Positions 1 through 64,000 of a DNA stretch of 64,000 nucleotides are shown one piece after another. The notes under the pieces are model-generated. The model was not told the DNA's origin, ran no database searches, and worked only from the letters and a program-made list of their open reading frames with translations. Each line of letters starts with the position of its first letter. Positions within the stretch are counted from its first letter, which is position 1. This DNA comes from Porphyrobacter sp. GTDB taxonomy: Bacteria > Pseudomonadota > Alphaproteobacteria > Sphingomonadales > Sphingomonadaceae. Both the position numbers and the translations under genes were made by a program. The stretch is from the NCBI GenBank assembly GCA_027531395.1, contig JAPZRO010000002.1, forward strand, positions 62,001 through 126,000. The letters are read 5' to 3'.

Positions 1-516
1 AACGCGCCGCATCCGGTGACCTTCCAGAAGCTGCTCTACACCCACCCCGGCCAGCGCGCGGCGAGCCAGTATATCCGCGGCTTCCGCGATCCGGCCAATG
101 ATGCGCTGGTGAAGGAGCACGGGCTCACCGGCCTGCTGCTCAAGGAAGTGAAGTGGGACCGCCCCAGCGCGATGGAGCCGGAGGAACGCGACGCGCTGCT
201 GCGCGACTGGCAGAACCGCGATGCGGCTTTCGGGATGCTCAACTACTACCGCGCGAGTCCCATCGACGTGCCGACGATGGATGCGCCGTTCGAGATCCCG
301 GCCGGCTGGACGCCCCCTGCCCTGCCCAAGCTGACCATCCCGACGCTGGTGATCTGGGCGCTGGACGACCTCGCTCTCCCCCCTGAGAACCTCGACGGGC
401 TGGAGGACATCATCGACCCGCTCACCATCGTGCGCGTGCCCGATTGCGGGCATTTCGTGCCATGGGAAGCGCCCGACGCGGTGAACGCGGCGATGGAGGC
501 GTTTCTGGCGGGCTAG
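1..516 (+). CDS. alpha/beta hydrolase, C-terminal part (5' end outside window)
   Basis: Frame open from base 1; C-terminus LTIPTLVIWALDDLALPPENLDGL...VPDCGHFVPWEAPDAVNAAMEAFL has the typical alpha/beta hydrolase acid and GH catalytic region. Confidence 0.8.
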   Translation, partial: NAPHPVTFQKLLYTHPGQRAASQYIRGFRDPANDALVKEHGLTGLLLKEVKWDRPSAMEPEERDALLRDWQNRDAAFGMLNYYRASPIDVPTMDAPFEIPAGWTPPALPKLTIPTLVIWALDDLALPPENLDGLEDIIDPLTIVRVPDCGHFVPWEAPDAVNAAMEAFLAG

Positions 517-1607
517 TCCGCCAGCCACTCCACCCATGCGCCATGCGGATGGGCGTGGGTCAGCAGCTGTTCCTCACCGTGGTGTGCGTTTCCATCCCAC
601 AGGCGCACGCGCAATTCGTGGCGGAAGGTGGCGGGGTCCGTTTCCAGCGCGATCCAGCCGAGCGGCGTGTCGGGCGTCGCCTGCGCTCCGGCGGCTTCAA
701 AGAGGGCGGTGATCCGCTGCTGTGTGGCGGCGGGCAGATATTGCCACATGATCGAATGGAACATCACCCGCGCGGTCCCCGGCTCAGCGGGCCGCGCGAG
801 CATCGCTGCGGCAAAGTCTCCTGCATCGGCGGCGACCAGATCGGGTGGCTGGGCGCCCGCCAGCGCAATTGCGGCGTCGATCCGGGCCATGCGTTCCCCG
901 GCATCAGGCCAGACATAGGCTTTCAATCGCAGCGCAGCCTCGGGATCGGCGAGGTTGATGGGGGCGATGTCGCAGCCCTTCACGCCCGTGATCGCGAAAT
1001 CCGCTGGCGGCGCAGGCGGCGAGGCGCCGCGCCAGTCAGGCACGATCCGCATCGGCGATTGGGGCGGGCCAACTTCTGTGTCCCCTAGCCGGAAGAAATA
1101 GCGGTCGATCATCGTGTTGACCCCGGCGCTGGCACCGATTTCGAACAGTTCGAAGCGCGGCGCGCGCACCCGCTGCGCCAGCCACAACAATCCCGCCATG
1201 ATACTGGCAGAGCGGCCCGCCTCATTGGTCTGCGGTGGGCCATCGAGCCACGGTAGCAGCCGCGCATCGAAGCGGTGCGTCAGATCGAGCACCAGCGCGT
1301 CGACTTGGGCCTGATCAGTGATCGCACCCGAATAGACCGCCGCCAGCCGCGCGTCCGCGCCGGTCAGCAGCAAGTGGTGAAAGCCGCCTGCGATCCGCAG
1401 CGGCATCGCGTCCTTGAGCGTCAGGCCCGGCCAGTTCGCGATGCGCTGGCCGGTAGCGGTATCGCTCGCCCGCACCCCGGCCAGTGCGCGGATCACGCGC
1501 CCCGTCGCTGGCGCACCGTTCTCCTCGGCATGGCGCGCCTGCCATTCGAGCGCGGCGGTAAAGTCTTCCAGACCCATGATTCCCGCCGTGCCAGCCGCCA
1601 TTTCCAT
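513..1607 (-). CDS. DUF2332 family protein
   Basis: 364-aa [24 protein letters not shown] and [10 protein letters not shown] blocks typical of DUF2332 proteins. An internal start near 1574 is possible. Confidence 0.75.
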
Positions 1608-1646
1608 TGCCCTTTCCCGCCCGTATCCCTAAGTGCGCGGCCAATC

Positions 1647-2336
1647 ATGACCACCATCGGCATTCACGACAATCCCGGCCAGCTGACTTTCGCTGTCCCC
1701 AAGGGGCGCATCCTCGACGAGGCGCTGCCTGTCATGGCGCGCGCGGGTGTGGTGCCTGACGCGGAATTCCACGATCCCAAGAGCCGCGCGCTGGCCTTCG
1801 CCACGACCCGCGATGACATGCGGATGATCCGCGTACGCGCCTTCGACGTCGCGACCTTCGTCGCGCATGGGGCAGCGCAGGTGGGCATTGTCGGCTCGGA
1901 CGTGATCGAGGAATTCGACTACGCCGATCTCTACGCCCCGGTCGATCTCGGCATCGGGCTGTGCCGCCTCTCGGTCGCGCGGCTGGCCGAGGATGTGAAC
2001 AAGCCGGCGGGCGCGAGCCACCTGCGGGTCGCCACCAAATATCCCAGCCTCACCCGCCGCCATTTCGAGGCCGCCGGGGTGCAGGCCGAATGCGTCAAGC
2101 TCAACGGCGCGATGGAACTGGCCCCCTCGCTCGGGTTGGCGCGCCAGATCGTCGACCTCGTTTCCACGGGCAAGACGCTGAAGGAAAACGGGCTGGTCGA
2201 GACCGACGTGATCCTCGAGATCTCCGCGCGGCTGATCGTTAACCGCACCGCTCTGAAGACCGATCCGCGCGTCGCCGCGCTGGTCGCCGCCTTCCGCCGC
2301 GATGCCGAGCTCCGTCAGGCGAGCGTGGCCGCATGA
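1647..2336 (+). CDS. hisG: ATP phosphoribosyltransferase, short form
   Basis: [32 protein letters not shown]; ~229 aa; immediately followed by hisD. ATG at 1647 chosen over the upstream ORF start. Confidence 0.95.
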
Positions 2337-3628
2337 TCCCGATGCTCTCCACCCTCCAGCCCGACTTCGAGAAGAAGTTCGCGCGGATCGTCGATGCCCG
2401 GCGCGAGGCCGACAGCGATGTTGCGGGGCAGGTCTCCGATATTCTCCAGACGGTGAAGCTGCGCGGCGATGCGGCGCTGGCGGACTATACCCACCGTTTC
2501 GACGGCTACACGCTGGCCGATGATGCCGACTGGTCGATCCCGCGCGAGGCCTGCGAGGAGGCCTACAAGGCGCTCGCGCCCGATCTGCGCGAGGCGCTCG
2601 AACTCGCGGCGGCACGCATCCGTGCCTATCACGAGGCGCAGCTGCCGCAGAACCGCGACTACACCGACAGCGCGGGCGTGCGCTTGGGCGCGATCTGGCG
2701 GCCGGTGGATGCGGCAGGGCTCTATGTCCCGGGCGGCCGCGCGGCCTATCCCTCCTCGCTGCTGATGAACGCTATCCCGGCGCGGGTGGCGGGGGTCGAG
2801 CGGCTCGCGATCGTCACCCCCACACCCAAGGGCCAGACCAACCCGCTGGTGCTCGCCGCCGCGCATATCGCAGGCGTGGACGAGATCTGGCGCGTCGGCG
2901 GGGCGCAGGCGGTGGGCGCACTCGCCTACGGCACGCAACGGATCAAGCCGGTCGACGTGATCACCGGCCCCGGCAACGCCTGGGTGGCCGAGGCCAAGCG
3001 CCAGCTTTACGGCGTGGTCGGGATCGACATGGTGGCTGGCCCTTCCGAAATCCTCGTGATCGCCGACGGGAAGAACGATCCCGACTGGATCGCCGCCGAC
3101 CTGCTCAGCCAGGCCGAGCACGACCCGACCTCGCAATCGATCCTGATCACCGACGATGCCGGCTTTGCGCGGCAGGTGGAGGATTGCATCGACCTGCAAC
3201 TGAGCCAGCTCGCCACCGGCAAGACCGCGCGGGCCAGCTGGGACGCACACGGGGTGATCATCGTCGTCAACGATCTCGAGGCCGAAGCCCCGGCGCTGGC
3301 TGACCGGCTCGCTGCCGAGCATGTCGAACTCGCGGTCGACAACCCCGAAGCGCTGATGCACCGCATCCGCCATGCGGGCAGCATCTTCCTTGGCCGCATG
3401 ACCCCCGAAGCGGTCGGCGATTACGTCGCCGGGCCGAACCACGTGCTGCCCACCGGTCGCCGCGCGCGCTTTTCGAGCGGGCTTTCGGTGCTCGACTTCA
3501 TGAAGCGCACCAGCTTCCTCGGGCTCGACGCGGCCTCCTTCGCCGCGATCGGCCCCGCTGCCGCCACCCTCGCCCACGCCGAGGGGCTGCCGGCGCACGC
3601 CAAATCCGTGGAATTGAGAATCCGATGA
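2333..3628 (+). CDS. hisD: histidinol dehydrogenase
   Basis: [71 protein letters not shown]; overlaps the hisG stop (ATGA). Confidence 0.97.
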
Positions 3629-4095
3629 ACCATCCCCAACGCTCGCAAGCCCGTTCGGCTGCGCGTCTTGCCGCCGTGCAGGCGCTCTACCAGCAGCACA
3701 TGGAGGGCACCGCGCTCGCCAAGCTGCTCGACGAATTTCACCAGCACCGGCTGGGCCGCACCATCGACGAGGACGCCTTCGACGAGGCCGAATATGCCGA
3801 CGCCGAGGTGCCGTTCTTCGACGATGTCGTGCGCGGCGTCGATGCCCGCAAGGACGAGATCGATGCGCTTGTCGCCAGCAAGCTCGCCAGCGGATGGAGC
3901 CTTGCGCGGCTCGACCGGGCGATGCTGCAGGTGCTGCGCGCCGGCACCTACGAACTGCTCGCCCGCGCCGATGTGCCCGCGGCGGTGGCGATCAACGAAT
4001 ATGTCGAGGTCGCCAAGGCGTTCTTCGACGACGGGCAGGCGAAATTCGTCAACGGCATCCTCGATGCCGTGGCCAAAGAGGCGCGCGCGGGCTAA
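3625..4095 (+). CDS. nusB: transcription antitermination factor NusB
   Basis: RSAARLAAVQALYQQ start and VPAAVAINEYVEVAKAFFDDGQAKFVNGILDAVAKE C-terminal signature. Confidence 0.95.
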   Translation: MNHPQRSQARSAARLAAVQALYQQHMEGTALAKLLDEFHQHRLGRTIDEDAFDEAEYADAEVPFFDDVVRGVDARKDEIDALVASKLASGWSLARLDRAMLQVLRAGTYELLARADVPAAVAINEYVEVAKAFFDDGQAKFVNGILDAVAKEARAG

Positions 4096-4110
4096 GCCTC
4101 TGCCCGCACC

Positions 4111-4968
4111 ATGAACGAGACCGAATTCGTCGCCGCCCTGCGCAAGCTGCCGCTCCATCCCGGGGCGCGCGGGCTGGAGGATGATTGCGCGGTGCTGCCG
4201 GTGGGCGGCGAGACGCTGATCATCACTCACGACATGATGAGCGAGGACACCCACTTCCTCAGCCATGCCGATCTCGCCGACGTGGCGTGGAAGCTGCTGG
4301 CGGCGAACCTTTCCGATCTTGCGGCCAAGGGTGCGGAACCGGTCGGGGTGCTGCTCGGCTATTCGCTCGGCAGCAGCGACGCCCGCTTCCTCGAAGGGCT
4401 CGATGAAGCCCTGCGCACCTATGGCGTTGCGCTGATGGGCGGCGATACCGTCGCCACCACCGGCACCAGCACCTACGGCATGACCGCGATCGGGCGCGCG
4501 ACGCACCTGCCCGTGCCCTCGCGCAAGGGCGCGCAGGCGGGCGATGCGATCTATGTCACCGGCCCCGTCGGGCGCGCGATGCTCGGCTACGAGGGCGATG
4601 AGGAACACCTTTCCATCTTCAACCGCCCGGTGCCGCGCCTCGCGGAAGGCATGGCGCTGGCCCCGCTGGTAAGCGCGATGATGGACATCTCCGACGGGTT
4701 GCTGCTCGATTGCTGGCGCATGGCATGGGTCAGCGGCGTGACGCTGGCGATCGACAGCGCTGCCGTCCCGGTCGCGTCGCAGGCGCGGATGCAGGAATGC
4801 ATGCGCTGGGGCGACGATTACGAACTGCTGTTCACCGCTCCCGAAGATGCCGCCCTGCCCGTCGCCGCAACCCGCATCGGCACGGTCCGCGCGCGCGAGC
4901 ATGCCCCGCTGTGGCTCGACGAGACCCCCCTCCCCGACCCTGCCAACCTCGGTTACCGCCACGGCTGA
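4111..4968 (+). CDS. thiL: thiamine-monophosphate kinase
   Basis: DDCAVLPVGGETLIITHDMMSEDTHF, MGGDTVATTG, MMDISDGLLLD, GDDYELLF motifs. Confidence 0.93.
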   Translation: MNETEFVAALRKLPLHPGARGLEDDCAVLPVGGETLIITHDMMSEDTHFLSHADLADVAWKLLAANLSDLAAKGAEPVGVLLGYSLGSSDARFLEGLDEALRTYGVALMGGDTVATTGTSTYGMTAIGRATHLPVPSRKGAQAGDAIYVTGPVGRAMLGYEGDEEHLSIFNRPVPRLAEGMALAPLVSAMMDISDGLLLDCWRMAWVSGVTLAIDSAAVPVASQARMQECMRWGDDYELLFTAPEDAALPVAATRIGTVRAREHAPLWLDETPLPDPANLGYRHG

Positions 4969-5135
4969 CCTGCCAAAACTGGTGAAACCGGCCCCAAAGC
5001 CCGCTTTCCGGCGTGCCCGAGGCTTGCCAGCCGGTTTCGAGCGCCTATGACTGAGCGCCCTTGCGCCCACGGGACTAAAGAGGAGCGCGAGGCTTCCCTT
5101 CGGGGGAAAGAAAACAAGACGAGAGGGGATAACTC

Positions 5136-7280
5136 GTGAACCTATTGCTCATTTCAATCGGGCTGGGACTGCTCGCCATTGTCTATGGCGTGATCACCAG
5201 CAGCCAGGTGCTCGGGGCGAGCGCCGGCAATGCGCGAATGCAGGAGATCGCTGCGGCGATCCAGGAAGGCGCGCAGGCTTACCTCAACCGCCAATACACC
5301 ACCATCGCCATCGTCGGCGTGGCTGTCGGCGCGATTGTCGCCTTTGCGCTTGGCGTGGTGCCGGCGATCGGCTTTGTCACCGGCGCGGTGCTTTCGGGTG
5401 TGGCAGGCTATATCGGCATGAATATCTCGGTGCGTGCCAATGTCCGCACCGCCGAGGCCGCGAGCACCAGCCTTCAGGCGGGCCTCACCCTCGCCTTCCG
5501 CGCGGGTGCGATCACCGGGATGCTGGTGGCGGGCCTCGCGCTGCTCGCGATTGCCGTGTTCTTCTACGTGCTGGTCGGCCCGATGGGCATGAGCCCCTCC
5601 GACCGCGTCGTGATCGACGGCCTCGTCGGCCTCGCCTTTGGTGCCTCGCTGATCTCGATCTTCGCGCGTCTGGGCGGCGGGATCTTCACCAAGGCCGCAG
5701 ACGTCGGCGCGGACCTCGTCGGCAAGGTCGAAGCGGGCATCCCCGAGGATGACCCGCGCAACCCGGCCGTGATCGCGGACAACGTGGGCGACAACGTGGG
5801 CGACTGCGCCGGCATGGCCGCCGACCTGTTCGAGACCTATGTCGTCACCGTCGGCGCCACCATGGTGCTGACCGCGCTGCTGCTGACCCAGCTCGGCGAT
5901 CTGCTGCTGCCGCTGATGGCGCTGCCGCTGCTGATCGGCGGTGCGTGCATCGTCACCTCGATCCTCGGCACCTACTTCGTGCGTCTGGGCGGCGGCACCA
6001 ACGTGATGGGGGCCATGTACAAGGGCTTCATCGTCACCGCCGTGACCTCGATCCCGCTGATCTGGTTCGTGACGCAGTTCGCGCTCGGCTCGGTGGGCAT
6101 GGACATGAACACCATCATCAACCCGGATCAGGGCATGGTGGAATTCAACGGCCGCGAGCTGTTCTACTGCGCGCTGCTGGGTCTGGTGATCACCGGCCTC
6201 ATCATCTGGATCACCGAGTACTACACCGGCACGGGCTACCGTCCGGTGCGCTCGATCGCCAAGGCCTCGGAAACCGGCCACGGCACCAACGTGATCCAGG
6301 GCCTCGCGATCAGCCTTGAATCGACCGCGCTGCCGACCCTCGTGATCGCGGGCGGCATCATCATCGCCTTCCAGCTCGCCGGCCTCATGGGCATTGCCTA
6401 TGCGGCGACCGCGATGCTGGCGCTGGCGGGGATGGTCGTGGCGCTCGACGCCTATGGCCCGGTTACCGACAACGCCGGCGGCATCGCCGAAATGTCGGGT
6501 CTGGACGATAGCGTGCGTGAGAAGACCGACCTGCTCGACGCGGTCGGCAACACCACCAAGGCCGTGACCAAGGGCTATGCGATCGGTTCCGCGGGCCTCG
6601 GCGCGCTGGTGCTGTTCGCGGCCTACACCACCGACCTTCGGGCGTTCTTCCCGGCCTTCCTCGACGGTGACCTCACCAACGGGGAAATCTCGTTCAGCCT
6701 GGAAAACCCCTACGTCATCGTCGGCCTGTTCCTCGGCGCGCTGCTGCCCTACCTGTTCGGGGCGATGGGCATGACCGCGGTGGGCCGTGCGGCGGGCGAC
6801 GTGGTGAAGGACGTGCGCGAGCAGTTCGCCAATGATCCGGGCATCATGGCCGGGACCAGCAAGCCGAACTATGCGCGCACCGTGGACCTCGTCACCAAGG
6901 CGGCGATCAAGGAGATGATCATCCCCTCGCTGCTGCCGGTGCTGACCCCGATCGTGGTCTACTTCGTGATCACCCTGATCGCCGGTCAGGACAACGGCTT
7001 TGCCGCTCTGGGCGCGCTGCTGCTGGGCGTGATCGTCGGCGGGCTGTTCGTGGCGCTCTCCATGACCGCCGGCGGCGGCGCGTGGGACAACGCCAAGAAG
7101 TACATCGAAGACGGCCATCACGGCGGCAAGGGCTCCGAAGCCCACAAGGCCGCGGTGACGGGCGACACGGTCGGCGATCCCTACAAGGACACCGCCGGCC
7201 CGGCCGTGAACCCGATGATCAAGATCACCAACATCGTCGCGCTGCTGCTGCTGGCCGCGCTGGCGCACGGGGCGGTGTAA
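5136..7280 (+). CDS. hppA: membrane-bound proton-translocating pyrophosphatase, K+-independent type
   Basis: 714 aa, many TM segments; [45 protein letters not shown] signature; [10 protein letters not shown] (Lys at the K+-specificity position). Confidence 0.96.
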
Positions 7281-7306
7281 CCCGCCATCGACTGCGCAAA
7301 TCTTCA

Positions 7307-7341
7307 CCCCGCCGGGAGCGATTCCGGCGGGGTTTATCTTT
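7307..7341 (+). terminator. putative Rho-independent terminator of hppA
   Basis: CCCCGCCGG gagcgatt CCGGCGGGG followed by TTTATCTTT, 26 bp after the hppA stop. Confidence 0.75.
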
Positions 7342-7460
7342 GCCTCGTCCCCTGTCCCCGCATCGGACAGCCTGCCGGGCCGCTGAGGCTTTCTTAATCG
7401 CTGTATGGCATAGCGCCTGCGGAACGCGCGGATCGGTGCGGCAAGGCAGGGTTAACGGCA

Positions 7461-8621
7461 ATGGACATGGCAGGGGCGGACAGCTTTCGCGACCGTAGCG
7501 CGTCTGCCGCGCCCGGGGCTGCTTCCAGCATCGTCCGCCTGCTCTCGCTCGCCGAGATCACAGATCCCGCCTTCATCGCCGCATGGGAACGGCTGGTGGC
7601 GCGCGCGGCCGAGCCCAATCCCTTCTTCGAGCCGTGGTTTCTCGTCCCCTCGCTGACGCAATGGGGCGCGGCTGACCGGGTGACGGTCAAGGCGTGGTTC
7701 CACGACGGGCGCCTCGCCGGACTGATGCCGATCGTGCGCAGCGCGCGCTACTACAGCCACATCGTCACCCATGCGACCGGCTGGCTCCATGCCAACGCCT
7801 TCTGCGGCGTGCCGCTGGTGGTGGCGGGACTGGAGGAGGAATTCTGGCGCGCCCTGCTCGCCCATTTCGACCGCATGGCCCGCCGCGCGCTGTTCCTGCA
7901 CCTGCCGCTGCTGCCCGCCGGCGGACCGGTCGATGCCGCGCTCGAACGGGTGCTGACCGCCCGCCCGCGCGCCCACTACCGCGTGGCCGAGGAAAACCGC
8001 GCCTTCCTCGCCGGTGAGATGTCGGCGGCCGAATATCTCGAAGGATCGATGAGCGCCAAGAAGCGCAAGGAGTTGCGCCGCCAGCACAATCGCCTGGCCG
8101 AAGAAGGCACGCTTGTGTTCGAGCGGCTGGAGGGCGAGGCTGGCCTCTCCGAATGGACCGCGGAATTTCTCGCGCTCGAAGCCGCCGGATGGAAGGGCGA
8201 GGCCGGCTCGGCCCTCGCCTCCGCACCCGATACCACCGCTCTGTTCACGCAGTCGCTCGCAGGCGCGGCGGCGGCCGGACGGCTGGAGCGGCTGGCGCTG
8301 CGGCTCGACGGGCGCGCCATCGCGATGCTCGCCAATTTCATCACGCCGCCGGGCGCCTACAGCTTCAAGACCGCCTTCGACGAAGCCTATGCGCGCTTCT
8401 CGCCGGGGATGCTGCTGCAGCTCGAAAATCTTGCTCTGCTTGAGCGCGATGACGTGGCCTGGGCCGATAGCTGTGCGGTCGAGGGTCATCCGATGATCGA
8501 ACGCCTGTGGCGCGGGCAGCGCCGCATGGTCAGCCGCAACATCGCCATCGGCGGCCCGCTGCGCCGCGCCGCCTTCCGCCTGCTGATGGCCTACGAGACC
8601 CGTCCGAGGAGCACTTCATGA
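7461..8621 (+). CDS. GNAT / CelD-FemAB-like acetyltransferase family protein
   Basis: NPFFEPWFLVPSL...; SAKKRKELRRQHNRLAEEG; FLALEAAGWKGEAGSAL; FKTAFDEAYARFSPGMLLQLE are typical CelD/BcsL-like blocks. Confidence 0.75.
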   Translation: MDMAGADSFRDRSASAAPGAASSIVRLLSLAEITDPAFIAAWERLVARAAEPNPFFEPWFLVPSLTQWGAADRVTVKAWFHDGRLAGLMPIVRSARYYSHIVTHATGWLHANAFCGVPLVVAGLEEEFWRALLAHFDRMARRALFLHLPLLPAGGPVDAALERVLTARPRAHYRVAEENRAFLAGEMSAAEYLEGSMSAKKRKELRRQHNRLAEEGTLVFERLEGEAGLSEWTAEFLALEAAGWKGEAGSALASAPDTTALFTQSLAGAAAAGRLERLALRLDGRAIAMLANFITPPGAYSFKTAFDEAYARFSPGMLLQLENLALLERDDVAWADSCAVEGHPMIERLWRGQRRMVSRNIAIGGPLRRAAFRLLMAYETRPRSTS

Positions 8622-9496
8622 ACGCCCCGACCCATTTCACCGATGCCCTTCCGGCCACCGTGTTCGGCGCGCCCGCCCGCACCCGCTTTGCCGCGCATTA
8701 TCCCGAGCGTCCGCATATCCTGACCCATGATCTGACCAGCCACCCGCTGCTGGAGATCGAGGCGCTGGCCGCGCTGGCCGAGAAGCTCCCGATCGCATCG
8801 GTCGAATACAACCGCGGCGATCTGCCGATCGGGGTGGACGGCAAGCCGGGTTCCAACGGCCTCACCATCGCCGAGACCATCCGCCGCGTCGCCGAGGCGG
8901 AAAGCTGGGCCGTGCTCAAGAACATCGAACAGGTGCCGGCCTACGAGGACCTGCTGCTCGGCCTGCTGGAGGAAATCCGCCCCGAGATCGAAGCCGCGAC
9001 CGGCGCGATGCTGACCCCGCAGGGCTTCATCTTCGTGTCCTCGCCGAACTCGGTCACGCCCTACCACTTCGATCCGGAACACAACATCCTGCTCCAGATC
9101 CGCGGCAGCAAGGTGATGACCCAGTTCCCGGCCGGCGACACCCGCTTCGTGCCGGACGAGGCGCACGAGACCTATCATTCGGGCGGCCCGCGCGAATTGC
9201 GCTGGGACGATGCCTTCCTCGCCCACGGCATCGAATTCCCGATCGGCCCGGGCGAGGCGCTGTTCGTCCCCGTCATGGCCCCGCACTTCGTCAGGAACGG
9301 CCCCGCGCCCTCGGTCTCGCTGTCGATCACCTGGCGCAGCGAGTGGAGCTACCGCGAAAGCGATGCGCGCGTGCTCAACGCGATCCTGCGCGAGCGGGGC
9401 TTTCATCCCAAGGCCCCGGGCCGCTGGCCGCAACAGAACTATGCCAAGGCCTATGCCTTGCGCATCATGCGCCGTCTCGGCTTGACGGGTTCGTAA
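8618..9496 (+). CDS. cupin (JmjC-like) domain protein
   Basis: TPYHFDPEHNILLQIRGSKVMTQFP ... GPGEALFVPVMAPHFVRNGP; ATGA overlap with the preceding gene. Confidence 0.7.
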   Translation: MNAPTHFTDALPATVFGAPARTRFAAHYPERPHILTHDLTSHPLLEIEALAALAEKLPIASVEYNRGDLPIGVDGKPGSNGLTIAETIRRVAEAESWAVLKNIEQVPAYEDLLLGLLEEIRPEIEAATGAMLTPQGFIFVSSPNSVTPYHFDPEHNILLQIRGSKVMTQFPAGDTRFVPDEAHETYHSGGPRELRWDDAFLAHGIEFPIGPGEALFVPVMAPHFVRNGPAPSVSLSITWRSEWSYRESDARVLNAILRERGFHPKAPGRWPQQNYAKAYALRIMRRLGLTGS

Positions 9497-9518
9497 GGCG
9501 AACGCATGGCCATGCGCC

Positions 9519-10442
9519 ATGACTGACATGCCCACCAACGAAGAACTGCTCGCCAGCCTTGTCGCCCTGCTGACGGTCGAAAAGCGCGCCGCCGATGTCT
9601 TTGCCGGCCCGCCGCAAGCCGACGGGATCGGGCGGGTGTTCGGCGGGCAGGTGCTGGCGCAGGCGCTGCAGGCGGCGCAGGCCTCGGTCACCGATGGCAA
9701 GCGCGCCCATTCGCTCCATGCCTACTTCCTGCGCGGCGGGCGCGAGGGCACGCCGATCGAATACCGCATCGAACGCGATTTCGACGGACGCAGCTTCGCC
9801 AACCGCCGGGTGGTCGCGTCGCAGGAAGGCGAGGACGGGACGCCGGTGCCGATCCTCAACCTTACCGCCAGTTTCCAGCAGCCCGAAGAGGGCCTCGAAC
9901 ACAACGACTCGCCCATGCCGGATGTGCCCGGCCCCGACGATCTGCGCCCCGACATGGAGCTGCGCCGCGAACTCGCGGAAAAGTGGGGCGACAAGCTGGG
10001 CGAACAGCAGCGCCGCATGATGCTGCGCCCGCGCCCGATCGAGATGCGCACCATCGACCGGCTGCACTGGATGAGCCGCGAGCCCCGCCCGCCGCGCGCC
10101 CACACGTGGTTCCGGGTCTGCGCGCCGATCACGGGGGCGGCCGACACGCCTGCACTGCACCGCGCGATCATCACCTATGCCAGCGACTACACCCTGCTCG
10201 GCACCAGCGCGCTGCCGCATGGCTTGAGCTGGATGCGCGGCGAGCTGGTCGGTGCGAGCCTCGATCACGCGATCTGGTTCCACCGCGATGCGCGCGCCGA
10301 CGAATGGCTGCTCTACGCCACCGACGCCCCCTGGAGCGGCGGCGGGCGCGGGTTCAACCGCGGGCGCATCTTCAACCGCGCAGGCGAACTGGTCGCGAGC
10401 GTGGCCCAAGAGGGGATGATGCGGAAGAGGGTGAAGGGCTAA
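9519..10442 (+). CDS. tesB: acyl-CoA thioesterase II
   Basis: GRVFGGQVLAQALQAAQASV, SLHAYFLRGGREGTPIEYRIERDFDGRSFANRRV, two hot-dog halves. Confidence 0.9.
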   Translation: MTDMPTNEELLASLVALLTVEKRAADVFAGPPQADGIGRVFGGQVLAQALQAAQASVTDGKRAHSLHAYFLRGGREGTPIEYRIERDFDGRSFANRRVVASQEGEDGTPVPILNLTASFQQPEEGLEHNDSPMPDVPGPDDLRPDMELRRELAEKWGDKLGEQQRRMMLRPRPIEMRTIDRLHWMSREPRPPRAHTWFRVCAPITGAADTPALHRAIITYASDYTLLGTSALPHGLSWMRGELVGASLDHAIWFHRDARADEWLLYATDAPWSGGGRGFNRGRIFNRAGELVASVAQEGMMRKRVKG

Positions 10443-10453
10443 GGTCCCTCCTT

Positions 10454-10553
10454 CGTCATTGCCAGGCGTGCAGCGACGCGGCAATCCATAGAAAGCCCTC
10501 GCCGCCAAAGCGACCGTCAGTCCATGGATTGCTTCGCTTCGCTCGCAATGACG
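10454..10553. repeat. palindromic intergenic repeat element (REP/MITE-like)
   Basis: CGTCATTGCcAGgcgtgcagcgacgcGGCAATCCATa... is inverted-repeated as ...TCCATGGATTGCttcgcttcgctCGCAATGACG. Lies between convergent tesB and USP genes. Confidence 0.8.
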
Positions 10554-10556
10554 GGG

Positions 10557-11372
10557 CTAATGCGCCAGCAGGATCGGCATCTGCGGTTCGGTCAGCATCT
10601 TGCGGGTCACCCCGCCAAGCAGCAGTTCCGCCAGCCGCGAATGGCCATAGGCGCCCATCACCATCAGCCCGCATTCGCGCATCTGCGCGGCCGAGAACAG
10701 CGTGTCGGCAATCCCCGCCTCGCCCTTCTGCACCTCCACCACCTCGCAGGCGATGCCGTGGCGGCTGAGATATTGCGCCCCTTCGAGCGCGGGAAAATCG
10801 AAGCGCGGCTTGTCCTTGTCCTCGGCGACGCTCACCAGCCACACCTTGCGCGATGCTGCCAGCAGCGGCACGGCGGCGCGCAGGGCATGGGCGGCCTCGG
10901 ACGAGCCATTCCAAGCGACCATCACCGGCGCGGTGACATCGAGGCGGGGCTGGTCGCCCGGCACGACCAGCACCGGCACCGGAGCGTGCAACACCAGATC
11001 ACCCGCGATCGCGGAAGGCCCGCGCCCCCCTGCCCCTGCATCCGACGGGCCGACAATCACCAGATCGGCGAGCGGCGAATGCTCGAGCAGGCGCTGCGGC
11101 GCGATGCCGTAGACGAAGCGCCAGTCCCAGGCGACATCCTCGCCCGCCAGCCGCGCCTCGGTATCGGCGCGCAGCTTTTCGGCATTCTCCTTGATCACCG
11201 GCATCGCGGCGGCAATCGCCGAGCCGTAGAAATCGCCGGGCGCGAAGACCTCGTAGCTGATCGCCTGAAGGCAGGTGATGTGCCCGCCGCAGACCCGCGC
11301 GATATCCAGCGCCACCTGCAGCCGCGCGTTCATCGCCGCGTCGTGATCGATATGAAGCAGAATCGATTTCAT
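10557..11372 (-). CDS. universal stress protein (UspA family, probably two tandem domains)
   Basis: MKSILLHIDHDAAMNARLQVAL...; C-terminal VMGAYGHSRLAELLLGGVTRKMLTEPQMPILLAH. Confidence 0.88.
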   Translation of the reverse strand: MKSILLHIDHDAAMNARLQVALDIARVCGGHITCLQAISYEVFAPGDFYGSAIAAAMPVIKENAEKLRADTEARLAGEDVAWDWRFVYGIAPQRLLEHSPLADLVIVGPSDAGAGGRGPSAIAGDLVLHAPVPVLVVPGDQPRLDVTAPVMVAWNGSSEAAHALRAAVPLLAASRKVWLVSVAEDKDKPRFDFPALEGAQYLSRHGIACEVVEVQKGEAGIADTLFSAAQMRECGLMVMGAYGHSRLAELLLGGVTRKMLTEPQMPILLAH

Positions 11373-11505
11373 GACTGTTCTCCCACTGATGATGCAGAGA
11401 ATAGGCCCCAATTTTGGCCCCGCTTTGACCGGGGTCAAATTTGCGCAAGGCCGCTTGCGCGCCGCCCGCTGCCGGTTCATCTTCCCGGCTTGAGGGAGAG
11501 GAACC

Positions 11506-13002
11506 ATGCAGATCACGCGCCACCCGCCGGTCAGGACCACGCTCGAACCGTCGAACCACCCCTATCTGACGGGGGCTTGGACGCCGCTGCATGAGGAAGT
11601 CGACGTCGCCGAGCTGCCGGTGATCGAAGGGGCTATCCCCGTGGACATCGACGGCATCTACCTGCGCAACACCGAAAACCAGGTACACCAGCCACTGGGT
11701 CGCCATCATCCCTTCGATGGCGATGCGATGATCCATCAGGTCAACATCAGCGGCGGCAAGGCGAGCTACCGCAACCGCTTCGTGCGCACCCACTGCTTCG
11801 AGGCCGAGCAGATTGCCGGCCAATCGCTGTGGGGCGGGCTGATGGACCCCTGGGGCACCTCGAAGCGCCCCGGCTTCGGCGCGCACGGGGGGCTCAAGGA
11901 CACCGGCAGCACCGACATTATCGTCCACGCGGGCACCGCCTATGCGACGCTCTACCAGTGCGGCGAGGCGTGGATGCTCGATCCCGTCACGCTGGGGAGC
12001 CGCGGCAAGGCGCCGTGGGTGCCGCTCGACGGCATCTCGGCCCACCCCAAGGTGGACGAGGACACCGGCGAGCTGATGTTCTTCAACTACTCGAAATACC
12101 CGCCTTTCATGCATTACGGGGTGGTCAACCGCGAAGGGCAGCTGGTGCATTACACGCCCATCCCGCTGCCGGGGCCGCGCCTGCCGCATGACATGGCGAT
12201 CACCAAGAACTGGTCGATCCTCAACGACATGCCGCTGTTCTGGGACGAGGAGCTGCTCGGGCGGAACATTCACGCGGCGCGGCTGCACGAGGGCATCCCC
12301 ACCCGCTTCGCCCTGATCCCGCGCCACGGCAGCGCGCAGGACATTCGCTGGTTCGAGGCCGCGCCGACTTACGTGCTGCACTGGACCAATGCCTGGGAAG
12401 AGGGCGATGAAGTCATCCTCGAAGGCTATCATCAGGCCAAGCCCATGCCCGATCCACTCGAGGAGATGGGCCGCTACAGCCACATGATGGCCTACGTGGA
12501 CGAACACTCGTTCCAGTCCCGCCTGCACCGCTGGCGCTTCAACCTGAAGACCGGCGAGACCCGCGAGGAGCGGCTGTGCGACAAGATCGTCGAATTCGGG
12601 ATGATCAACCCGGCTTACGCCATGCGCAAGAGCCGCTATGTGTGGTCGACCACCACCCGGCCCGGCTGGTTCCTGTTCAACGGCTATGTCCGGCACGACA
12701 CCGAGACGGGTGAGGAACAGGTCTACCGCCTGCCCGAGGGTGTCTATGCCAGCGAGAGCCCGATGATCCCGCGCAAGGGCGCGACTGCGGAGGATGATGG
12801 CTACCTCGTCACCTTCCTGATCGACGAGAACACCGGCACCTCGCAATGCGCGATCCTCGATGCTGCGGACGTGACCAAAGGCCCGATCTGCCGACTCGCG
12901 CTGCCGCACAAGATCTGCTCGGGGACGCACTCGGTGTGGGTCGAGCATGATCAGCTGCGCAAGGATGCCGCCTTCCACGCGCGCCGTTTCGCTGTGGTGT
13001 AA
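11506..13002 (+). CDS. carotenoid oxygenase family protein
   Basis: GIYLRNTENQVHQPLGRHHPFDGDAMIHQV, SAHPKVDEDTGELMFFNY, LPGPRLPHDMAITKNWSILNDMPLFWD, FEAAPTYVLHWTNAWEEGDEVILEGY: His-containing blocks of carotenoid cleavage oxygenases. Confidence 0.93.
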   Translation: MQITRHPPVRTTLEPSNHPYLTGAWTPLHEEVDVAELPVIEGAIPVDIDGIYLRNTENQVHQPLGRHHPFDGDAMIHQVNISGGKASYRNRFVRTHCFEAEQIAGQSLWGGLMDPWGTSKRPGFGAHGGLKDTGSTDIIVHAGTAYATLYQCGEAWMLDPVTLGSRGKAPWVPLDGISAHPKVDEDTGELMFFNYSKYPPFMHYGVVNREGQLVHYTPIPLPGPRLPHDMAITKNWSILNDMPLFWDEELLGRNIHAARLHEGIPTRFALIPRHGSAQDIRWFEAAPTYVLHWTNAWEEGDEVILEGYHQAKPMPDPLEEMGRYSHMMAYVDEHSFQSRLHRWRFNLKTGETREERLCDKIVEFGMINPAYAMRKSRYVWSTTTRPGWFLFNGYVRHDTETGEEQVYRLPEGVYASESPMIPRKGATAEDDGYLVTFLIDENTGTSQCAILDAADVTKGPICRLALPHKICSGTHSVWVEHDQLRKDAAFHARRFAVV

Positions 13003-13130
13003 GGCCCCGGCCCGGGGCTTTCATCCATGACACCGGTCGAGGCGCCTCGCCCGCTCGTCGCCCGCACGCTTGCGCAAGTATGGTTACCGGCCTAGCGCCC
13101 CGCGATTGATCCGATCCCGGGGGAATCCGC

Positions 13131-14951
13131 ATGAAACTTCGCCTTGTCCTTGCCGCGTCGAGCGCGCTGCTGCTTGCCACCACGCCCGCTCTGGCCGAAA
13201 GCGCGCCGCAGGCGGCCGCGACCACCGCCACCGCCCAGACCGAGCACGACAAGCTCTTCGCGCTGTTCGACGATGCCGACGCGCGCGAACTGGCGCTCAA
13301 CCCGCTCAATCGCCTGTTCCGCGGCGAGGACGAGGGTGCCGACCGGCTCGGCGATTTCCTGACCGATTCCGCCTTCCTCGCCGCGCGCACCGACACCCAG
13401 CTCAATCTTGCGCTGCTCGCCCAGATCGATCGCAACAAGCTCTCGCCCACCGACCAGCTTGCCTATGACGTGTTCAAATATACCGAGGAACAGGCGCTCA
13501 AGGGCGCGAGCGACCGCATCCGCGCGCTGACCGAGGTGCGCCCGCTCAACCACTTCTTCGGGCTGCACACCTTCTATCCCACCTTCGCCGGCGGCAAGGG
13601 CGTGGCGCCGTTCAAGACCCTCGCCAATTACGAGGACAACCTGTCGCGGCACGACGACTACATCACCTTCGTCGACCGGGCGATCGGCAAGTTCCGCGAG
13701 GGCATGGCGAGCGGCGTGGTCGAAACGAAGCTCACGGTCGAGATCATGGTAACCCAGCTCGACACCCAGCTGGCGATCCCGCTGGCGGATTCGCAGTTCA
13801 TGGCGCCGACCAAGGAATACCCCGAAGGGATCAGCGAGGCCGACAAGGCGCGGCTGACGGCGGCCTACGAGGCCAAGACCCGCGAAATCTACGCCGCCAA
13901 CACCGCCTTGCGCGACTTCCTCAAGAACGAATATCTCCCCGCCGCGCGCGACAGCATCGGCCTTTCCCAGATGAAGGGCGGCGCGGAGCTCTACGCCCAG
14001 CTGGTCGAGGAATCGACCACCCTGCCGCTCGATCCCGAAACCATCCACCAGCTCGGCCTGAGCGAAGTGGCGCGGATCAAGGCGGAGCTGGAGAAGCTCA
14101 AGAAGGAAGTGAAGTTCAAGGGCACGCTGACCGAGTTCTTCGACTATGTCCGCACCGATCCCAAGTTCCAGCCCAAGACCCGCGAGGCGCTGACGCAGGA
14201 CTATTACCGGATCGGGCGCGAGGTCGATGCCAAGATCGGCGACTTCTTCTCGCTGCTGCCCAAGTCGCCGCTCGAAATCCGCCCCTACGATCCTTCGACC
14301 GAGCAGTTCGAGGCGGGCGGTTCCTACCAGTCGGGCTCGCCCGACGGCTCGCGCCCGGGCGTGTTCTACTTCAACGCCTATGACCTGCCGAGCCGTCTGA
14401 CGCCGGGCAATGTCACGCTCTACCTCCACGAAGGCGCGCCCGGGCACCATTTCCAGATCAGCCTCGCGCAGGAGAACGAGGCCCTGCCCGCCTTCATGCG
14501 CTTTGGCGGCACCACCGCCTTTGTCGAAGGCTGGGCGCTCTATGCCGAGACGCTGGGCAACGAGATGGGCTTCTACAAGGACCCGTGGAACCGTTACGGC
14601 ACGCTGCAGGACGAACAGCTGCGCGCGATGCGGCTGGTGGTCGATACCGGCATCCACGCCAAGGGCTGGACCCGCGATCAGGCGATCGCCTTCATGATGG
14701 AGAACTCCGGCATGACCCGCACCGAAGTGGTGGCCGAGGTCGATCGCTACATCGCCATTCCCTCGCAGGCGCTGGCCTACAAGATCGGGGCGCTCAAGAT
14801 CCAGGAACTGCGCAAGCGGGCCGAAACGAAGCTTGGGGCGCGGTTCGACATCAAGGCGTTCCATGCCCAGGTGCTCGACACCGGCGGGCTGCCGCTGACG
14901 ATCCTCGAGCAGAAGATCGATCGCTGGATCGCGGCCGAAGCCGCACGCTGA
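13131..14951 (+). CDS. DUF885 family protein (secreted, putative metallopeptidase-like)
   Basis: Signal peptide MKLRLVLAASSALLLATTPALA; LYLHEGAPGHHFQISLAQENEALPAF motif (HExxxHH-like). Confidence 0.88.
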   Translation: MKLRLVLAASSALLLATTPALAESAPQAAATTATAQTEHDKLFALFDDADARELALNPLNRLFRGEDEGADRLGDFLTDSAFLAARTDTQLNLALLAQIDRNKLSPTDQLAYDVFKYTEEQALKGASDRIRALTEVRPLNHFFGLHTFYPTFAGGKGVAPFKTLANYEDNLSRHDDYITFVDRAIGKFREGMASGVVETKLTVEIMVTQLDTQLAIPLADSQFMAPTKEYPEGISEADKARLTAAYEAKTREIYAANTALRDFLKNEYLPAARDSIGLSQMKGGAELYAQLVEESTTLPLDPETIHQLGLSEVARIKAELEKLKKEVKFKGTLTEFFDYVRTDPKFQPKTREALTQDYYRIGREVDAKIGDFFSLLPKSPLEIRPYDPSTEQFEAGGSYQSGSPDGSRPGVFYFNAYDLPSRLTPGNVTLYLHEGAPGHHFQISLAQENEALPAFMRFGGTTAFVEGWALYAETLGNEMGFYKDPWNRYGTLQDEQLRAMRLVVDTGIHAKGWTRDQAIAFMMENSGMTRTEVVAEVDRYIAIPSQALAYKIGALKIQELRKRAETKLGARFDIKAFHAQVLDTGGLPLTILEQKIDRWIAAEAAR

Positions 14952-15001
14952 TTTGTCCACTTCGAGCCGGGTCCGCGACTCGGCTCACCGCATACCTTGC
15001 T

Positions 15002-15028
15002 CCGGCTGCCTGCTCCTGTGGCAGCCGG
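15002..15028. other. intergenic hairpin CCGGCTGCC/GGCAGCCGG
   Basis: Perfect 9-bp inverted repeat, 9-nt loop, between the DUF885 gene and the OmpA-family gene; no T-tract, function unknown. Confidence 0.4.
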
Positions 15029-15141
15029 GGCTTGCGTGTTCATCCGGCAGCAAGGATGGGATGAACACCGCTGCGCGTGCAACACGCCAATAAGGGCCGA
15101 ACCGCAAGGGATCGCCGGTCCAAACACAGGAGAATACCACG

Positions 15142-16056
15142 ATGATGACCCCTGCCCGCACCTCCGGCCTCCGACGCGCCCCGCTCGCGCTCGCGCTGCT
15201 GGCCGGTCTCGCCGCCCTGCCTGCCGCGCACGGGCTTTCGGCCCAGAACAGCGAAGGCGGCGAAGTGCTGACCACGGTCTACGGCAACCTGCCGACCATG
15301 GCGGAAATGAACGAAGGCCCGCGGATCGAGGGCATCATCTCGGCGCGGCAAGGCCAGCGCCTGCAGGTGACCAGCGAAGACGGCACCAGCACCATCCTCA
15401 CGCTTCACCCCGATACCGAAATCCGCACCCGCGGCGGCTTCCTCGGGATCGGCAACAAGACCTTCGACCAGAGCGCGCTGATGAACGGCCTGCCGGTCAA
15501 GGTCCGCACCCGCCAGTATGGCGACGGGCTGGTGGCGAGCGAAGTGCGCTTCACCAGCGATGATCGTCTGATCGCGGCGATGATCCGCGGCGGCACCGCG
15601 CAGAAGTTCGCCGAGCAGGGCGCGGCGATCCAGCAGAACGCCGCCGCCACCGAAGCCCTGCGCGGGCGCCTCGGCGATATCGACAAATACAACCTCAAGA
15701 GCACCACCAACGTCTATTTCGAAATCGGCAAGGCGGTGCTCTCGCCCGGTGCCAAGGCGGAGCTCTGCGCGGCAGCGCAGGCCGCCAGCGCCAACGAGAA
15801 TTCGCTGATGCTGGTGCTCGGCTACACCGATTCCACCGGCTCGCCCGAGGTCAATCAGGCGCTGTCGGAAAAGCGTGCCGCGGCGGTGGTCAATCACTTG
15901 CAGCAGGTGTGCAAGTGGAAGCCCTACCGGATGCTGACGCCGACCGGCATGGCGACCGCCGATCCGGCGGCCGACAACACCACTGCCGCCGGGCGTGCGC
16001 AGAATCGCCGCGTTTCGGTCAATGTGCTGGTGAGCAAGGCGCTCGACACGCAGTAA
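15142..16056 (+). CDS. OmpA family protein
   Basis: N-terminal signal peptide; C-terminal NVYFEIGKAVLSPGAKAEL...LVLGYTDSTGSPEVNQALSEKRAAAVVNHL...NRRVSVNVLVS OmpA-like domain. Confidence 0.9.
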   Translation: MMTPARTSGLRRAPLALALLAGLAALPAAHGLSAQNSEGGEVLTTVYGNLPTMAEMNEGPRIEGIISARQGQRLQVTSEDGTSTILTLHPDTEIRTRGGFLGIGNKTFDQSALMNGLPVKVRTRQYGDGLVASEVRFTSDDRLIAAMIRGGTAQKFAEQGAAIQQNAAATEALRGRLGDIDKYNLKSTTNVYFEIGKAVLSPGAKAELCAAAQAASANENSLMLVLGYTDSTGSPEVNQALSEKRAAAVVNHLQQVCKWKPYRMLTPTGMATADPAADNTTAAGRAQNRRVSVNVLVSKALDTQ

Positions 16057-16064
16057 GGCAAAAC

Positions 16065-16089
16065 GGGGCGCTGCCTCCCGCGGCGCCCC
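16065..16089. terminator. possible bidirectional hairpin between convergent ompA-family gene and uvrC
   Basis: GGGGCGC tgcctcccgcg GCGCCCC in a 33-bp convergent gap; no clear T-tract. Confidence 0.35.
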
Positions 16090-18051
16090 TCACCCGCCCG
16101 CGTGATAGAAATCATAGACCTTGCGCGCGACCGTGGCGCTGACGCCGGGCGCGCGCTGGAGGTCTTCGAGCGCCGCCGCGCGGACCTTCGAGGCCGTGCC
16201 GAAATGCAGCAGCAGCGCACGCTTGCGGGCCGGACCGATGCCGGGAATCTCGTCGAGCGGGCTCGCGGTGATCGCCTTGGAGCGCTTGGCCCGGTGCGCG
16301 CCGATGACATAGCGGTGCACCTCGTCGCGCAGGTTCTGAAGGTGGAACAATAGCGGCGAATTCACCGGCAGCAGCTTCTCGCGCCCGTCGGGGAAGTGGA
16401 ACACCTCGCGCCCTTCGCGCCCGTGATGCGGCCCCTTGGCGATGCCGATCACCGCGATCTCGTCGGCGATCCCGATTTCTTCCAGCACGCTCATCACGCT
16501 GGAGAGCTGGCCCTTGCCGCCATCGATCAGGATCAGGTCGGGGAGCACGGTCTCGTGACCGCCGGGCTTGGCCTCGGGATTCTCCTCGCCTTCCGCGAAG
16601 TTGCGGAACCGCCGTGCCATGACCTCGCGCATCATCGCGAAGTCGTCGTTCGATTGCGCCTCGCGGATGTTGAACTTGCGATACTGGCCCTTCTCGAAGC
16701 CCTCCGGCCCGGCGACGATCATCGCGCCCACCGCCTTGGCGCCCTGGATATGGCTGTTGTCATAGACCTCGATCCGCTGCGGGGGCGCGTCGAGTTCGAG
16801 AAACTCCGCCAGCTCGCGGTTCAATTTGGCCTTGGTGCCGGTCTCCGCCAGCCGCCGCTCCAGCGCCTCGACCGCGTTGCGCTGCGCCTGCGCCATCAGC
16901 TTGCGCCGGTCGCCGCGCTCGGGGATCGAAAGCCGCACCTTGCGTCCCGCCAGCTCGGAGAGCGCGGCTTCAATCAGCTCGCTTTCGGGCAATTCGCGAT
17001 CGACCAGAATGGTCGGCGGAGGGGGCACTTCCTCGTAGAATTGCAGCATGACGTCGGCGAGCACCTGCGCCTCGTCGACATCCGCCGTATGGCGCGGGAA
17101 CAGCGCGCGGTGGCCCCAGTTCTGCCCCCCGCGGATAAAGAAGGACTGGACGCTCATCTGCCCGTTCTTGGCGGCGAGCGCGAAGACATCGGCATCGCCG
17201 AGCCCCTGCGCATTGATCGCCTGTGACCCCTGAATGAAGGTCGCCGCGCGCAGCCGGTCGCGCAGCATCGCGGCGGTCTCGAAGTCGAGGTTCTCCGCGG
17301 CGTCGGCCATCTGCCGCTCGAGATCGGCCTGCACCGCGCCCGATTTGCCTGAGAGGAAATCCTTCGCCTGCCGCACCAGCGCGTCATACCCCGCCTCGTC
17401 AATCCGCCCTACGCAGGGCGCCGAGCAGCGCTTGATCTGGTAGAGCAGGCAGGGCCGGTCGCGGTTGTTGAAGAAACTGTCGGTGCAGGATCGCAGCAGG
17501 AACAGCTTTTGCAGCGCGTTGAGGGTGGTGTTGACGCTCCCCGCGCTTGCAAACGGGCCGTAGTAATTACCCTTCGCCCGCCGCGCGCCGCGATGCTTCT
17601 GGATGCGCGGGTAGGCGTGATCGGCGCGCAGCAGGATGAAGGGGAAGCTCTTGTCGTCGCGCAGCAGCACGTTGAAAGGCGGACGGAAGCGCTTGATCAG
17701 CTGCGCTTCGAGCAGCAGCGCCTCGGCCTCGGAATTGGTGGTGATGATCTCCATGCTGCGGGTCTGGCTGACCATGCGCTGGAGCCGACCCGAGAGCTGG
17801 GCAATCTGGGTGTAGTTCGCCACCCGCGCCTTCAACGAGCGCGCCTTGCCGACATAGAGTACTTCGCCCCGCGCATCGAGCATCCGGTAGACGCCCGGCA
17901 CCGGCTTGAGCACCTTCACAGTCTCGCGGATCGCCTGCACCCCGCCCTCGAGATCGGGCTGGGCCGATGCGACCGTATAGGCGGCGCGCTCCTCGTTGAA
18001 GCGTTCCGCACCGCGGGGGTCGTGGGGAGTGCCAGCGGGGGTTCGGACCAT
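16090..18051 (-). CDS. uvrC: excinuclease ABC subunit C
   Basis: PGVYRMLDARGEVLYVGKARSLKARVANY GIY-YIG domain; RIEVYDNSHIQGAKAVGAMIVAGPEGFEKGQYRKFNI; IPGIGPARKRALLLHFG HhH. Start assumed at 18051; frame extends to 18087. Confidence 0.95.
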   Translation of the reverse strand: MVRTPAGTPHDPRGAERFNEERAAYTVASAQPDLEGGVQAIRETVKVLKPVPGVYRMLDARGEVLYVGKARSLKARVANYTQIAQLSGRLQRMVSQTRSMEIITTNSEAEALLLEAQLIKRFRPPFNVLLRDDKSFPFILLRADHAYPRIQKHRGARRAKGNYYGPFASAGSVNTTLNALQKLFLLRSCTDSFFNNRDRPCLLYQIKRCSAPCVGRIDEAGYDALVRQAKDFLSGKSGAVQADLERQMADAAENLDFETAAMLRDRLRAATFIQGSQAINAQGLGDADVFALAAKNGQMSVQSFFIRGGQNWGHRALFPRHTADVDEAQVLADVMLQFYEEVPPPPTILVDRELPESELIEAALSELAGRKVRLSIPERGDRRKLMAQAQRNAVEALERRLAETGTKAKLNRELAEFLELDAPPQRIEVYDNSHIQGAKAVGAMIVAGPEGFEKGQYRKFNIREAQSNDDFAMMREVMARRFRNFAEGEENPEAKPGGHETVLPDLILIDGGKGQLSSVMSVLEEIGIADEIAVIGIAKGPHHGREGREVFHFPDGREKLLPVNSPLLFHLQNLRDEVHRYVIGAHRAKRSKAITASPLDEIPGIGPARKRALLLHFGTASKVRAAALEDLQRAPGVSATVARKVYDFYHAGG

Positions 18052-18116
18052 GGGGTGCAGATAGGGACGAGAGGGGGCGATTGGCAATTGCCCTGCGTGT
18101 CCCTATCGGCAGGTTC

Positions 18117-19313
18117 GTGGAGTATAGCGACGTCATCATCCTCGGCGCAGGCGCGGCCGGATTGTTTGCTGCCGGACAGGCAGGCCAGCGCGGGCTCAAG
18201 GTCGCGCTGCTGGAAAAGGCCGATGCGCCGGGCAAGAAGATCCTGATTTCCGGCGGCGGGAGGTGCAACTTCACCAACATTGGCGCGGGGCCCGCCAATT
18301 ACCTCTCGGCCAACCCGCATTTCGCCAAGAGCGCGCTGGCCCGCTACACGCCTGCCGATTTCATCGCGCTCGTCGAAAAGCACGGCATCGCCTGGCACGA
18401 AAAGACGCTGGGGCAGCTGTTCTGCGATGGCTCGGCAAAGCAGATCGTGGCGATGCTGCTGGACGAGTGCCCACCTGAGCAGGTGAGGCTGATCTGCGGG
18501 GTGGATGTGGTCAACGTTGCTCGGGATGCTGACGGCCAGTTCACGGTCACCGCCGAGGATGGCCGCATATGGCAGGCCCCCGCGCTGGTGATCGCCACCG
18601 GCGGTCCCTCGATCCCCAAAATGGGGGCGAGCGACTTCGCCTACCGCTTGGCCCGCCAGTTCGGCCTCAAGGTGGTCGAGCCCCGCCCTGCCCTCGTCCC
18701 GCTGACTCTCGGCGGCGAGGAGGCGCTGTTCCGCGAGCTGTCGGGCGTGGCTGCGCCGGTGCGCGCTCGGGCGGGAAAGAGCGAATTCGCCGAAGCCGCG
18801 CTGTTCACGCACAAGGGCCTGTCCGGCCCCGCAATCCTGCAGGTTTCCTCCTATTGGCGGCATGGCGAGGAGGTGGGGATCACCTTCCTGCCCGAGGCCG
18901 CAACCGACTGGCTGGTGGAAGCGAAACGCGACCGCCCCCGCACCCACCTACGCACACTGCTGAGGGAGCGCCTGCCCGACCGCCTCGCCGATGCGCTAGC
19001 CGACCGGCTCGCGCTGGAGCGGGAGCTCGGCAACTGCTCGGACAAGGACCTGCGCGCCGCACAGGCGAAGCTCGCCGACTGGCGCTTCCATCCCAACGGC
19101 ACCGAGGGCTACGCCAAGGCCGAAGTCACCGCAGGCGGCATCGCCACGGCCGAACTCTCCAGCCGCACGATGGAGGCAATCAAGGTTCCCGGCCTCTACG
19201 CCATCGGCGAGGCGGTGGATGTGACCGGCTGGCTCGGCGGCTACAACTTCCAGTGGGCCTGGGCGAGCGCCAATGCCTGCGCCGAGGCCCTTGCGGAAGC
19301 GCGCTCAGCGTAA
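18117..19313 (+). CDS. BaiN/HI0933-type FAD-dependent NAD(P)/FAD oxidoreductase
   Basis: DVIILGAGAAGLFAAGQAGQRG, SGGGRCNFTN, VTAGGIATAELSSRTMEA, YAIGEAVDVTGWLGGYNFQWAWASA; GTG start at 18117 preferred, frame opens at 18081. Confidence 0.9.
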   Translation: MEYSDVIILGAGAAGLFAAGQAGQRGLKVALLEKADAPGKKILISGGGRCNFTNIGAGPANYLSANPHFAKSALARYTPADFIALVEKHGIAWHEKTLGQLFCDGSAKQIVAMLLDECPPEQVRLICGVDVVNVARDADGQFTVTAEDGRIWQAPALVIATGGPSIPKMGASDFAYRLARQFGLKVVEPRPALVPLTLGGEEALFRELSGVAAPVRARAGKSEFAEAALFTHKGLSGPAILQVSSYWRHGEEVGITFLPEAATDWLVEAKRDRPRTHLRTLLRERLPDRLADALADRLALERELGNCSDKDLRAAQAKLADWRFHPNGTEGYAKAEVTAGGIATAELSSRTMEAIKVPGLYAIGEAVDVTGWLGGYNFQWAWASANACAEALAEARSA

Positions 19314-19457
19314 CATTCTTACGCACAGACTTCCCCCACGGCAATTCCTGCCGTTTGCGTAAAGTTGCTTTGCGCATCGCTTGCGCTTAGCCCTTGTGCC
19401 AGAGCCCGAAAACGGGCCGAAGCCACCCCATCGCGGGGGGCCTTGCGGGAGAGACCC

Positions 19458-20978
19458 TTGCGGCAGTTGCAAGGCATGGATTCCTCGTTCGTCGCGCTGG
19501 AATCGCCGAATTCGCCGATGCATATCGGCTCCGTCCTGATCTACAATCCGGCGACGGCCCCGGGCGGGTTCGTGCGGTTCAAGGACATTCTCCAGTTCAT
19601 CGGCTCGCGGATGCAGCTGTCGCGCACCATGCGCCAGCGGCTGGTGCGGGTGCCGTTCGATCTCGATTACCCCTACTGGGTCGAGGATCCGGACTTCGAT
19701 CTCGAATATCACGTGCGCCATGTCGCCCTGCCCAAGCCGGGGGACTGGCGCCAGCTGTGCATCCAGGCGGCGCGCATCCATGCCCGCCCGCTCGATCTGA
19801 ACAGGCCGCCGTGGGAGTTCACCGTGGTCGAGGGGCTGGACGCGGTCGAGGGCTATCCGCCCGGCTGCTTCGCCTTCGTCACCAAGGTCCACCACGCCGC
19901 GATCGACGGGATGAGCGGGATCGACCTGATGGAGGCGCTCCACACGCTCACGCCCGATGCTGGGCCGCCGTCCAAGCCCGATACGTGGAAGCCGGAGAAG
20001 ATCCCCGGCCCCGTGGAGCTGCTCGGCAAATCCTACATCAACGCGCTGCTCAATCCGTTGAAGCAGGCGCAGGTCGCGGCCAAGGCCGTGCCGGGGGTAG
20101 CGGGCGTGATCCGCGGGCTGATCGCCAAGGACTTCAAGCTCTCCACCGATCTCGTGCCGCCGCGTACGCGCTTCAACCGCACCATCTCGCCGCACCGCGT
20201 GGTCGAGGGGCGGACCTTCGATCTCAAGGAATTCAAGGCCATCCGCGCGCTGCTGCCCGAGGCCAAGGTCAATGACGTGGCGATCGCGGTGATCGGCGGG
20301 GCCTTGCACAAATACCTTAGCGCCAAGGGCGATCTGCCCAAGGCCACCATGACGGCGATGGCCCCGATCTCGGTGCGCGCCACCGACGAGAAGGGCGACA
20401 TGGGCAACCAGGTGGCGGCGATGATCGCTCCGCTCGGCACGCACATCGCCGATCCGGCCGAGCGGCTCGCCTATGTCTACAGCCAGACCAACAATTCCAA
20501 GGCGATGACCAACGCGCTGGGCGCGCGGCGGATGACCGAGGTGAGCAAGGTCAACCCGCTGCTTTACATGGCGCTGGGGGCGCAGCTGTTCAGCCGGGTG
20601 AGTCTCGCGCACCGGCTGGCGATGCCGTTCAACACCGTGGTGACCAACGTGCCCGGCCCGCCGGTGCACATCTATTCGAGCGGCGCGCGGCTCGAAAGCA
20701 TGGCGCTGTCACTGATATGCCTCACCGATGGGCTGGGGCTGGCGCACGTCGTGCAGTCCTATGTCGGCGAGGCCTATATCAGCTTCACCGCCTGCCGCGA
20801 CATCATGCCCGATCCCGAGTTCTATTCGCAGTGCCTGCAGGACAGCTTCGACGAACTGCTGGCCGCCGCGCGGGCATTGGAGGCGGCGCCTGCCGCCGCG
20901 CCCGCCGCGAAAGCCAAGACCAAACCCAAAGCCAAGCCGCGCGCCAAGGCAGCCCGCGCACCCCGGGAGAATGCATGA
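19458..20978 (+). CDS. wax ester synthase/diacylglycerol acyltransferase (WS/DGAT) family protein
   Basis: LQGMDSSFVALESPNSPMHIGSV; TKVHHAAIDGMSGIDLMEAL (HHxxxDG); GNQVAAMIAPLGTHIADPAERL. TTG 19458 or ATG 19476 start. Confidence 0.92.
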   Translation: MRQLQGMDSSFVALESPNSPMHIGSVLIYNPATAPGGFVRFKDILQFIGSRMQLSRTMRQRLVRVPFDLDYPYWVEDPDFDLEYHVRHVALPKPGDWRQLCIQAARIHARPLDLNRPPWEFTVVEGLDAVEGYPPGCFAFVTKVHHAAIDGMSGIDLMEALHTLTPDAGPPSKPDTWKPEKIPGPVELLGKSYINALLNPLKQAQVAAKAVPGVAGVIRGLIAKDFKLSTDLVPPRTRFNRTISPHRVVEGRTFDLKEFKAIRALLPEAKVNDVAIAVIGGALHKYLSAKGDLPKATMTAMAPISVRATDEKGDMGNQVAAMIAPLGTHIADPAERLAYVYSQTNNSKAMTNALGARRMTEVSKVNPLLYMALGAQLFSRVSLAHRLAMPFNTVVTNVPGPPVHIYSSGARLESMALSLICLTDGLGLAHVVQSYVGEAYISFTACRDIMPDPEFYSQCLQDSFDELLAAARALEAAPAAAPAAKAKTKPKAKPRAKAARAPRENA

Positions 20979-21781
20979 TGGCGAGCGCCGCAATGAAGAC
21001 TGAAGCCGCGACCGCCGAGCCGCCGCACCGCCTCTGGACGCTGCTCGAAGGGCGCGCGATGTTCGAGCTCGGGCTGTTCTACGCCGCCAGCCCGCTGTTC
21101 GCGACGCTACCCAAAGGTGATGGCCATGCGGTGATGACCCTGCCCGGCTTCATGGCCTCGAACAGCTCGACCGTGCCGATGCGCCGGGTGCTGAGCCGCC
21201 TCGGCTATGATCCGCACGGCTGGGACTCGGGCCGCAACGTGCGGGTCGACAATGCGCTGATCGGCCGGTTGCAGAACCAGCTGGCGCGGCTTGCCGACAG
21301 CAGCGGGCGCAAGGTCTCGCTGATCGGCTGGAGCCTCGGCGGGGTGCTGGCGCGCGAACTGGCCAAGCTCCATCCGGACAAGGTGCGGCTGGTGATCAGC
21401 CTCGGCAGTCCGATTTCGGATGATCGCGGGCACACCAATGCCGCGCGCCTGTTCGAACTGCTCAACGGCAAGGAGCCCGAGCCGATGCAGGGCGGCAGGT
21501 TCCGCGGGCTGGACGAAGCGCCGCCGGTGCCGACCACCTCGATCTTCACCAAGACCGACGGGATCGTCCATTGGCGCGGGAGCGTGCAGCACCCCCACAA
21601 GTCGCGCGGGCCCCATCCGACCGAGAATATCCAGGTCCATGCCAGCCATTGCGGGCTCGGCGTGAACCCGAGCGTGATGGTGGCGATGGCCGACCGGCTG
21701 GCGCAGCCGGAGGGCGAATGGAAGCCCTTCACCCCGCCGCCCGCACACCGCTGGATGTTCCCCCGCACCCACACCAACTGA
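20975..21781 (+). CDS. alpha/beta hydrolase (esterase/lipase-like)
   Basis: LIGWSLGGVLARELAKLHPDKVRLVISLGSP (GxSxG); overlaps the WS/DGAT stop. Confidence 0.82.
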   Translation: MMASAAMKTEAATAEPPHRLWTLLEGRAMFELGLFYAASPLFATLPKGDGHAVMTLPGFMASNSSTVPMRRVLSRLGYDPHGWDSGRNVRVDNALIGRLQNQLARLADSSGRKVSLIGWSLGGVLARELAKLHPDKVRLVISLGSPISDDRGHTNAARLFELLNGKEPEPMQGGRFRGLDEAPPVPTTSIFTKTDGIVHWRGSVQHPHKSRGPHPTENIQVHASHCGLGVNPSVMVAMADRLAQPEGEWKPFTPPPAHRWMFPRTHTN

Positions 21782-21814
21782 CGCTCAGCTGGCGGGCTGC
21801 GGGGGCTTGCCGGA

Positions 21815-24800
21815 TCAGAACAGCTTGCGCAGATCGATGCCGAGGTAGAGCCCCACCGGATCGATCACGAAGGGCTGGTAGTTGATCGGCGTGTCGCCGT
21901 TCGAATCCCGCACCCGGCGCTGCGCGTCGAACAGGTTGTCGGCCCGCAGGCTCACCCGCGTATCCTTGAGGAAGCCCTCGTTCTTGCCGGTGATCTCGCC
22001 GATATTGGCGAAGACGCGCAGGTTGAAGGTGACGATATCCTCGAAGAACAGATCGGTGCTGCCCGGCAGGCCCGAGCCGTCGAGGCGCGTCTCGCCGGTG
22101 TAGATCCCCGACAGGCGGAAACCCATGCCCTTGCCGAACAGGCCCGCTTCGAGCCGGCTGGAATGGCGCGGCAGACCGAAGGCGCCGGTCGCCTGGCCAT
22201 CGAGCTGGTCGAGCGGGGCGAGGCCGTCGGCGATCAGGATCTCGTTGTCGAGCTCGATCGTGTGGGTCAGGTTCACGAAGTAGCGGAAGCCCGGGAAGTT
22301 GCGGCCGCCCAGCGGGTTGAAGGCCGGTCCGCCCGCAGGCGCACCGCCAGCCCCCGCCGGAGGACCACCGGCCCCGGCCTGCGCCTGCGCCGGCGCGGGT
22401 GCCATGGCGCAGAAGCGCTGCTTGAACTGCTCAAGGGCCTCGGGCGGGATGGTGCCGTCAGGCGCGCGCGAACGGTCGATGGCCATCTTGATGAAGGCCG
22501 GATCGACGCCGGGCAGCTCGGCCGAGACATCCTCGCCGCGCTCGATCTTGCCGATCAGCTCGGCGATCGCGGCATTGCCGTCGGGGCCGCAGGCCTTCTC
22601 GCGGAAGGCGGCGAATTGCGGGTTGGCGGCAGGCGCACCGCCCTGCCCCGGCGCGCCGCCGGGAGCGCCGCCGCCCATCATCGCCGGGTCGATGGAACAG
22701 ATGCGCGTGCGGAACTGCGCCAGCCGCGCCGGATCGATCTTGCCATCCTCGCCGCGCAGGCGCGAGAGCATCGGCGCGAGGCGCGCAGGGTCGATGCCCG
22801 GATACTCGGCGGAGATATCCGCCCCGCTATCGATCGCGGCGACCAGCTTTTCGAGGAAGGCCGCGCCGTCATCGGCGCATAGCCGGGCGCGGAAGGCCAT
22901 GAACTGCTCCCGCTGCATAGGGCTTGGCATAGCGCCCCCAAAGCGCGGCGGTCCGCCTGCCGGCGCCTGCGCCTGTGCCGGAGCGGCAGCCGGCCCGGTG
23001 GTCGGCGGCGCGGGCTGAGCCGCCGCTGCCGCCGGAGGCCCGCCGGCACCCGCCGGACGACCGCCGCCGAAACCGCCACCACCACCGCCGCCGAAGCCGC
23101 CCGGGCCGCCCGCCGGCGCGCCGATGCTGCCATTGGTCGAGAAGATGAACTGCACGCGGTTGGCGCGGGTCTCGGCAAAGCTCACCGCGCGCCGGTCAAC
23201 CGCGATCAACCGGCCATTGGCATCGCGGGTCACCCGGCCGGGGAAAGCGGCCTCGATCTCGGGAGTGATCTGCGGGAAGGCGCTGACCACATTGTCCGAA
23301 CGGTTGCGGATGTATTCCACCGTCAACCGGGTGTTCTCCCAGAACGGCAGCGACCAGTTGGCGGCGAACTTCCAGTCGCGCTGGGTTTCCGCCGGCAGCG
23401 CCGGATTGCCGCCAGTGGTGACATCGGCCAGCACCGTCTGACCGGTGGTGAAGTCGAACACCGGCACGTTGAAATTGGTGATCACCGGATTGCCCAGCGC
23501 GCCCAGACCCGGCGCAACTTCGCGCCAGATATAGGTCGCCGACAGGTCAAGCCCGTCGACCGGCGACCAGTTGAGCCCTGCGTTCCAGTCGCCCAGCACG
23601 CCGAAATCGCTGAGATCCTCGACTCCCGCCTGCAGGTTGAGCGTGAAGGTGCCGAGCGCATCGGCCACGCCGGCGCGGCGGCTGGTTATCGGGACGACGA
23701 CATTGGCCCCGGTCGAAAGATTGCGCCGGGTGAGCGTGACGTCCTGATTGCTGCGAGTGTCGCCGCTTTCGATCCGCTGCCAGTCGAGCCCGAAATCGAA
23801 GGTCGCCAGCACCTCGCCCGCAGGCAGCTCGCCGAGCGGGCCTTCGAGCGTGGTCTGCGACTGGCCGGTGATGTTGCGGCTGCGCGCCACGTCGAACCCG
23901 GCGTCGGCATTGGTCGGCAGCGGGCCGGTGGGCGAGAGCGTGCCGGCGAGCGCCGCCTGCCGCAGCGCGGTGGTATCGAAGCGGCGGTCGATCTTCGTCT
24001 CGGTCTCGCTTAGCGAGGCGTCGAAGGTGGTGGTGAGGCGGAAATTGTTGACGGGCCGGGTCATCGAGCCGGCGGTGGCGAAGCGGTCGGTGGAGGAGCG
24101 CCGCGTCAGCGGGGTGTCCTCGCCGAAGGTTCGCACGATGCCCGGCACGGCCGGATCGGCGGTCAGCGTCACGGTGTTGAGCCCGTCGAGGCTGCGGCTT
24201 TCGCTGCGCACGTAATTGAGGTTGGCGCTCAGCGCGGTGCCGCTGTCGATCAGCGCCTTGGCCCAGCTGAGGTTGCCTTCGAAGCCGAAGGTGTCGGCGG
24301 TGAGGCTGCGGAATTCGGCCTGCGCCGGATCACCCGCCACGCCCGAGACCGAGCCCGGGGTCTGGATGATGTCGCGCTCGTCCTCTGTCAGCAGCGAGGC
24401 GTCGGACAGCTCGAAATCGAGGTTGAAGCGGCCGCCGTCGGCGATGCGCAGCGTGCCGAAATCCTGCTCGGTGCGGACAAATCCCCCGCGCGAAGGGGTT
24501 TCGAACTCCATCTCGACTTCGCGGTTGGAGTAGTTGTCCTTGAGAATCAGGTTGATCACGCGCCGGTCAGGCGGAAAGCCGAAGCGCTGGGCGACTTCCT
24601 CGGGGAACACCTCGACCCGCGCCAGCGCCTCGGGCGGATAGGAGGCGAATTCGCGGAAGCTCCCGATGCGGATCCCGTTGACGAGAATCACCGGCTGCCC
24701 GCCGCCCCCACGCCCGCGCGCCGAGCCGGTCTGGGCGCTGATCTGGGCGATGAGATCGGTGATCGAGGTCACGCCTTCGGCCGCGATCGCCTGTTCGTCG

Positions 24801-25051
24801 AGCTGCAGCAGCGGCGCCTGATCGACCATCAGCTGGCCGCGGATGCGCTTGCCGCTGACGACGATCTCATCGGCCGACACCGCGGTGCCGCTGGCGGACT
24901 CGGGTTCCTCTTCCTCAGCCGTCTGCTGCACCGCGACCGGCTGCGGCTGCGCGGTCTCGGCGGTGCGGGCCAGCACCGGGAGGGCGGCGGCAAGGCTTGC
25001 AGCGCAGGTGCCGGCGCACAGCATCGCGCGGGAAAGCGGGGAGAGGTTCAT
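21815..25051 (-). CDS. TonB-dependent receptor with large low-complexity/two-Cys-module insertion
   Basis: Plug region SITDLIAQISAQTGSARGRGGGGQPVILVNGIRIGSFREFASYPPEALARVEVFPEEVAQRFGFPPDRRVINLILK; barrel C-terminus FNLRVFANIGEITGKNEGFLKDTRVSLRADNLFD...LYLGIDLRKLF. Confidence 0.88.
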   Translation of the reverse strand: MNLSPLSRAMLCAGTCAASLAAALPVLARTAETAQPQPVAVQQTAEEEEPESASGTAVSADEIVVSGKRIRGQLMVDQAPLLQLDEQAIAAEGVTSITDLIAQISAQTGSARGRGGGGQPVILVNGIRIGSFREFASYPPEALARVEVFPEEVAQRFGFPPDRRVINLILKDNYSNREVEMEFETPSRGGFVRTEQDFGTLRIADGGRFNLDFELSDASLLTEDERDIIQTPGSVSGVAGDPAQAEFRSLTADTFGFEGNLSWAKALIDSGTALSANLNYVRSESRSLDGLNTVTLTADPAVPGIVRTFGEDTPLTRRSSTDRFATAGSMTRPVNNFRLTTTFDASLSETETKIDRRFDTTALRQAALAGTLSPTGPLPTNADAGFDVARSRNITGQSQTTLEGPLGELPAGEVLATFDFGLDWQRIESGDTRSNQDVTLTRRNLSTGANVVVPITSRRAGVADALGTFTLNLQAGVEDLSDFGVLGDWNAGLNWSPVDGLDLSATYIWREVAPGLGALGNPVITNFNVPVFDFTTGQTVLADVTTGGNPALPAETQRDWKFAANWSLPFWENTRLTVEYIRNRSDNVVSAFPQITPEIEAAFPGRVTRDANGRLIAVDRRAVSFAETRANRVQFIFSTNGSIGAPAGGPGGFGGGGGGGFGGGRPAGAGGPPAAAAAQPAPPTTGPAAAPAQAQAPAGGPPRFGGAMPSPMQREQFMAFRARLCADDGAAFLEKLVAAIDSGADISAEYPGIDPARLAPMLSRLRGEDGKIDPARLAQFRTRICSIDPAMMGGGAPGGAPGQGGAPAANPQFAAFREKACGPDGNAAIAELIGKIERGEDVSAELPGVDPAFIKMAIDRSRAPDGTIPPEALEQFKQRFCAMAPAPAQAQAGAGGPPAGAGGAPAGGPAFNPLGGRNFPGFRYFVNLTHTIELDNEILIADGLAPLDQLDGQATGAFGLPRHSSRLEAGLFGKGMGFRLSGIYTGETRLDGSGLPGSTDLFFEDIVTFNLRVFANIGEITGKNEGFLKDTRVSLRADNLFDAQRRVRDSNGDTPINYQPFVIDPVGLYLGIDLRKLF
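22394..22618 (-). repeat. two-Cys module copy 2 inside the TonB-dependent receptor
   Basis: QFAAFREKACGPDGNAAIAELIGKIERGEDVSAELPGVDPAFIKMAIDRSRAPDGTIPPEALEQFKQRFCAMAPA. Confidence 0.85.
22682..22906 (-). repeat. two-Cys module copy 1 inside the TonB-dependent receptor
   Basis: QFMAFRARLCADDGAAFLEKLVAAIDSGADISAEYPGIDPARLAPMLSRLRGEDGKIDPARLAQFRTRICSIDPA; 34/75 identities to copy 2 without gaps, both Cys aligned. Confidence 0.85.
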
Positions 25052-25294
25052 GTTGTCCCTTTAGTACTTGTCTTTGTCTTTATGCGGGCCAGCCTTGTGG
25101 TGGTCCCGGTTTCGCCCAGCTGCCCGTCGCACGGCCGGGAAAGCTGGCGCTTGTCGGCAGTTACGCAGATAGCCCGATTCGGGCTGCACGCGGCACTTAA
25201 AGCTGGAGCCTTCCCTTTTGGTTCCCGCATCGCTAAAGCGCGCTAGTTTTTCGACCGGCGCATTGTGCGTCGCACCATTATCAGAAGGAATTTC

Positions 25295-25540
25295 ATGGCC
25301 AAGGAAGAACTCCTCGAAATGCGCGGGCGCGTGGTGGAACTGCTGCCCAATGCGATGTTCCGGGTGGAGCTTGAAAACGGCCATGAAGTGCTCGGCCACA
25401 CCGCGGGCAAAATGCGCAAGAACCGCATCCGCGTGCTGGTGGGCGACGAGGTGCTGTGCGAGCTGACGCCCTACGACCTCACCAAGGCGCGCATCACCTA
25501 CCGCTTCATGCCGGGTCGCGGCGGCCCCGGCCCGCAATAA
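25295..25540 (+). CDS. infA: translation initiation factor IF-1
   Basis: [71 protein letters not shown]. Confidence 0.97.
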
Positions 25541-25555
25541 GCGGCAGCGCCGCTG

Positions 25556-26131
25556 ATGGGCGCGCCTCTCCACCTCACCCTGGCATCGGCCTCGCCCCGG
25601 CGGCGCGAGCTGCTCGTGCGGTTGGGCCTTGCGCCCGATGCCGTGACCCCTGCCGACATCGACGAGACGCCGCTGAACGGCGAACTCCCCCGCGCCTATG
25701 CCTTGCGCATGGGGCGCGAGAAGGCGCTCGCCGTCACAGCCCCCGGCTTCGTGCTGGCGGGCGATACGGTGGTGGCGGTAGGCCGCCGCATCCTGCCCAA
25801 GACCGAAACCGAGGCCGAGGCGCGCGCTTGTCTCGAACTGATGAGCGGGCGACGGCATCAGGTGCTCTCCAGCGTGGTGCTGCGCGCACCCGATGGCACA
25901 TTGCGGGAGCGGCTGAACGAGACCGTGGTGCGCTTCAAGCGGTTCTCCAGCGAAGAAATCGCGGCCTATCTCGCCAGCGGCGAATGGCAGGGCAAGGCGG
26001 GCGGATATGCCATCCAGGGCGCCGCCGAGGGCCTGATCGAATGGATCCACGGCAGCCATTCCGGCGTGATGGGCCTGCCGCTCCACGAGACGCGCACGCT
26101 GCTCAAGGCGGCAGGGTTCCCGCTTGCCTAG
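25556..26131 (+). CDS. maf: Maf family nucleotide pyrophosphatase
   Basis: LTLASASPRRRELLVRLGL, VLAGDTVVAVGRRILPKTETEAEA, GKAGGYAIQGAAEGLIEWIHGSHSGVMGLPL. Confidence 0.93.
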   Translation: MGAPLHLTLASASPRRRELLVRLGLAPDAVTPADIDETPLNGELPRAYALRMGREKALAVTAPGFVLAGDTVVAVGRRILPKTETEAEARACLELMSGRRHQVLSSVVLRAPDGTLRERLNETVVRFKRFSSEEIAAYLASGEWQGKAGGYAIQGAAEGLIEWIHGSHSGVMGLPLHETRTLLKAAGFPLA

Positions 26132-27086
26132 CCCTGAACGAACGTGGCTGATCGAGGAGGGCATCGCCGAGAAACGGGCGCTGCTGGTCGAGGGCGAACA
26201 GGTGCTCGCCGCGAAGGTCATGTGGCCGGGAGAAATCACTGCCGGCACCCGCTGCGCGGGCAAGCTCACCGCCAAGCTCAAGGGCACGCGACGGGGGGTG
26301 GCGCTGCTGGATGGCGGCACCGAGGCGCTAGTCGATCACCTGCCGCCCGCCGTCACCGAAGGCCAGCGGCTCGATCTCGTCATCACCCGCGCCCCGCTGG
26401 CCGAACGCGGTCGGTTGAAGCGCGCGCAGGCGCGGATGACCGGAGACGAGACTCCCGCCGCGTCCTTTCCGGAAGGGAGGACCGTCCACCGCTTTCCCGC
26501 TGGCCTGTGGGAAGAGGTGTGGCACGCAGCCTCCAGCGCCAGCCTCGATTTCCCCGGCGGCGAAATCCTCGTTAGCGTCACCCCCGCGATGACGCTGATC
26601 GACATCGACGGGATCGGCGAACCGCGCGTGCTGGCGCTGGCGGCGGTGCCGGCCATCTCCCGCGCGCTCGAATGGTTCGATTGCGGCGGGAACATCGGGA
26701 TCGACTTCCCCACCCTTGCCGCCAAGGCCGACCGCCGCGCGGTCGACGAGGCACTGGGAGCGGCGCTCGATCACTGGCCGCATGAACGCACCGCGATGAA
26801 CGGCTTCGGCTTCGTCCAGCTGGTCGCGCGGCTGACCGGCCCCTCGCTGCTCCACCGCTTCGCGCACCATCGCCTGGGCGCATCCGCGCGCATGGCCCTG
26901 CGGCGCGGGGAGCTGGCCGAAGGCAGCGGGCGGGTGCTGCTGCTTGCCGTCCATCCCGCACTCAAGGCCAAGCTCAAGCAGCCGTGGCTCGACGAACTCG
27001 CCCGCCGCACAGGGCGGGAAGTGCGCGTGGAGAGCGATCCCGGGCTTGCCATCGAGGCCGCCCATGCCCAGTTGGTGGAGGCATGA
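26124..27086 (+). CDS. ribonuclease E/G family protein
   Basis: S1-like N-terminus and LIDIDGIGEPRVLALAAVPAISRALEWFDCGGNIGIDFPTL block; sits between maf and yacG as in related genomes. Confidence 0.75.
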   Translation: MPSPERTWLIEEGIAEKRALLVEGEQVLAAKVMWPGEITAGTRCAGKLTAKLKGTRRGVALLDGGTEALVDHLPPAVTEGQRLDLVITRAPLAERGRLKRAQARMTGDETPAASFPEGRTVHRFPAGLWEEVWHAASSASLDFPGGEILVSVTPAMTLIDIDGIGEPRVLALAAVPAISRALEWFDCGGNIGIDFPTLAAKADRRAVDEALGAALDHWPHERTAMNGFGFVQLVARLTGPSLLHRFAHHRLGASARMALRRGELAEGSGRVLLLAVHPALKAKLKQPWLDELARRTGREVRVESDPGLAIEAAHAQLVEA

Positions 27087-27268
27087 CCACCAAGCCCAAG
27101 CCCTGCCCGATCTGCCGCAAGCCGCGGCATCCGGATCACCACCCCTTCTGCTCCGAGCGCTGCCGCGACCGCGATCTGGCGCGCTGGTTCTCCGATTCCT
27201 ATGCCGTGCCGGGACCGCCGGCAGACCCGGAAGAACTCGCGCAGGACAACTGGCGCGAGCAGGATTGA
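27083..27268 (+). CDS. yacG: DNA gyrase inhibitor YacG (zinc-binding)
   Basis: KPCPICRKPRHPDHHPFCSERCRDRDLARWFSDSYAVPG; CxxC...CxxxC zinc ligands. Confidence 0.88.
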   Translation: MTTKPKPCPICRKPRHPDHHPFCSERCRDRDLARWFSDSYAVPGPPADPEELAQDNWREQD

Positions 27269-27389
27269 TCGGCGCGCAATATTCCTGCCGAAGGCGCACA
27301 AAACCCACTTGCCAACCTGTGCCGCCTTCGCCATAGGGCCGCTCTCATTTGCTCGCCGGGCTCTTCAAGGCCCGTCGCTCGCAGCGAAT

Positions 27390-27464
27390 GCCCGAGTAGC
27401 TCAGGGGTAGAGCAGCGGATTGAAAATCCGCGTGTCGGTGGTTCAAATCCGCCCTCGGGCACCA
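27390..27464 (+). tRNA. tRNA-Phe (anticodon GAA), CCA encoded
   Basis: gcccgag acceptor pairs with ctcgggc; anticodon arm gcgga-ttGAAaa-tccgc; T-arm ggtTCAAATcc; terminal acca. Confidence 0.96.
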
Positions 27465-27503
27465 TTCGCTGAAAAGGGCCGATCGCCCAGAGGGAAACTG
27501 CCG

Positions 27504-28307
27504 ATGTCCCGCCGCACCAAGCTTTACGAAGGCAAGGCCAAGATCCTCTACGAGGGTCCCGAGCCGGGCACGCTGATCCAGTATTTCAAGGACGATGCGA
27601 CCGCCTTCAACGCCGCGAAGAAGGGTACGATCGCCGGCAAGGGCGTGATCAACAACCGCATTTCCGAGCACGTCTTCACGCGCCTCGGGCATATCGGCAT
27701 CCCCACGCACTTCATCCGCCGCCTCAACATGCGCGAGCAATTGATCCGTCAGGTCGAGATCATCCCGCTCGAAGTGGTGGTGCGCAATGTCGCCGCCGGC
27801 TCAATCAGCAAGCGCCTCGGGATCGAGGAAGGCGAGCCGCTGCCGCACACCCTGATCGAATATTACTACAAGGATGATGCGCTCGGCGATCCGCTGGTGG
27901 CCGAAGAGCACATTGCCTGCTTCAACTGGTGCAGCAACGAGGAGATGCACGACATTTCCTCGATGGCGATCCGCATCAACGACTTCCTGTGCGGGATGTT
28001 CGCCGCGATCGACATCCGCCTGATCGACTTCAAGCTCGAATTCGGGCGGCTCTACGACGGCGATTACAGCCGCGTGATCCTGGCCGACGAGATCAGCCCC
28101 GACGGCTGCCGCCTGTGGGACATGGCGACCGGCGAGAAGCTCGACAAGGACCGTTTCCGCCGCGATCTGGGCGGCGAGGAAGAGGCCTACCGCGAAGTCG
28201 CGCGCCGGCTCGGCCTGCTGAACGGCGAGGACAATGGCCCAGGCGAGGTGTTTGACCTCTCCCACGCCCGCAGCCGCCTGCGCGGCCCGCCGCCTCTCAA
28301 GAAGTAA
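27504..28307 (+). CDS. purC: phosphoribosylaminoimidazole-succinocarboxamide synthase
   Basis: [72 protein letters not shown]. Confidence 0.96.
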
Positions 28308-28405
28308 GCCTCTTCACACCCGGCTTATCCTCGCCTAGTCTGGCGAAGTCGTTGGCATTGATGCATATTCTGCACCTGCCGGGGTTCAGCAGGGGGACGC
28401 TTTCG

Positions 28406-30460
28406 ATGCGCTGGAAATCCGTGGGCATGGCAGCTCTGCTCGCCCAGACGAGCCTTGCCTTGGCACAGGACGAACCGTCCATTCCGCGCGAACCCGCACC
28501 CGTCTGGGCCACGCCGTCCGAGCCGCTGGTAGTGCCCGAGAGCGTTCAGGGCCCCGTGTTCCTGCGCCGGCAGGACACCTTCGTCCGCCTCACCGCCACC
28601 GGCCACGACTATTTCAACAGCCAGATGATCCGCATTCTCCAGCCGCAGGCGCTGGAGATCGGCAATATCGCCATCGCCTGGAACCCCGCCGCCGGCGCGG
28701 CGCGGGTGCACAAGGTGGTGATCCACCGGCGCGGGCTGGAAATCGACGTGCTCGCCAAGACCGGCTTCGAGATCCTGCGCCGCGAGGACCAGCTCGAAGC
28801 CGCGATGCTCGACGGGATGCTGACCGCGGTGCTGCGCGTGCCCGATCTGCGCGTGGGCGATGATCTGGAGCTCGAATACACCATCCCGCTGCACGATCCG
28901 ACCCTGCGCGAGGCGAGCCACGGGCTGCTGTTCCTGGGCGATGCGCCCCCGCCCGGGCGCTACCGCCTTGATCTTTCGTGGGACGAGGGCCAGCAGCCGC
29001 GCACCCTGCTCACCCCCGATCTCGCGCCGGTGGCCGAGCGCGCCGCCAACCGCCTCGCAGTGACGCTCGACAATCCCGATACTCTCACCCCGCCGCGCGA
29101 TGCGCCGCCGCGCTTTGCCTGGAACCGGGTGATCGAATTCTCCGACTTTGCCGACTGGCCGTCGGTCTCGCGCCGGTTCCACGGCCTGTTCACCGGAGCC
29201 AGCACGCTCGCGGCGGAATCGCCCCTGCGCGAGGAAGCGGCGGCAATCGCGGCCTCGACCCCGGACAAGCTGGCGCAGGCGCAGGCCGCGCTGCAACTGG
29301 TGCAGCAGCAGGTGCGCTACGTCTATGTCGGGCTCAACGGCGGCAATTTCACGCCCGCCAGTGCCGACGAGACGTGGGAGCGCCGCTACGGTGACTGCAA
29401 GGGCAAGACCGCGATGCTGCTCGCGCTGCTGGGCGAACTCGGCATCCCGGCCGAGGCGGTGCTGGTCAACAACACGGAGAGCCTCGACGGGCTCGACCAG
29501 CGGCTCGCCAATCCCGGGATGTTCGATCACGTGCTGGTGCGCGCGACCATCGGCGGCAAGACCTACTGGCTCGACGGCACCCTGCCCGACGTGATCGAGG
29601 GGCGGAGCGAGCCCTTCCTGCCCTATCAATGGGTGCTGCCGCTGTCGGCCAAGGGCAACACGATCGAGCGGCTGGCGGACAAGCCTTTCGCCATCCCGCA
29701 GGTGATGGAGCTCTACGAGATCGACGCCACGGCCGGTTTCGATGCCCCCGCGCGCTGGACCCGCACCACCGTGCTACGCGGGGCGGCGGGGTTGCAGCAG
29801 CACCTGCAGTTCACCTCGGTCAGCGCCGGGCAGCTGGAGGCCGCGCTCAAGAGCCAGCTCAGCGGCTCCTCGGGATGGGATGCGGTCGACAGCGTCACCT
29901 ACCGCTTCGACCGCGCGACGCAGGCGGCGATCCTCACCATCATCGGCACCGGCCCGGTTGAATGGGAGAACGAGGACGGCGGCGGGCGCTACTATTTCCT
30001 GCCCGGTGGCGGCTTCAACCCGCCCCAGCGGCGCCAGCGCAGCGGCGGTTCTGCTGGCGCGGTGCCGTTCTTCCAGGCCAATGACTACAATTGCTACGTC
30101 ACCACCATGCGCTTGCCGCAGGACACCGATCCGGCCGACTGGGGCTTCAACTCGGTGTTCGACACCATGCTTTATGGCGAGACCTATTATCGCATGATGG
30201 AGGTGCGCAAGGACGACCGCACGCTGCGGCTCGTGCGCGGCAACCGGGTGGAGCAGCTCGAAATCAGCCCCGAAAAGGCCGAGCGCGACAATGCCCGGCT
30301 GGGCGAGTTCGACAATTCGAAGGCGATCCTGTCCTACAGCCCGGGCAATATCGGCGAGCCGTGGAGCGGGCTGAAGAAGGTGCCGGCGATCTCGGAAATC
30401 GACTGGACCGGCCCCAACCCGCCCTGCCTGCCGGCAGACATGCTCTCGTCCAAGGGCTAA
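28406..30460 (+). CDS. DUF3857 / transglutaminase-like domain protein (secreted)
   Basis: Signal peptide; RRYGDCKGKTAMLLALLGELGIPAEAVLVN transglutaminase-like core; N-terminal DUF3857-type region. Confidence 0.85.
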   Translation: MRWKSVGMAALLAQTSLALAQDEPSIPREPAPVWATPSEPLVVPESVQGPVFLRRQDTFVRLTATGHDYFNSQMIRILQPQALEIGNIAIAWNPAAGAARVHKVVIHRRGLEIDVLAKTGFEILRREDQLEAAMLDGMLTAVLRVPDLRVGDDLELEYTIPLHDPTLREASHGLLFLGDAPPPGRYRLDLSWDEGQQPRTLLTPDLAPVAERAANRLAVTLDNPDTLTPPRDAPPRFAWNRVIEFSDFADWPSVSRRFHGLFTGASTLAAESPLREEAAAIAASTPDKLAQAQAALQLVQQQVRYVYVGLNGGNFTPASADETWERRYGDCKGKTAMLLALLGELGIPAEAVLVNNTESLDGLDQRLANPGMFDHVLVRATIGGKTYWLDGTLPDVIEGRSEPFLPYQWVLPLSAKGNTIERLADKPFAIPQVMELYEIDATAGFDAPARWTRTTVLRGAAGLQQHLQFTSVSAGQLEAALKSQLSGSSGWDAVDSVTYRFDRATQAAILTIIGTGPVEWENEDGGGRYYFLPGGGFNPPQRRQRSGGSAGAVPFFQANDYNCYVTTMRLPQDTDPADWGFNSVFDTMLYGETYYRMMEVRKDDRTLRLVRGNRVEQLEISPEKAERDNARLGEFDNSKAILSYSPGNIGEPWSGLKKVPAISEIDWTGPNPPCLPADMLSSKG

Positions 30461-30545
30461 CAGACCGCAATGAGGGGCTGACAGGCCGCTGCTTTCGGCT
30501 AGTCTGGCAGGCTTGATGCCTCTGGTCCGGGATGCCCTGCCTGTC

Positions 30546-33422
30546 ATGAACAATAGCCTTCGCGCGCTTTCCGCCGGCCTGCTGCTGGCGCTCTCCCCGC
30601 TTGCGCTCACCACCGCGCTGGCGGCGCAGGAGACGCCCCCCGCCGCCACCGCGGCGGCCGAAGCGCCCGCCCCGGTCTGGGCCTTCGAGACGAGCGATGT
30701 GCCGGTCGATCCCGGTTTCGTGTTCGGGCGGCTCGACAACGGGATGCGCTACATCATCCGCCGCAACGCCACGCCCGAGGGCACGGCGCTGGTGCGGATG
30801 CGGATCGATTCCGGCTCGCTGGCCGAGAACGACGACGAGCGCGGGCTGGCGCATTATCTCGAACACATGGCCTTTAACGGCTCGGCGGGCATTCCCGAGG
30901 GCGAGATGATCAAGCTGCTCGAACGCGAGGGGCTGGCCTTCGGGGCGGACACCAATGCCTCGACCGGGTTCGAGAGCATCACCTACATGCTCAACCTGCC
31001 GCGCAATGACGAGAAACTGCTCGATACCGCGCTGATGCTGATGCGCGAGACCGCGAGCGAACTCACCATCGCGCCCGAAGCGGTGGAGCGCGAGCGCGGG
31101 GTGATCCTTGCCGAAAGGCGCGACCGGGCGGGCTTCCAGCAGCGCAATTTCGAGGACAACGTCGCCTTCATCGCGCCCGGCGCGCGCTATGCCGAGCGCC
31201 TGCCGATCGGCACCATCGCCTCGCTCGAAAGCGCCACCGCCGCGCAGATCCGCGGGCTTTATCGCCGCACCTATGTGCCCGCCAACACCGTGCTGGTGGT
31301 GGTCGGCGACTACCCGGCCGAGCAGGTCGAGGCGGCGATCCGCGCGCGCTTTGCCAGCTGGGCGCCCGCCCCTGCCCCGGCCGAGCCTGTCACCGGCCCG
31401 ATCGACATCACCCGCAAGGGCCTGACCGACATCTACATCGATCCGGCGCTGGCCGAGGAAGTGACCCTGTCGCGCTTTTCCGCATGGCGCGACGAGCCCG
31501 ACACCATCGCCAACCGCGACGCCGATCTGGTGCGGCGGATCGGCTATGGCATCATCAACCGCCGCCTCGCCCGCCTCGCACGCGGCGAGAACGCGCCGTT
31601 CCGGGGGGCAAGCTACGGCACCGGCGATCTGTTCGAGGATGCGCGGATCACCAGCCTCTCGGTCAGCAGCGCCGATGGCGAGTGGAAGAAGGGGATGCTG
31701 GCCGCGGTGCGCGAGGTCCACGAGGCGCTGGCCTATGGCTTCACCCGCGCCGAGCTTGACGAACAGCTCGCCAACCTGCGCACCGCTGCCGAAAACGCGG
31801 TCAAGGGCGCGGAGACGCGCAGCCATACGGTGTTCGTCGGGGCCGCCCTCGCACTGGCGAGCGACGAGCGCGTGCCGACGACCCCGCAATCGCAGCTCGC
31901 GGCGTTCGAGCGGATCGCGCCGACGCTGACCCCCGAGGGCGTGTGGCAGGCGGTCAAGGCCGATGCGGCGCCGCTGGAGGAACCGCTGATCCGCTTCGAA
32001 GGGCGCACCGCCCCCGAAGGCGGCGAGGCCGGCCTGCGCGCCGCCTTTGCCGAAGCCATGGCGCTTCCCATTGCAGCCCCCGCCGACAATGGCCCGCTGA
32101 CTTTCGCCTATAGCGATTTCGGCACCCCCGGCACGATCGTCTCCGACACCACCGAGCCGCGCCTTGGCCTGCGCCTGATCCGCTTTGCCAATGGGGTGCG
32201 GCTGACCCTGAAGCCCACCACCATCCGCGAGGACCGCATCGCCTTCACCCTCTCGCTCGACGGCGGCGATCTGATGAACACGCGCGAGGCACCGATGCGC
32301 GTCGCGCTGACGGATTCGCTCGCGCTGGGCGGCCTCGGCAAGCATTCGCAGGACGAGCTTTCGAGCGTGCTGGCCGGGCGCAGCGTCGGGCTGGGCCTTG
32401 CCAGCGGCGGGGATGTGTTCAGCACCTCGGGCAACACCACCAAGCGCGATCTGGCCCTGCAGCTGCAGGTGCTCACCGCGCTGCTGACCGATCCGGGCTA
32501 TCGCCGCGAGGGCGAGGAGCGGTTCCGCAAGGGGATCGACAATTACTTCGCCACGCTCGATGCGACGCCGCGCAACGCGCTCGGCACGGCGCTGGGCGGG
32601 ATCCTGTCCGACAATGATCCGCGCTTCACGCTCCAGCCGAAGGAAGCCTTCCTCGCGCTCGACTACGCCGGGCTCAAGGCCGCGATCGGCGACCGGCTGG
32701 CGAGCGGCGCGATCGAGCTGGCGCTGGTGGGCGATTTCGACGAGGCCGAAGCGATTGCCGCCGTCGCCGCGACGCTCGGCGCGCTGCCGCCCCGCGAGCC
32801 CGAGTTCAACCCGCGCGAGGAGGCCCGCACCCGCAGCTTCACCGCCACCCGCGGCCCGCGCGTCCTCACCCACAAGGGCGAGGCCGATCAGGCGCTGCTG
32901 CAATGGACCTGGCCCACCACCGACGACAGCGATCTGGCCGAGACCCTGCGCCTCGGCCTGCTCGCCCGCGTCACCCGGATCGCGCTGACCGAGAAGCTGC
33001 GCGAAGAGCTGGGGCAGGCCTACTCGCCCTCGGCCGGTGCATCGAACAGCCGGGTCTATCGCGATTACGGCACCTTCAGTCTCTCGGTCTCGGTCGACCT
33101 CACGCAGGTCGATGCGACCCGCGCGGCGGTCGACGAGGTGATCGCCGCGCTGCGCGATACAGGTCCGAGTGCCGACGTGATCGAACGTGCTCGCCGTCCG
33201 CTGCTCGAGGAATATGACAACGCCCTGAAGGACCTCGGCGGCTGGATCAGCCTTGCCGCCCGCGCACAGAGCGATCCCGAGCGGCTCGACCGCTGGTTCG
33301 CCGCACCCGATCTGATCCGCGCGATCACTCCCGCGGAACTGCAGGCGACCGCCACCCGCTGGCTCGCCGCAGGTGGCGCCGTCGAGGTGGCGGTGGTGCC
33401 GGAGGCCAGCGCGGCCAAGTAA
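30546..33422 (+). CDS. M16 family zinc metallopeptidase (insulinase-like, two halves)
   Basis: DERGLAHYLEHMAFNGSAGIPEGEMIKLLEREG (HxxEH); ERERGVILAERRDRAG downstream Glu; signal peptide. Confidence 0.94.
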   Translation: MNNSLRALSAGLLLALSPLALTTALAAQETPPAATAAAEAPAPVWAFETSDVPVDPGFVFGRLDNGMRYIIRRNATPEGTALVRMRIDSGSLAENDDERGLAHYLEHMAFNGSAGIPEGEMIKLLEREGLAFGADTNASTGFESITYMLNLPRNDEKLLDTALMLMRETASELTIAPEAVERERGVILAERRDRAGFQQRNFEDNVAFIAPGARYAERLPIGTIASLESATAAQIRGLYRRTYVPANTVLVVVGDYPAEQVEAAIRARFASWAPAPAPAEPVTGPIDITRKGLTDIYIDPALAEEVTLSRFSAWRDEPDTIANRDADLVRRIGYGIINRRLARLARGENAPFRGASYGTGDLFEDARITSLSVSSADGEWKKGMLAAVREVHEALAYGFTRAELDEQLANLRTAAENAVKGAETRSHTVFVGAALALASDERVPTTPQSQLAAFERIAPTLTPEGVWQAVKADAAPLEEPLIRFEGRTAPEGGEAGLRAAFAEAMALPIAAPADNGPLTFAYSDFGTPGTIVSDTTEPRLGLRLIRFANGVRLTLKPTTIREDRIAFTLSLDGGDLMNTREAPMRVALTDSLALGGLGKHSQDELSSVLAGRSVGLGLASGGDVFSTSGNTTKRDLALQLQVLTALLTDPGYRREGEERFRKGIDNYFATLDATPRNALGTALGGILSDNDPRFTLQPKEAFLALDYAGLKAAIGDRLASGAIELALVGDFDEAEAIAAVAATLGALPPREPEFNPREEARTRSFTATRGPRVLTHKGEADQALLQWTWPTTDDSDLAETLRLGLLARVTRIALTEKLREELGQAYSPSAGASNSRVYRDYGTFSLSVSVDLTQVDATRAAVDEVIAALRDTGPSADVIERARRPLLEEYDNALKDLGGWISLAARAQSDPERLDRWFAAPDLIRAITPAELQATATRWLAAGGAVEVAVVPEASAAK

Positions 33423-33441
33423 CCACCGCACGGCAGACACG

Positions 33442-33480
33442 AAAAAGGCCGGCAGGATCGCTCCTGCCGGCCTTTTCTTT
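33442..33480. terminator. strong bidirectional Rho-independent terminator
   Basis: AAAAAGGCCGGCAGGA tcgc TCCTGCCGGCCTTTTCTTT between convergent M16 and TonB receptor genes. Confidence 0.95.
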
Positions 33481-33495
33481 AGCCGCGGATGCGGA

Positions 33496-35739
33496 TCAGT
33501 ACTTCACGCCGAACGACACGCCGATCACGCGCGGATCGTTGACGAAGGCGGTGTTGTTGTTGAAGTCCACCACGCCCAGCACGTTGTCTTCATCGGTGAT
33601 GTTGCGGGCAAAAGCCGCCACTTCCCACTCGCCGTTGCCGCCCGAGTAACCGATCCGCAGGCCGCCTTCGATACGGCTGCCGGCGTTGAACTCCTCGCTG
33701 GTGTAGAGCAGGAAGTTGGTCTCGCCGAGATAGGTCCAGTCGGTGAAGATGAAGAACTCGCCGCTGTCGCCCACGGGGATGCCGTAGCGCGCGGTGAAGT
33801 CGCCGCTCCACTCGGGCGCGTTGGGGAAGGGGTTGCCGTCGATCAGCGCGCGGGTGCTGCCGCCGATCACGCGGGTCGGATCGGTGACGGTGCACTGCGC
33901 GCAGATGCCCACCGCGAGGGTATCGTCCTGGATCTCGGTATTGTTGTAGGCAAGGCCGAGGGTCACGAGGAAGTTCGGGGTGATCTGGAACGCCGAGTCC
34001 AGTTCGAAGCCATAAGCCTCGCCCTTGTTGGCGTTGATCAGCTGGACCAGGTTGCCCGCCCCGCCGACCGCGGTGAACTGCGGATCCTCGACGGTGTAGT
34101 AGAACACCGCACCGTTGAGGCGGATGGTGCGATCGGCCAGCTCGGTCTTGAAGCCGACTTCGTAGGACGTGATGTTCTCCGACTGCGCCACCGAGGGAGC
34201 GGCGAAGAAGGCGACGTCACGGCCCTGGATGGTCGGCGCACGGAACGAGTTGGCGACCTTGGCATAGACGCTGGCATCGTCCGACACGTCGGCGAACAGC
34301 GCGATGTCCCAGTCGATCTGGTCATCACCCACGCTGACCGGCTGCGGCGCCGCGCCCGAGCGGACGAAGAAGTCCTTCTCGTCGTCGGTGTAGCGCAGAC
34401 CGCCAGTGACCTTCAGCATATCGTTGAGTTGGTACGACACCTGGCCGAACAGCGCCCAGGCCTCGTTGGTGTGGTTGACGGTGACCGGCGGCGGGAAGTT
34501 GAAGCCGACCGTGGTGACGTCGAAATCGCTCTCGAAGTAGAAGCCGCCGACCTGCCAGCTGAGCGGGCCTTCGCTGTTCGAGGCGAGGCGGATTTCATGC
34601 GTATACTGCTCGAGATCGATCGAGTCCTGCGTGTCCGAGGGGAACGGGATGAAGCCCGGGCCCATGAACGGCAGGAACGAGGCGCCGAAGCCGCCGTCGA
34701 TATCGCCGCGGCTCGAACCTTCGCTGGTCCAGTAGCTGCCGATCGAGGTCAGCGTGGCGAAGTCGAATTCGTAGGCCGTGGTCAGCGTCACGCCGAACTG
34801 CTGGTAGTTGGCCTGGTTGCCGCCGCCGGCATCATAGAACACCGTGCCGCGATCATAATTGTCGTTGAGGTTGTTGGTGTTGTTGGGCCGGTCAACCGTC
34901 GGGCCGAGCACGTTGGCGCGGAAGAAGGTCGAGGAACCGTCGAGATCGCGGAAATTGACCGAGGCGTTCATGCTGAAACGCTCGGTCGGGGTCAGCAGCA
35001 GCTGGCCGCGGATCGCGAAATCGGTGAAGCCGCCGAGGACGTTCTCTTCGTTGGTGAAGCCGTTGTCGATCCAGTCGCCGCGCTTCTGGAACTGGGTGGC
35101 GACGCGGAAGGCGAGCACGTCCTCGACCAGCGAACCGCCGACCGCGCCGTTGAGCGAGATCGTGTCGAGGCTGGCCAAGGAGAGCGAGGCGCGCACGTCG
35201 GTTTCGTGGCTCGGCTTGATCGAGTCGACCTTGACGATGCCCGCCGGGGTGTTGCGGCCGAACAGCGTGCCCTGCGGGCCGCGCAGCACTTCCACGCGCT
35301 CGACGTCGAAGATCGGGAAGCTCTTGAGCGTGACGTTTTCCATCACGACGTCATCGAGCAGCACCGAAACCGGCTGCGAGGCGGCAAGGTCGAAGTCGGT
35401 GTTGCCGAGCCCGCGGATGTAGAAGCGCGGGGCGACGCGGCCGTTCGAGCTTTCGATGTTGAGGCCCGGAACCGAGCCGGCCAGCGCGGTCACGTCACCG
35501 GCGGCGCTGAAGATCGTGTCGACGCGGGCCTGATCGAGGATCTCGGCCGAAACCGCGACGTCCTGCAGGTTTTCCTGACGACGGTTGGCGGTGACGATGA
35601 TGGTGTCGAGCTGGCCGCTGTCGCTGGCGGCAGTCTCGGCATCCTGCGCGGCGGCAGGAGCGGCAAAGGTGAAGGCGGCGGCGGCCAGAATGGTCGAACC
35701 GGCCCATGCGGCACGGATGGCACTGATACGCTGAGACAT
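33496..35739 (-). CDS. TonB-dependent receptor
   Basis: IIVTANRRQENLQDVAVSAEILDQARVDTI plug; ERVEVLRGPQGTLFGRNTPAGIVKV; C-terminal barrel ending DPRVIGVSFGVKY; start MSQRISAIRAAW at 35739. Confidence 0.95.
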   Translation of the reverse strand: MSQRISAIRAAWAGSTILAAAAFTFAAPAAAQDAETAASDSGQLDTIIVTANRRQENLQDVAVSAEILDQARVDTIFSAAGDVTALAGSVPGLNIESSNGRVAPRFYIRGLGNTDFDLAASQPVSVLLDDVVMENVTLKSFPIFDVERVEVLRGPQGTLFGRNTPAGIVKVDSIKPSHETDVRASLSLASLDTISLNGAVGGSLVEDVLAFRVATQFQKRGDWIDNGFTNEENVLGGFTDFAIRGQLLLTPTERFSMNASVNFRDLDGSSTFFRANVLGPTVDRPNNTNNLNDNYDRGTVFYDAGGGNQANYQQFGVTLTTAYEFDFATLTSIGSYWTSEGSSRGDIDGGFGASFLPFMGPGFIPFPSDTQDSIDLEQYTHEIRLASNSEGPLSWQVGGFYFESDFDVTTVGFNFPPPVTVNHTNEAWALFGQVSYQLNDMLKVTGGLRYTDDEKDFFVRSGAAPQPVSVGDDQIDWDIALFADVSDDASVYAKVANSFRAPTIQGRDVAFFAAPSVAQSENITSYEVGFKTELADRTIRLNGAVFYYTVEDPQFTAVGGAGNLVQLINANKGEAYGFELDSAFQITPNFLVTLGLAYNNTEIQDDTLAVGICAQCTVTDPTRVIGGSTRALIDGNPFPNAPEWSGDFTARYGIPVGDSGEFFIFTDWTYLGETNFLLYTSEEFNAGSRIEGGLRIGYSGGNGEWEVAAFARNITDEDNVLGVVDFNNNTAFVNDPRVIGVSFGVKY

Positions 35740-36053
35740 CGAACAAGCCCCTTTCGGATTGATCGGATGGGAGGGAGAGGGTGCGGCCTCGCGCTGGCAG
35801 GTTTCGGCGATTCGGGCGAGATTGGCAGTTGCAAATCCCGAGGGAAATGGGCCGTTTGACGGCAGTCTGTTTGCAGATGTTGCATCAAGGTTACAGATTC
35901 GTGCGGGATGCGACATGAATGCGACAATCGGGAGACATTCCGGCCCGTGCCGCAGCATCGTGAACAACCCTCGCCGATGTGATTGCGCCTTGCGGTGCGC
36001 ACGCTATAGCGGCGCCAGATTTCCGCCCCGACCCCGTGCGAGGAGCCCCGCCC

Positions 36054-36290
36054 ATGAAAGTCCGCGTCCTTGTCCGATTGAAGCCCGGCGTGCTCGACCC
36101 GCAGGGCCGTGCCGTGCACCATGCGCTCGAAGGCCTCGGCTTTGACGGCGTGGCCGATGTCCGCATCGGCCGGTTGATCGAACTCGATGTTGCCGACGGC
36201 ACCGACCATGCCGCGCTCACCGAAATGTGCGAGAAGCTGCTCGCCAACACGGTGATCGAGAACTTCACGATCGAAACCGAGGGAGCCTGA
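36054..36290 (+). CDS. purS: phosphoribosylformylglycinamidine synthase subunit PurS
   Basis: [44 protein letters not shown]; followed by purQ. Confidence 0.95.
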
Positions 36291-36294
36291 GGCC

Positions 36295-36984
36295 ATGGCA
36301 TTCCGCGCCGCAGTCATCACCTTTCCGGGCTCCAACTGCGACCGGGACATGGCCACGGCGCTGACGGCGGTCTCGGGCCAGCCGGCGATCCGGGTGTGGC
36401 ACGGCGATGCCGATCTGCCCTCCGGTCTCGATCTGATCGCCCTGCCCGGCGGCTTTTCCTATGGCGACTACCTGCGTTCCGGCGCGATGGCCGCACAGAG
36501 CCCGATCATGCGCGCGGTGGTGGCAGCCGCGGAGCGCGGGGTGCCGGTGCTGGGGGTGTGCAACGGCTTCCAGGTTCTCACCGAAGCCCGCCTGCTGCCC
36601 GGCGCGCTGATGCGCAATGCCGGCCAGCGCTTCATCTGCCGCACCGTGGCCTTGAAGGTGGAGAGCACCGCCTCGCCCTTCATGCACGGCTACACCGCCG
36701 GTGAGACCCTGCGGATTCCGGTCGCACATCATGACGGCAATTATTTCGCCGATGCCGACACGCTTGACCGGCTCGAAGGCGAAGGCCGCGTGGCGTTCCG
36801 CTATGCCGAAAGCGTCAACGGCTCGGCGCGCGACATTGCCGGGGTGTTGAGCGAGAATGGCCGGGTGCTCGGCATGATGCCGCACCCCGAACGCGCGATC
36901 GAACCGGCAGCGGTGGCAGCGCTGGGCGGGTCTGACGGTCGGCGGCTGTTCGAGAACATCCTCGGGGCGCTCGCCAGCGCCTGA
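36295..36984 (+). CDS. purQ: phosphoribosylformylglycinamidine synthase subunit PurQ
   Basis: [63 protein letters not shown]. Confidence 0.96.
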
Positions 36985-37001
36985 GGCGCACGCATGATGG
37001 T

Positions 37002-39362
37002 TCAGGCGCGAAGCTGGTGCGGGTTGCTGAACAGCCGCTTCGCGTCGTAGCTCGCCATCGGCCGGCCGAAATAATAGCCCTGGATCTTGTCGCAGCCGAG
37101 GTTGCGGATCAGTTCGGCTTCCTCGGCGGTTTCCACGCCTTCGGCCGTGGTGGTCATGTCGAGGCTCTTGGCCATCGCGACCACCGCGTTGATGATCGCG
37201 AGGCTCTCCGCACTGCCCTGCGCCGCGCCCTGCACGAAGGTGCGATCGACCTTGATGGTGGAGAAGCGCAGCTTGCGGATATAGCCGAGTGACGAATAGC
37301 CCGTGCCGAAGTCGTCGAGCGCCACCGAGCAGCCCAGCGCCATCACCTGTTCCAGCGCGTTGCGGGCGACACTGGCATCGCGCAGGAAGATGCTCTCGGT
37401 CACTTCCACTTCGAGCCGCTCGGGTTTGAGCCCGCTCGCCGCCAGCGCTTCGACCACTTCCTGATGGAAGCCGGGCTCGAGCAGCTGTTCGGGCGACACG
37501 TTGACGTTGACCTTGACGTGATCGGGCCAGTTGCGCGCTTCCTCGCAGGCCTTGCGCATCACCCACTTGCCGATCGGCACGATCAGGCGGGTGTCCTCGG
37601 CCAGCGGGATGAACTTGCCGGGGCTGATGAAGCCGTGGTCGGCACTGTTCCAGCGCACCAGTGCCTCGAAGCTGACGACCTTCTCGCTGCGCGAGTCGAC
37701 CACCGGCTGGTAATGCAGCTCCATCTCCTCGCGGCCCAGCGCCATGCGCAGCGCGACCTCGAGCTGGCGGCGTTCCTCGGCCGAGGCGTGCAGCACCGGC
37801 TCGAACCGACAGTGTTCGCCGCCGCCGGCATCCTTGGCGCGGTAGAGCGCGAGGTCGGCATTGCGCATCAGCTCCTCGACAGTCTTGCCGTCGCGCGGAC
37901 CCATCGCCGAGCCGACGCTGGCGCCGACATAGAGCGTGTGCTGATCAACCTGATAGGGCTCCGAGAGGCGCTCGATCACCCGCTTGGCGAGCAGGCTGAT
38001 CTCCTCGGCCTTGTGCAGATCGCGGATCACGATGGCGAATTCATCGCCGCCGAGGCGCCCGCACAGCTGGTTTTCGCCCATCAGCGACTTCAGCCGCGCC
38101 GACACCTGCGCCAGCAGCTTGTCGCCGGTCATGTGGCCGAGCGAATCGTTGACCGACTTAAACCGGTCGAGATCGACCATCAGCAGCGCACAGCGGGTGC
38201 GCCACTGCTCGGCATAGCGCAGCGCCTCGCCCAGCGCTTCGGTGAGCTGGAGGCGGTTGGGCAGCTGGGTGAGCGTGTCGTAGCGCGCCAGATAGGCAAT
38301 CTTTTCGGACGACTTGCGCTGCTCGGTGACATCCGATCCGACTCCGCGGAAGCCGGTAAATCGCCCGCGATCATCGCGGATCGGGGTGCCCGAAAGCTCC
38401 CACCAGCGCTCCTCGCCGAGGATCGAGACCTGCACCAGCATGTTCGAGAAGTTCTCGCGATCCTTGAGCTTCTCGGCCAGATCATGGAGGCTCGGCGGGA
38501 ATTGTCCGGTTTCCCAGTTGCGGCCCGCCACCAGCTCGAGCAGCGGCATCCCCTCGACCTCGACCTGCGGGCGGCCGAGCGCAAAGGCGAAGCGGGGCGA
38601 TACCGAGCGCAGGCGGCGGGTGGTGTCGATCTCCCACAGCCAGTCAGCCTCGTTCTCTTCGAACTCGCGCAGCAGCAACGAGACGACCTCTTCCTTCTCC
38701 GCAACGATTGCATCGGCCAGCCGCACCTTGACGAAGGTGGTGCGCACCTGGATCGTCGCCACAAGGCTGGCGATGGTGAACAGCACCGCCCCGCCCATGG
38801 CCTGCCATTGCCCCGCAATCGCCAGCGATGCCGCCGAACCCAGCCCGAGGATCCCGATGTAGATCAGCACGCTGAGCGGCGATGTCGAAAACACGAAGGT
38901 CGACGAGATCATCAGGGTCAGCACGATCAGCAGCAGCGTCAGCCACTGTTCCCCACCCGACAGGTAGGGGAACAGGATCAGCGCGCCGACCCAGCACAGG
39001 GCCGCGGCAATCGAATTGATGTTCTGCTGACGCTCAAGCTTGGCCGGACTGACCGTGACACTGGAATCGACCAGCGAAAGGTCTGTCTGGCGCGACTTGA
39101 TGAGAATGAAGCCGAGCAGCAAGGCCCAGGGCCCGACGATCGCAACCCCCACCAGCGGGGCGAAAACCGACGCTGCAAGCGCTGCGACCAGCGCATTGGC
39201 AAGCATCCGGTTCCGGCTTGCCTGGGCCAGCTCCCCATACTCCTCGCGTCGCAGGCGCATGGGATCGAACGCCGGATTGCTCGACAATCCGAGCACATCG
39301 GCAATCGGTAGTTCCGCAGAAGGCAAAGACGGTTCGGTCACGCCCATAACCTTAACCACCAA
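37002..39362 (-). CDS. membrane-anchored PAS-GGDEF-EAL protein (putative c-di-GMP cyclase/phosphodiesterase)
   Basis: N-terminal TM helices; LCGRLGGDEFAIVI (intact GGDEF); VVSFEALVRW (intact EAL); ALDDFGTGYSSLGYIRKL. Start may be the downstream Met (MGVTEPSL). Confidence 0.94.
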   Translation of the reverse strand: MVVKVMGVTEPSLPSAELPIADVLGLSSNPAFDPMRLRREEYGELAQASRNRMLANALVAALAASVFAPLVGVAIVGPWALLLGFILIKSRQTDLSLVDSSVTVSPAKLERQQNINSIAAALCWVGALILFPYLSGGEQWLTLLLIVLTLMISSTFVFSTSPLSVLIYIGILGLGSAASLAIAGQWQAMGGAVLFTIASLVATIQVRTTFVKVRLADAIVAEKEEVVSLLLREFEENEADWLWEIDTTRRLRSVSPRFAFALGRPQVEVEGMPLLELVAGRNWETGQFPPSLHDLAEKLKDRENFSNMLVQVSILGEERWWELSGTPIRDDRGRFTGFRGVGSDVTEQRKSSEKIAYLARYDTLTQLPNRLQLTEALGEALRYAEQWRTRCALLMVDLDRFKSVNDSLGHMTGDKLLAQVSARLKSLMGENQLCGRLGGDEFAIVIRDLHKAEEISLLAKRVIERLSEPYQVDQHTLYVGASVGSAMGPRDGKTVEELMRNADLALYRAKDAGGGEHCRFEPVLHASAEERRQLEVALRMALGREEMELHYQPVVDSRSEKVVSFEALVRWNSADHGFISPGKFIPLAEDTRLIVPIGKWVMRKACEEARNWPDHVKVNVNVSPEQLLEPGFHQEVVEALAASGLKPERLEVEVTESIFLRDASVARNALEQVMALGCSVALDDFGTGYSSLGYIRKLRFSTIKVDRTFVQGAAQGSAESLAIINAVVAMAKSLDMTTTAEGVETAEEAELIRNLGCDKIQGYYFGRPMASYDAKRLFSNPHQLRA

Positions 39363-39371
39363 AGGTTAGAT

Positions 39372-39387
39372 AGGGGTAAATTCCGCC
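39372..39387. repeat. 16-mer AGGGGTAAATTCCGCC, copy 1
   Basis: Identical to 60732..60747; located just upstream of the GGDEF-EAL gene (minus strand). Confidence 0.9.
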
Positions 39388-39427
39388 CTTGCTGGACAAA
39401 CCCGATAGTTAACAGCGCTCTGCGGAG

Positions 39428-41263
39428 TTATTCGACGGTCACCGACTTGGCGAGGTTGCGCGGCTGGTCAACATCCGTGCCTTTCACAAGGGCAACATGA
39501 TAGGCCAGCAGCTGCACCGGAATGGCATAGACCAGCGGCGCGATCAGCGGGTGGACGACCGGCATTTCGATCGTCGCGATGCAGCCCTCGCCCGCCAGTT
39601 CCAGCCCCTTGGCGTCGGAGATCAGCACCACCTGCCCACCGCGCGCGCGCACTTCTTCCATGTTGGAGACGGTCTTCTCGAACAGCGGACCGGACGGGGC
39701 GATCACCACCACCGGCACGGCCTCGTCGATCAGCGCGATGGGGCCATGCTTCATCTCGCCCGCGGCATAGCCTTCAGCGTGGATATAGCTGATTTCCTTG
39801 AGCTTGAGCGCCCCTTCCAGCGCCAGCGGATAGTCCTGCCCGCGCCCCAGATAGAGCACGTCGCGCGCCGGCGCGATGAGATGCGCCATCGCCGCGATAT
39901 CGTCATCGTGATCGAGCGCGGCGTTGAGGGCAGCCGGTGCTTCGAGCAGGTGGCGCACGATCTCGGCCTCCTGCTCGCGGGTCAGCCGGCCCTTCTTCAC
40001 CGCCATATGCGCAGACAGCGCAGCGAGCACGGCCAACTGGCAGGTGAAGGCCTTGGTCGAGGCGACGCCGATTTCCGGACCGGCATGGGTCGGCAGCAGC
40101 AGATCGGCCTCGCGCGCCATGGTGCTGGTGGGCACGTTGACCACCACCGCGATGGTCTGGCCATTGGCCTTGCAGTGCCGCAGCGCCGCGAGCGTGTCCG
40201 CCGTCTCGCCGCTCTGCGAGATGAACAGCGCGAGGCCGCCCTCCTCCAGCACCGGCTCGCGATAACGGAATTCCGACGCCACATCGATGTCGACCGGCAC
40301 GCGCGCGAACTGTTCGAACCAGTATTTCGCCACCATCCCGGCATAAAAGCTGGTGCCGCAGGCGACGATCGTCAGGCGGCGCACCGCCGAGAGGTCGAAA
40401 TCCATCTGCGGCAGGGCCACCGAATTGTCCGAACGGCGCAGATAGGAGGCGAGCGTCTGCGCCACCACGGTGGGCTGCTCGTAGATCTCCTTCTGCATGA
40501 AGTGGCGGTAATTGCCCTTCTCCACCGCCGCCGCCGAGGCGCCCGAGGCGCGGATCTCGCGGGTGACGGGATTGTTCTCGACGTCATAGATCTGCGCACC
40601 ATCGCGGCGCACCACCACCCAGTCGCCCTCTTCGAGATAGGAAATGCGCTGGGTCAGCGGCGCGAGCGCCAGCGCGTCGGAGCCGAGATACATCTCCGCT
40701 TCCGCGCCTTCCGGGCCATAGCCCAGCACCAGCGGCGAGCCCAATCGCGCGCCGATCAGCAGGTCGGGATGCTGGCGGAAGGCAATCGCGAGCGCGAAGG
40801 CGCCGCGCAGGCGCGGCAGCACGTTGCGCACCGCTTCCACCGGATCGGCCCCGCCCTCGACCTCGGCGGAGATCAGGTGGGCGACGATTTCGGTATCGGT
40901 CTCGCTCTCGAACACCCGGCCTGCCGCGGCCAGTTCGGCACGCAGCTCCTTGTAGTTCTCGATGATGCCGTTGTGGACGATCGCGACCTCGCCTGTGGCG
41001 TGGGGGTGGGCATTGGCCGAAGTCGGCGCGCCGTGGGTGGCCCAGCGGGTGTGGGCGATGCCGACGATGCCGGGCGCGGGATCGCCGGCCAGCACCGCAG
41101 CGAGATTGGCAAGCTTGCCCTCGGCCCGGCGACGCACCAGCGCACCATCGTGCAGCGTGCAGATCCCGGCGCTGTCATAGCCGCGATACTCCATCCGCTT
41201 GAGGCCATCGACCAGCCGGTCGGCCACGCTGGAAGAGCCCACGATCCCGATAATTCCGCACAT
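39428..41263 (-). CDS. glmS: glutamine--fructose-6-phosphate aminotransferase (isomerizing)
   Basis: MCGIIGIVGSSSVADRLVDGLKRMEYRGYDSAGI; SIS domain VACGTSFYAGMVAKYWFEQ; C-terminal QPRNLAKSVTVE. Confidence 0.97.
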   Translation of the reverse strand: MCGIIGIVGSSSVADRLVDGLKRMEYRGYDSAGICTLHDGALVRRRAEGKLANLAAVLAGDPAPGIVGIAHTRWATHGAPTSANAHPHATGEVAIVHNGIIENYKELRAELAAAGRVFESETDTEIVAHLISAEVEGGADPVEAVRNVLPRLRGAFALAIAFRQHPDLLIGARLGSPLVLGYGPEGAEAEMYLGSDALALAPLTQRISYLEEGDWVVVRRDGAQIYDVENNPVTREIRASGASAAAVEKGNYRHFMQKEIYEQPTVVAQTLASYLRRSDNSVALPQMDFDLSAVRRLTIVACGTSFYAGMVAKYWFEQFARVPVDIDVASEFRYREPVLEEGGLALFISQSGETADTLAALRHCKANGQTIAVVVNVPTSTMAREADLLLPTHAGPEIGVASTKAFTCQLAVLAALSAHMAVKKGRLTREQEAEIVRHLLEAPAALNAALDHDDDIAAMAHLIAPARDVLYLGRGQDYPLALEGALKLKEISYIHAEGYAAGEMKHGPIALIDEAVPVVVIAPSGPLFEKTVSNMEEVRARGGQVVLISDAKGLELAGEGCIATIEMPVVHPLIAPLVYAIPVQLLAYHVALVKGTDVDQPRNLAKSVTVE

Positions 41264-41468
41264 AGCAGCCGCTGGTCCTACATTGTCGTTTCTGCCGCTC
41301 TAGCCTCTCGCGCGGCTTGGGCAAGGTCTCGCATGCAGCCCGCCGCAATGCCGCGGCGCCAGCGTCCGGTTGCGGCACACGGCTTTAGGGAAAAAATAAG
41401 CTTTCCTGCCTATTCACCATTTTTCGGAAGATACCCTTCGCATCAATGCGACAGAGGTTGAGGACAGT

Positions 41469-41495
41469 ATGACAACCCTCGGGGGCTTGGAATGA
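41469..41495 (+). other. possible 8-codon upstream ORF (MTTLGGLE*) overlapping the cpaF start
   Basis: GAGGA 6-7 nt before ATG; stop TGA overlaps the CpaF ATG (ATGA). Confidence 0.35.
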
Positions 41496-43024
41496 GCGCA
41501 TTCGGCAAGAAGGGCAACGCTGGCGGACTGAAGCCCGGCGGCAGGCCGGCTTTCGGCGTCGCGCGGCCGATGAAGGGTGCAGGCGCACCGCTGCCGCGCG
41601 GTGGCGAGCAATTCCCGCCGATCCCGGGCGAAGGCAGCGCAGAACGCGCCGCGCCGATCCCCGCACCCGCGCCCTCGCGCCCCACCAGCAGCGCCGAGGC
41701 GATTGACCGCCTGAACGAGCGCATGACCGCGGTCAACTCGGGCGAATCCGAGGTCGGCGGCTTTGAAGCCAGCGTCCACAAGATCAAGGAACAGGTGCTC
41801 CCGCGCCTGCTCGAACGTGTCGACCCGGAAGCGGCGGCGACGCTGTCGAAGGAAGAGCTGTCGGAAGAATTCCGCCCGATCATCCTCGAGGTGCTGGCCG
41901 AGCTCAAGGTCACCCTCAACCGGCGCGAGCAGTTCGCGCTGGAGAAGGTGCTGATCGACGAGCTGCTGGGCTTCGGCCCGCTCGAAGAGCTGCTGAACGA
42001 TCCGGACGTGTCCGATATTATGGTGAACGGGCCGGACCAGACCTACATCGAAAAAAAGGGCAAGCTCCAGCTCGCCCCGATCCGCTTCCGCGACGAACAG
42101 CACCTGTTCCAGATCGCCCAGCGCATCGTGAACCAGGTCGGCCGCCGCGTCGACCAGACCACCCCGCTCGCCGACGCCCGCTTGAAGGACGGCTCGCGTG
42201 TGAACGTGATCGTCCCGCCGCTCTCCCTGCGCGGCACCGCGATCTCGATTCGTAAGTTCTCCGAAAAGCCGATCACGCTCGACATGCTGCGCGACTTCGG
42301 CTCGATGTCGGACAAGATGTGCACCGCGCTCAAGATTGCGGGCGCATGCCGGATGAACATCGTCATCTCGGGCGGTACCGGTTCGGGTAAGACGACCATG
42401 CTCAACGCTCTGTCGAAGATGATCGACCCGGGCGAGCGCGTGCTGACCATCGAAGACGCGGCGGAACTTCGCCTGCAGCAGCCGCACTGGCTGCCGCTCG
42501 AAACCCGCCCGCCGAACCTTGAAGGGCAAGGCGCGATCACCATCGGCGACCTCGTGAAGAACGCCCTGCGTATGCGTCCTGACCGCATCATCCTGGGCGA
42601 AATCCGCGGCGCGGAGTGTTTCGACCTCCTCGCCGCGATGAACACCGGTCACGACGGCTCGATGTGTACGCTCCACGCCAACAGCCCGCGCGAATGCCTT
42701 GGCCGTATGGAAAACATGATCCTGATGGGCGACATCAAGATCCCCAAGGAAGCCATCAGCCGCCAGATCGCCGAATCGGTCGACCTGATCGTGCAGGTGA
42801 AGCGTCTGCGCGACGGTTCGCGCCGCACCACCAACATCACCGAGGTGATCGGGATGGAAGGCGACGTGATCGTGACGCAGGAGCTGTTCAAGTTCGAATA
42901 TCTCGACGAGAGCGACGACGGGAAGATCCTCGGGGAGTTCCGCTCGTCGGGCCTGCGCCCCTACACGCTCGAAAAGGCGCGCCAGTTCGGGTTTGATCAG
43001 GCCTATTTGGAGGCGTGTCTCTGA
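41492..43024 (+). CDS. cpaF: CpaF/TadA family secretion ATPase
   Basis: VSDIMVNGPDQTYIEKKGKL; VISGGTGSGKTTMLNALS (Walker A); RMRPDRIILGEIRGAECFDLLAAMNTGHDGSMCTLHANS. Confidence 0.95.
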   Translation: MSAFGKKGNAGGLKPGGRPAFGVARPMKGAGAPLPRGGEQFPPIPGEGSAERAAPIPAPAPSRPTSSAEAIDRLNERMTAVNSGESEVGGFEASVHKIKEQVLPRLLERVDPEAAATLSKEELSEEFRPIILEVLAELKVTLNRREQFALEKVLIDELLGFGPLEELLNDPDVSDIMVNGPDQTYIEKKGKLQLAPIRFRDEQHLFQIAQRIVNQVGRRVDQTTPLADARLKDGSRVNVIVPPLSLRGTAISIRKFSEKPITLDMLRDFGSMSDKMCTALKIAGACRMNIVISGGTGSGKTTMLNALSKMIDPGERVLTIEDAAELRLQQPHWLPLETRPPNLEGQGAITIGDLVKNALRMRPDRIILGEIRGAECFDLLAAMNTGHDGSMCTLHANSPRECLGRMENMILMGDIKIPKEAISRQIAESVDLIVQVKRLRDGSRRTTNITEVIGMEGDVIVTQELFKFEYLDESDDGKILGEFRSSGLRPYTLEKARQFGFDQAYLEACL

Positions 43025-43030
43025 CACGCC

Positions 43031-43054
43031 GATCCGGGCCCTCCGGCCCGGATC
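43031..43054 (+). terminator. hairpin downstream of cpaF
   Basis: GATCCGGGCC ctcc GGCCCGGATC, 7 bp after the stop; lacks a T-tract. Confidence 0.45.
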
Positions 43055-43162
43055 GTTCGGCCTAACCGGCCGGCGGCCAGTTGGCCTTGCGGACCCTTCG
43101 GGTCTGATTGCTGCCATGCGCGCGCAGGCGCCCAGCGTCGAGATATCTTGCGCGGGGTGGTT

Positions 43163-43405
43163 CTACAAACTCCCCAGCACGACAGGAAGGCTCATCGCCA
43201 GCATCCCGCCGCCGATGATCGCCGCGCCCATAAACAGGCCGAGCCAAGGCACCCAGCCGACCTGCTCCAGCCGCGCCAGATCGCGGCGCTTCATCCGTCG
43301 CCGCTCCATGTAACCTGCAAATCCGGCGAACAGCCAGAACAGCCCGCCGGTGAGGGCAAGCTGCGCGGCATCGCTGAGCAGTTCGAAGCGGGCAATCAGG
43401 TCCAT
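43163..43405 (-). CDS. small two-TM hypothetical membrane protein (80 aa)
   Basis: MDLIARFELLSDAAQLALTGGLFWLFAGFAGYMERRRMKRRDLARLEQVGWVPWLGLFMGAAIIGGGMLAMSLPVVLGSL; divergent from the EamA gene. Confidence 0.65.
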   Translation of the reverse strand: MDLIARFELLSDAAQLALTGGLFWLFAGFAGYMERRRMKRRDLARLEQVGWVPWLGLFMGAAIIGGGMLAMSLPVVLGSL

Positions 43406-43433
43406 CGCGCGCTGATGTAGGCAGGATGGCCGC

Positions 43434-44393
43434 TTGCGCAATCCCTGCCGCTGCGCCAAGCGCCTTGCGATGGATGGCTCGATCGCCCGCCCCCGCCCCC
43501 TGCTGGCGCTGTTCGTGCGGCTGCTGACCGCGCTCGCGCTGGCGACCATGGCGATGCTGGTGAAGCTTGCCGGAGAACACGGCGCGCATCTGGTCGAGCT
43601 GATCTTCTGGCGACAGGCGATCACCGCCGTGGTGATCGGCGCAGGGCTGGCGCTGACGGGCCAGGTGGCGCTGCTCAGAACCACGCGGCTGCGCTCGCAC
43701 ATGGTCCGCTCGGCCACCGGCCTGTTCGGGATGCTGTTCACCTATGGCGCGGTGCTGCTGCTGCCGCTGGCCGAGGCGACCACCTTGGGCTTCACCGCCC
43801 CGGTGTTCGCCGTGCTGATCGCGATGATCCTGTTCCGCGAGACCATCGGGCCCTATCGCTGGGCCGCGGTGGCGATGGGCTTTGCCGGAGTGGTGGTGGT
43901 GATGCAGCCGGGCAGCGGCGCTCACGAGGGTGTGACGCTGGCGGGCGTTGCCGTCGGCCTGATGGCACCGCTGATGGTGTCGATCATCAGCTTCCAGATC
44001 CAGGATCTCAACCAGACCGAGAACCCGTGGAGCATCGTGTTCTGGTTCGCCGCCCTGAGCGCGCCGGTGGCGGCGCTGGCGCTGCCCTTCGTGATCGCCG
44101 CCCATGATGCCGAGACCTGGGGCATCATCGTCGCCATGTCCCTGATGGGCGTGCTGGCGCAGATCCTGCTCACCACCTCGCTGCGCTTCGGCTCGGCCGC
44201 GGTGATCCTGCTGATGGACTACACCGCGCTGCTGTGGGCGAGCTTCTACGGCTGGTTCGTGTTTGATCGCGCCGCGCCTGCCAGCCTGTGGCTCGGCGCG
44301 CCGCTGATCATCGCCGCGGGCGTGCTGATCGCGTGGCGCGAGCGGCAATTGGCCAAGGAACGGATTGCCGCTTCACGTGCCGGTCAGGAATAG
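43434..44393 (+). CDS. DMT/EamA family transporter
   Basis: Ten predicted TM segments; LTALALATMAMLVKLAGEHGAHLVELIFWRQ...; start may be 43470 (MDGSIARPRP). Confidence 0.88.
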   Translation: MRNPCRCAKRLAMDGSIARPRPLLALFVRLLTALALATMAMLVKLAGEHGAHLVELIFWRQAITAVVIGAGLALTGQVALLRTTRLRSHMVRSATGLFGMLFTYGAVLLLPLAEATTLGFTAPVFAVLIAMILFRETIGPYRWAAVAMGFAGVVVVMQPGSGAHEGVTLAGVAVGLMAPLMVSIISFQIQDLNQTENPWSIVFWFAALSAPVAALALPFVIAAHDAETWGIIVAMSLMGVLAQILLTTSLRFGSAAVILLMDYTALLWASFYGWFVFDRAAPASLWLGAPLIIAAGVLIAWRERQLAKERIAASRAGQE

Positions 44394-44439
44394 AATTCCA
44401 TGTTCGTGCGTTGAAGCCTTGAACGAAAGGAGACCTCTC

Positions 44440-44571
44440 ATGATTCGCAAGACCATCATCGCCGTGGCGCTCGCCGCGCTGACCGTCACCACCGCCGCCT
44501 GTAACACCGTCGACGGGCTGGGTGACGACATCAAGTCGGTGGGCCGCGCCGGCAAGCGCGCGATTGATTAA
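44440..44571 (+). CDS. entericidin A/B family lipoprotein
   Basis: MIRKTIIAVALAALTVTTAACNTVDGLGDDIKSVGRAGKRAID: lipobox TAAC followed by NT..G.G.D; AAGGAG RBS upstream. Confidence 0.88.
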   Translation: MIRKTIIAVALAALTVTTAACNTVDGLGDDIKSVGRAGKRAID

Positions 44572-45167
44572 GCGCCTCTGTAAACCAGCATGATATTGTT
44601 GGCCGGCATCGCGTAACGCGCGGTGCGGGCCATGCCGTGCTGGCTGGCCAACGCATCGAGCGCCTCGGCCTCGCGCAGCCCCCAGAGCGGATTGCGCGCT
44701 TTCAGGCTGGCATCGAAATCAAGGTTCGACGGCGCGGTTTCCACCCCTGCCTCGATATAGGGCCCGTAAAGCACCAGCGGCCCATTGCTCTCTGCCAGCA
44801 CCCGCGCTGCGCCTGCAAACAGGCCAAGCGTCGCTTCCCATGGGCTGATGTGGACCATGTTGATGCACACCATCGCGTCGGCGGCGGCAAGTGGCCAGCT
44901 CCCGGGCTGCGCGGCATCGAGCAGCAGCGGCGCGGCGAGATTGTCGCCAGCGTAATCCGCGCGCCAGGCCGCGATCGAGGCCAGCGCTTCTGGCGAAGGA
45001 TCGGTCGGCTGCCAGTGGAGCGCGGGGAACTGTTCTGCAAAGAACACCGCGTGTTCCCCCGTCCCCGCCGCGACTTCGAGCACCGTGCCGCTGGCGGGCA
45101 ATTCGCGTGCGAGCACCTCCGCGATCGGCTCGCGGTTGCGCAAGGTGGCAGGCGCGTGCTGCTTCAC
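44568..45167 (-). CDS. DUF938 family SAM-dependent methyltransferase-like protein
   Basis: RNREPIAEVLARELPASGTVLEVAAGTGEHAVFFAEQFP; CINMVHISPW; LYGPYIEAGVETAPSN. Confidence 0.88.
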   Translation of the reverse strand: MKQHAPATLRNREPIAEVLARELPASGTVLEVAAGTGEHAVFFAEQFPALHWQPTDPSPEALASIAAWRADYAGDNLAAPLLLDAAQPGSWPLAAADAMVCINMVHISPWEATLGLFAGAARVLAESNGPLVLYGPYIEAGVETAPSNLDFDASLKARNPLWGLREAEALDALASQHGMARTARYAMPANNIMLVYRGA

Positions 45168-45171
45168 CTTA

Positions 45172-46731
45172 CTAGACCTGCCGCTCCTGCCCCTCCCAAT
45201 AGGGCGCGCGCAATTCGCGGCGCAGGATCTTGCCCGAGGCGTTTCTAGGCATCAGCGGGATGACATCGACGCTCTTGGGTGCCTTGAACGCCGCGATCCG
45301 TTCGCGCGCCCAGGCGATGACGTCGGCCTCGTCCACCTCCATGCCGGGCTTGGCGACGACGCAGGCCTTGACCTCCTCGCCCCACTTGGCGCTCGGCACC
45401 CCAATCACCGCGACCTCGGCGATGGCGGGGTGGCCGTAGATCGCGCTTTCGACCTCGGCGGGATAGACGTTCTCGCCGCCGGAGATGATCATGTCCTTGA
45501 TGCGGTCCTGGATGTAGACATAGCCGTCCGCGTCCATCACGCCCGCGTCGCCGGTGTGGAGCCAGCCGTCGGGGTCGATGGTCTTGGCGGTCGCCTCGGG
45601 CAGTTTCCAGTAGCCCGGCGTGTTGGTGGGCGAGAGGATGCAGACCTCGCCGATTGCGCCGCGCGGCACTTCCTTGTTGTCGGGCCCGCGCACTTCGATC
45701 TCCACCCCGGGACAGGCCTTGCCCGCCGAGCGCATCCGCTGGTTGCCTTCGAGGCTGTGATCCTCGGGCGGCAGGATCGAGATCGTACCTGACGTCTCGG
45801 TCATGCCATAGGCTTGCAGGAACTTGGTGGTCGGCATGGTCCGCACCGCTTCCTTGAGCAGTTCGAGCGGCATCGGCGCGGCGCCATACATCAGGTATTT
45901 GAGGTTGCTGAAATCAGTGGTCGCAGCGCGCGGGTGCTGAACGACCATCTGCAACGCCGCCGGCACGATGAACATATGCGTCGCCCCGGCCTCGATCGCC
46001 TCGAGCACGCCGACCGGCGAGAACTCGGCCTGAACGAGGCTCCTCACCCCGCTGGCGATGGCGATGTTCACCAGCCCGGTCCCGCCGATATGCGCGCAGG
46101 GCATGGCGACCAGCATGCAGTCGCCGGGTTCGTAGAACTGCCAGTCGAGCCCCGCCGCAATGCCCGCATTGCGCAGGCCGAGCAGGTTGGTGTTGGTCAG
46201 CTGCGCGCCCTTGGGATTGCCGGTGGTGCCGCTGGTGTAGAGCTGGAGCACCGGATCATGCGGGTCGGGCGGGGTGTATTGGGCCGGTTCGAACCCGGCA
46301 GCGGCGGTGCGCGCGGCCTCGGCCTCGATCACTTCGGGATTGGCCGGAACCTCGCCGGCCACCTGATGTGCGACAGCGATGAAATCGGCATCGGCGAACA
46401 GCAGCTTCGCCTCGGTATCGCCGAGGATGTAGGCGATCTCGCGCGGGGCCAGCCGCCAGCCGATCGGCACCATCACCGCCCCCATCCGCGCTGCCGCGAT
46501 GTAGAGCATGAAGTAGATATCGCGGTTCTTGCCGAGCCACGCGATGCGGTCCCCCGGCGCGATGTCGCGGGCGTGGAAAAGCGCGATCAGCTGGCGGGTG
46601 AGAAGGTCGGCCTCGGCATAGGAGGTGACCCGCCCGTCCTGATCGAAGGCCGGCCCGTCAGGCCGCTCCTTCGCCCAGAAATGCATGATCGCATCGAAGG
46701 TCGAAAAGTCGTGATAGGCGTTGCGCGCCAT
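45172..46731 (-). CDS. AMP-dependent acyl-CoA synthetase/ligase
   Basis: LQLYTSGTTGNPKGAQLTN (P-loop), QAYGMTETSGTI, LHTGDAGVMDADGYVYIQDRIKDMIISGGENVYPAEVE. Confidence 0.95.
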   Translation of the reverse strand: MARNAYHDFSTFDAIMHFWAKERPDGPAFDQDGRVTSYAEADLLTRQLIALFHARDIAPGDRIAWLGKNRDIYFMLYIAAARMGAVMVPIGWRLAPREIAYILGDTEAKLLFADADFIAVAHQVAGEVPANPEVIEAEAARTAAAGFEPAQYTPPDPHDPVLQLYTSGTTGNPKGAQLTNTNLLGLRNAGIAAGLDWQFYEPGDCMLVAMPCAHIGGTGLVNIAIASGVRSLVQAEFSPVGVLEAIEAGATHMFIVPAALQMVVQHPRAATTDFSNLKYLMYGAAPMPLELLKEAVRTMPTTKFLQAYGMTETSGTISILPPEDHSLEGNQRMRSAGKACPGVEIEVRGPDNKEVPRGAIGEVCILSPTNTPGYWKLPEATAKTIDPDGWLHTGDAGVMDADGYVYIQDRIKDMIISGGENVYPAEVESAIYGHPAIAEVAVIGVPSAKWGEEVKACVVAKPGMEVDEADVIAWARERIAAFKAPKSVDVIPLMPRNASGKILRRELRAPYWEGQERQV

Positions 46732-46791
46732 GGCGGTGCTCTCTCCCAAAAGCTGTCTGGAGAGAGATTAAGCGCAAGCTTGCGCGCGGGT

Positions 46792-47244
46792 CTAGCGAAA
46801 CCGCCCCTGCCGCCGTGCGGCGGGCTCGCGGATCAGCAGCCACAGGCCGAGACCCAGCGGACCGGCCATGAAAGTCGCCAGCAGGATCGGCGCCTGAAGG
46901 AAGCGCGAGATGTTCTTGGCATCGCCGTCGCGGGCGATCCACAGGCCGACGAAAAGGTCGAAGGCGAGGTAATGGGTCCAGCCGATGGTGACGCCGGCAT
47001 CGCTGCCGAAAATCGAGCGCACGCCCTCGATCGTAGTGAAATCCGCCCCGCCCCCTTGCGGGTTGGGGATGAGACCCGACAGCAGCCCGATAAGGCCGGT
47101 GGCGTAGATCAGGCACAACAGGCCGACACCGAGATAGAGCACGCCCGAAAGCAGTGCGGGCCAGCGCGGCAGGAGGATCAGCCCCGCCCATGCGATCAGC
47201 GCCAGCAGGTTGACCATGCTGAACCATGCGCTCCAATCGATCAT
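46792..47244 (-). CDS. ABA4-like (DUF4281) family membrane protein
   Basis: MIDWSAWFSMVNLLALIAWAGLILLPRW...GVTIGWTHYLAFDLFVGLWIARDGDAKNISRFLQAPILLATFMAGPLGLGLWLLIR. Confidence 0.8.
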   Translation of the reverse strand: MIDWSAWFSMVNLLALIAWAGLILLPRWPALLSGVLYLGVGLLCLIYATGLIGLLSGLIPNPQGGGADFTTIEGVRSIFGSDAGVTIGWTHYLAFDLFVGLWIARDGDAKNISRFLQAPILLATFMAGPLGLGLWLLIREPAARRQGRFR

Positions 47245-47957
47245 GCCACTTCTCCCGCCTCGTGCGTCCGCCGCCATTCGCGCGCGGCGCGGCGCATCGC
47301 CTCGTTATCGTGGGTAAAGCGCCCGCCCGCGCGGCGCAGCGCAAGGCCAAGCGCGGCCTCGGCCACCAGCGCGGCGTCGATCGAGCGGTAGCGTTCCCAG
47401 GAACCCGATAGCAGCGGATCGATCAGCGGCGCGGCGATGATCGCGGCGCGCTCGGCAAAGCGCAGGTCGTCCACCCGCTCGCCGCGCAGCAGGCCGGGGT
47501 GGAGAATGTCGAGCCGCTTGAAGCCGACCTTGGTCAGCGCTTCCTCGGTCTCGCCCTTGACCCGCATATAGAAGCTCTTGGAGCGCGCATCGGCGCCGGC
47601 TGCGCTGACCAGCACCATGTTGGGCACGCCGGCTGCCTTCGCTGCCGCGGCAGTGGCCAGCACCAGATCGTGATCGACTGCGCGGAAGGCGGCCTGATCG
47701 CCCCCGGCCTTCTTCATCGTCGTGCCGAGGGCGCAGATGAGCGCGCGCGGGCGCAGCGCCTCGAGCACCTCGCCCCACTTGTCGGGCTCGGCGACGAACA
47801 TTTCCATCCGCGCGCCGGGGGGCAGCGGCGCCTCGCGCCGGGCGATGCCGACGATCCGCGCCTCGTCTCCCGCGCTGGCGAGTTCGATCACCTTGCGCCC
47901 GACAAGGCCGGTCGCGCCGACGAGCGCGATGCGGGCAGGTCCGCGGGCCTCAGACAT
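47241..47957 (-). CDS. NAD(P)H-binding (atypical SDR / HTATIP2-like) protein
   Basis: ARIALVGATGLVGRKVIELA; ALICALGTTMKKAGGDQAAFRAVDHDLVLATAAAAKAAGVPNMVLVSAAGADA. Confidence 0.85.
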   Translation of the reverse strand: MSEARGPARIALVGATGLVGRKVIELASAGDEARIVGIARREAPLPPGARMEMFVAEPDKWGEVLEALRPRALICALGTTMKKAGGDQAAFRAVDHDLVLATAAAAKAAGVPNMVLVSAAGADARSKSFYMRVKGETEEALTKVGFKRLDILHPGLLRGERVDDLRFAERAAIIAAPLIDPLLSGSWERYRSIDAALVAEAALGLALRRAGGRFTHDNEAMRRAAREWRRTHEAGEVA

Positions 47958-49116
47958 TGATCAGCCCCGCAGGCCGCTCGCCATAGATCGCGCTGCACGC
48001 CTGCATCGCGAAACGATCGGACATGCCGGCGATGAAATCGGCGATCACCCGCGCGCGGGCGGGATCATTCGCGGGCAGGCGCGCCTGCCAGTCATCGGGC
48101 ATCAGCCGGGCGTCCTGCGCATAGGCGGCAAACAGCCGCGCGACGACATCGCGCGCACGCTCGGCCGCGGCGACCTGTTCGGGGTGGTAGTAGAGCCGTT
48201 CGTACATGAAGGCCTTCAGCCGCCGCTCCTGCGCCGCCATCGCGGGCGAGAAACCGGCAAGCTGGCGCCCCGCCTCGCGCACCTCGCCCACCGAGCGCAG
48301 ACCCTTCACCTGCGCGGCGGTATGTTCGAGCACGTCGTTGACCATCAGTCCGATCTGGTCGCGCACCAGCTCGCGCAGCAGCCGCTCGCGCGGGGCATCG
48401 GGGAAGCGCTTCTCGACCGCGCGCCACTGATCGGCAACGAAATCGAGCGTCAGCAGGTCGTCGAGTTCGAGGAACCCTGCCCGCAGGCCGTCGTCGATGT
48501 CGTGATTGTCATAGGCGATGTCGTCCGCCACCGCCGCCACCTGCGCTTCCAGCGAAGGCCAGGTGCCGAGCATCAGCGGGAAGGCATCGTCAAGCTCGGC
48601 CAGCGCCCAGTTCGGCGCGATCACCGGGCCATTGTGCTTGGCCAAGCCCTCGAGCAGATCCCAGGTGAGATTGAGCCCGTCATGCTCAGGGTAGGGGCAT
48701 TCGATCCGCATCACCGTGCGCAGCGCCTGCGCGTTGTGATCGAACCCGCCGTGGCGCTCCATCGCCGCCGACAGCGCCGCCTCGCCCGCATGGCCGAAAG
48801 GCGGGTGACCGAGATCATGGGCAAGGCACAGCGCCTCGGTCAGATCCTCGTCGAGCGCGAGCGCGCGGGCGATCACCCGGCCGATCTGCGCGACTTCGAG
48901 GCTGTGGGTCAGGCGGGTGCGGTAATGATCGCCGAGCGGCGAGATGAACACCTGCGTCTTGGCCTTCAGCCGCCGGAAGCTCATCGAATGGATGATCCGG
49001 TCGCGGTCGCGCTGGAAGGCGCTGCGCGGGCCGCGCTGCTCGCCGCCAGCCTCGCGCCCGAATTCTCGGGGCCCGTGGGCGTGCGGATCGGCAGCATAGG
49101 GGGCGCGGGTCATCAC
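47950..49116 (-). CDS. dgt: deoxyguanosinetriphosphate triphosphohydrolase-like protein (HD domain)
   Basis: RDRIIHSMSFRRLKAKTQVF; LTHSLEVAQIGR; CLAHDLGHPPFGHAGE HD motif. Confidence 0.92.
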   Translation of the reverse strand: MMTRAPYAADPHAHGPREFGREAGGEQRGPRSAFQRDRDRIIHSMSFRRLKAKTQVFISPLGDHYRTRLTHSLEVAQIGRVIARALALDEDLTEALCLAHDLGHPPFGHAGEAALSAAMERHGGFDHNAQALRTVMRIECPYPEHDGLNLTWDLLEGLAKHNGPVIAPNWALAELDDAFPLMLGTWPSLEAQVAAVADDIAYDNHDIDDGLRAGFLELDDLLTLDFVADQWRAVEKRFPDAPRERLLRELVRDQIGLMVNDVLEHTAAQVKGLRSVGEVREAGRQLAGFSPAMAAQERRLKAFMYERLYYHPEQVAAAERARDVVARLFAAYAQDARLMPDDWQARLPANDPARARVIADFIAGMSDRFAMQACSAIYGERPAGLINV

Positions 49117-49223
49117 GGCACGAGCGATTAGGTCAGCAGAGGCTGCGGCTCAACCGGAACGGACGGGGAACGGCGTGCAAAACCGGCAGAAACTCCGGCC
49201 AGCCGCGCCGGGAACGGGATATT

Positions 49224-49269
49224 ATGGGGCCGCCTACCGGTGATTGGGGGGGAGGTAGGGCGGCCCCAT
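49224..49269. other. strong intergenic hairpin with G7/C7 loop
   Basis: ATGGGGCCGCC-TACC ggtgattggggggga GGTAGGGCGGCCCCAT: 15 pairs with one bulge. Confidence 0.75.
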
Positions 49270-49470
49270 GGGCCTGTCGGTGCGACCCGAAGACCCGGAA
49301 GCTGCCGGACTTTCGTCGTGACAATTTCCGCGGCCGCCCTTAGGCAAATCGTTAACGCGTTGCATCCCTTGCAAGCCCGTCCTGCGCCCAAACGTTTCAG
49401 TTTAGGGACGAGGCGGTGACATGACCGCAACATGACGGGGGCGCCCGCCCGGGCAGAGGGCAAACGGGGG

Positions 49471-50175
49471 CTAATGCACCCCTTCCTGCTCGAGAATCCA
49501 GTTGGCCGCCGCCTCGCAATGGATTCGCGTGCTGTCGAACACGGGCAGCACATTGGCGTCGACATCGACCACCAGATCAAGCTCGGTGCAGGCCAGCACG
49601 ATCGCCTCGGCGCCTTCCTTTGCCTTGCTGGTGATGATCGTCTTCATCGTCCGCTGCGCCTCGCGCGTGACCTTGCCGACCATCAGCTCGTCATAGATGA
49701 TCTTCTCGAGCATCCCGACGAATTCCATGTTGGGCGGCAGCAGATCGATGCCGTGGGCGACCAGCCGCTTGCGGTAGAAGCTTTCGGTCATGACGTTGCG
49801 GGTGCCGATCAGCGCGGCGTTGCGGTGCCCGGCGCGCTTGATCGCGAGGCCGACATATTCGGCGATGTGCAGGATCGGGATGTTCACCGAAGCAGCGACG
49901 TCGTCGTAGAGGCGGTGCATCGAATTGGCGCCGATGATCAGCGCCTCGGCCCCCGCCCCTTCCAGCCGCCGCGCGCTGTCGGTCAGCACGCTCGCCGCGC
50001 GCTGCCAGTCGCGTTCCTCGACGAGGGCATAGAGCTGGCAGAAATCGAGGCTTTCGATCAGCAGCGGCGCAGAGGCCATCGGCGCGGCGCGTTTCTGGAC
50101 GATACGGTTGATGCGGTCATAATACATCGCCGTCGACACCCAGCTCATGCCGCCGATGATCCCCAGTTTGCGCAA
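49471..50175 (-). CDS. aspartate/glutamate racemase family protein
   Basis: LGIIGGMSWVSTAMYYDRIN; ALIIGANSMHRLYDDV; AEAIVLACTELDLV. Confidence 0.92.
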   Translation of the reverse strand: MRKLGIIGGMSWVSTAMYYDRINRIVQKRAAPMASAPLLIESLDFCQLYALVEERDWQRAASVLTDSARRLEGAGAEALIIGANSMHRLYDDVAASVNIPILHIAEYVGLAIKRAGHRNAALIGTRNVMTESFYRKRLVAHGIDLLPPNMEFVGMLEKIIYDELMVGKVTREAQRTMKTIITSKAKEGAEAIVLACTELDLVVDVDANVLPVFDSTRIHCEAAANWILEQEGVH

Positions 50176-50263
50176 AGGCAGGCCCCTTCAAATCGATTGC
50201 AGTTGCGTTCCGGTGTAGCGAGGAAGCGTTCCTCGCGTCCATAGGCCGCAAATGCGGCGCGTC

Positions 50264-51259
50264 TCACCGGGCGGGCGGATTACCGGCTAGTTTGGCGAGC
50301 CACGGCTTGAGATCGCCGAGCGTCGCCTCCACCGCCTCTTCCTGCGGCAGGTGGCCGATCTTGGGATAGACCACCAGCGTGCTCGCCGGCATCACCTTGT
50401 CGAGCCAGCGTCCGGCCTCGACCGGGATCAGCCGGTCCTCCTCGCCCCACAGGATCAGGGTCGGCGTCTTGACCCCTGCGATCTCGGCCTCGGAGAGCGG
50501 ATCATAGGGCAGCGAAAAGCGCTTCAGCGTGGCGCGTCGGTTGCCGGGATAGCGCAGCAGCTCCCAGTAACGGTCCACCGCCGCCTCGCTCGCCACCGAC
50601 TTGACCGAGACCGACTGTTCGAGGCTCTGCGCGATCAGCGAGCGCGGGGTGATCTGCTCTGCCAGCAGGTTCACCCCCGGCATCCGCGCGATCTTGAAGC
50701 CGATATTGCCGCTGCCGGAATCCTTTTTCTTCTCCGGCTTGCCCTTGTCCAGATCGAGCATCGGCCCCCCGCTGCCGTCGACCAGCACGAGGCCGGTGAC
50801 GCGCTCGGGATGCGCCACCGCGAAGGCCAGCGCATGCTTGCCGCCCATCGAATTGCCGCCAAGGATGAAGGTCTCGAGTCCAAGCTTGTCGGCCACCTCG
50901 GCGATATCGGCGACATAATTGTCGCGGGTGTAATTGTCCTCGGGGTCAGGCCCGGTCAGGCCGTGGCCGACCTGATCGAAGCGGATCACGCGGTAGCTGT
51001 CCTTGAGGCCCTGCACCCACGGCTCCCAGGTGTGAAGATCGGCATTGGAGCCGTGCAGCAGGATGATCGGGGGCGCATCCCTCGGCCCCTCGTCGCGCAG
51101 GTGGACTGTCACTCCGTCGCCGATCTCCACGAATTGCGACGGCGGCGCGCCATACTTGGCGCGCATTTCGGCGGCGTCGGTGTCGGGCGTGCGGAAGATC
51201 AGGAAGGCAATGACCAGCAGCGCCACCAGCGCCAGCAACCCGCGAAGGACCCACTTCAT
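50264..51259 (-). CDS. alpha/beta hydrolase, membrane-anchored
   Basis: N-terminal TM; PPIILLHGSNADLHTWEPWVQGL; FILGGNSMGGKHALAFAVAHP (GNSMG); PTLILWGEEDRLIPV; IGHLPQEE. Confidence 0.92.
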   Translation of the reverse strand: MKWVLRGLLALVALLVIAFLIFRTPDTDAAEMRAKYGAPPSQFVEIGDGVTVHLRDEGPRDAPPIILLHGSNADLHTWEPWVQGLKDSYRVIRFDQVGHGLTGPDPEDNYTRDNYVADIAEVADKLGLETFILGGNSMGGKHALAFAVAHPERVTGLVLVDGSGGPMLDLDKGKPEKKKDSGSGNIGFKIARMPGVNLLAEQITPRSLIAQSLEQSVSVKSVASEAAVDRYWELLRYPGNRRATLKRFSLPYDPLSEAEIAGVKTPTLILWGEEDRLIPVEAGRWLDKVMPASTLVVYPKIGHLPQEEAVEATLGDLKPWLAKLAGNPPAR

Positions 51260-52278
51260 TATCGCTGCATCTCCGCAATCCAGCGCCGCACCACCGCGAC
51301 GCCATCCTTGTCCACACTGGCCTTGCCGAGCTCCGGCATGGCGATCCCCGGCTCGGCACTGTCCATCCGGTACAGCAGGATCGAGGCGTCGGGCTGTCCC
51401 GGCAGGACCGAGAAATCATGCCCCCCTGCCCCGCGTCCGGCCGCGACCGGGCGTTTCATGATGCCGATCGCGTGGGGGTCGGACTGCTCCCAGCGCAGAT
51501 CGAGGCCCGAGTTGGACGCGCCCCCGCCCGGCTGGTGGCAATGGGCGCAGTTCACATCGAGATAGGCGCGCGCGAAAGGCTCCGCCGGGCTTTGATCAGT
51601 GTAGCCCGCCCACACCGGCATGGTCGCCGCGCCGGGCGGCAGGCGGTCGAGCCTGCCCGCCTTCAGCATCTCGCCCATCCACTTGACCGAAAGATTGCGG
51701 GCCTTGGGGCCGATCGGGATCACCGCGCCATCCTTGGAATGGCAGGTCTTGCACTGGTTCTTGTTGGGTATGGCATAGGAGATCGCCTCGCCAGCAGGCG
51801 TTGTGAGATCGATCCGCCCGCCCGCCAGCGCCAGCGTGGCCTCGGTCTGCTCGGCGTTCCAGCGATAGGGCAGCGCGACCCAGCCCTCGGCGCGGTGGAG
51901 GAGGACGCGGGTTTCGATCAGCCGGCGCTCGGCCCCCTCGCCAAAGGCAAAGGTCTTGATGATCGCTGCACCGACCGGGAATTGCAGCAGGCCCTCTCCG
52001 TCCGCAGTCAGCCGCGCGCCTTCAGGCAGGTAGATGAAGCGCAGCTTCTCGGCCCCGTCCGACCACAAGGGCGTGTTGAGAGCATAGGCGTGCACCCGAG
52101 CGGCAGGATCCTGCGCGCGCCCGTCCTGAAAGAAGCCAAACTCGCTCAGGGTCTTGGGAAAGGCAGCGCCGGCAATTGCCGTATCATTGACCGGCGGCGG
52201 CTCCAGCACCGTTCCATGCGCCATCGCGCCACCAAGCGCGAGCACAGCCGCCGCCAGCAGAGCGCGCGCAGGCCTCAC
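51259..52278 (-). CDS. SO2930/HNE_0200-type diheme c-type cytochrome family protein
   Basis: KNQCKTCHSKDG and VNCAHCHQPGG CXXCH sites; GTG start at 52278 overlaps upstream stop; signal peptide VRPARALLAAAVLALGGAMA. Confidence 0.82.
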   Translation of the reverse strand: MRPARALLAAAVLALGGAMAHGTVLEPPPVNDTAIAGAAFPKTLSEFGFFQDGRAQDPAARVHAYALNTPLWSDGAEKLRFIYLPEGARLTADGEGLLQFPVGAAIIKTFAFGEGAERRLIETRVLLHRAEGWVALPYRWNAEQTEATLALAGGRIDLTTPAGEAISYAIPNKNQCKTCHSKDGAVIPIGPKARNLSVKWMGEMLKAGRLDRLPPGAATMPVWAGYTDQSPAEPFARAYLDVNCAHCHQPGGGASNSGLDLRWEQSDPHAIGIMKRPVAAGRGAGGHDFSVLPGQPDASILLYRMDSAEPGIAMPELGKASVDKDGVAVVRRWIAEMQR

Positions 52279-53471
52279 TTCAGCCGCGCCTCCAACTCGG
52301 CGGGCGCGCCGACTTCGGGGAACTGCCAGCTTTCCAGCGGGGTCAGCATCAGCGGGCCCGGCTGGGCTTCGGCAAGGCTCTGGCCGGGCTTCGAAAGGTT
52401 GAGCGTCCAGCCGGTCACGCCCTCGGCGATCATCAGCCCGTTGCCGTCCTCGACGATCCCGTCCCACAGCACCGGCGGCAGCGCGCCGCCGAAGGCTTCG
52501 AGCAGCATCTCCTTGCCGTCGAGCTGCGGATCGTCTCCGCCGCGCCCGAAGGCATTGGGGCCGACGATCACGTTGCGGGCATAGGGGTTGTAGCGCGCGT
52601 CCTCGTAGGGCTGGGTATAGGCGATCACCATGATGTGCGCGGTGGCATTGCCCTCGAACGCGTTGTTCTCGATCAGCACGCCGTCATTGGCCATCACCAG
52701 CACGCCGGTGCCGCGCCTGACGCTCGCGACGATATTGCCCGGGGGCGCGAAGTTGGGGGTGTCGTTGTCCTTCACCACATTCTCGCGCAGGATCACGTTG
52801 CCGCCGTTCATGACCGGCAGTCCGGGCAGATCGAACACCAGCAGGCCGCCGGTGTTGTGCGTGGCGATGTTGTTCTCGACCAGCGCGTTGCGGCTGTTCT
52901 CGATCTCGATGCCCGCGACGTTGAATTCGACGAGGTTGCCGCGCACCGTGATGTCGCGGCTCTGGCCCACGTAGATCCCCGCATCCGACGCGCCGATCAC
53001 CTTGGAGCGGGTCACCAGCACGCCGGTGCTCTCGACCGGATAGATGCCATAGGCGCCGTTGGTGGCCTTAGGCCCGCCGGTCCATTCGACCCGGATCGAA
53101 TTGTAGATGATGTTGTCCGCACCCTTGGACTTGATGCCGTCGCCCTTGGGGTTCTCGATCCCGAAACCGTGCAAGGTGACGTTGTCCGATGTGACGAGCA
53201 GGCCTTCGCCCGCGCCCTGCTGGCCGGTGAAGTCGAGCACGCTCTTGTCCATCCCCGCCCCGCGCAGCGTCACCCCATCGACATCGAGGCTGAGTCCGTC
53301 GGTGAGCGCGATGCGGCCTTCGCCCAGTTCGATCACGTCGCCCGGCTGGGCGAGGATCAGCGCTTCCTGCAAGCGGGCAGCCGCCCCCTCGCCCGCTTCA
53401 ATGCGGTGGGTCTCGGCGGCAAGCGGCGCGGCTGATGCGAGCAGCGCGGCGGCAAAAGCGATGCGGTTCAT
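52275..53471 (-). CDS. right-handed parallel beta-helix repeat protein
   Basis: Signal peptide; tandem NVTLHGFGIENPKGDGIKSKGADNIIYNSIRVEW...GIYPVESTGVLVTRSKVIGASDAGIYVGQSRDITVRGNLVEFNVAGIEIENSRNALVENNIATHNTGG. Confidence 0.9.
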   Translation of the reverse strand: MNRIAFAAALLASAAPLAAETHRIEAGEGAAARLQEALILAQPGDVIELGEGRIALTDGLSLDVDGVTLRGAGMDKSVLDFTGQQGAGEGLLVTSDNVTLHGFGIENPKGDGIKSKGADNIIYNSIRVEWTGGPKATNGAYGIYPVESTGVLVTRSKVIGASDAGIYVGQSRDITVRGNLVEFNVAGIEIENSRNALVENNIATHNTGGLLVFDLPGLPVMNGGNVILRENVVKDNDTPNFAPPGNIVASVRRGTGVLVMANDGVLIENNAFEGNATAHIMVIAYTQPYEDARYNPYARNVIVGPNAFGRGGDDPQLDGKEMLLEAFGGALPPVLWDGIVEDGNGLMIAEGVTGWTLNLSKPGQSLAEAQPGPLMLTPLESWQFPEVGAPAELEARLK

Positions 53472-53525
53472 GATGTTCTCCCTCTCCGCCGGGCAGTGTG
53501 GCGCAAGGGGGGGAGGAAATGCAAG

Positions 53526-53608
53526 CGCCTCAAGCAGCGCAGCGGTAGGCGCACAAAAAACACCTCAAGCAGCGCAGCGATAGGCGAACAAAAAACGCCT
53601 CAGGCTTA
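53526..53608. repeat. 35-bp tandem repeat, about 2.4 copies
   Basis: cgcctcaagcagcgcagcggtaggcgcacaaaaaa / cacctcaagcagcgcagcgataggcgaacaaaaaa / cgcctcaggctta. Confidence 0.9.
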
Positions 53609-53615
53609 CCGGTCC

Positions 53616-53957
53616 TTACCCGATCCCGATCGCGCACAGCCCGGCGGAGGTGGTCAGCACCGCCACCGCCTCGCCGTCGTCGACCCGGTCGAGCCGCTTG
53701 ATCAGCTCGCCGAGGCCATAGCCGCTTTCGGGCTCGCCCTCCTGCGCCGCCATGCCCTGCCTGAGCTTCCACAGCTGGACGATGGTGAGGCGCTTGACCA
53801 TCCGCTCGGCCATGCATTCGGCGCGCTTGTCGCCGATGCCGGATTCCACCAGCGCGGACTTCACCTGCATCTCGACCAGCGGGTTGGCGAGGCCGCTAAA
53901 CAGCGCCCCGCCCGCCAGCAGGATGACAAGCAGCAATCCGAGGATCAGCTTGCGCAT
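53616..53957 (-). CDS. small hypothetical protein with N-terminal TM/signal
   Basis: MRKLILGLLLVILLAGGALFSGLANPLVEMQVKSALVESGIGDKRAECMAERMVKRL...; 8 bp downstream of pntB. Confidence 0.7.
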   Translation of the reverse strand: MRKLILGLLLVILLAGGALFSGLANPLVEMQVKSALVESGIGDKRAECMAERMVKRLTIVQLWKLRQGMAAQEGEPESGYGLGELIKRLDRVDDGEAVAVLTTSAGLCAIGIG

Positions 53958-53964
53958 AGCGGGA

Positions 53965-55425
53965 TTAATCCAGCGACTTGACGATTTCCTCGACCATCTT
54001 CTTGGCGTCGGCCAGCAGCATGACGGTCTGGTTCATGTAGAACACGTCGTTGTCGACCCCGGCATAACCCACGCCGCCCATCGAGCGCTTGATGAAGAAC
54101 ACCTGCTTGGCCTTGTCGACGTCGAACACCGGCATCCCGTAGATCGGCGAGGACTTGTCGGTCTTGGCCGCGGGGTTCACCACGTCGTTCGCGCCGATGA
54201 TGAAGGCGACGTCGCACTGGGCAAACTCGGAGTTGATGTCTTCGAGCTCGAACACCTCGTCATAGGGCACGCTGGCTTCTGCGAGGAGCACGTTCATGTG
54301 CCCCGGCATACGGCCGGCGACGGGGTGGATGGCATACTTCACCTCCACGCCCTTCTCCTTGAGCTTGTCGCCCATTTCGCGCAGCGCGTGCTGGGCCTGG
54401 GCGACCGCCATCCCGTAGCCCGGGATGATGATGACCTTCTCGGCCTGTTCGAGCATGTAGGCCGCGTCTTCGGCCGAGCCCTGCTTGTAGGGCCGCTGTT
54501 CGCGTGCCCCTCCGGCTCCGCCGCCCGCGCCCGCGTCGGCGCCGAAGCCGCCCGCGATCACCGAGATGAAGCTGCGGTTCATCGCGCGGCACATGATGTA
54601 GCTGAGGATCGCCCCCGAGGAGCCGACCAGCGCGCCAGTGATGATCATCGCCGAGTTGCCCAGCGTGAAGCCCATCGCCGCTGCCGCCCAGCCGGAATAG
54701 GAGTTCAGCATCGACACCACGACCGGCATATCTGCCCCGCCGATCGGGATGATCAGCAGGAAGCCGATGATGAAGGCCAGCACGGCGACCGCGATCACCA
54801 TCCAGCCCTCGCCCGCGCCGCCCTGGGGCGAGACGGTGTAGAGCCCGATCAGCGCCAGAATGGCCGCCAGCGTGCCGAGGTTGATCACGTGCCGCCCCGG
54901 CAGCATGATCGGCGAACCGCTCATCCGGCCCGAAAGCTTGAGGAAGGCGATGACCGAACCCGAGAAGGTGATCGCCCCGATGGCGATGCCGAGGCCGAGT
55001 TCGATGCGGCTGACAGCAAGGATCTGCCCGGCGGCATCGACAATCCCGAAGGACTGCGGATCGAGCCACGCGCCGAAGCCCACCACCACCGCGGCAAGGC
55101 CGACGAGCGAGTGGAAGCCCGCGACCAGTTCGGGCATCGCGGTCATGGCGATGCGGCGGGCGACCACCACACCGATCACGCCGCCGATGGCGAGCGCAAT
55201 GCCGATCTCGACGATGTTGGCGATGTTGTGCGTGACCAGCGTCGTGACGAGCGCGATGCCCATCCCGATCATGCCGTTGCGGTTGCCACTCCGCGAAGTC
55301 GCGGGGCTGGAAAGCCCGCGCAGCGCGAGGATGAAGAACACGCCGGACGCGAGGTAGGCCAGCATCGCCCAAGCAGGCGTGCCACCTTCAGCGGATGCGG
55401 CGGCGGAAAGCAGGGAGAAGGTCAT
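53965..55425 (-). CDS. pntB: NAD(P) transhydrogenase subunit beta
   Basis: PELVAGFHSLVGLAAVVVGF; MLNSYSGWAAAAMGFTLGN; IIPGYGMAVAQAQHALREM; HPVAGRMPGHMNVLLAEASVPYDEVFELEDIN. Confidence 0.97.
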   Translation of the reverse strand: MTFSLLSAAASAEGGTPAWAMLAYLASGVFFILALRGLSSPATSRSGNRNGMIGMGIALVTTLVTHNIANIVEIGIALAIGGVIGVVVARRIAMTAMPELVAGFHSLVGLAAVVVGFGAWLDPQSFGIVDAAGQILAVSRIELGLGIAIGAITFSGSVIAFLKLSGRMSGSPIMLPGRHVINLGTLAAILALIGLYTVSPQGGAGEGWMVIAVAVLAFIIGFLLIIPIGGADMPVVVSMLNSYSGWAAAAMGFTLGNSAMIITGALVGSSGAILSYIMCRAMNRSFISVIAGGFGADAGAGGGAGGAREQRPYKQGSAEDAAYMLEQAEKVIIIPGYGMAVAQAQHALREMGDKLKEKGVEVKYAIHPVAGRMPGHMNVLLAEASVPYDEVFELEDINSEFAQCDVAFIIGANDVVNPAAKTDKSSPIYGMPVFDVDKAKQVFFIKRSMGGVGYAGVDNDVFYMNQTVMLLADAKKMVEEIVKSLD

Positions 55426-55428
55426 CTC

Positions 55429-55710
55429 TTACTTCTCCTTCTTCTTGTACATTGCGAGCATGCGCTCGGTCACGGCAAAGCCGCCGAAGATGTTGATGCT
55501 CGCGAGCACAACTCCGAACAGTCCGAGATACTTGGCGATCGGGCTGGCGGCCTCGGCCGACGCGATCAGCGCGCCGACGATGATCACCGAGGAGATCGCG
55601 TTGGTCACCGCCATCAGCGGCGTATGCAGCGCCGGGGTCACCGACCAGACAACGTAATAGCCCACAAAGCAGGCCAGCACGAAGATGCTGAGAATTGATA
55701 TGAAGTCCAT
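55429..55710 (-). CDS. pntA2: NAD(P) transhydrogenase subunit alpha, membrane part
   Basis: MDFISILSIFVLACFVGYYVVWSVTPALHTPLMAVTNAISSVIIVGAL...FGGFAVTERMLAMYKKKEK. Confidence 0.94.
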   Translation of the reverse strand: MDFISILSIFVLACFVGYYVVWSVTPALHTPLMAVTNAISSVIIVGALIASAEAASPIAKYLGLFGVVLASINIFGGFAVTERMLAMYKKKEK

Positions 55711-55726
55711 ATGGCCCTCGTGCTTG

Positions 55727-56605
55727 TCAGATACCCATGCGCACAGACGTGTCGCACTTCTGTTCGTAGGAATTGAGGAAGGGAAGCGAGACGACATCCC
55801 GGTTGAAGTTGCCCGCGTAGGAAATCAGCATCTTTTCCGCCGCCACCTGCTCGACCTTGATGCCGAGACCCTGGTGCAGAAAGACATCGCCCGCCAGCAG
55901 GCCACGATAGGTGTAGGGCGTGTTGAGCCGCATCGGCCAGTTCAGCCCGTCCGCTCCGTAGAGCTTGGCCTGGGTGAAGGCCTCGTAATAGGGCGGCGAG
56001 CCGTCGCGCGGCTTGCGGCGCAGCGGAATGTGGTAGGCGTTGAACTTGATGCTGGGCCCGCCGCGAAACTCGGACGGTTCGACCTTCGTCATGCTGACCG
56101 GCGCGATGGTCTGGGTGCCCTCCTTGGGGTGCTCCCAGGCCATGGCGAACCAGATGTCGCCGCCACGGCTGCGCACGTGGACGCGGTCATAGGTGCCATC
56201 CTTGTCGGGATCGAAGACGCAGATCCGTTCGCGCGCGGCGATGTCCGAGGCCTTGAGCTGGGGATAGTTGCAGCGCACCGGAACCGTCGCCGAACGCATC
56301 TCCATCAGCTGGTCACCCGGCCGCAGCAAGGTCACTCCGGCCAGCTCCACCGCCTGATCGACCTTGTAGAGGCCGCGCGGCAGCAGCCGGGTCTCGAAAA
56401 TCGCCGAATCCTCGGGAACCCAAACCGCCTCGGCGGGGGGCGTGATCGGCTCCATGAAGAATTCGGCGGTATAGCACGCAAGCCGCGGCTTGGTCTGCGC
56501 CTCGGCGGCCGCAGCGAGCGCACAGGCCAGCAGCGCGAGCGAACCGCCCGACAGCCTCAGCGCCCTGTGTCCGCCCCCGCGCATGTCCCTATTTCCCCGG
56601 CGCAA
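55727..56605 (-). CDS. hypothetical secreted protein
   Basis: Signal-peptide-like LSGGSLALLACALAAAAEA; no family recognised; lies between PH-domain gene and pntA2. Start may be 56584. Confidence 0.65.
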   Translation of the reverse strand: MRRGNRDMRGGGHRALRLSGGSLALLACALAAAAEAQTKPRLACYTAEFFMEPITPPAEAVWVPEDSAIFETRLLPRGLYKVDQAVELAGVTLLRPGDQLMEMRSATVPVRCNYPQLKASDIAARERICVFDPDKDGTYDRVHVRSRGGDIWFAMAWEHPKEGTQTIAPVSMTKVEPSEFRGGPSIKFNAYHIPLRRKPRDGSPPYYEAFTQAKLYGADGLNWPMRLNTPYTYRGLLAGDVFLHQGLGIKVEQVAAEKMLISYAGNFNRDVVSLPFLNSYEQKCDTSVRMGI

Positions 56606-56954
56606 GATATTCGGTGAGCAGCGTCACCAGCCCCGGCACATCGGCGCCGCGGCTGAGGTTGAACGCGATCGGGGCAGAGCCCGACACGGTGAGCGTGACC
56701 TCGGTATCGAGATCGAAGTGCCCCGCGCTCTCCAGCGTGAAGGTGGTGATCGCGCGGTAGGGGATGGTCAGGAACCGCTTCTTCGATCCCGTCAGGCCCT
56801 GAATGTCGATCATCAGGATGCGGCGGTCGGTGAAGATGATCGAATCGCGCACCAGCTTGAACGCCATGCGCACCACCTCGCCGCGCCCGAGCGCATAAGC
56901 GAGGTCTTCGGCGGCATCCTCGACATCCCAGACCGTCGCGTTGATCAGGCCCAT
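56589..56954 (-). CDS. bacterial PH domain protein
   Basis: ALGRGEVVRMAFKLVRDSIIFTDRRILMIDIQGLTGSKKRFLTIPYRAITTFTLESAGHFDLDTEVTLTV (YokE/bPH-like). Confidence 0.85.
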   Translation of the reverse strand: MGLINATVWDVEDAAEDLAYALGRGEVVRMAFKLVRDSIIFTDRRILMIDIQGLTGSKKRFLTIPYRAITTFTLESAGHFDLDTEVTLTVSGSAPIAFNLSRGADVPGLVTLLTEYLAPGK

Positions 56955-56958
56955 CGGG

Positions 56959-58080
56959 TTAACCAAGCAGCCGCTCGTTCACGACCTTGCCGCCCTGCGT
57001 CAGGCGGATCGCATTGCCGATTTCCTCGTCGAGCACCGGCTTGCCGGTCTCCTTGTCCCAGAAGGCGCTGAGGAAGTTGTAGTGGTTGCGCGCAAACAGC
57101 GCCGATGCGTCAGCGGGAAGCTGCGCCGGGGTGTTCGAATAGCCGATGATCTTGACGCCGTGCTTGACCACGACCTGATCCGCCACCGAGCCTTCGACGT
57201 TCCCGCCCTGCGCCACCGCAAGATCGAAGATCACGCTGCCCGGCTTCATCGTCGCGATCTGCGCGTCGGTAATCAGGCGCGGCGCGGCCCGGCCCGGGAT
57301 CAGCGCGGTGGTGATCACGATGTCCTGCTTGGCGATGTGCGAGCTGACCAGTTCGGCCTGCGCCTTCTGGTATTCCTCGCTCATTTCGGTGGCATAGCCG
57401 CCCGAGCCTTCGCCTTCGATCCCGGCGACATTCTCGACGAAGATCGGCTTGGCGCCCAGCGACTGGATCTGCTCCTTGGTGGCCGAGCGCACGTCGGTCG
57501 CGGAGACCTGTGCGCCCAGACGCCGCGCCGTCGCGATCGCCTGAAGCCCCGCAACGCCCACGCCCATGATGAAGGCGCGGGCGGCCTGCACCGTGCCCGC
57601 CGCAGTCATCATCATCGGGAAGGCGCGGCCATAGGCGTCGGCTGCCGCCAGCACCGCCTTGTAGCCGGCAAGGTTCGACTGCGAGGACAGCACGTCCATC
57701 GACTGCGCGCGGGTGATGCGCGGCATGAATTCCATGCTCAATGCCTCGAAGCCGCCAGCGGCATAGGCATCGACCACATCGCGCTTGCCGAAAGGATCGA
57801 ACAGCGCCGCCACCCATGCACCGGGCTTGGCACCCTTGAGCAGCGCGACATCCGGGGCCTGAATGCCAAGCACGATATCGGCATCCTTGACCGTCGCAGC
57901 CGCATCACCGAGGCTCGCGCCGGCTTCGGCATAGGCCTCGTCGGTGATCGAGGAGATCACCCCGGCCCCCGCCTCGACCGCAACCGCACAGCCCAGCGCG
58001 GCAAACTTCTTCACCGTTTCCGGCGTGGCGGCGACGCGCGTCTCGCCCGAGGCGCGCTCCTTGAGGATGGCGATCTTCAC
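56959..58080 (-). CDS. pntA1: NAD(P) transhydrogenase subunit alpha, NAD-binding part
   Basis: KIAILKERASGETRVAATPETVKKFAALGCAVAVEAGAG; GVGVAGLQAIATARRLGAQVSATDVR; PGRAAPRLITDAQIATMKPGSVIFDLAVAQGGNVEG; GTG start. Confidence 0.96.
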   Translation of the reverse strand: MKIAILKERASGETRVAATPETVKKFAALGCAVAVEAGAGVISSITDEAYAEAGASLGDAAATVKDADIVLGIQAPDVALLKGAKPGAWVAALFDPFGKRDVVDAYAAGGFEALSMEFMPRITRAQSMDVLSSQSNLAGYKAVLAAADAYGRAFPMMMTAAGTVQAARAFIMGVGVAGLQAIATARRLGAQVSATDVRSATKEQIQSLGAKPIFVENVAGIEGEGSGGYATEMSEEYQKAQAELVSSHIAKQDIVITTALIPGRAAPRLITDAQIATMKPGSVIFDLAVAQGGNVEGSVADQVVVKHGVKIIGYSNTPAQLPADASALFARNHYNFLSAFWDKETGKPVLDEEIGNAIRLTQGGKVVNERLLG

Positions 58081-58092
58081 GCGCGCGGCCGC

Positions 58093-58215
58093 TTAGCTGG
58101 CGATCGCTGCGACGACGGCGAACACGATCACCGCGATCACCGGCACCGCCCACTTGAGCGTGGCCATGAAGCCGCCGTAGGTCGCCTGAGCCTTATCCAT
58201 GTCGTGAACAGTCAT
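58093..58215 (-). CDS. aa3-type cytochrome c oxidase subunit IV-like small membrane protein (40 aa)
   Basis: MTVHDMDKAQATYGGFMATLKWAVPVIAVIVFAVVAAIAS; below the ORF-track length cut-off; immediately upstream of pntA1. Confidence 0.75.
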   Translation of the reverse strand: MTVHDMDKAQATYGGFMATLKWAVPVIAVIVFAVVAAIAS

Positions 58216-58408
58216 CTGTGTCTTTCCCCTTGGGTTCCTGAACACCGCAGGCTGCATTTGGTTGCACCAAAAACAACCATGCCGCTTTTTGTGCCTGCCC
58301 CCGTATCGAAGCAGAGCCCCGCGCTCAAGTCACCTTAAATGAGAGTTAGCGCATCGCCGCGCGGTTCCCCGCGCGCCACCGGCAACACCCTTAATCCCGT
58401 CTTTACCC

Positions 58409-59929
58409 GTGCGTCCTATGCAGAAGCCTGTGTCAGCCCGGGACAGAAACGCCCGGGCCAAGGAAAGGCGAGCGGCAAGGCTGATGGCGGATATTGATTG
58501 CCACCCCGAGGCGCAGGACGATGCGCGAATCGTGATGCTGATCGATGATGAGCCCGCGCAAGGCCGGCTCATCACGGCGATTGCCGCGCGTGACGGCTGG
58601 CGCACCATCGTTGCCCCCGATGCCGAAACCGCGATCGCCATGCTCGGCACGCGCGAGGGGATGCAGCTTTCCGCGATTCTGCTCGATCAATGGGTGCCGG
58701 GCGATGATGCCTGCACGCTGATCGCCGAATTGAAATCCCGCCGCCCCGCCCTGCCGATCCTGATGCTCACCACCAGCGCCTCGCCGCTGCTCGCGGTGGA
58801 AGCGATGCGTGCCGGCGCAAGCGACTACCTCGTCAAGCCCGTCTCACCCGACCGGCTGATGGAGGCGCTGCGTAGCGTCACCACCCGCGAGAGCCCCCGC
58901 GACGAGCTCGCCCCGCTGACCGAGAAGATGTCGGCCAGCCTCGATTTCGACGCGATGATCGGCACCGCCCCGTCTTTCCGCGCCGCCCTCGCCCAGGCCG
59001 CCAAGGCCGCGCGCGGCCAGGGCCATGTGCTGATCGAGGGCGAAAGCGGCACCGGCAAGGAAATGCTGATGCGCGCGATGCACGGCGCTAGCCCACGCGC
59101 CAAGGATCCGCTGCGGATCATCAATCTCGCCTCGGTTCCGCCCGGCTCGATCGAATCGGTGCTGTTCGGCCATGAACCTGGCTCCTTCCCCGGCGCCTTC
59201 GACCGCCAGATCGGCGCCTTCCAGCATTGCGACGGCGGGACGCTGATCCTCGACGAGATCGACCGGCTGACCCCGGTGCTCCAGCAGCGCCTCAACGAAG
59301 CGCTCGACAGCGGCATCATCCGCCCCGTGGGCGCGAGCTACGGCTTCCGCGTCGATGTGCGCCTGCTGGTGACGAGCAATGCCGGGCTCGACCGGCTGGT
59401 GGAGGCCGACCAGTTCGATGCCACGCTTGCCGCAAGGCTCGGGGCGACCCGCATCCGCCTGCCCGCCCTGCGCGAGCGCACCGGCGACATTCCCGCGCTC
59501 ACCCGCCACTTCCTCGCCCGCATCGGCGAGCAGCCGGGGCTCAACCACCTTTCGATTTCGGAGAGCGCGCTGGCCTTGCTCGCCGCCTATGACTGGCCGG
59601 GCAATGTCCGCCAGCTGCAATCGGTGCTGTTCCGCGCGGCGGTCTATTGCGAGGGCAACACGCTCACCGCCGACAGCTTCCCGCAACTCTCCGAGATGCT
59701 CGGCGAACAGGACGGCAGCCGCGCGATCGCCTCGCACGACGGCGTGGGCATCATGCTGTACACCGAGGACGGCAACCTGCGTCCGCTCGAAGAGATCGAG
59801 GCCGACGTGATCCGCCTCGCCATCGGCCACTATCGCGGCCGGATGACCGAAGTGGCGCGCAGGCTGGGGATCGGGCGCTCGACGCTCTATCGCAAGCTCA
59901 GCGATCTGGGCATCGACAACGCGGCTTGA
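58409..59929 (+). CDS. response regulator with AAA+ and Fis-type HTH domains (NtrC-like)
   Basis: IVMLIDDEPAQ...ILLDQWVPGDD...DYLVKPV receiver; EGESGTGKEMLMRAMH Walker A; CDGGTLILDEID Walker B; MTEVARRLGIGRSTLYRKLSDLGID HTH. Confidence 0.93.
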   Translation: MRPMQKPVSARDRNARAKERRAARLMADIDCHPEAQDDARIVMLIDDEPAQGRLITAIAARDGWRTIVAPDAETAIAMLGTREGMQLSAILLDQWVPGDDACTLIAELKSRRPALPILMLTTSASPLLAVEAMRAGASDYLVKPVSPDRLMEALRSVTTRESPRDELAPLTEKMSASLDFDAMIGTAPSFRAALAQAAKAARGQGHVLIEGESGTGKEMLMRAMHGASPRAKDPLRIINLASVPPGSIESVLFGHEPGSFPGAFDRQIGAFQHCDGGTLILDEIDRLTPVLQQRLNEALDSGIIRPVGASYGFRVDVRLLVTSNAGLDRLVEADQFDATLAARLGATRIRLPALRERTGDIPALTRHFLARIGEQPGLNHLSISESALALLAAYDWPGNVRQLQSVLFRAAVYCEGNTLTADSFPQLSEMLGEQDGSRAIASHDGVGIMLYTEDGNLRPLEEIEADVIRLAIGHYRGRMTEVARRLGIGRSTLYRKLSDLGIDNAA

Positions 59930-59960
59930 TTGCCGCGCCGGCTCGGCCTAGCCGGCGGCC

Positions 59961-60725
59961 ATGACACAGATTCAGGATTTTGAGGGGCGCTCGGCGCTCG
60001 TCACCGGCGCGGCTTCGGGGATCGGGGCGGCCTGCGCGAAGGCCTTGGCGGCACGCGGGGCGGCGCGGCTATGGCTGATCGATGTCGACAGCGCGGGTCT
60101 CGATGCGCTCGATCTGCCGCAGGGCACCGAAGTACACCGGATCACCGGCAGCGTGGCCGATGAGGGACTTTGGCAAGACATCGAGCGGTCGTTGGCAGGT
60201 CTTGACCATGCCGTTGTCAACGCCGGGATCGGCGCGGGCGGGCCGCTGGCCTCGCTGTCGCTGGCCGAATGGCGGCGGGTGATGGCGGTGAACCTCGACG
60301 GCGCCTTCCTGACGCTGGCGACCTCGCTGCGGGCGATGGGCGAGCGTGGCGGGAGCGCCGTTGTCGTTTCGTCGACCACCGGTCTCAAGCCCGTTCCCGG
60401 CATCGGCCCCTATGGCGTGTCCAAGGCGGCGGTCGCCCACATGGCCCGCATCGCCGCGGCGGAGAACGCGCGAGCCGGCATCCGCGTCAATGCGATTGCG
60501 CCGGGCGGGGTGGACACCGCGATCTGGGAGAGCGGCGAGGACTTCAAGACCTCGGTCGCCGCCATCGGCCGCGAGGCGACGATCCGGAAGATGGCCAAGA
60601 CGACGCCGCTGGGCCGCTTCGCCACCTCGGAGGAGATGGCGGACAGCATCCTCTACCTGCTGAGCGATGCCGCTTCCAACATTACCGGCCATGTGATGGT
60701 TTCGGACGGCGGATTTACCCTCTGA
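59961..60725 (+). CDS. short-chain dehydrogenase/reductase
   Basis: ALVTGAASGIGAACAKALA; HAVVNAGIGAGG; YGVSKAAVAHMARIAA; NITGHVMVSDGGFTL. Confidence 0.93.
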   Translation: MTQIQDFEGRSALVTGAASGIGAACAKALAARGAARLWLIDVDSAGLDALDLPQGTEVHRITGSVADEGLWQDIERSLAGLDHAVVNAGIGAGGPLASLSLAEWRRVMAVNLDGAFLTLATSLRAMGERGGSAVVVSSTTGLKPVPGIGPYGVSKAAVAHMARIAAAENARAGIRVNAIAPGGVDTAIWESGEDFKTSVAAIGREATIRKMAKTTPLGRFATSEEMADSILYLLSDAASNITGHVMVSDGGFTL

Positions 60726-60731
60726 TTTTCA

Positions 60732-60747
60732 AGGGGTAAATTCCGCC
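60732..60747. repeat. 16-mer AGGGGTAAATTCCGCC, copy 2
   Basis: Identical to 39372..39387; 19 bp before the parS-like palindrome. Confidence 0.9.
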
Positions 60748-60766
60748 AATCCAACATCGCCCAAAA

Positions 60767-60782
60767 TGTTTCACGTGAAACA
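60767..60782. promoter_or_regulatory. parS: parS-like centromere site (ParB binding palindrome)
   Basis: TGTTTCACGTGAAACA, exact match to the canonical 16-bp bacterial parS consensus, in a convergent intergenic gap. Confidence 0.9.
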
Positions 60783-60793
60783 TAGAGGGAACA

Positions 60794-61981
60794 TCACCAG
60801 CTGAAGGCCTGCTCCGCCAGCGTCGCGCTGGTGTTGCCCTTGAGCGTCATGGTGAGCCGCCGCGCCTTCCAGTCGATGTCGATCAGCCCGTAATTCTCCT
60901 CGGAGAAGAACTTGGTCACCCGCGCGGCATCGGGTTCGCGCGCGGTGCTGCGATCATTGTCGTTGCCGAAGGCGAGGTTCAACGAGGAGCTGGTCAGCTC
61001 CCACATGGTCTCACCGCCATGCTCGACCTTGTAGATGCCCGCAGCATGGCGATCGCCCGAGAGCAGCACCAGCCCGCTCGCCTCGCGGCCGGCCAGCACG
61101 TCGAGCAGCTTCGCGCGCTCGGCAGGGAAATTGGTCCAGCCTTCGAACTGGTGCGCCTGGGTGATCACCTGGGTCGAGGAGACCACGATCCGGAGATCCG
61201 CCGGCTTGGCGAGCTCGGCCTTGAGCCATGCCCATTGCTCAGCGCCCAGCACGGTCTTGGCCGGATTGTCGTCGGGCACATAGCCGCCCAGCGGCGGGCG
61301 GTCCTTGGTCCATTCGGCGCGCTTGAGGTCGGAGCGGAAGAAGCGCGTGTCGAGCAGGATCACCTGCACCCGCTTGCCTTCCGGGCCGGTGATCGAACTG
61401 TCATAGATTCCGTCGCGGGTGCGCACTGCATCGGAGGAGCCCCAGAAGGTCTCGAACAGCTCCTCGCCCCAGCGCCGCATCGGGAAGCTGCCGCCGGCGT
61501 CGTTGAGGCCGAAATCATGATCGTCCCAGGTCGCCATCATCGGGAACTTCGCTCGGAAACCGGCGAATTCGGGGTGCGAGGCCTGCAAGGCATAGGCGCT
61601 GCGCAGGCTCTCCAGCCCGGCATCGGCGTCCCAGCCGGCATCGCCATAGACATTGTCGCCGATCATCAGGAACAGCTGGGGCTGTTGCGCCGCGATCTGC
61701 GCCCACATGTGCTGCGAGGCGTTCTGGTGGTTGCAGCTGCCGAAGGCGATGCGGGTGAGCGTGGTCGCCGGGGAGAGCGCCGGATTCGGCCCGGCCTCGG
61801 GCATCACCACCTTTTTGCGCAGCTCGGCATAGTAGGGCGCGAGCAGCTGGTCGGGCGTCAGGCTGACGCTGACCGGGGTCTCCCCCGTCGCGGCGTGCCC
61901 GGAATGATTGTCAGCCAGCAGCGGCGCGGCGGCGAGACCGGCGGCGGCAAGGGCGGTAGCGGCGAGCAGCGAGCGGCGCAT
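60794..61981 (-). CDS. alkaline phosphatase D family protein
   Basis: RIAFGSCNHQNASQHMWAQIAAQQPQLFLMIGDNVYGD; MMATWDDHDFGLNDAGGSFP; VLLSGDRHAAGIYKV. Confidence 0.92.
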   Translation of the reverse strand: MRRSLLAATALAAAGLAAAPLLADNHSGHAATGETPVSVSLTPDQLLAPYYAELRKKVVMPEAGPNPALSPATTLTRIAFGSCNHQNASQHMWAQIAAQQPQLFLMIGDNVYGDAGWDADAGLESLRSAYALQASHPEFAGFRAKFPMMATWDDHDFGLNDAGGSFPMRRWGEELFETFWGSSDAVRTRDGIYDSSITGPEGKRVQVILLDTRFFRSDLKRAEWTKDRPPLGGYVPDDNPAKTVLGAEQWAWLKAELAKPADLRIVVSSTQVITQAHQFEGWTNFPAERAKLLDVLAGREASGLVLLSGDRHAAGIYKVEHGGETMWELTSSSLNLAFGNDNDRSTAREPDAARVTKFFSEENYGLIDIDWKARRLTMTLKGNTSATLAEQAFSW

Positions 61982-62069
61982 CGGGGAACTCCTTGATGGA
62001 ATCGCGGGGGGTTGGCGGCGTTTTGCTCGCGCTCCATGACAGAACTATGGCGCGGACGGCAAGCGCCGG

Positions 62070-63185
62070 TCAGAGCGGCGGCAACTGGCTGAAATCAGTG
62101 AGCGCCGCATCGCGCATCCCGCGCCAGACATTGCGCGCCTGCACCGTCTCGGCCACGTCATGGACGCGCAGCAGGTGAACGCCCGCCTCCATCCCCTTCA
62201 CCGCGAGAGCGATCGAGCCCGCCAGCCGCGCATCGGCGCTTTCCTCGCCCGAGAGCGCGCCGATCATGCGCTTGCGGCTCACGCCCAGCAGGATCGGGCT
62301 GCCGAGTGCGTGGAACAGCGGCAGGGCATTGAGCAGCGCAAGGTTTTCAGCCAGCGACTTGCCGAAGCCGATGCCCGGATCGAGGATGATGCGTGCCTCG
62401 GCAACGCCAGCAGCAATCGCCCGCTCGCGCGCCAGCTTGAGGAAGTCGAACACCTCGCACACGACATCGCGGTACTGGCCCCCGGCGTGCAGATCCTCGC
62501 CAGCGCCGGGCGCGTGCATGAGCACCACCGGGCAGCCGCTCGCAGCGACCAGCTCGATGCTGCGCGGATCATAGCGCAGGGCGGACACATCATTGGCCAT
62601 GTGCGCTCCGGCGGCCAATGCCGCTTCCAGCACGCCCGCGCGGCGGGTGTCGACGCTGATCGCGGCGCCCATGCTGGCGCAGTATTCGACCGCGGGAATG
62701 ACGCGGCGGATTTCCTCGTCCTCGAAGGTCGCCGAAGCGCCCGGGCGGGTGCTTTCCCCGCCGATGTCGATAATCGCAGCGCCCGCTTCGAGCATCGCGG
62801 CGGCGGCATCACGCCCCGCCTGCGGGTCGATGTTCTTGCCGCCGTCGGAGAAGCTGTCGGGCGTGACGTTGAGGATGCCCATGACCTGCGGCTGGTCGAG
62901 CCGGACGGTGCGGTTGCCGAGCTGGAGCGGCGCGTGGATTTTGCGCAGATTGTCCCACTGCCGCGCCGCCTCGCGCGCTGCGAGATCGGGCAGGCGGGCG
63001 ATCGCAGCCGCCATGCCGGAAGGCGTGGTGATGATCCGCTCGGCCACCTCACCCGTAGCCTCGCGCAGCACCAGCGCAAATTCGCGGGCATAGGCCATCG
63101 AGCCGCCGAGCCGCACCGCATCGCCATCCACGGCCTGCGGGCCGGTAACCAGGGTGACGGGGAAGAGATAGACGCTATCGGTCAC
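62070..63185 (-). CDS. folP: dihydropteroate synthase
   Basis: QVMGILNVTPDSFSDGGKN; IDIGGESTRPGA; ILDPGIGFGKSLAENLALL; LLGVSRKRMIG. Confidence 0.96.
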   Translation of the reverse strand: MTDSVYLFPVTLVTGPQAVDGDAVRLGGSMAYAREFALVLREATGEVAERIITTPSGMAAAIARLPDLAAREAARQWDNLRKIHAPLQLGNRTVRLDQPQVMGILNVTPDSFSDGGKNIDPQAGRDAAAAMLEAGAAIIDIGGESTRPGASATFEDEEIRRVIPAVEYCASMGAAISVDTRRAGVLEAALAAGAHMANDVSALRYDPRSIELVAASGCPVVLMHAPGAGEDLHAGGQYRDVVCEVFDFLKLARERAIAAGVAEARIILDPGIGFGKSLAENLALLNALPLFHALGSPILLGVSRKRMIGALSGEESADARLAGSIALAVKGMEAGVHLLRVHDVAETVQARNVWRGMRDAALTDFSQLPPL

Positions 63186-63194
63186 GGGCCGCGA

Positions 63195-64000
<806 letters not shown>

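Follow-up and report, generated by a model that had tools for sequence, protein, structure and literature searches.

The window, a 64,000-nucleotide stretch of DNA, contains a single open reading frame for a predicted TonB-dependent receptor whose barrel is interrupted by a long Gly/Pro/Ala-rich segment bearing two related modules (Table 1). Convergent to it, at 19365–21781 on the forward strand, are genes that, from the look of their sequences, putatively encode an acyltransferase of WS/DGAT type and a protein resembling alpha/beta hydrolases; the same convergent arrangement is found in most Erythrobacteraceae loci. A riboswitch search of all 64,000 nucleotides of the window found none, returning only one tRNA.

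Table 1. Coordinates of the receptor gene and its predicted parts in the window
Feature	Position	Strand	Basis or remark
TonB-dependent receptor gene	21815–25051	-	Single ORF, 1078 aa
Predicted signal peptide, residues about 1–31	24959–25051	-	Suggested by sequence MNLSPLSRAMLCAGTCAASLAAALPVLARTA; putative cleavage site
TonB-box-like stretch DEIVVSG, residues 61–67	24851–24871	-	Inferred from sequence
Plug domain, residues 68–178, with RGRGGGG segment	24518–24850	-	Weak Pfam Plug match at 88–149 and model
Whole T8 insertion, residues 644–921, 278 aa	22289–23122	-	Between barrel strands 16 and 17 (AlphaFold)
Gly/Pro/Ala linker 1, residues 644–710, disordered	22922–23122	-	pLDDT <35; length varies among relatives
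Module 1, residues 711–787, four helices, Cys725/Cys785	22691–22921	-	pLDDT about 90; relatives
Gly/Pro/Ala linker 2, residues 788–810	22622–22690	-	pLDDT <50 over most
Module 2, residues 811–883, four helices, Cys821/Cys881	22403–22621	-	pLDDT about 80; likeness to module 1
Gly/Pro/Ala linker 3, residues 884–921	22289–22402	-	pLDDT <50 over most

Assignment of the protein as a TonB-dependent receptor rests on its predicted fold, because the Pfam Plug match, at the expected place, scores 20.0 bits (E = 0.001) and so falls below the cut-off of 23.9. The AlphaFold model, built from 48 sequences (mean pLDDT 80; model numbering is the residue number minus 29), has 22 barrel strands in addition to a plug; its top PDB folds by Foldseek are PfeA, PirA, FepA, Cir, and BtuB, with E values down to 8e-21. 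An NCBIfam scan of the whole receptor gave no useful match, and none over the modules. The Ile and Val of DEIVVSG are conserved across 48 relatives, and we take this stretch as a putative TonB box ahead of the plug. The plug itself includes an unusual Arg/Gly-rich segment, RGRGGGG (TGSARGRGGGGQPVILVNG), which is kept in nearly all relatives. The receptor shares its predicted 22-strand barrel, plug, and TonB-box-like stretch with transporters of the PfeA/FepA/BtuB/FhuA type; it differs from them in the 278-residue domain-bearing insertion at turn T8 and is only 8%–11% identical to them in sequence.

In the model, this insertion separates strands at 594–614 and 893–910 (model numbering); its limits lie within about 10 bases of those first given. 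According to the secondary-structure listing of the model, 16 strands lie between the plug and the insertion and six follow it (893–910, 934–944, 947–956, 977–987, 1002–1009, and 1040–1048). The C terminus of TonB-receptor barrels is on the periplasmic side, and since six, an even number, of strands intervene, the insertion should leave the barrel on that same side. As far as the model can settle the matter, strand parity identifies it as periplasmic turn T8 in the usual count. The first-pass annotation had allowed for either a surface or a periplasmic loop; the periplasmic placement stands, and the surface loop is rejected on parity in the model. When outer-membrane receptors carry large insertions, these generally face the outside of the cell, which speaks for an outward-facing device that engages ligands, phages, or neighboring cells. 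Both strand counts oppose this arrangement, as does the pattern of connections, in which the other even-odd ones are short (2–15 residues) and most odd-even ones long, so that an exposed loop is very hard to credit. Drawings of the FhuA-TonB complex use turns T8 and T9 as the landmarks next to TonB (PMC11658791). As a side observation, a proteolytic fragment of a TonB-dependent receptor, Saro_3075, was recovered among soluble periplasmic proteins of a sphingomonad (PMC3608174).

Modules 1 and 2 align without gaps at 34 of 75 identical positions; 20,000 shuffles of module 2 gave at most 17 identities (mean 6.3). Searched against its own genome, module 1 retrieved module 2 (E = 6.9e-18) and nothing else, and matches to a module profile were confined to the receptor gene. 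Each module is predicted to form four helices, with pLDDT of about 80–90 within the receptor model and 86 when modeled alone. Helix 1 runs to near the first Cys and is followed by helices 2 and 3, a DGxI bridge, and helix 4, which runs to near the second Cys. These identities and confident helices support the proposal of the first reading that a small helical domain was duplicated within the protein. Near-invariant positions are the Arg residues of helices 1, 3, and 4 (97%–99%), a single Pro, a single Gly, and both Cys, and the conserved arginines could constitute a binding face. In some other genera the module lacks helix 2, with a Cys spacing of 37–42 as against 58–64, and both Cys are kept. 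Divergent tandem module pairs, with a Cys spacing of about 44–46, also occur at the same receptor turn in other genera of the family.

A Pfam scan of 119 modules returned no coherent family. Comparison of the module with PDB sequences gave no significant match (best E = 0.16), and the best PDB fold match had E = 1.2, Foldseek being weak for domains so small. The module is an unclassified small domain without a known relative in Pfam, NCBIfam, or the PDB. Neither disorder nor a well-characterized domain, the two outcomes that the first-pass annotation had named as refuting it, was found: the modules are ordered in the model and no library searched gave a match. The literature searched holds no description of such an insertion, which is weak evidence of novelty given that subscription papers were mostly outside that search.

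The receptor or a relative is present in 206 of 301 genomes of the order. A single-sequence search found the module in 82 of these 301 genomes and a profile search in 97, with 34 of the 96 genera of the family represented; about a third of the family genomes searched carry it. In samples of 385 genomes from the class and 299 from the phylum, strong matches are restricted to the Sphingomonadaceae/Erythrobacteraceae. The frames that hold strong matches are of receptor length, or shorter at contig ends. It had been asked at the outset whether the modules also exist as stand-alone secreted proteins; none was seen among the strong matches in the genomes searched. Outside the family, matches are weak (E = 0.002–0.007), and among those we inspected there is one EF-hand protein, the rest looking like chance. 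The weak matches of the single-sequence search proved to be an RND pump, ABC proteins, and an antisense frame. Module-less sphingomonad receptors of this family also lack cysteine at this turn and carry a Gly/Pro-rich linker there, with 47–158 residues between the flanking strand markers. Because module-less receptors retain this Gly-rich T8 linker, the tether must have been there first, and the modules either originated within it or disappeared from it.

We compared 79 named loci, mainly from Erythrobacter, Porphyrobacter, Pontixanthobacter, Qipengyuania, Altererythrobacter, and Tsuneonella. On one flank, among the loci that include it, the receptor nearly always adjoins maf and an rng-like gene, and on the other flank the WS/DGAT gene and the hydrolase lie near it in most. 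These flanks mark the receptor locus as a single orthologous one across the Erythrobacteraceae. This locus holds zero, one, or two modules, the variation in copy number that the first-pass annotation had suggested looking for, and a tree of 70 receptors, calculated by a quick method with the insertion removed and three rows left out, requires at least 12 changes. The tree of the modules is poorly resolved and gives a hint, short of proof, that the module was duplicated independently in Pontixanthobacter. Assembly collapse is an unlikely source of single-module receptors: the modules of a two-copy receptor differ strongly, and the named isolates Porphyrobacter sp. TH134 and Erythrobacter ani carry one. 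The Cys-Cys spacing was 60 in all 62 modules measured, and the linker lengths were 58–97, 32–49, and 32–44. Among close relatives, dN/dS is 0.04–0.33 for the modules and 0.12–0.33 for the barrel and plug; linkers mostly have higher values and have gained and lost residues. Purifying selection acts on the modules as strongly as on the barrel.

The two cysteine pairs, Cys725/Cys785 and Cys821/Cys881, are each 60 residues apart, and the only other Cys residues of the receptor, 12 and 16, are both inside the predicted signal peptide. Among 122 receptors with a recognizable plug, the mature part contains four Cys in 75, two in 30, and none in 17; odd counts do not occur, and every one of these Cys lies in the module region. 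A disulfide in each module is very likely because mature Cys always number zero, two, or four and fall within modules; it would probably join the ends of the first and last helices. The disulfide-closed module of the first-pass annotation is therefore retained, as probable. The pair might instead act as a redox switch, its opening in the periplasm altering the shape of the module and the activity of the receptor, and the presence of exactly one pair per module in every module-bearing receptor examined would suit such a role. We nevertheless think it improbable, as the two Cys are far apart in sequence (37–64) with no CXXC motif, and isolated structural disulfides are commonplace in a sphingomonad periplasm (PMC3608174). 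Still less probable is binding of calcium or a metal ion, the latter listed in the first-pass annotation, by the modules through Cys ligands or an EF-hand-like DGxIDP loop. The second half of the module, a helix, a DGxI bridge, and a helix, does resemble the EF-hand helix-loop-helix, and among its weak matches elsewhere are one EF-hand protein and one putative calmodulin. In contrast to an EF hand, whose loop is defined here as having Asp, Asn, or Ser at positions 1 and 3 and an acidic residue at position 12, the 119 modules have mostly Leu at position 1 and Arg, Ala, or Lys, never Asp or Glu, at position 12; they carry a Cys pair and give no Pfam EF-hand or other significant profile match. 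We rejected a calcium EF hand for the absence of the ligand positions, and metal or haem binding for the complete lack of His in these 119 modules.

The place of the modules, their tether, and their conserved surface suggest docking heads. A flexible Gly/Pro/Ala tether would leave the barrel at T8, beside the site at which the receptor is contacted by TonB. In this lineage it would present two modules of three to four helices, each probably stapled by a disulfide, to a periplasmic partner, whether the C-terminal domain of TonB, the cell wall, or a carrier protein of the periplasm. Such docking may tune engagement of TonB or hand-over of cargo. Both the docking role and the partner are what we infer from the features above, and we put the chances that the T8 segment is a periplasmic accessory domain with docking heads beside the TonB site at about even. 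Counting against it, no partner was found, and the neighbors in the named loci are housekeeping-like (maf, the rng-like ribonuclease, WS/DGAT) and point to none. The frequent shifts in module number, down to none at all, also count against it, making the function dispensable or replaceable. The strongest rival is a passive spacer, in which the modules are stable beads with no binding partner that shield the Gly-rich tether or make it longer; the number of copies would then drift because overall length and solubility alone matter. The repeated shifts among zero, one, and two copies and the orthologues with a Gly-rich linker only speak for a spacer. The fixed size of the module, its barrel-like low dN/dS, and its near-invariant Arg, Pro, Gly, and Cys exceed the needs of a bead, although fold and disulfide partly explain these constraints, and on balance both the inert beads and their drift by length seem rather unlikely to us. 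Transport itself probably proceeds independently of the modules, because orthologues with none exist.

Docking heads at T8 would be analogous in place to the signaling domains of FecA and FpvA, but the two are unrelated. Periplasmic accessory domains of TonB receptors are already known at the N terminus: those of FecA, FpvA, and FoxA compete with TonB for the TonB box and contact FecR, and the FecA and FpvA domains gate access of TonB (PMC11658791). They too are extra folded domains on a flexible linker at the periplasmic face. In contrast, they are N-terminal and contain β sheet, whereas the modules described here are inserted in the barrel, all-helical, Cys-paired, and present in zero to two copies; Pfam detects no STN domain before the plug of our receptor, and the extra domain sits at T8 instead. 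A more specific proposal, possible but tentative, is that the modules constitute a new domain family of one Sphingomonadaceae/Erythrobacteraceae receptor that docks TonB or a periplasmic carrier and thereby gates or channels TonB-driven uptake. If true, a domain hung from a barrel turn by the TonB site would offer another means of regulating or coupling transport, at a site on TonB receptors not described in the papers found. Orthologues with zero, one, or two modules at the same locus are natural controls, in ordinary environmental bacteria.

Elsewhere in the window, a 1058-aa frame at 30264–33440 on the reverse strand lies antisense to a 969-aa gene at 30513–33422 on the forward strand. Many relatives show a match to its translation at the corresponding place, and the frame is probably a shadow of GC-rich codon use.

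Follow-up and report, generated by a model that had tools for sequence, protein, structure and literature searches.

A perfect parS palindrome away from parAB as a probable member of a chromosome-wide set of ParB sites in one Erythrobacter clade

The window, i.e. the whole stretch of 64,000 nucleotides that was analysed (C16:62001-126000 of a Porphyrobacter sp. genome of 3.196 Mb in 19 contigs), contains a perfect 16-bp parS palindrome and raises the question why such a site should be found in a region that encodes neither ParA nor ParB. Known chromosomal parS sets comprise one to about 20-23 sites and are located near the origin (PMC7333895). The original prediction described a single perfect copy, situated in a short gap on which an SDR gene and a phosphatase gene converge and away from any parA or parB, and all of this was borne out. 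The exact match is present (Table 1), and it is the sole match in the window even if up to three mismatches are allowed (mean of 0.09 in shuffled sequences). The domain matches confirm both flanking genes and their orientation, and the ParB_N and ParA/MipZ-family matches of the genome lie on other contigs. Genes were called with a codon model that was built for this purpose and checked on a few known genes. Within the gap, an intrinsic terminator, a promoter and an Rfam family were all searched for and none was found.

Table 1. Coordinates of the parS site in the window and its neighbours, with the loci that carry 11-bp arrays
Feature	Position or locus	Strand	Basis
SDR-family oxidoreductase gene	59961..60725	+	gene call; Pfam PF13561 (1.5e-48), also PF00106
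Convergent gap of 68 bp, contains parS	60726..60793	.	gene calls on either side
parS palindrome TGTTTCACGTGAAACA	60767..60782	.	perfect 16-bp match; array-less class
PhoD-like phosphatase gene	60794..61981	-	gene call; PF09423 (9.5e-27); convergent with the SDR gene
Array-bearing loci	L018-L061 (G003); L188-L227 (G018); L002, L006, L013, L014 (own genome)		

The presence of parS had led to two proposals, namely that the window is origin-proximal or that the site is an outlying one. To place the site we used the relatives G003 and G018, which are both single-contig chromosomes (52 perfect copies and 55 sites, respectively); GC skew, calculated from 40 sampled 20-kb stretches in each of them, puts the origin by parAB in both and the terminus at about 2.65-2.70 Mb (G003) and 1.98-2.05 Mb (G018). 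On the arm that leads from the origin to the terminus, the orthologues of the window site are found at 0.64 (G003) and 0.645 (G018) of its length, which places them about 1.0-1.1 Mb away from parAB. Since the orthologous sites of two complete relatives lie about 64% along this arm, the window is not origin-proximal, and the first proposal is contradicted. This position was transferred by orthology because our own assembly is in contigs, and broadly conserved gene order is assumed. The second proposal was right: ten perfect copies of the own genome, including that of the window, are located away from parAB. Thus the site has the 16-bp parS consensus and lacks the usual origin-proximal position, which is however usual rather than absolute and does not disqualify it.

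In total, the own genome contains 15 perfect parS copies, while about 1e-4 are expected from base composition or Markov models and the reversed pattern, used as a control, occurs 0 times. Five one-mismatch copies and one two-mismatch copy are found in addition. Five perfect copies and one near copy crowd within 3.4 kb beside parA, parB, gidB and gidA on C17, so that a cognate ParB/ParA pair with canonical sites is present, and the ten distal copies are spread over C8, C11, C14, C15, C16 and C19. Only a single ParB_N protein is encoded, with ordinary ParB_N, HTH_ParB and ParB_C domains, and its closest named relatives are those of Erythrobacter sp. MSM4 (84%), E. oryzae (82%) and a Porphyrobacter MAG (81%), which would place the own genome in Erythrobacter as GTDB defines it. 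MipZ is encoded as well.

Across 389 Alphaproteobacteria, the number of perfect copies per genome is usually 0-3, with a mode of 2, and among 41 congeners it ranges from 0 to 52. Employing the degenerate pattern TGTTYCACGTGRAACA, 61 congeners fall cleanly into those with 1-5 and those with 8-69 sites. Named genomes of the expanded kind are MSM4 (11 perfect copies), E. oryzae (9) and Porphyrobacter LE19 (15); the Novosphingobium and Qipengyuania genomes that were searched gave 0-1 copies. In a ParB tree, all 22 expanded genomes included fall on one side of a branch with a support of 99/96, and the next relative, G031, has 3 sites. Most simply, the chromosome-wide set would have arisen once, in one Erythrobacter clade. 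Outside this clade, a distant alphaproteobacterium (G235; 1.8 Mb, 53% GC) carries 78 perfect parS copies over many contigs, with A/T-rich flanks (L278-L297), which is apparently an independent expansion. Other alphaproteobacterial outliers are G221 and G356, with 18 copies each, and G212 with 13, and a Bacillota MAG (JAMNXV010000192.1, L110) has 18 parS-like sites in a parB locus of 20.8 kb, of which those listed crowd just downstream of parB.

Three genomes were studied in detail: our own, G003, and G018, the latter through 38 of its 47 distal sites. In G003 and G018, parS sites are found around the entire chromosome. The distal sites are over-dispersed, with one pair less than 10 kb apart where 12.7 would be expected, and most of them are intergenic (39/45 in G003 and 33/38 in G018), although intergenic DNA makes up only 9-11% of positions. 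Convergent gaps hold 22 of the 39 intergenic distal sites of G003 (P 2e-8) and 20 of 32 in G018 (P 1e-8), against 17% expected, and 7 of the 10 distal sites of the own genome; divergent gaps are avoided in G003 and G018. This bias towards convergent gaps, together with the avoidance of promoters, is the opposite of a promoter-regulatory pattern.

The distal sites share with the parAB-proximal ones an outer AA...TT preference. In the own genome, G is found at flank position +7 in 17 of the 20 flanks of distal sites, far above G003 or G018. One of these sites (L004, C11:189386), about 5 kb from mipZ (C11:194608-195363), is embedded in a perfect 34-bp palindrome, TTCGCCAAATGTTTCACGTGAAACATTTGGCGAA. 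As a general part of the element such an extended palindrome was rejected: it is restricted to a minority of sites, and arm runs exceed those of shuffled sequences in G018, do so slightly in the own genome and do not in G003. The same holds for a GAACATC motif 7 bp after parS, which half of the own distal sites (5 of 10) have; next to the parS of the window this motif abuts the phoD stop codon, and it is lost where the neighbouring gene differs.

Towards the terminus the picture is mixed. No perfect parS lies within about 190 kb of the terminus in G003 (P ~0.003), whereas no clear exclusion was found when the same gap was looked for in G018, and the pooled thinning of sites towards the terminus is weak (P 0.034). 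A consistent terminus exclusion was consequently rejected. In several terminus-side elements the centre of parS is weakened (TGTTTCATGTGAAACA, TGTTTCACATGAAACA) or half-parS pairs are found (G003: L062 at 2,555,623, L065 at 2,793,255 and L068 at 19,279; G018: L216/L219 at 2.060/2.315 Mb). It is possible that parS strength is graded downward towards the terminus, the sample being small.

The positions of the sites are conserved. Twenty-one G003 sites are orthologous to G018 sites, often with the same distance between gene end and site to within a few bp, while simple arithmetic (45 distal sites, 5-kb reach, 3.09 Mb) gives a chance expectation of about 3, and 8 of the 10 own distal sites are common to G003 and/or G018. 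At one locus (L015/L019/L222), all three genomes have a parS at the identical base, where it overlaps a conserved gene, Ada-like as judged by eye, at its 5' end. The site of the window lies 41 bp past the SDR stop codon in the own genome as in G018, and 40 bp past it in G003, and a parS at the 3' end of the SDR gene was seen in about a dozen further relatives as well. Since the gene beyond parS, opposite the SDR gene, differs in G036, G035 and G012, the site travels with the SDR gene. Those genomes of the normal clade in which the SDR gap was read have no parS at that place. Neither the window site nor its two orthologues carry an 11-bp array (see below), and the site is thus a member of a conserved array-less class.

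Nearly all G018 sites read TGTTCCACGTGGAACA, including 7 of the 8 parAB-proximal ones. Because both groups were respelled together, one factor would most simply read distal and parAB-proximal sites alike, and this shared reader would most simply be ParB. The original prediction had named many randomly scattered perfect copies as an outcome that would speak against it; many copies were indeed found, but they are conserved, spaced, biased to convergent gaps and jointly respelled rather than scattered at random. In its DNA-binding domain, ParB of G018 carries GMTQ and NMHRL, the other expanded genomes carry GMIQ (variants GLIQ and GMLQ) and NMMRL (NVMRL in G462), and normal genomes have mostly GMTQ and N-x-QRL. 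If compared with Caulobacter ParB (chain 6t1f), the differing G018 positions correspond to the residue before Q162 and to position 180, near which known contact or specificity positions are found (PMC7383237). This apparent link between the ParB change and the respelling is correlative, as it concerns one event in one lineage.

Most distal sites have a second component. Exact 11-bp periodicity was detected in 17 of 28 gaps with a distal parS in G003, compared to 2 of 306 parS-less gaps, and in 23 of 30 in G018, compared to 4 of 285; lags of 9, 10, 12 and 13 were checked in the gaps of both genomes and gave nothing comparable. The arrays consist of about 3-5 units on one side of parS only and point outward, with outward to inward unit counts of 17:2, 188:20 and 119:6. 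The unit reads CAATGANNNNN in the own genome; G003 has GGGGTCTG-like and G018 has GGGGTCTA-like units. Despite this lineage-specific unit, presence or absence of the array is concordant in 30 of 33 orthologous comparisons, and its side in all 21. With respect to transcription, arrays of tandem gaps are found upstream of parS about as often as downstream of it (7:4 and 5:5), so that their orientation follows parS and not transcription. Eight periodic gaps had been counted as parS-less: two in G003 contain a weakened parS (TGTTTCATGTGAAACA, TGTTTCACATGAAACA), two in G018 contain half-parS pairs, in one a true parS sits at the edge of the gap, and the other three lack any parS-like sequence. A Rho/rut reading of the arrays was rejected as a general explanation, since their orientation tracks parS and not transcription, and a G-quadruplex reading was rejected as well, as the arrays of the own genome lack G-runs.

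Both halves of the element were respelled genome-wide between lineages (parS from TTC to TCC; the unit as GGGGTCTA, GGGGTCTG or CAATGA), which would imply co-evolving readers. One might tentatively envision a chromosome-wide, bipartite, centromere-like system, in which each array-bearing distal element combines parS with some 3-5 helically phased 11-bp repeats that lie on one side of it and point outward. These repeats would be read by a second protein, which would determine in which direction or how far ParB slides or SMC is loaded; we consider this somewhat short of an even chance. A literature search that covered few subscription papers and no preprints gave no account of multiple parS sites in Erythrobacter, nor of 11-bp arrays linked to parS, and such an array is apparently unreported.

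Taken together, the 16-mer of the window is probably (we estimate about 0.77) a functional ParB nucleation site and one of a chromosome-wide parS set read by the single ParB of the cell. Among other readings, the one with the lowest probability takes the sites for a dispersed repeat, selfish or neutral, whose copies contain parS by chance. The adjacent 11-bp array common to many copies would fit to this. However, there is no common flank beyond the 16-20 bp core and the array, neither further shared sequence nor terminal repeats were found, array-bearing sites share only the polar array and array-less sites nothing more; moreover, positions are kept between species, genes, promoters and other sites are avoided, and the respelling proceeded in step with the parAB-proximal sites. 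It is very improbable, too, that the palindrome acts in RNA, as terminator or 3'-end hairpin of convergent gaps. Such gaps are favoured and the 20-mers can fold (-5.9 and -8.3 kcal/mol), but no GC-rich stem followed by a T run is present, and the terminator scan and Rfam gave no match. In addition, the parAB cluster, partly within genes, has the same spelling and underwent the same respelling, a hairpin does not need the exact 16-mer, and the balanced placement of arrays in tandem gaps (7:4, 5:5) argues against a transcript-bound role. Improbable as well is a DNA-binding protein other than ParB as reader of the distal sites. While these often adjoin an array, which is presumably read by a protein of its own, the G018 respelling is common to distal and parAB-proximal sites, and only one ParB_N protein is encoded in the own genome.

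A different question is what ParB would do at these sites, and here a role like that of Noc deserves consideration, since it is compatible with ParB as reader. Noc is a ParB paralogue that reads the NBS, a sequence whose positions 1 and 6 deviate from parS (PMC7383237). By analogy, distal sites might carry ParB-MipZ, a division inhibitor, over the nucleoid and permit a Z-ring only where sites are missing, at the terminus or mid-cell. The own genome encodes MipZ, ectopic parS disturbs MipZ foci in Caulobacter, and number and spread of the sites resemble the ~70 NBSs of B. subtilis, none of which is at the terminus (PMC4331003). Furthermore, G003 is free of perfect sites for ~190 kb around ter (P ~0.003), and two parS-like sites in the sampled ter stretches have the weakened centre TGTTTCATGTGAAACA. 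In contrast, G018 has no clear ter exclusion, the pooled thinning is weak (P 0.034), the parS bases are kept at both positions at which NBS differs, and no second, Noc-like ParB is found in the own genome. We thus regard this role as a second choice that is rather unlikely. The likeliest use, though itself a tentative one, is distributed loading of SMC (condensin) or local organisation of the nucleoid; a ParB reservoir or some other function is doubtful.

If the distal sites are read by ParB, it would bind each of them, load as a CTP clamp and slide for a few kb. Both arms would then carry many small ParB islands in addition to the main centromere near parAB, and because convergent gaps are preferred and promoters avoided, transcription would be disturbed less. 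At the arrays, a second DNA-binding protein might give each element a direction and perhaps a one-sided limit to sliding, which is the least certain step. Findings in other bacteria speak against such a set. Caulobacter tolerates a second parS cluster well only up to ~500 kb away from the native one, and parS in mid-arm (+1000 kb) is clearly harmful there (PMC5815017), P. aeruginosa has a 650-kb parS competence zone (PMC5098823), and strong parS sites that were moved apart in B. subtilis lead to SMC collisions (PMC8357415). Consequently, some fifty dispersed strong sites should be costly unless the activity of ParB or SMC is altered.

The set resembles several known systems, yet is distinct from each. 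With the chromosomal ParABS of Caulobacter, Bacillus and Pseudomonas it shares the identical 16-bp site and canonical ParB, ParA and gid genes at the main cluster, but it comprises up to 69 sites chromosome-wide, one-sided 11-bp arrays at most distal sites and, in one lineage, a whole-genome respelling. Like Noc/NBS of Firmicutes it has tens of parS-like palindromes around the chromosome, yet these are true parS sites with a single ParB, and terminus exclusion is not consistent (seen in G003, not in G018). ParB of P. aeruginosa also occupies sites chromosome-wide, namely hundreds of 7-bp half-sites with peaks of up to 0.6 kb (PMC7022226), whereas here full 16-bp palindromes are found at conserved positions. 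The 11-bp direct repeats in a centromere context are reminiscent of the plasmid centromere parC/ParR of R1, which is a resemblance only (PMC9426499); the arrays described here are chromosomal, joined to parS, one-sided and polar.

According to the textbook rule, parS sites cluster around the origin, and the distal set is at odds with it. Reviews ask why the sites cluster there and why their number varies (PMC7333895). A natural clade with up to dozens of full-consensus sites beside close relatives with about three offers a direct test of what restricts parS. The 11-bp arrays suggest that ParB has an unrecognised partner. The same comparison may reveal how ParB and SMC traffic copes with many loading sites, and in what way some fifty targets and the protein that binds them shift their specificity together.
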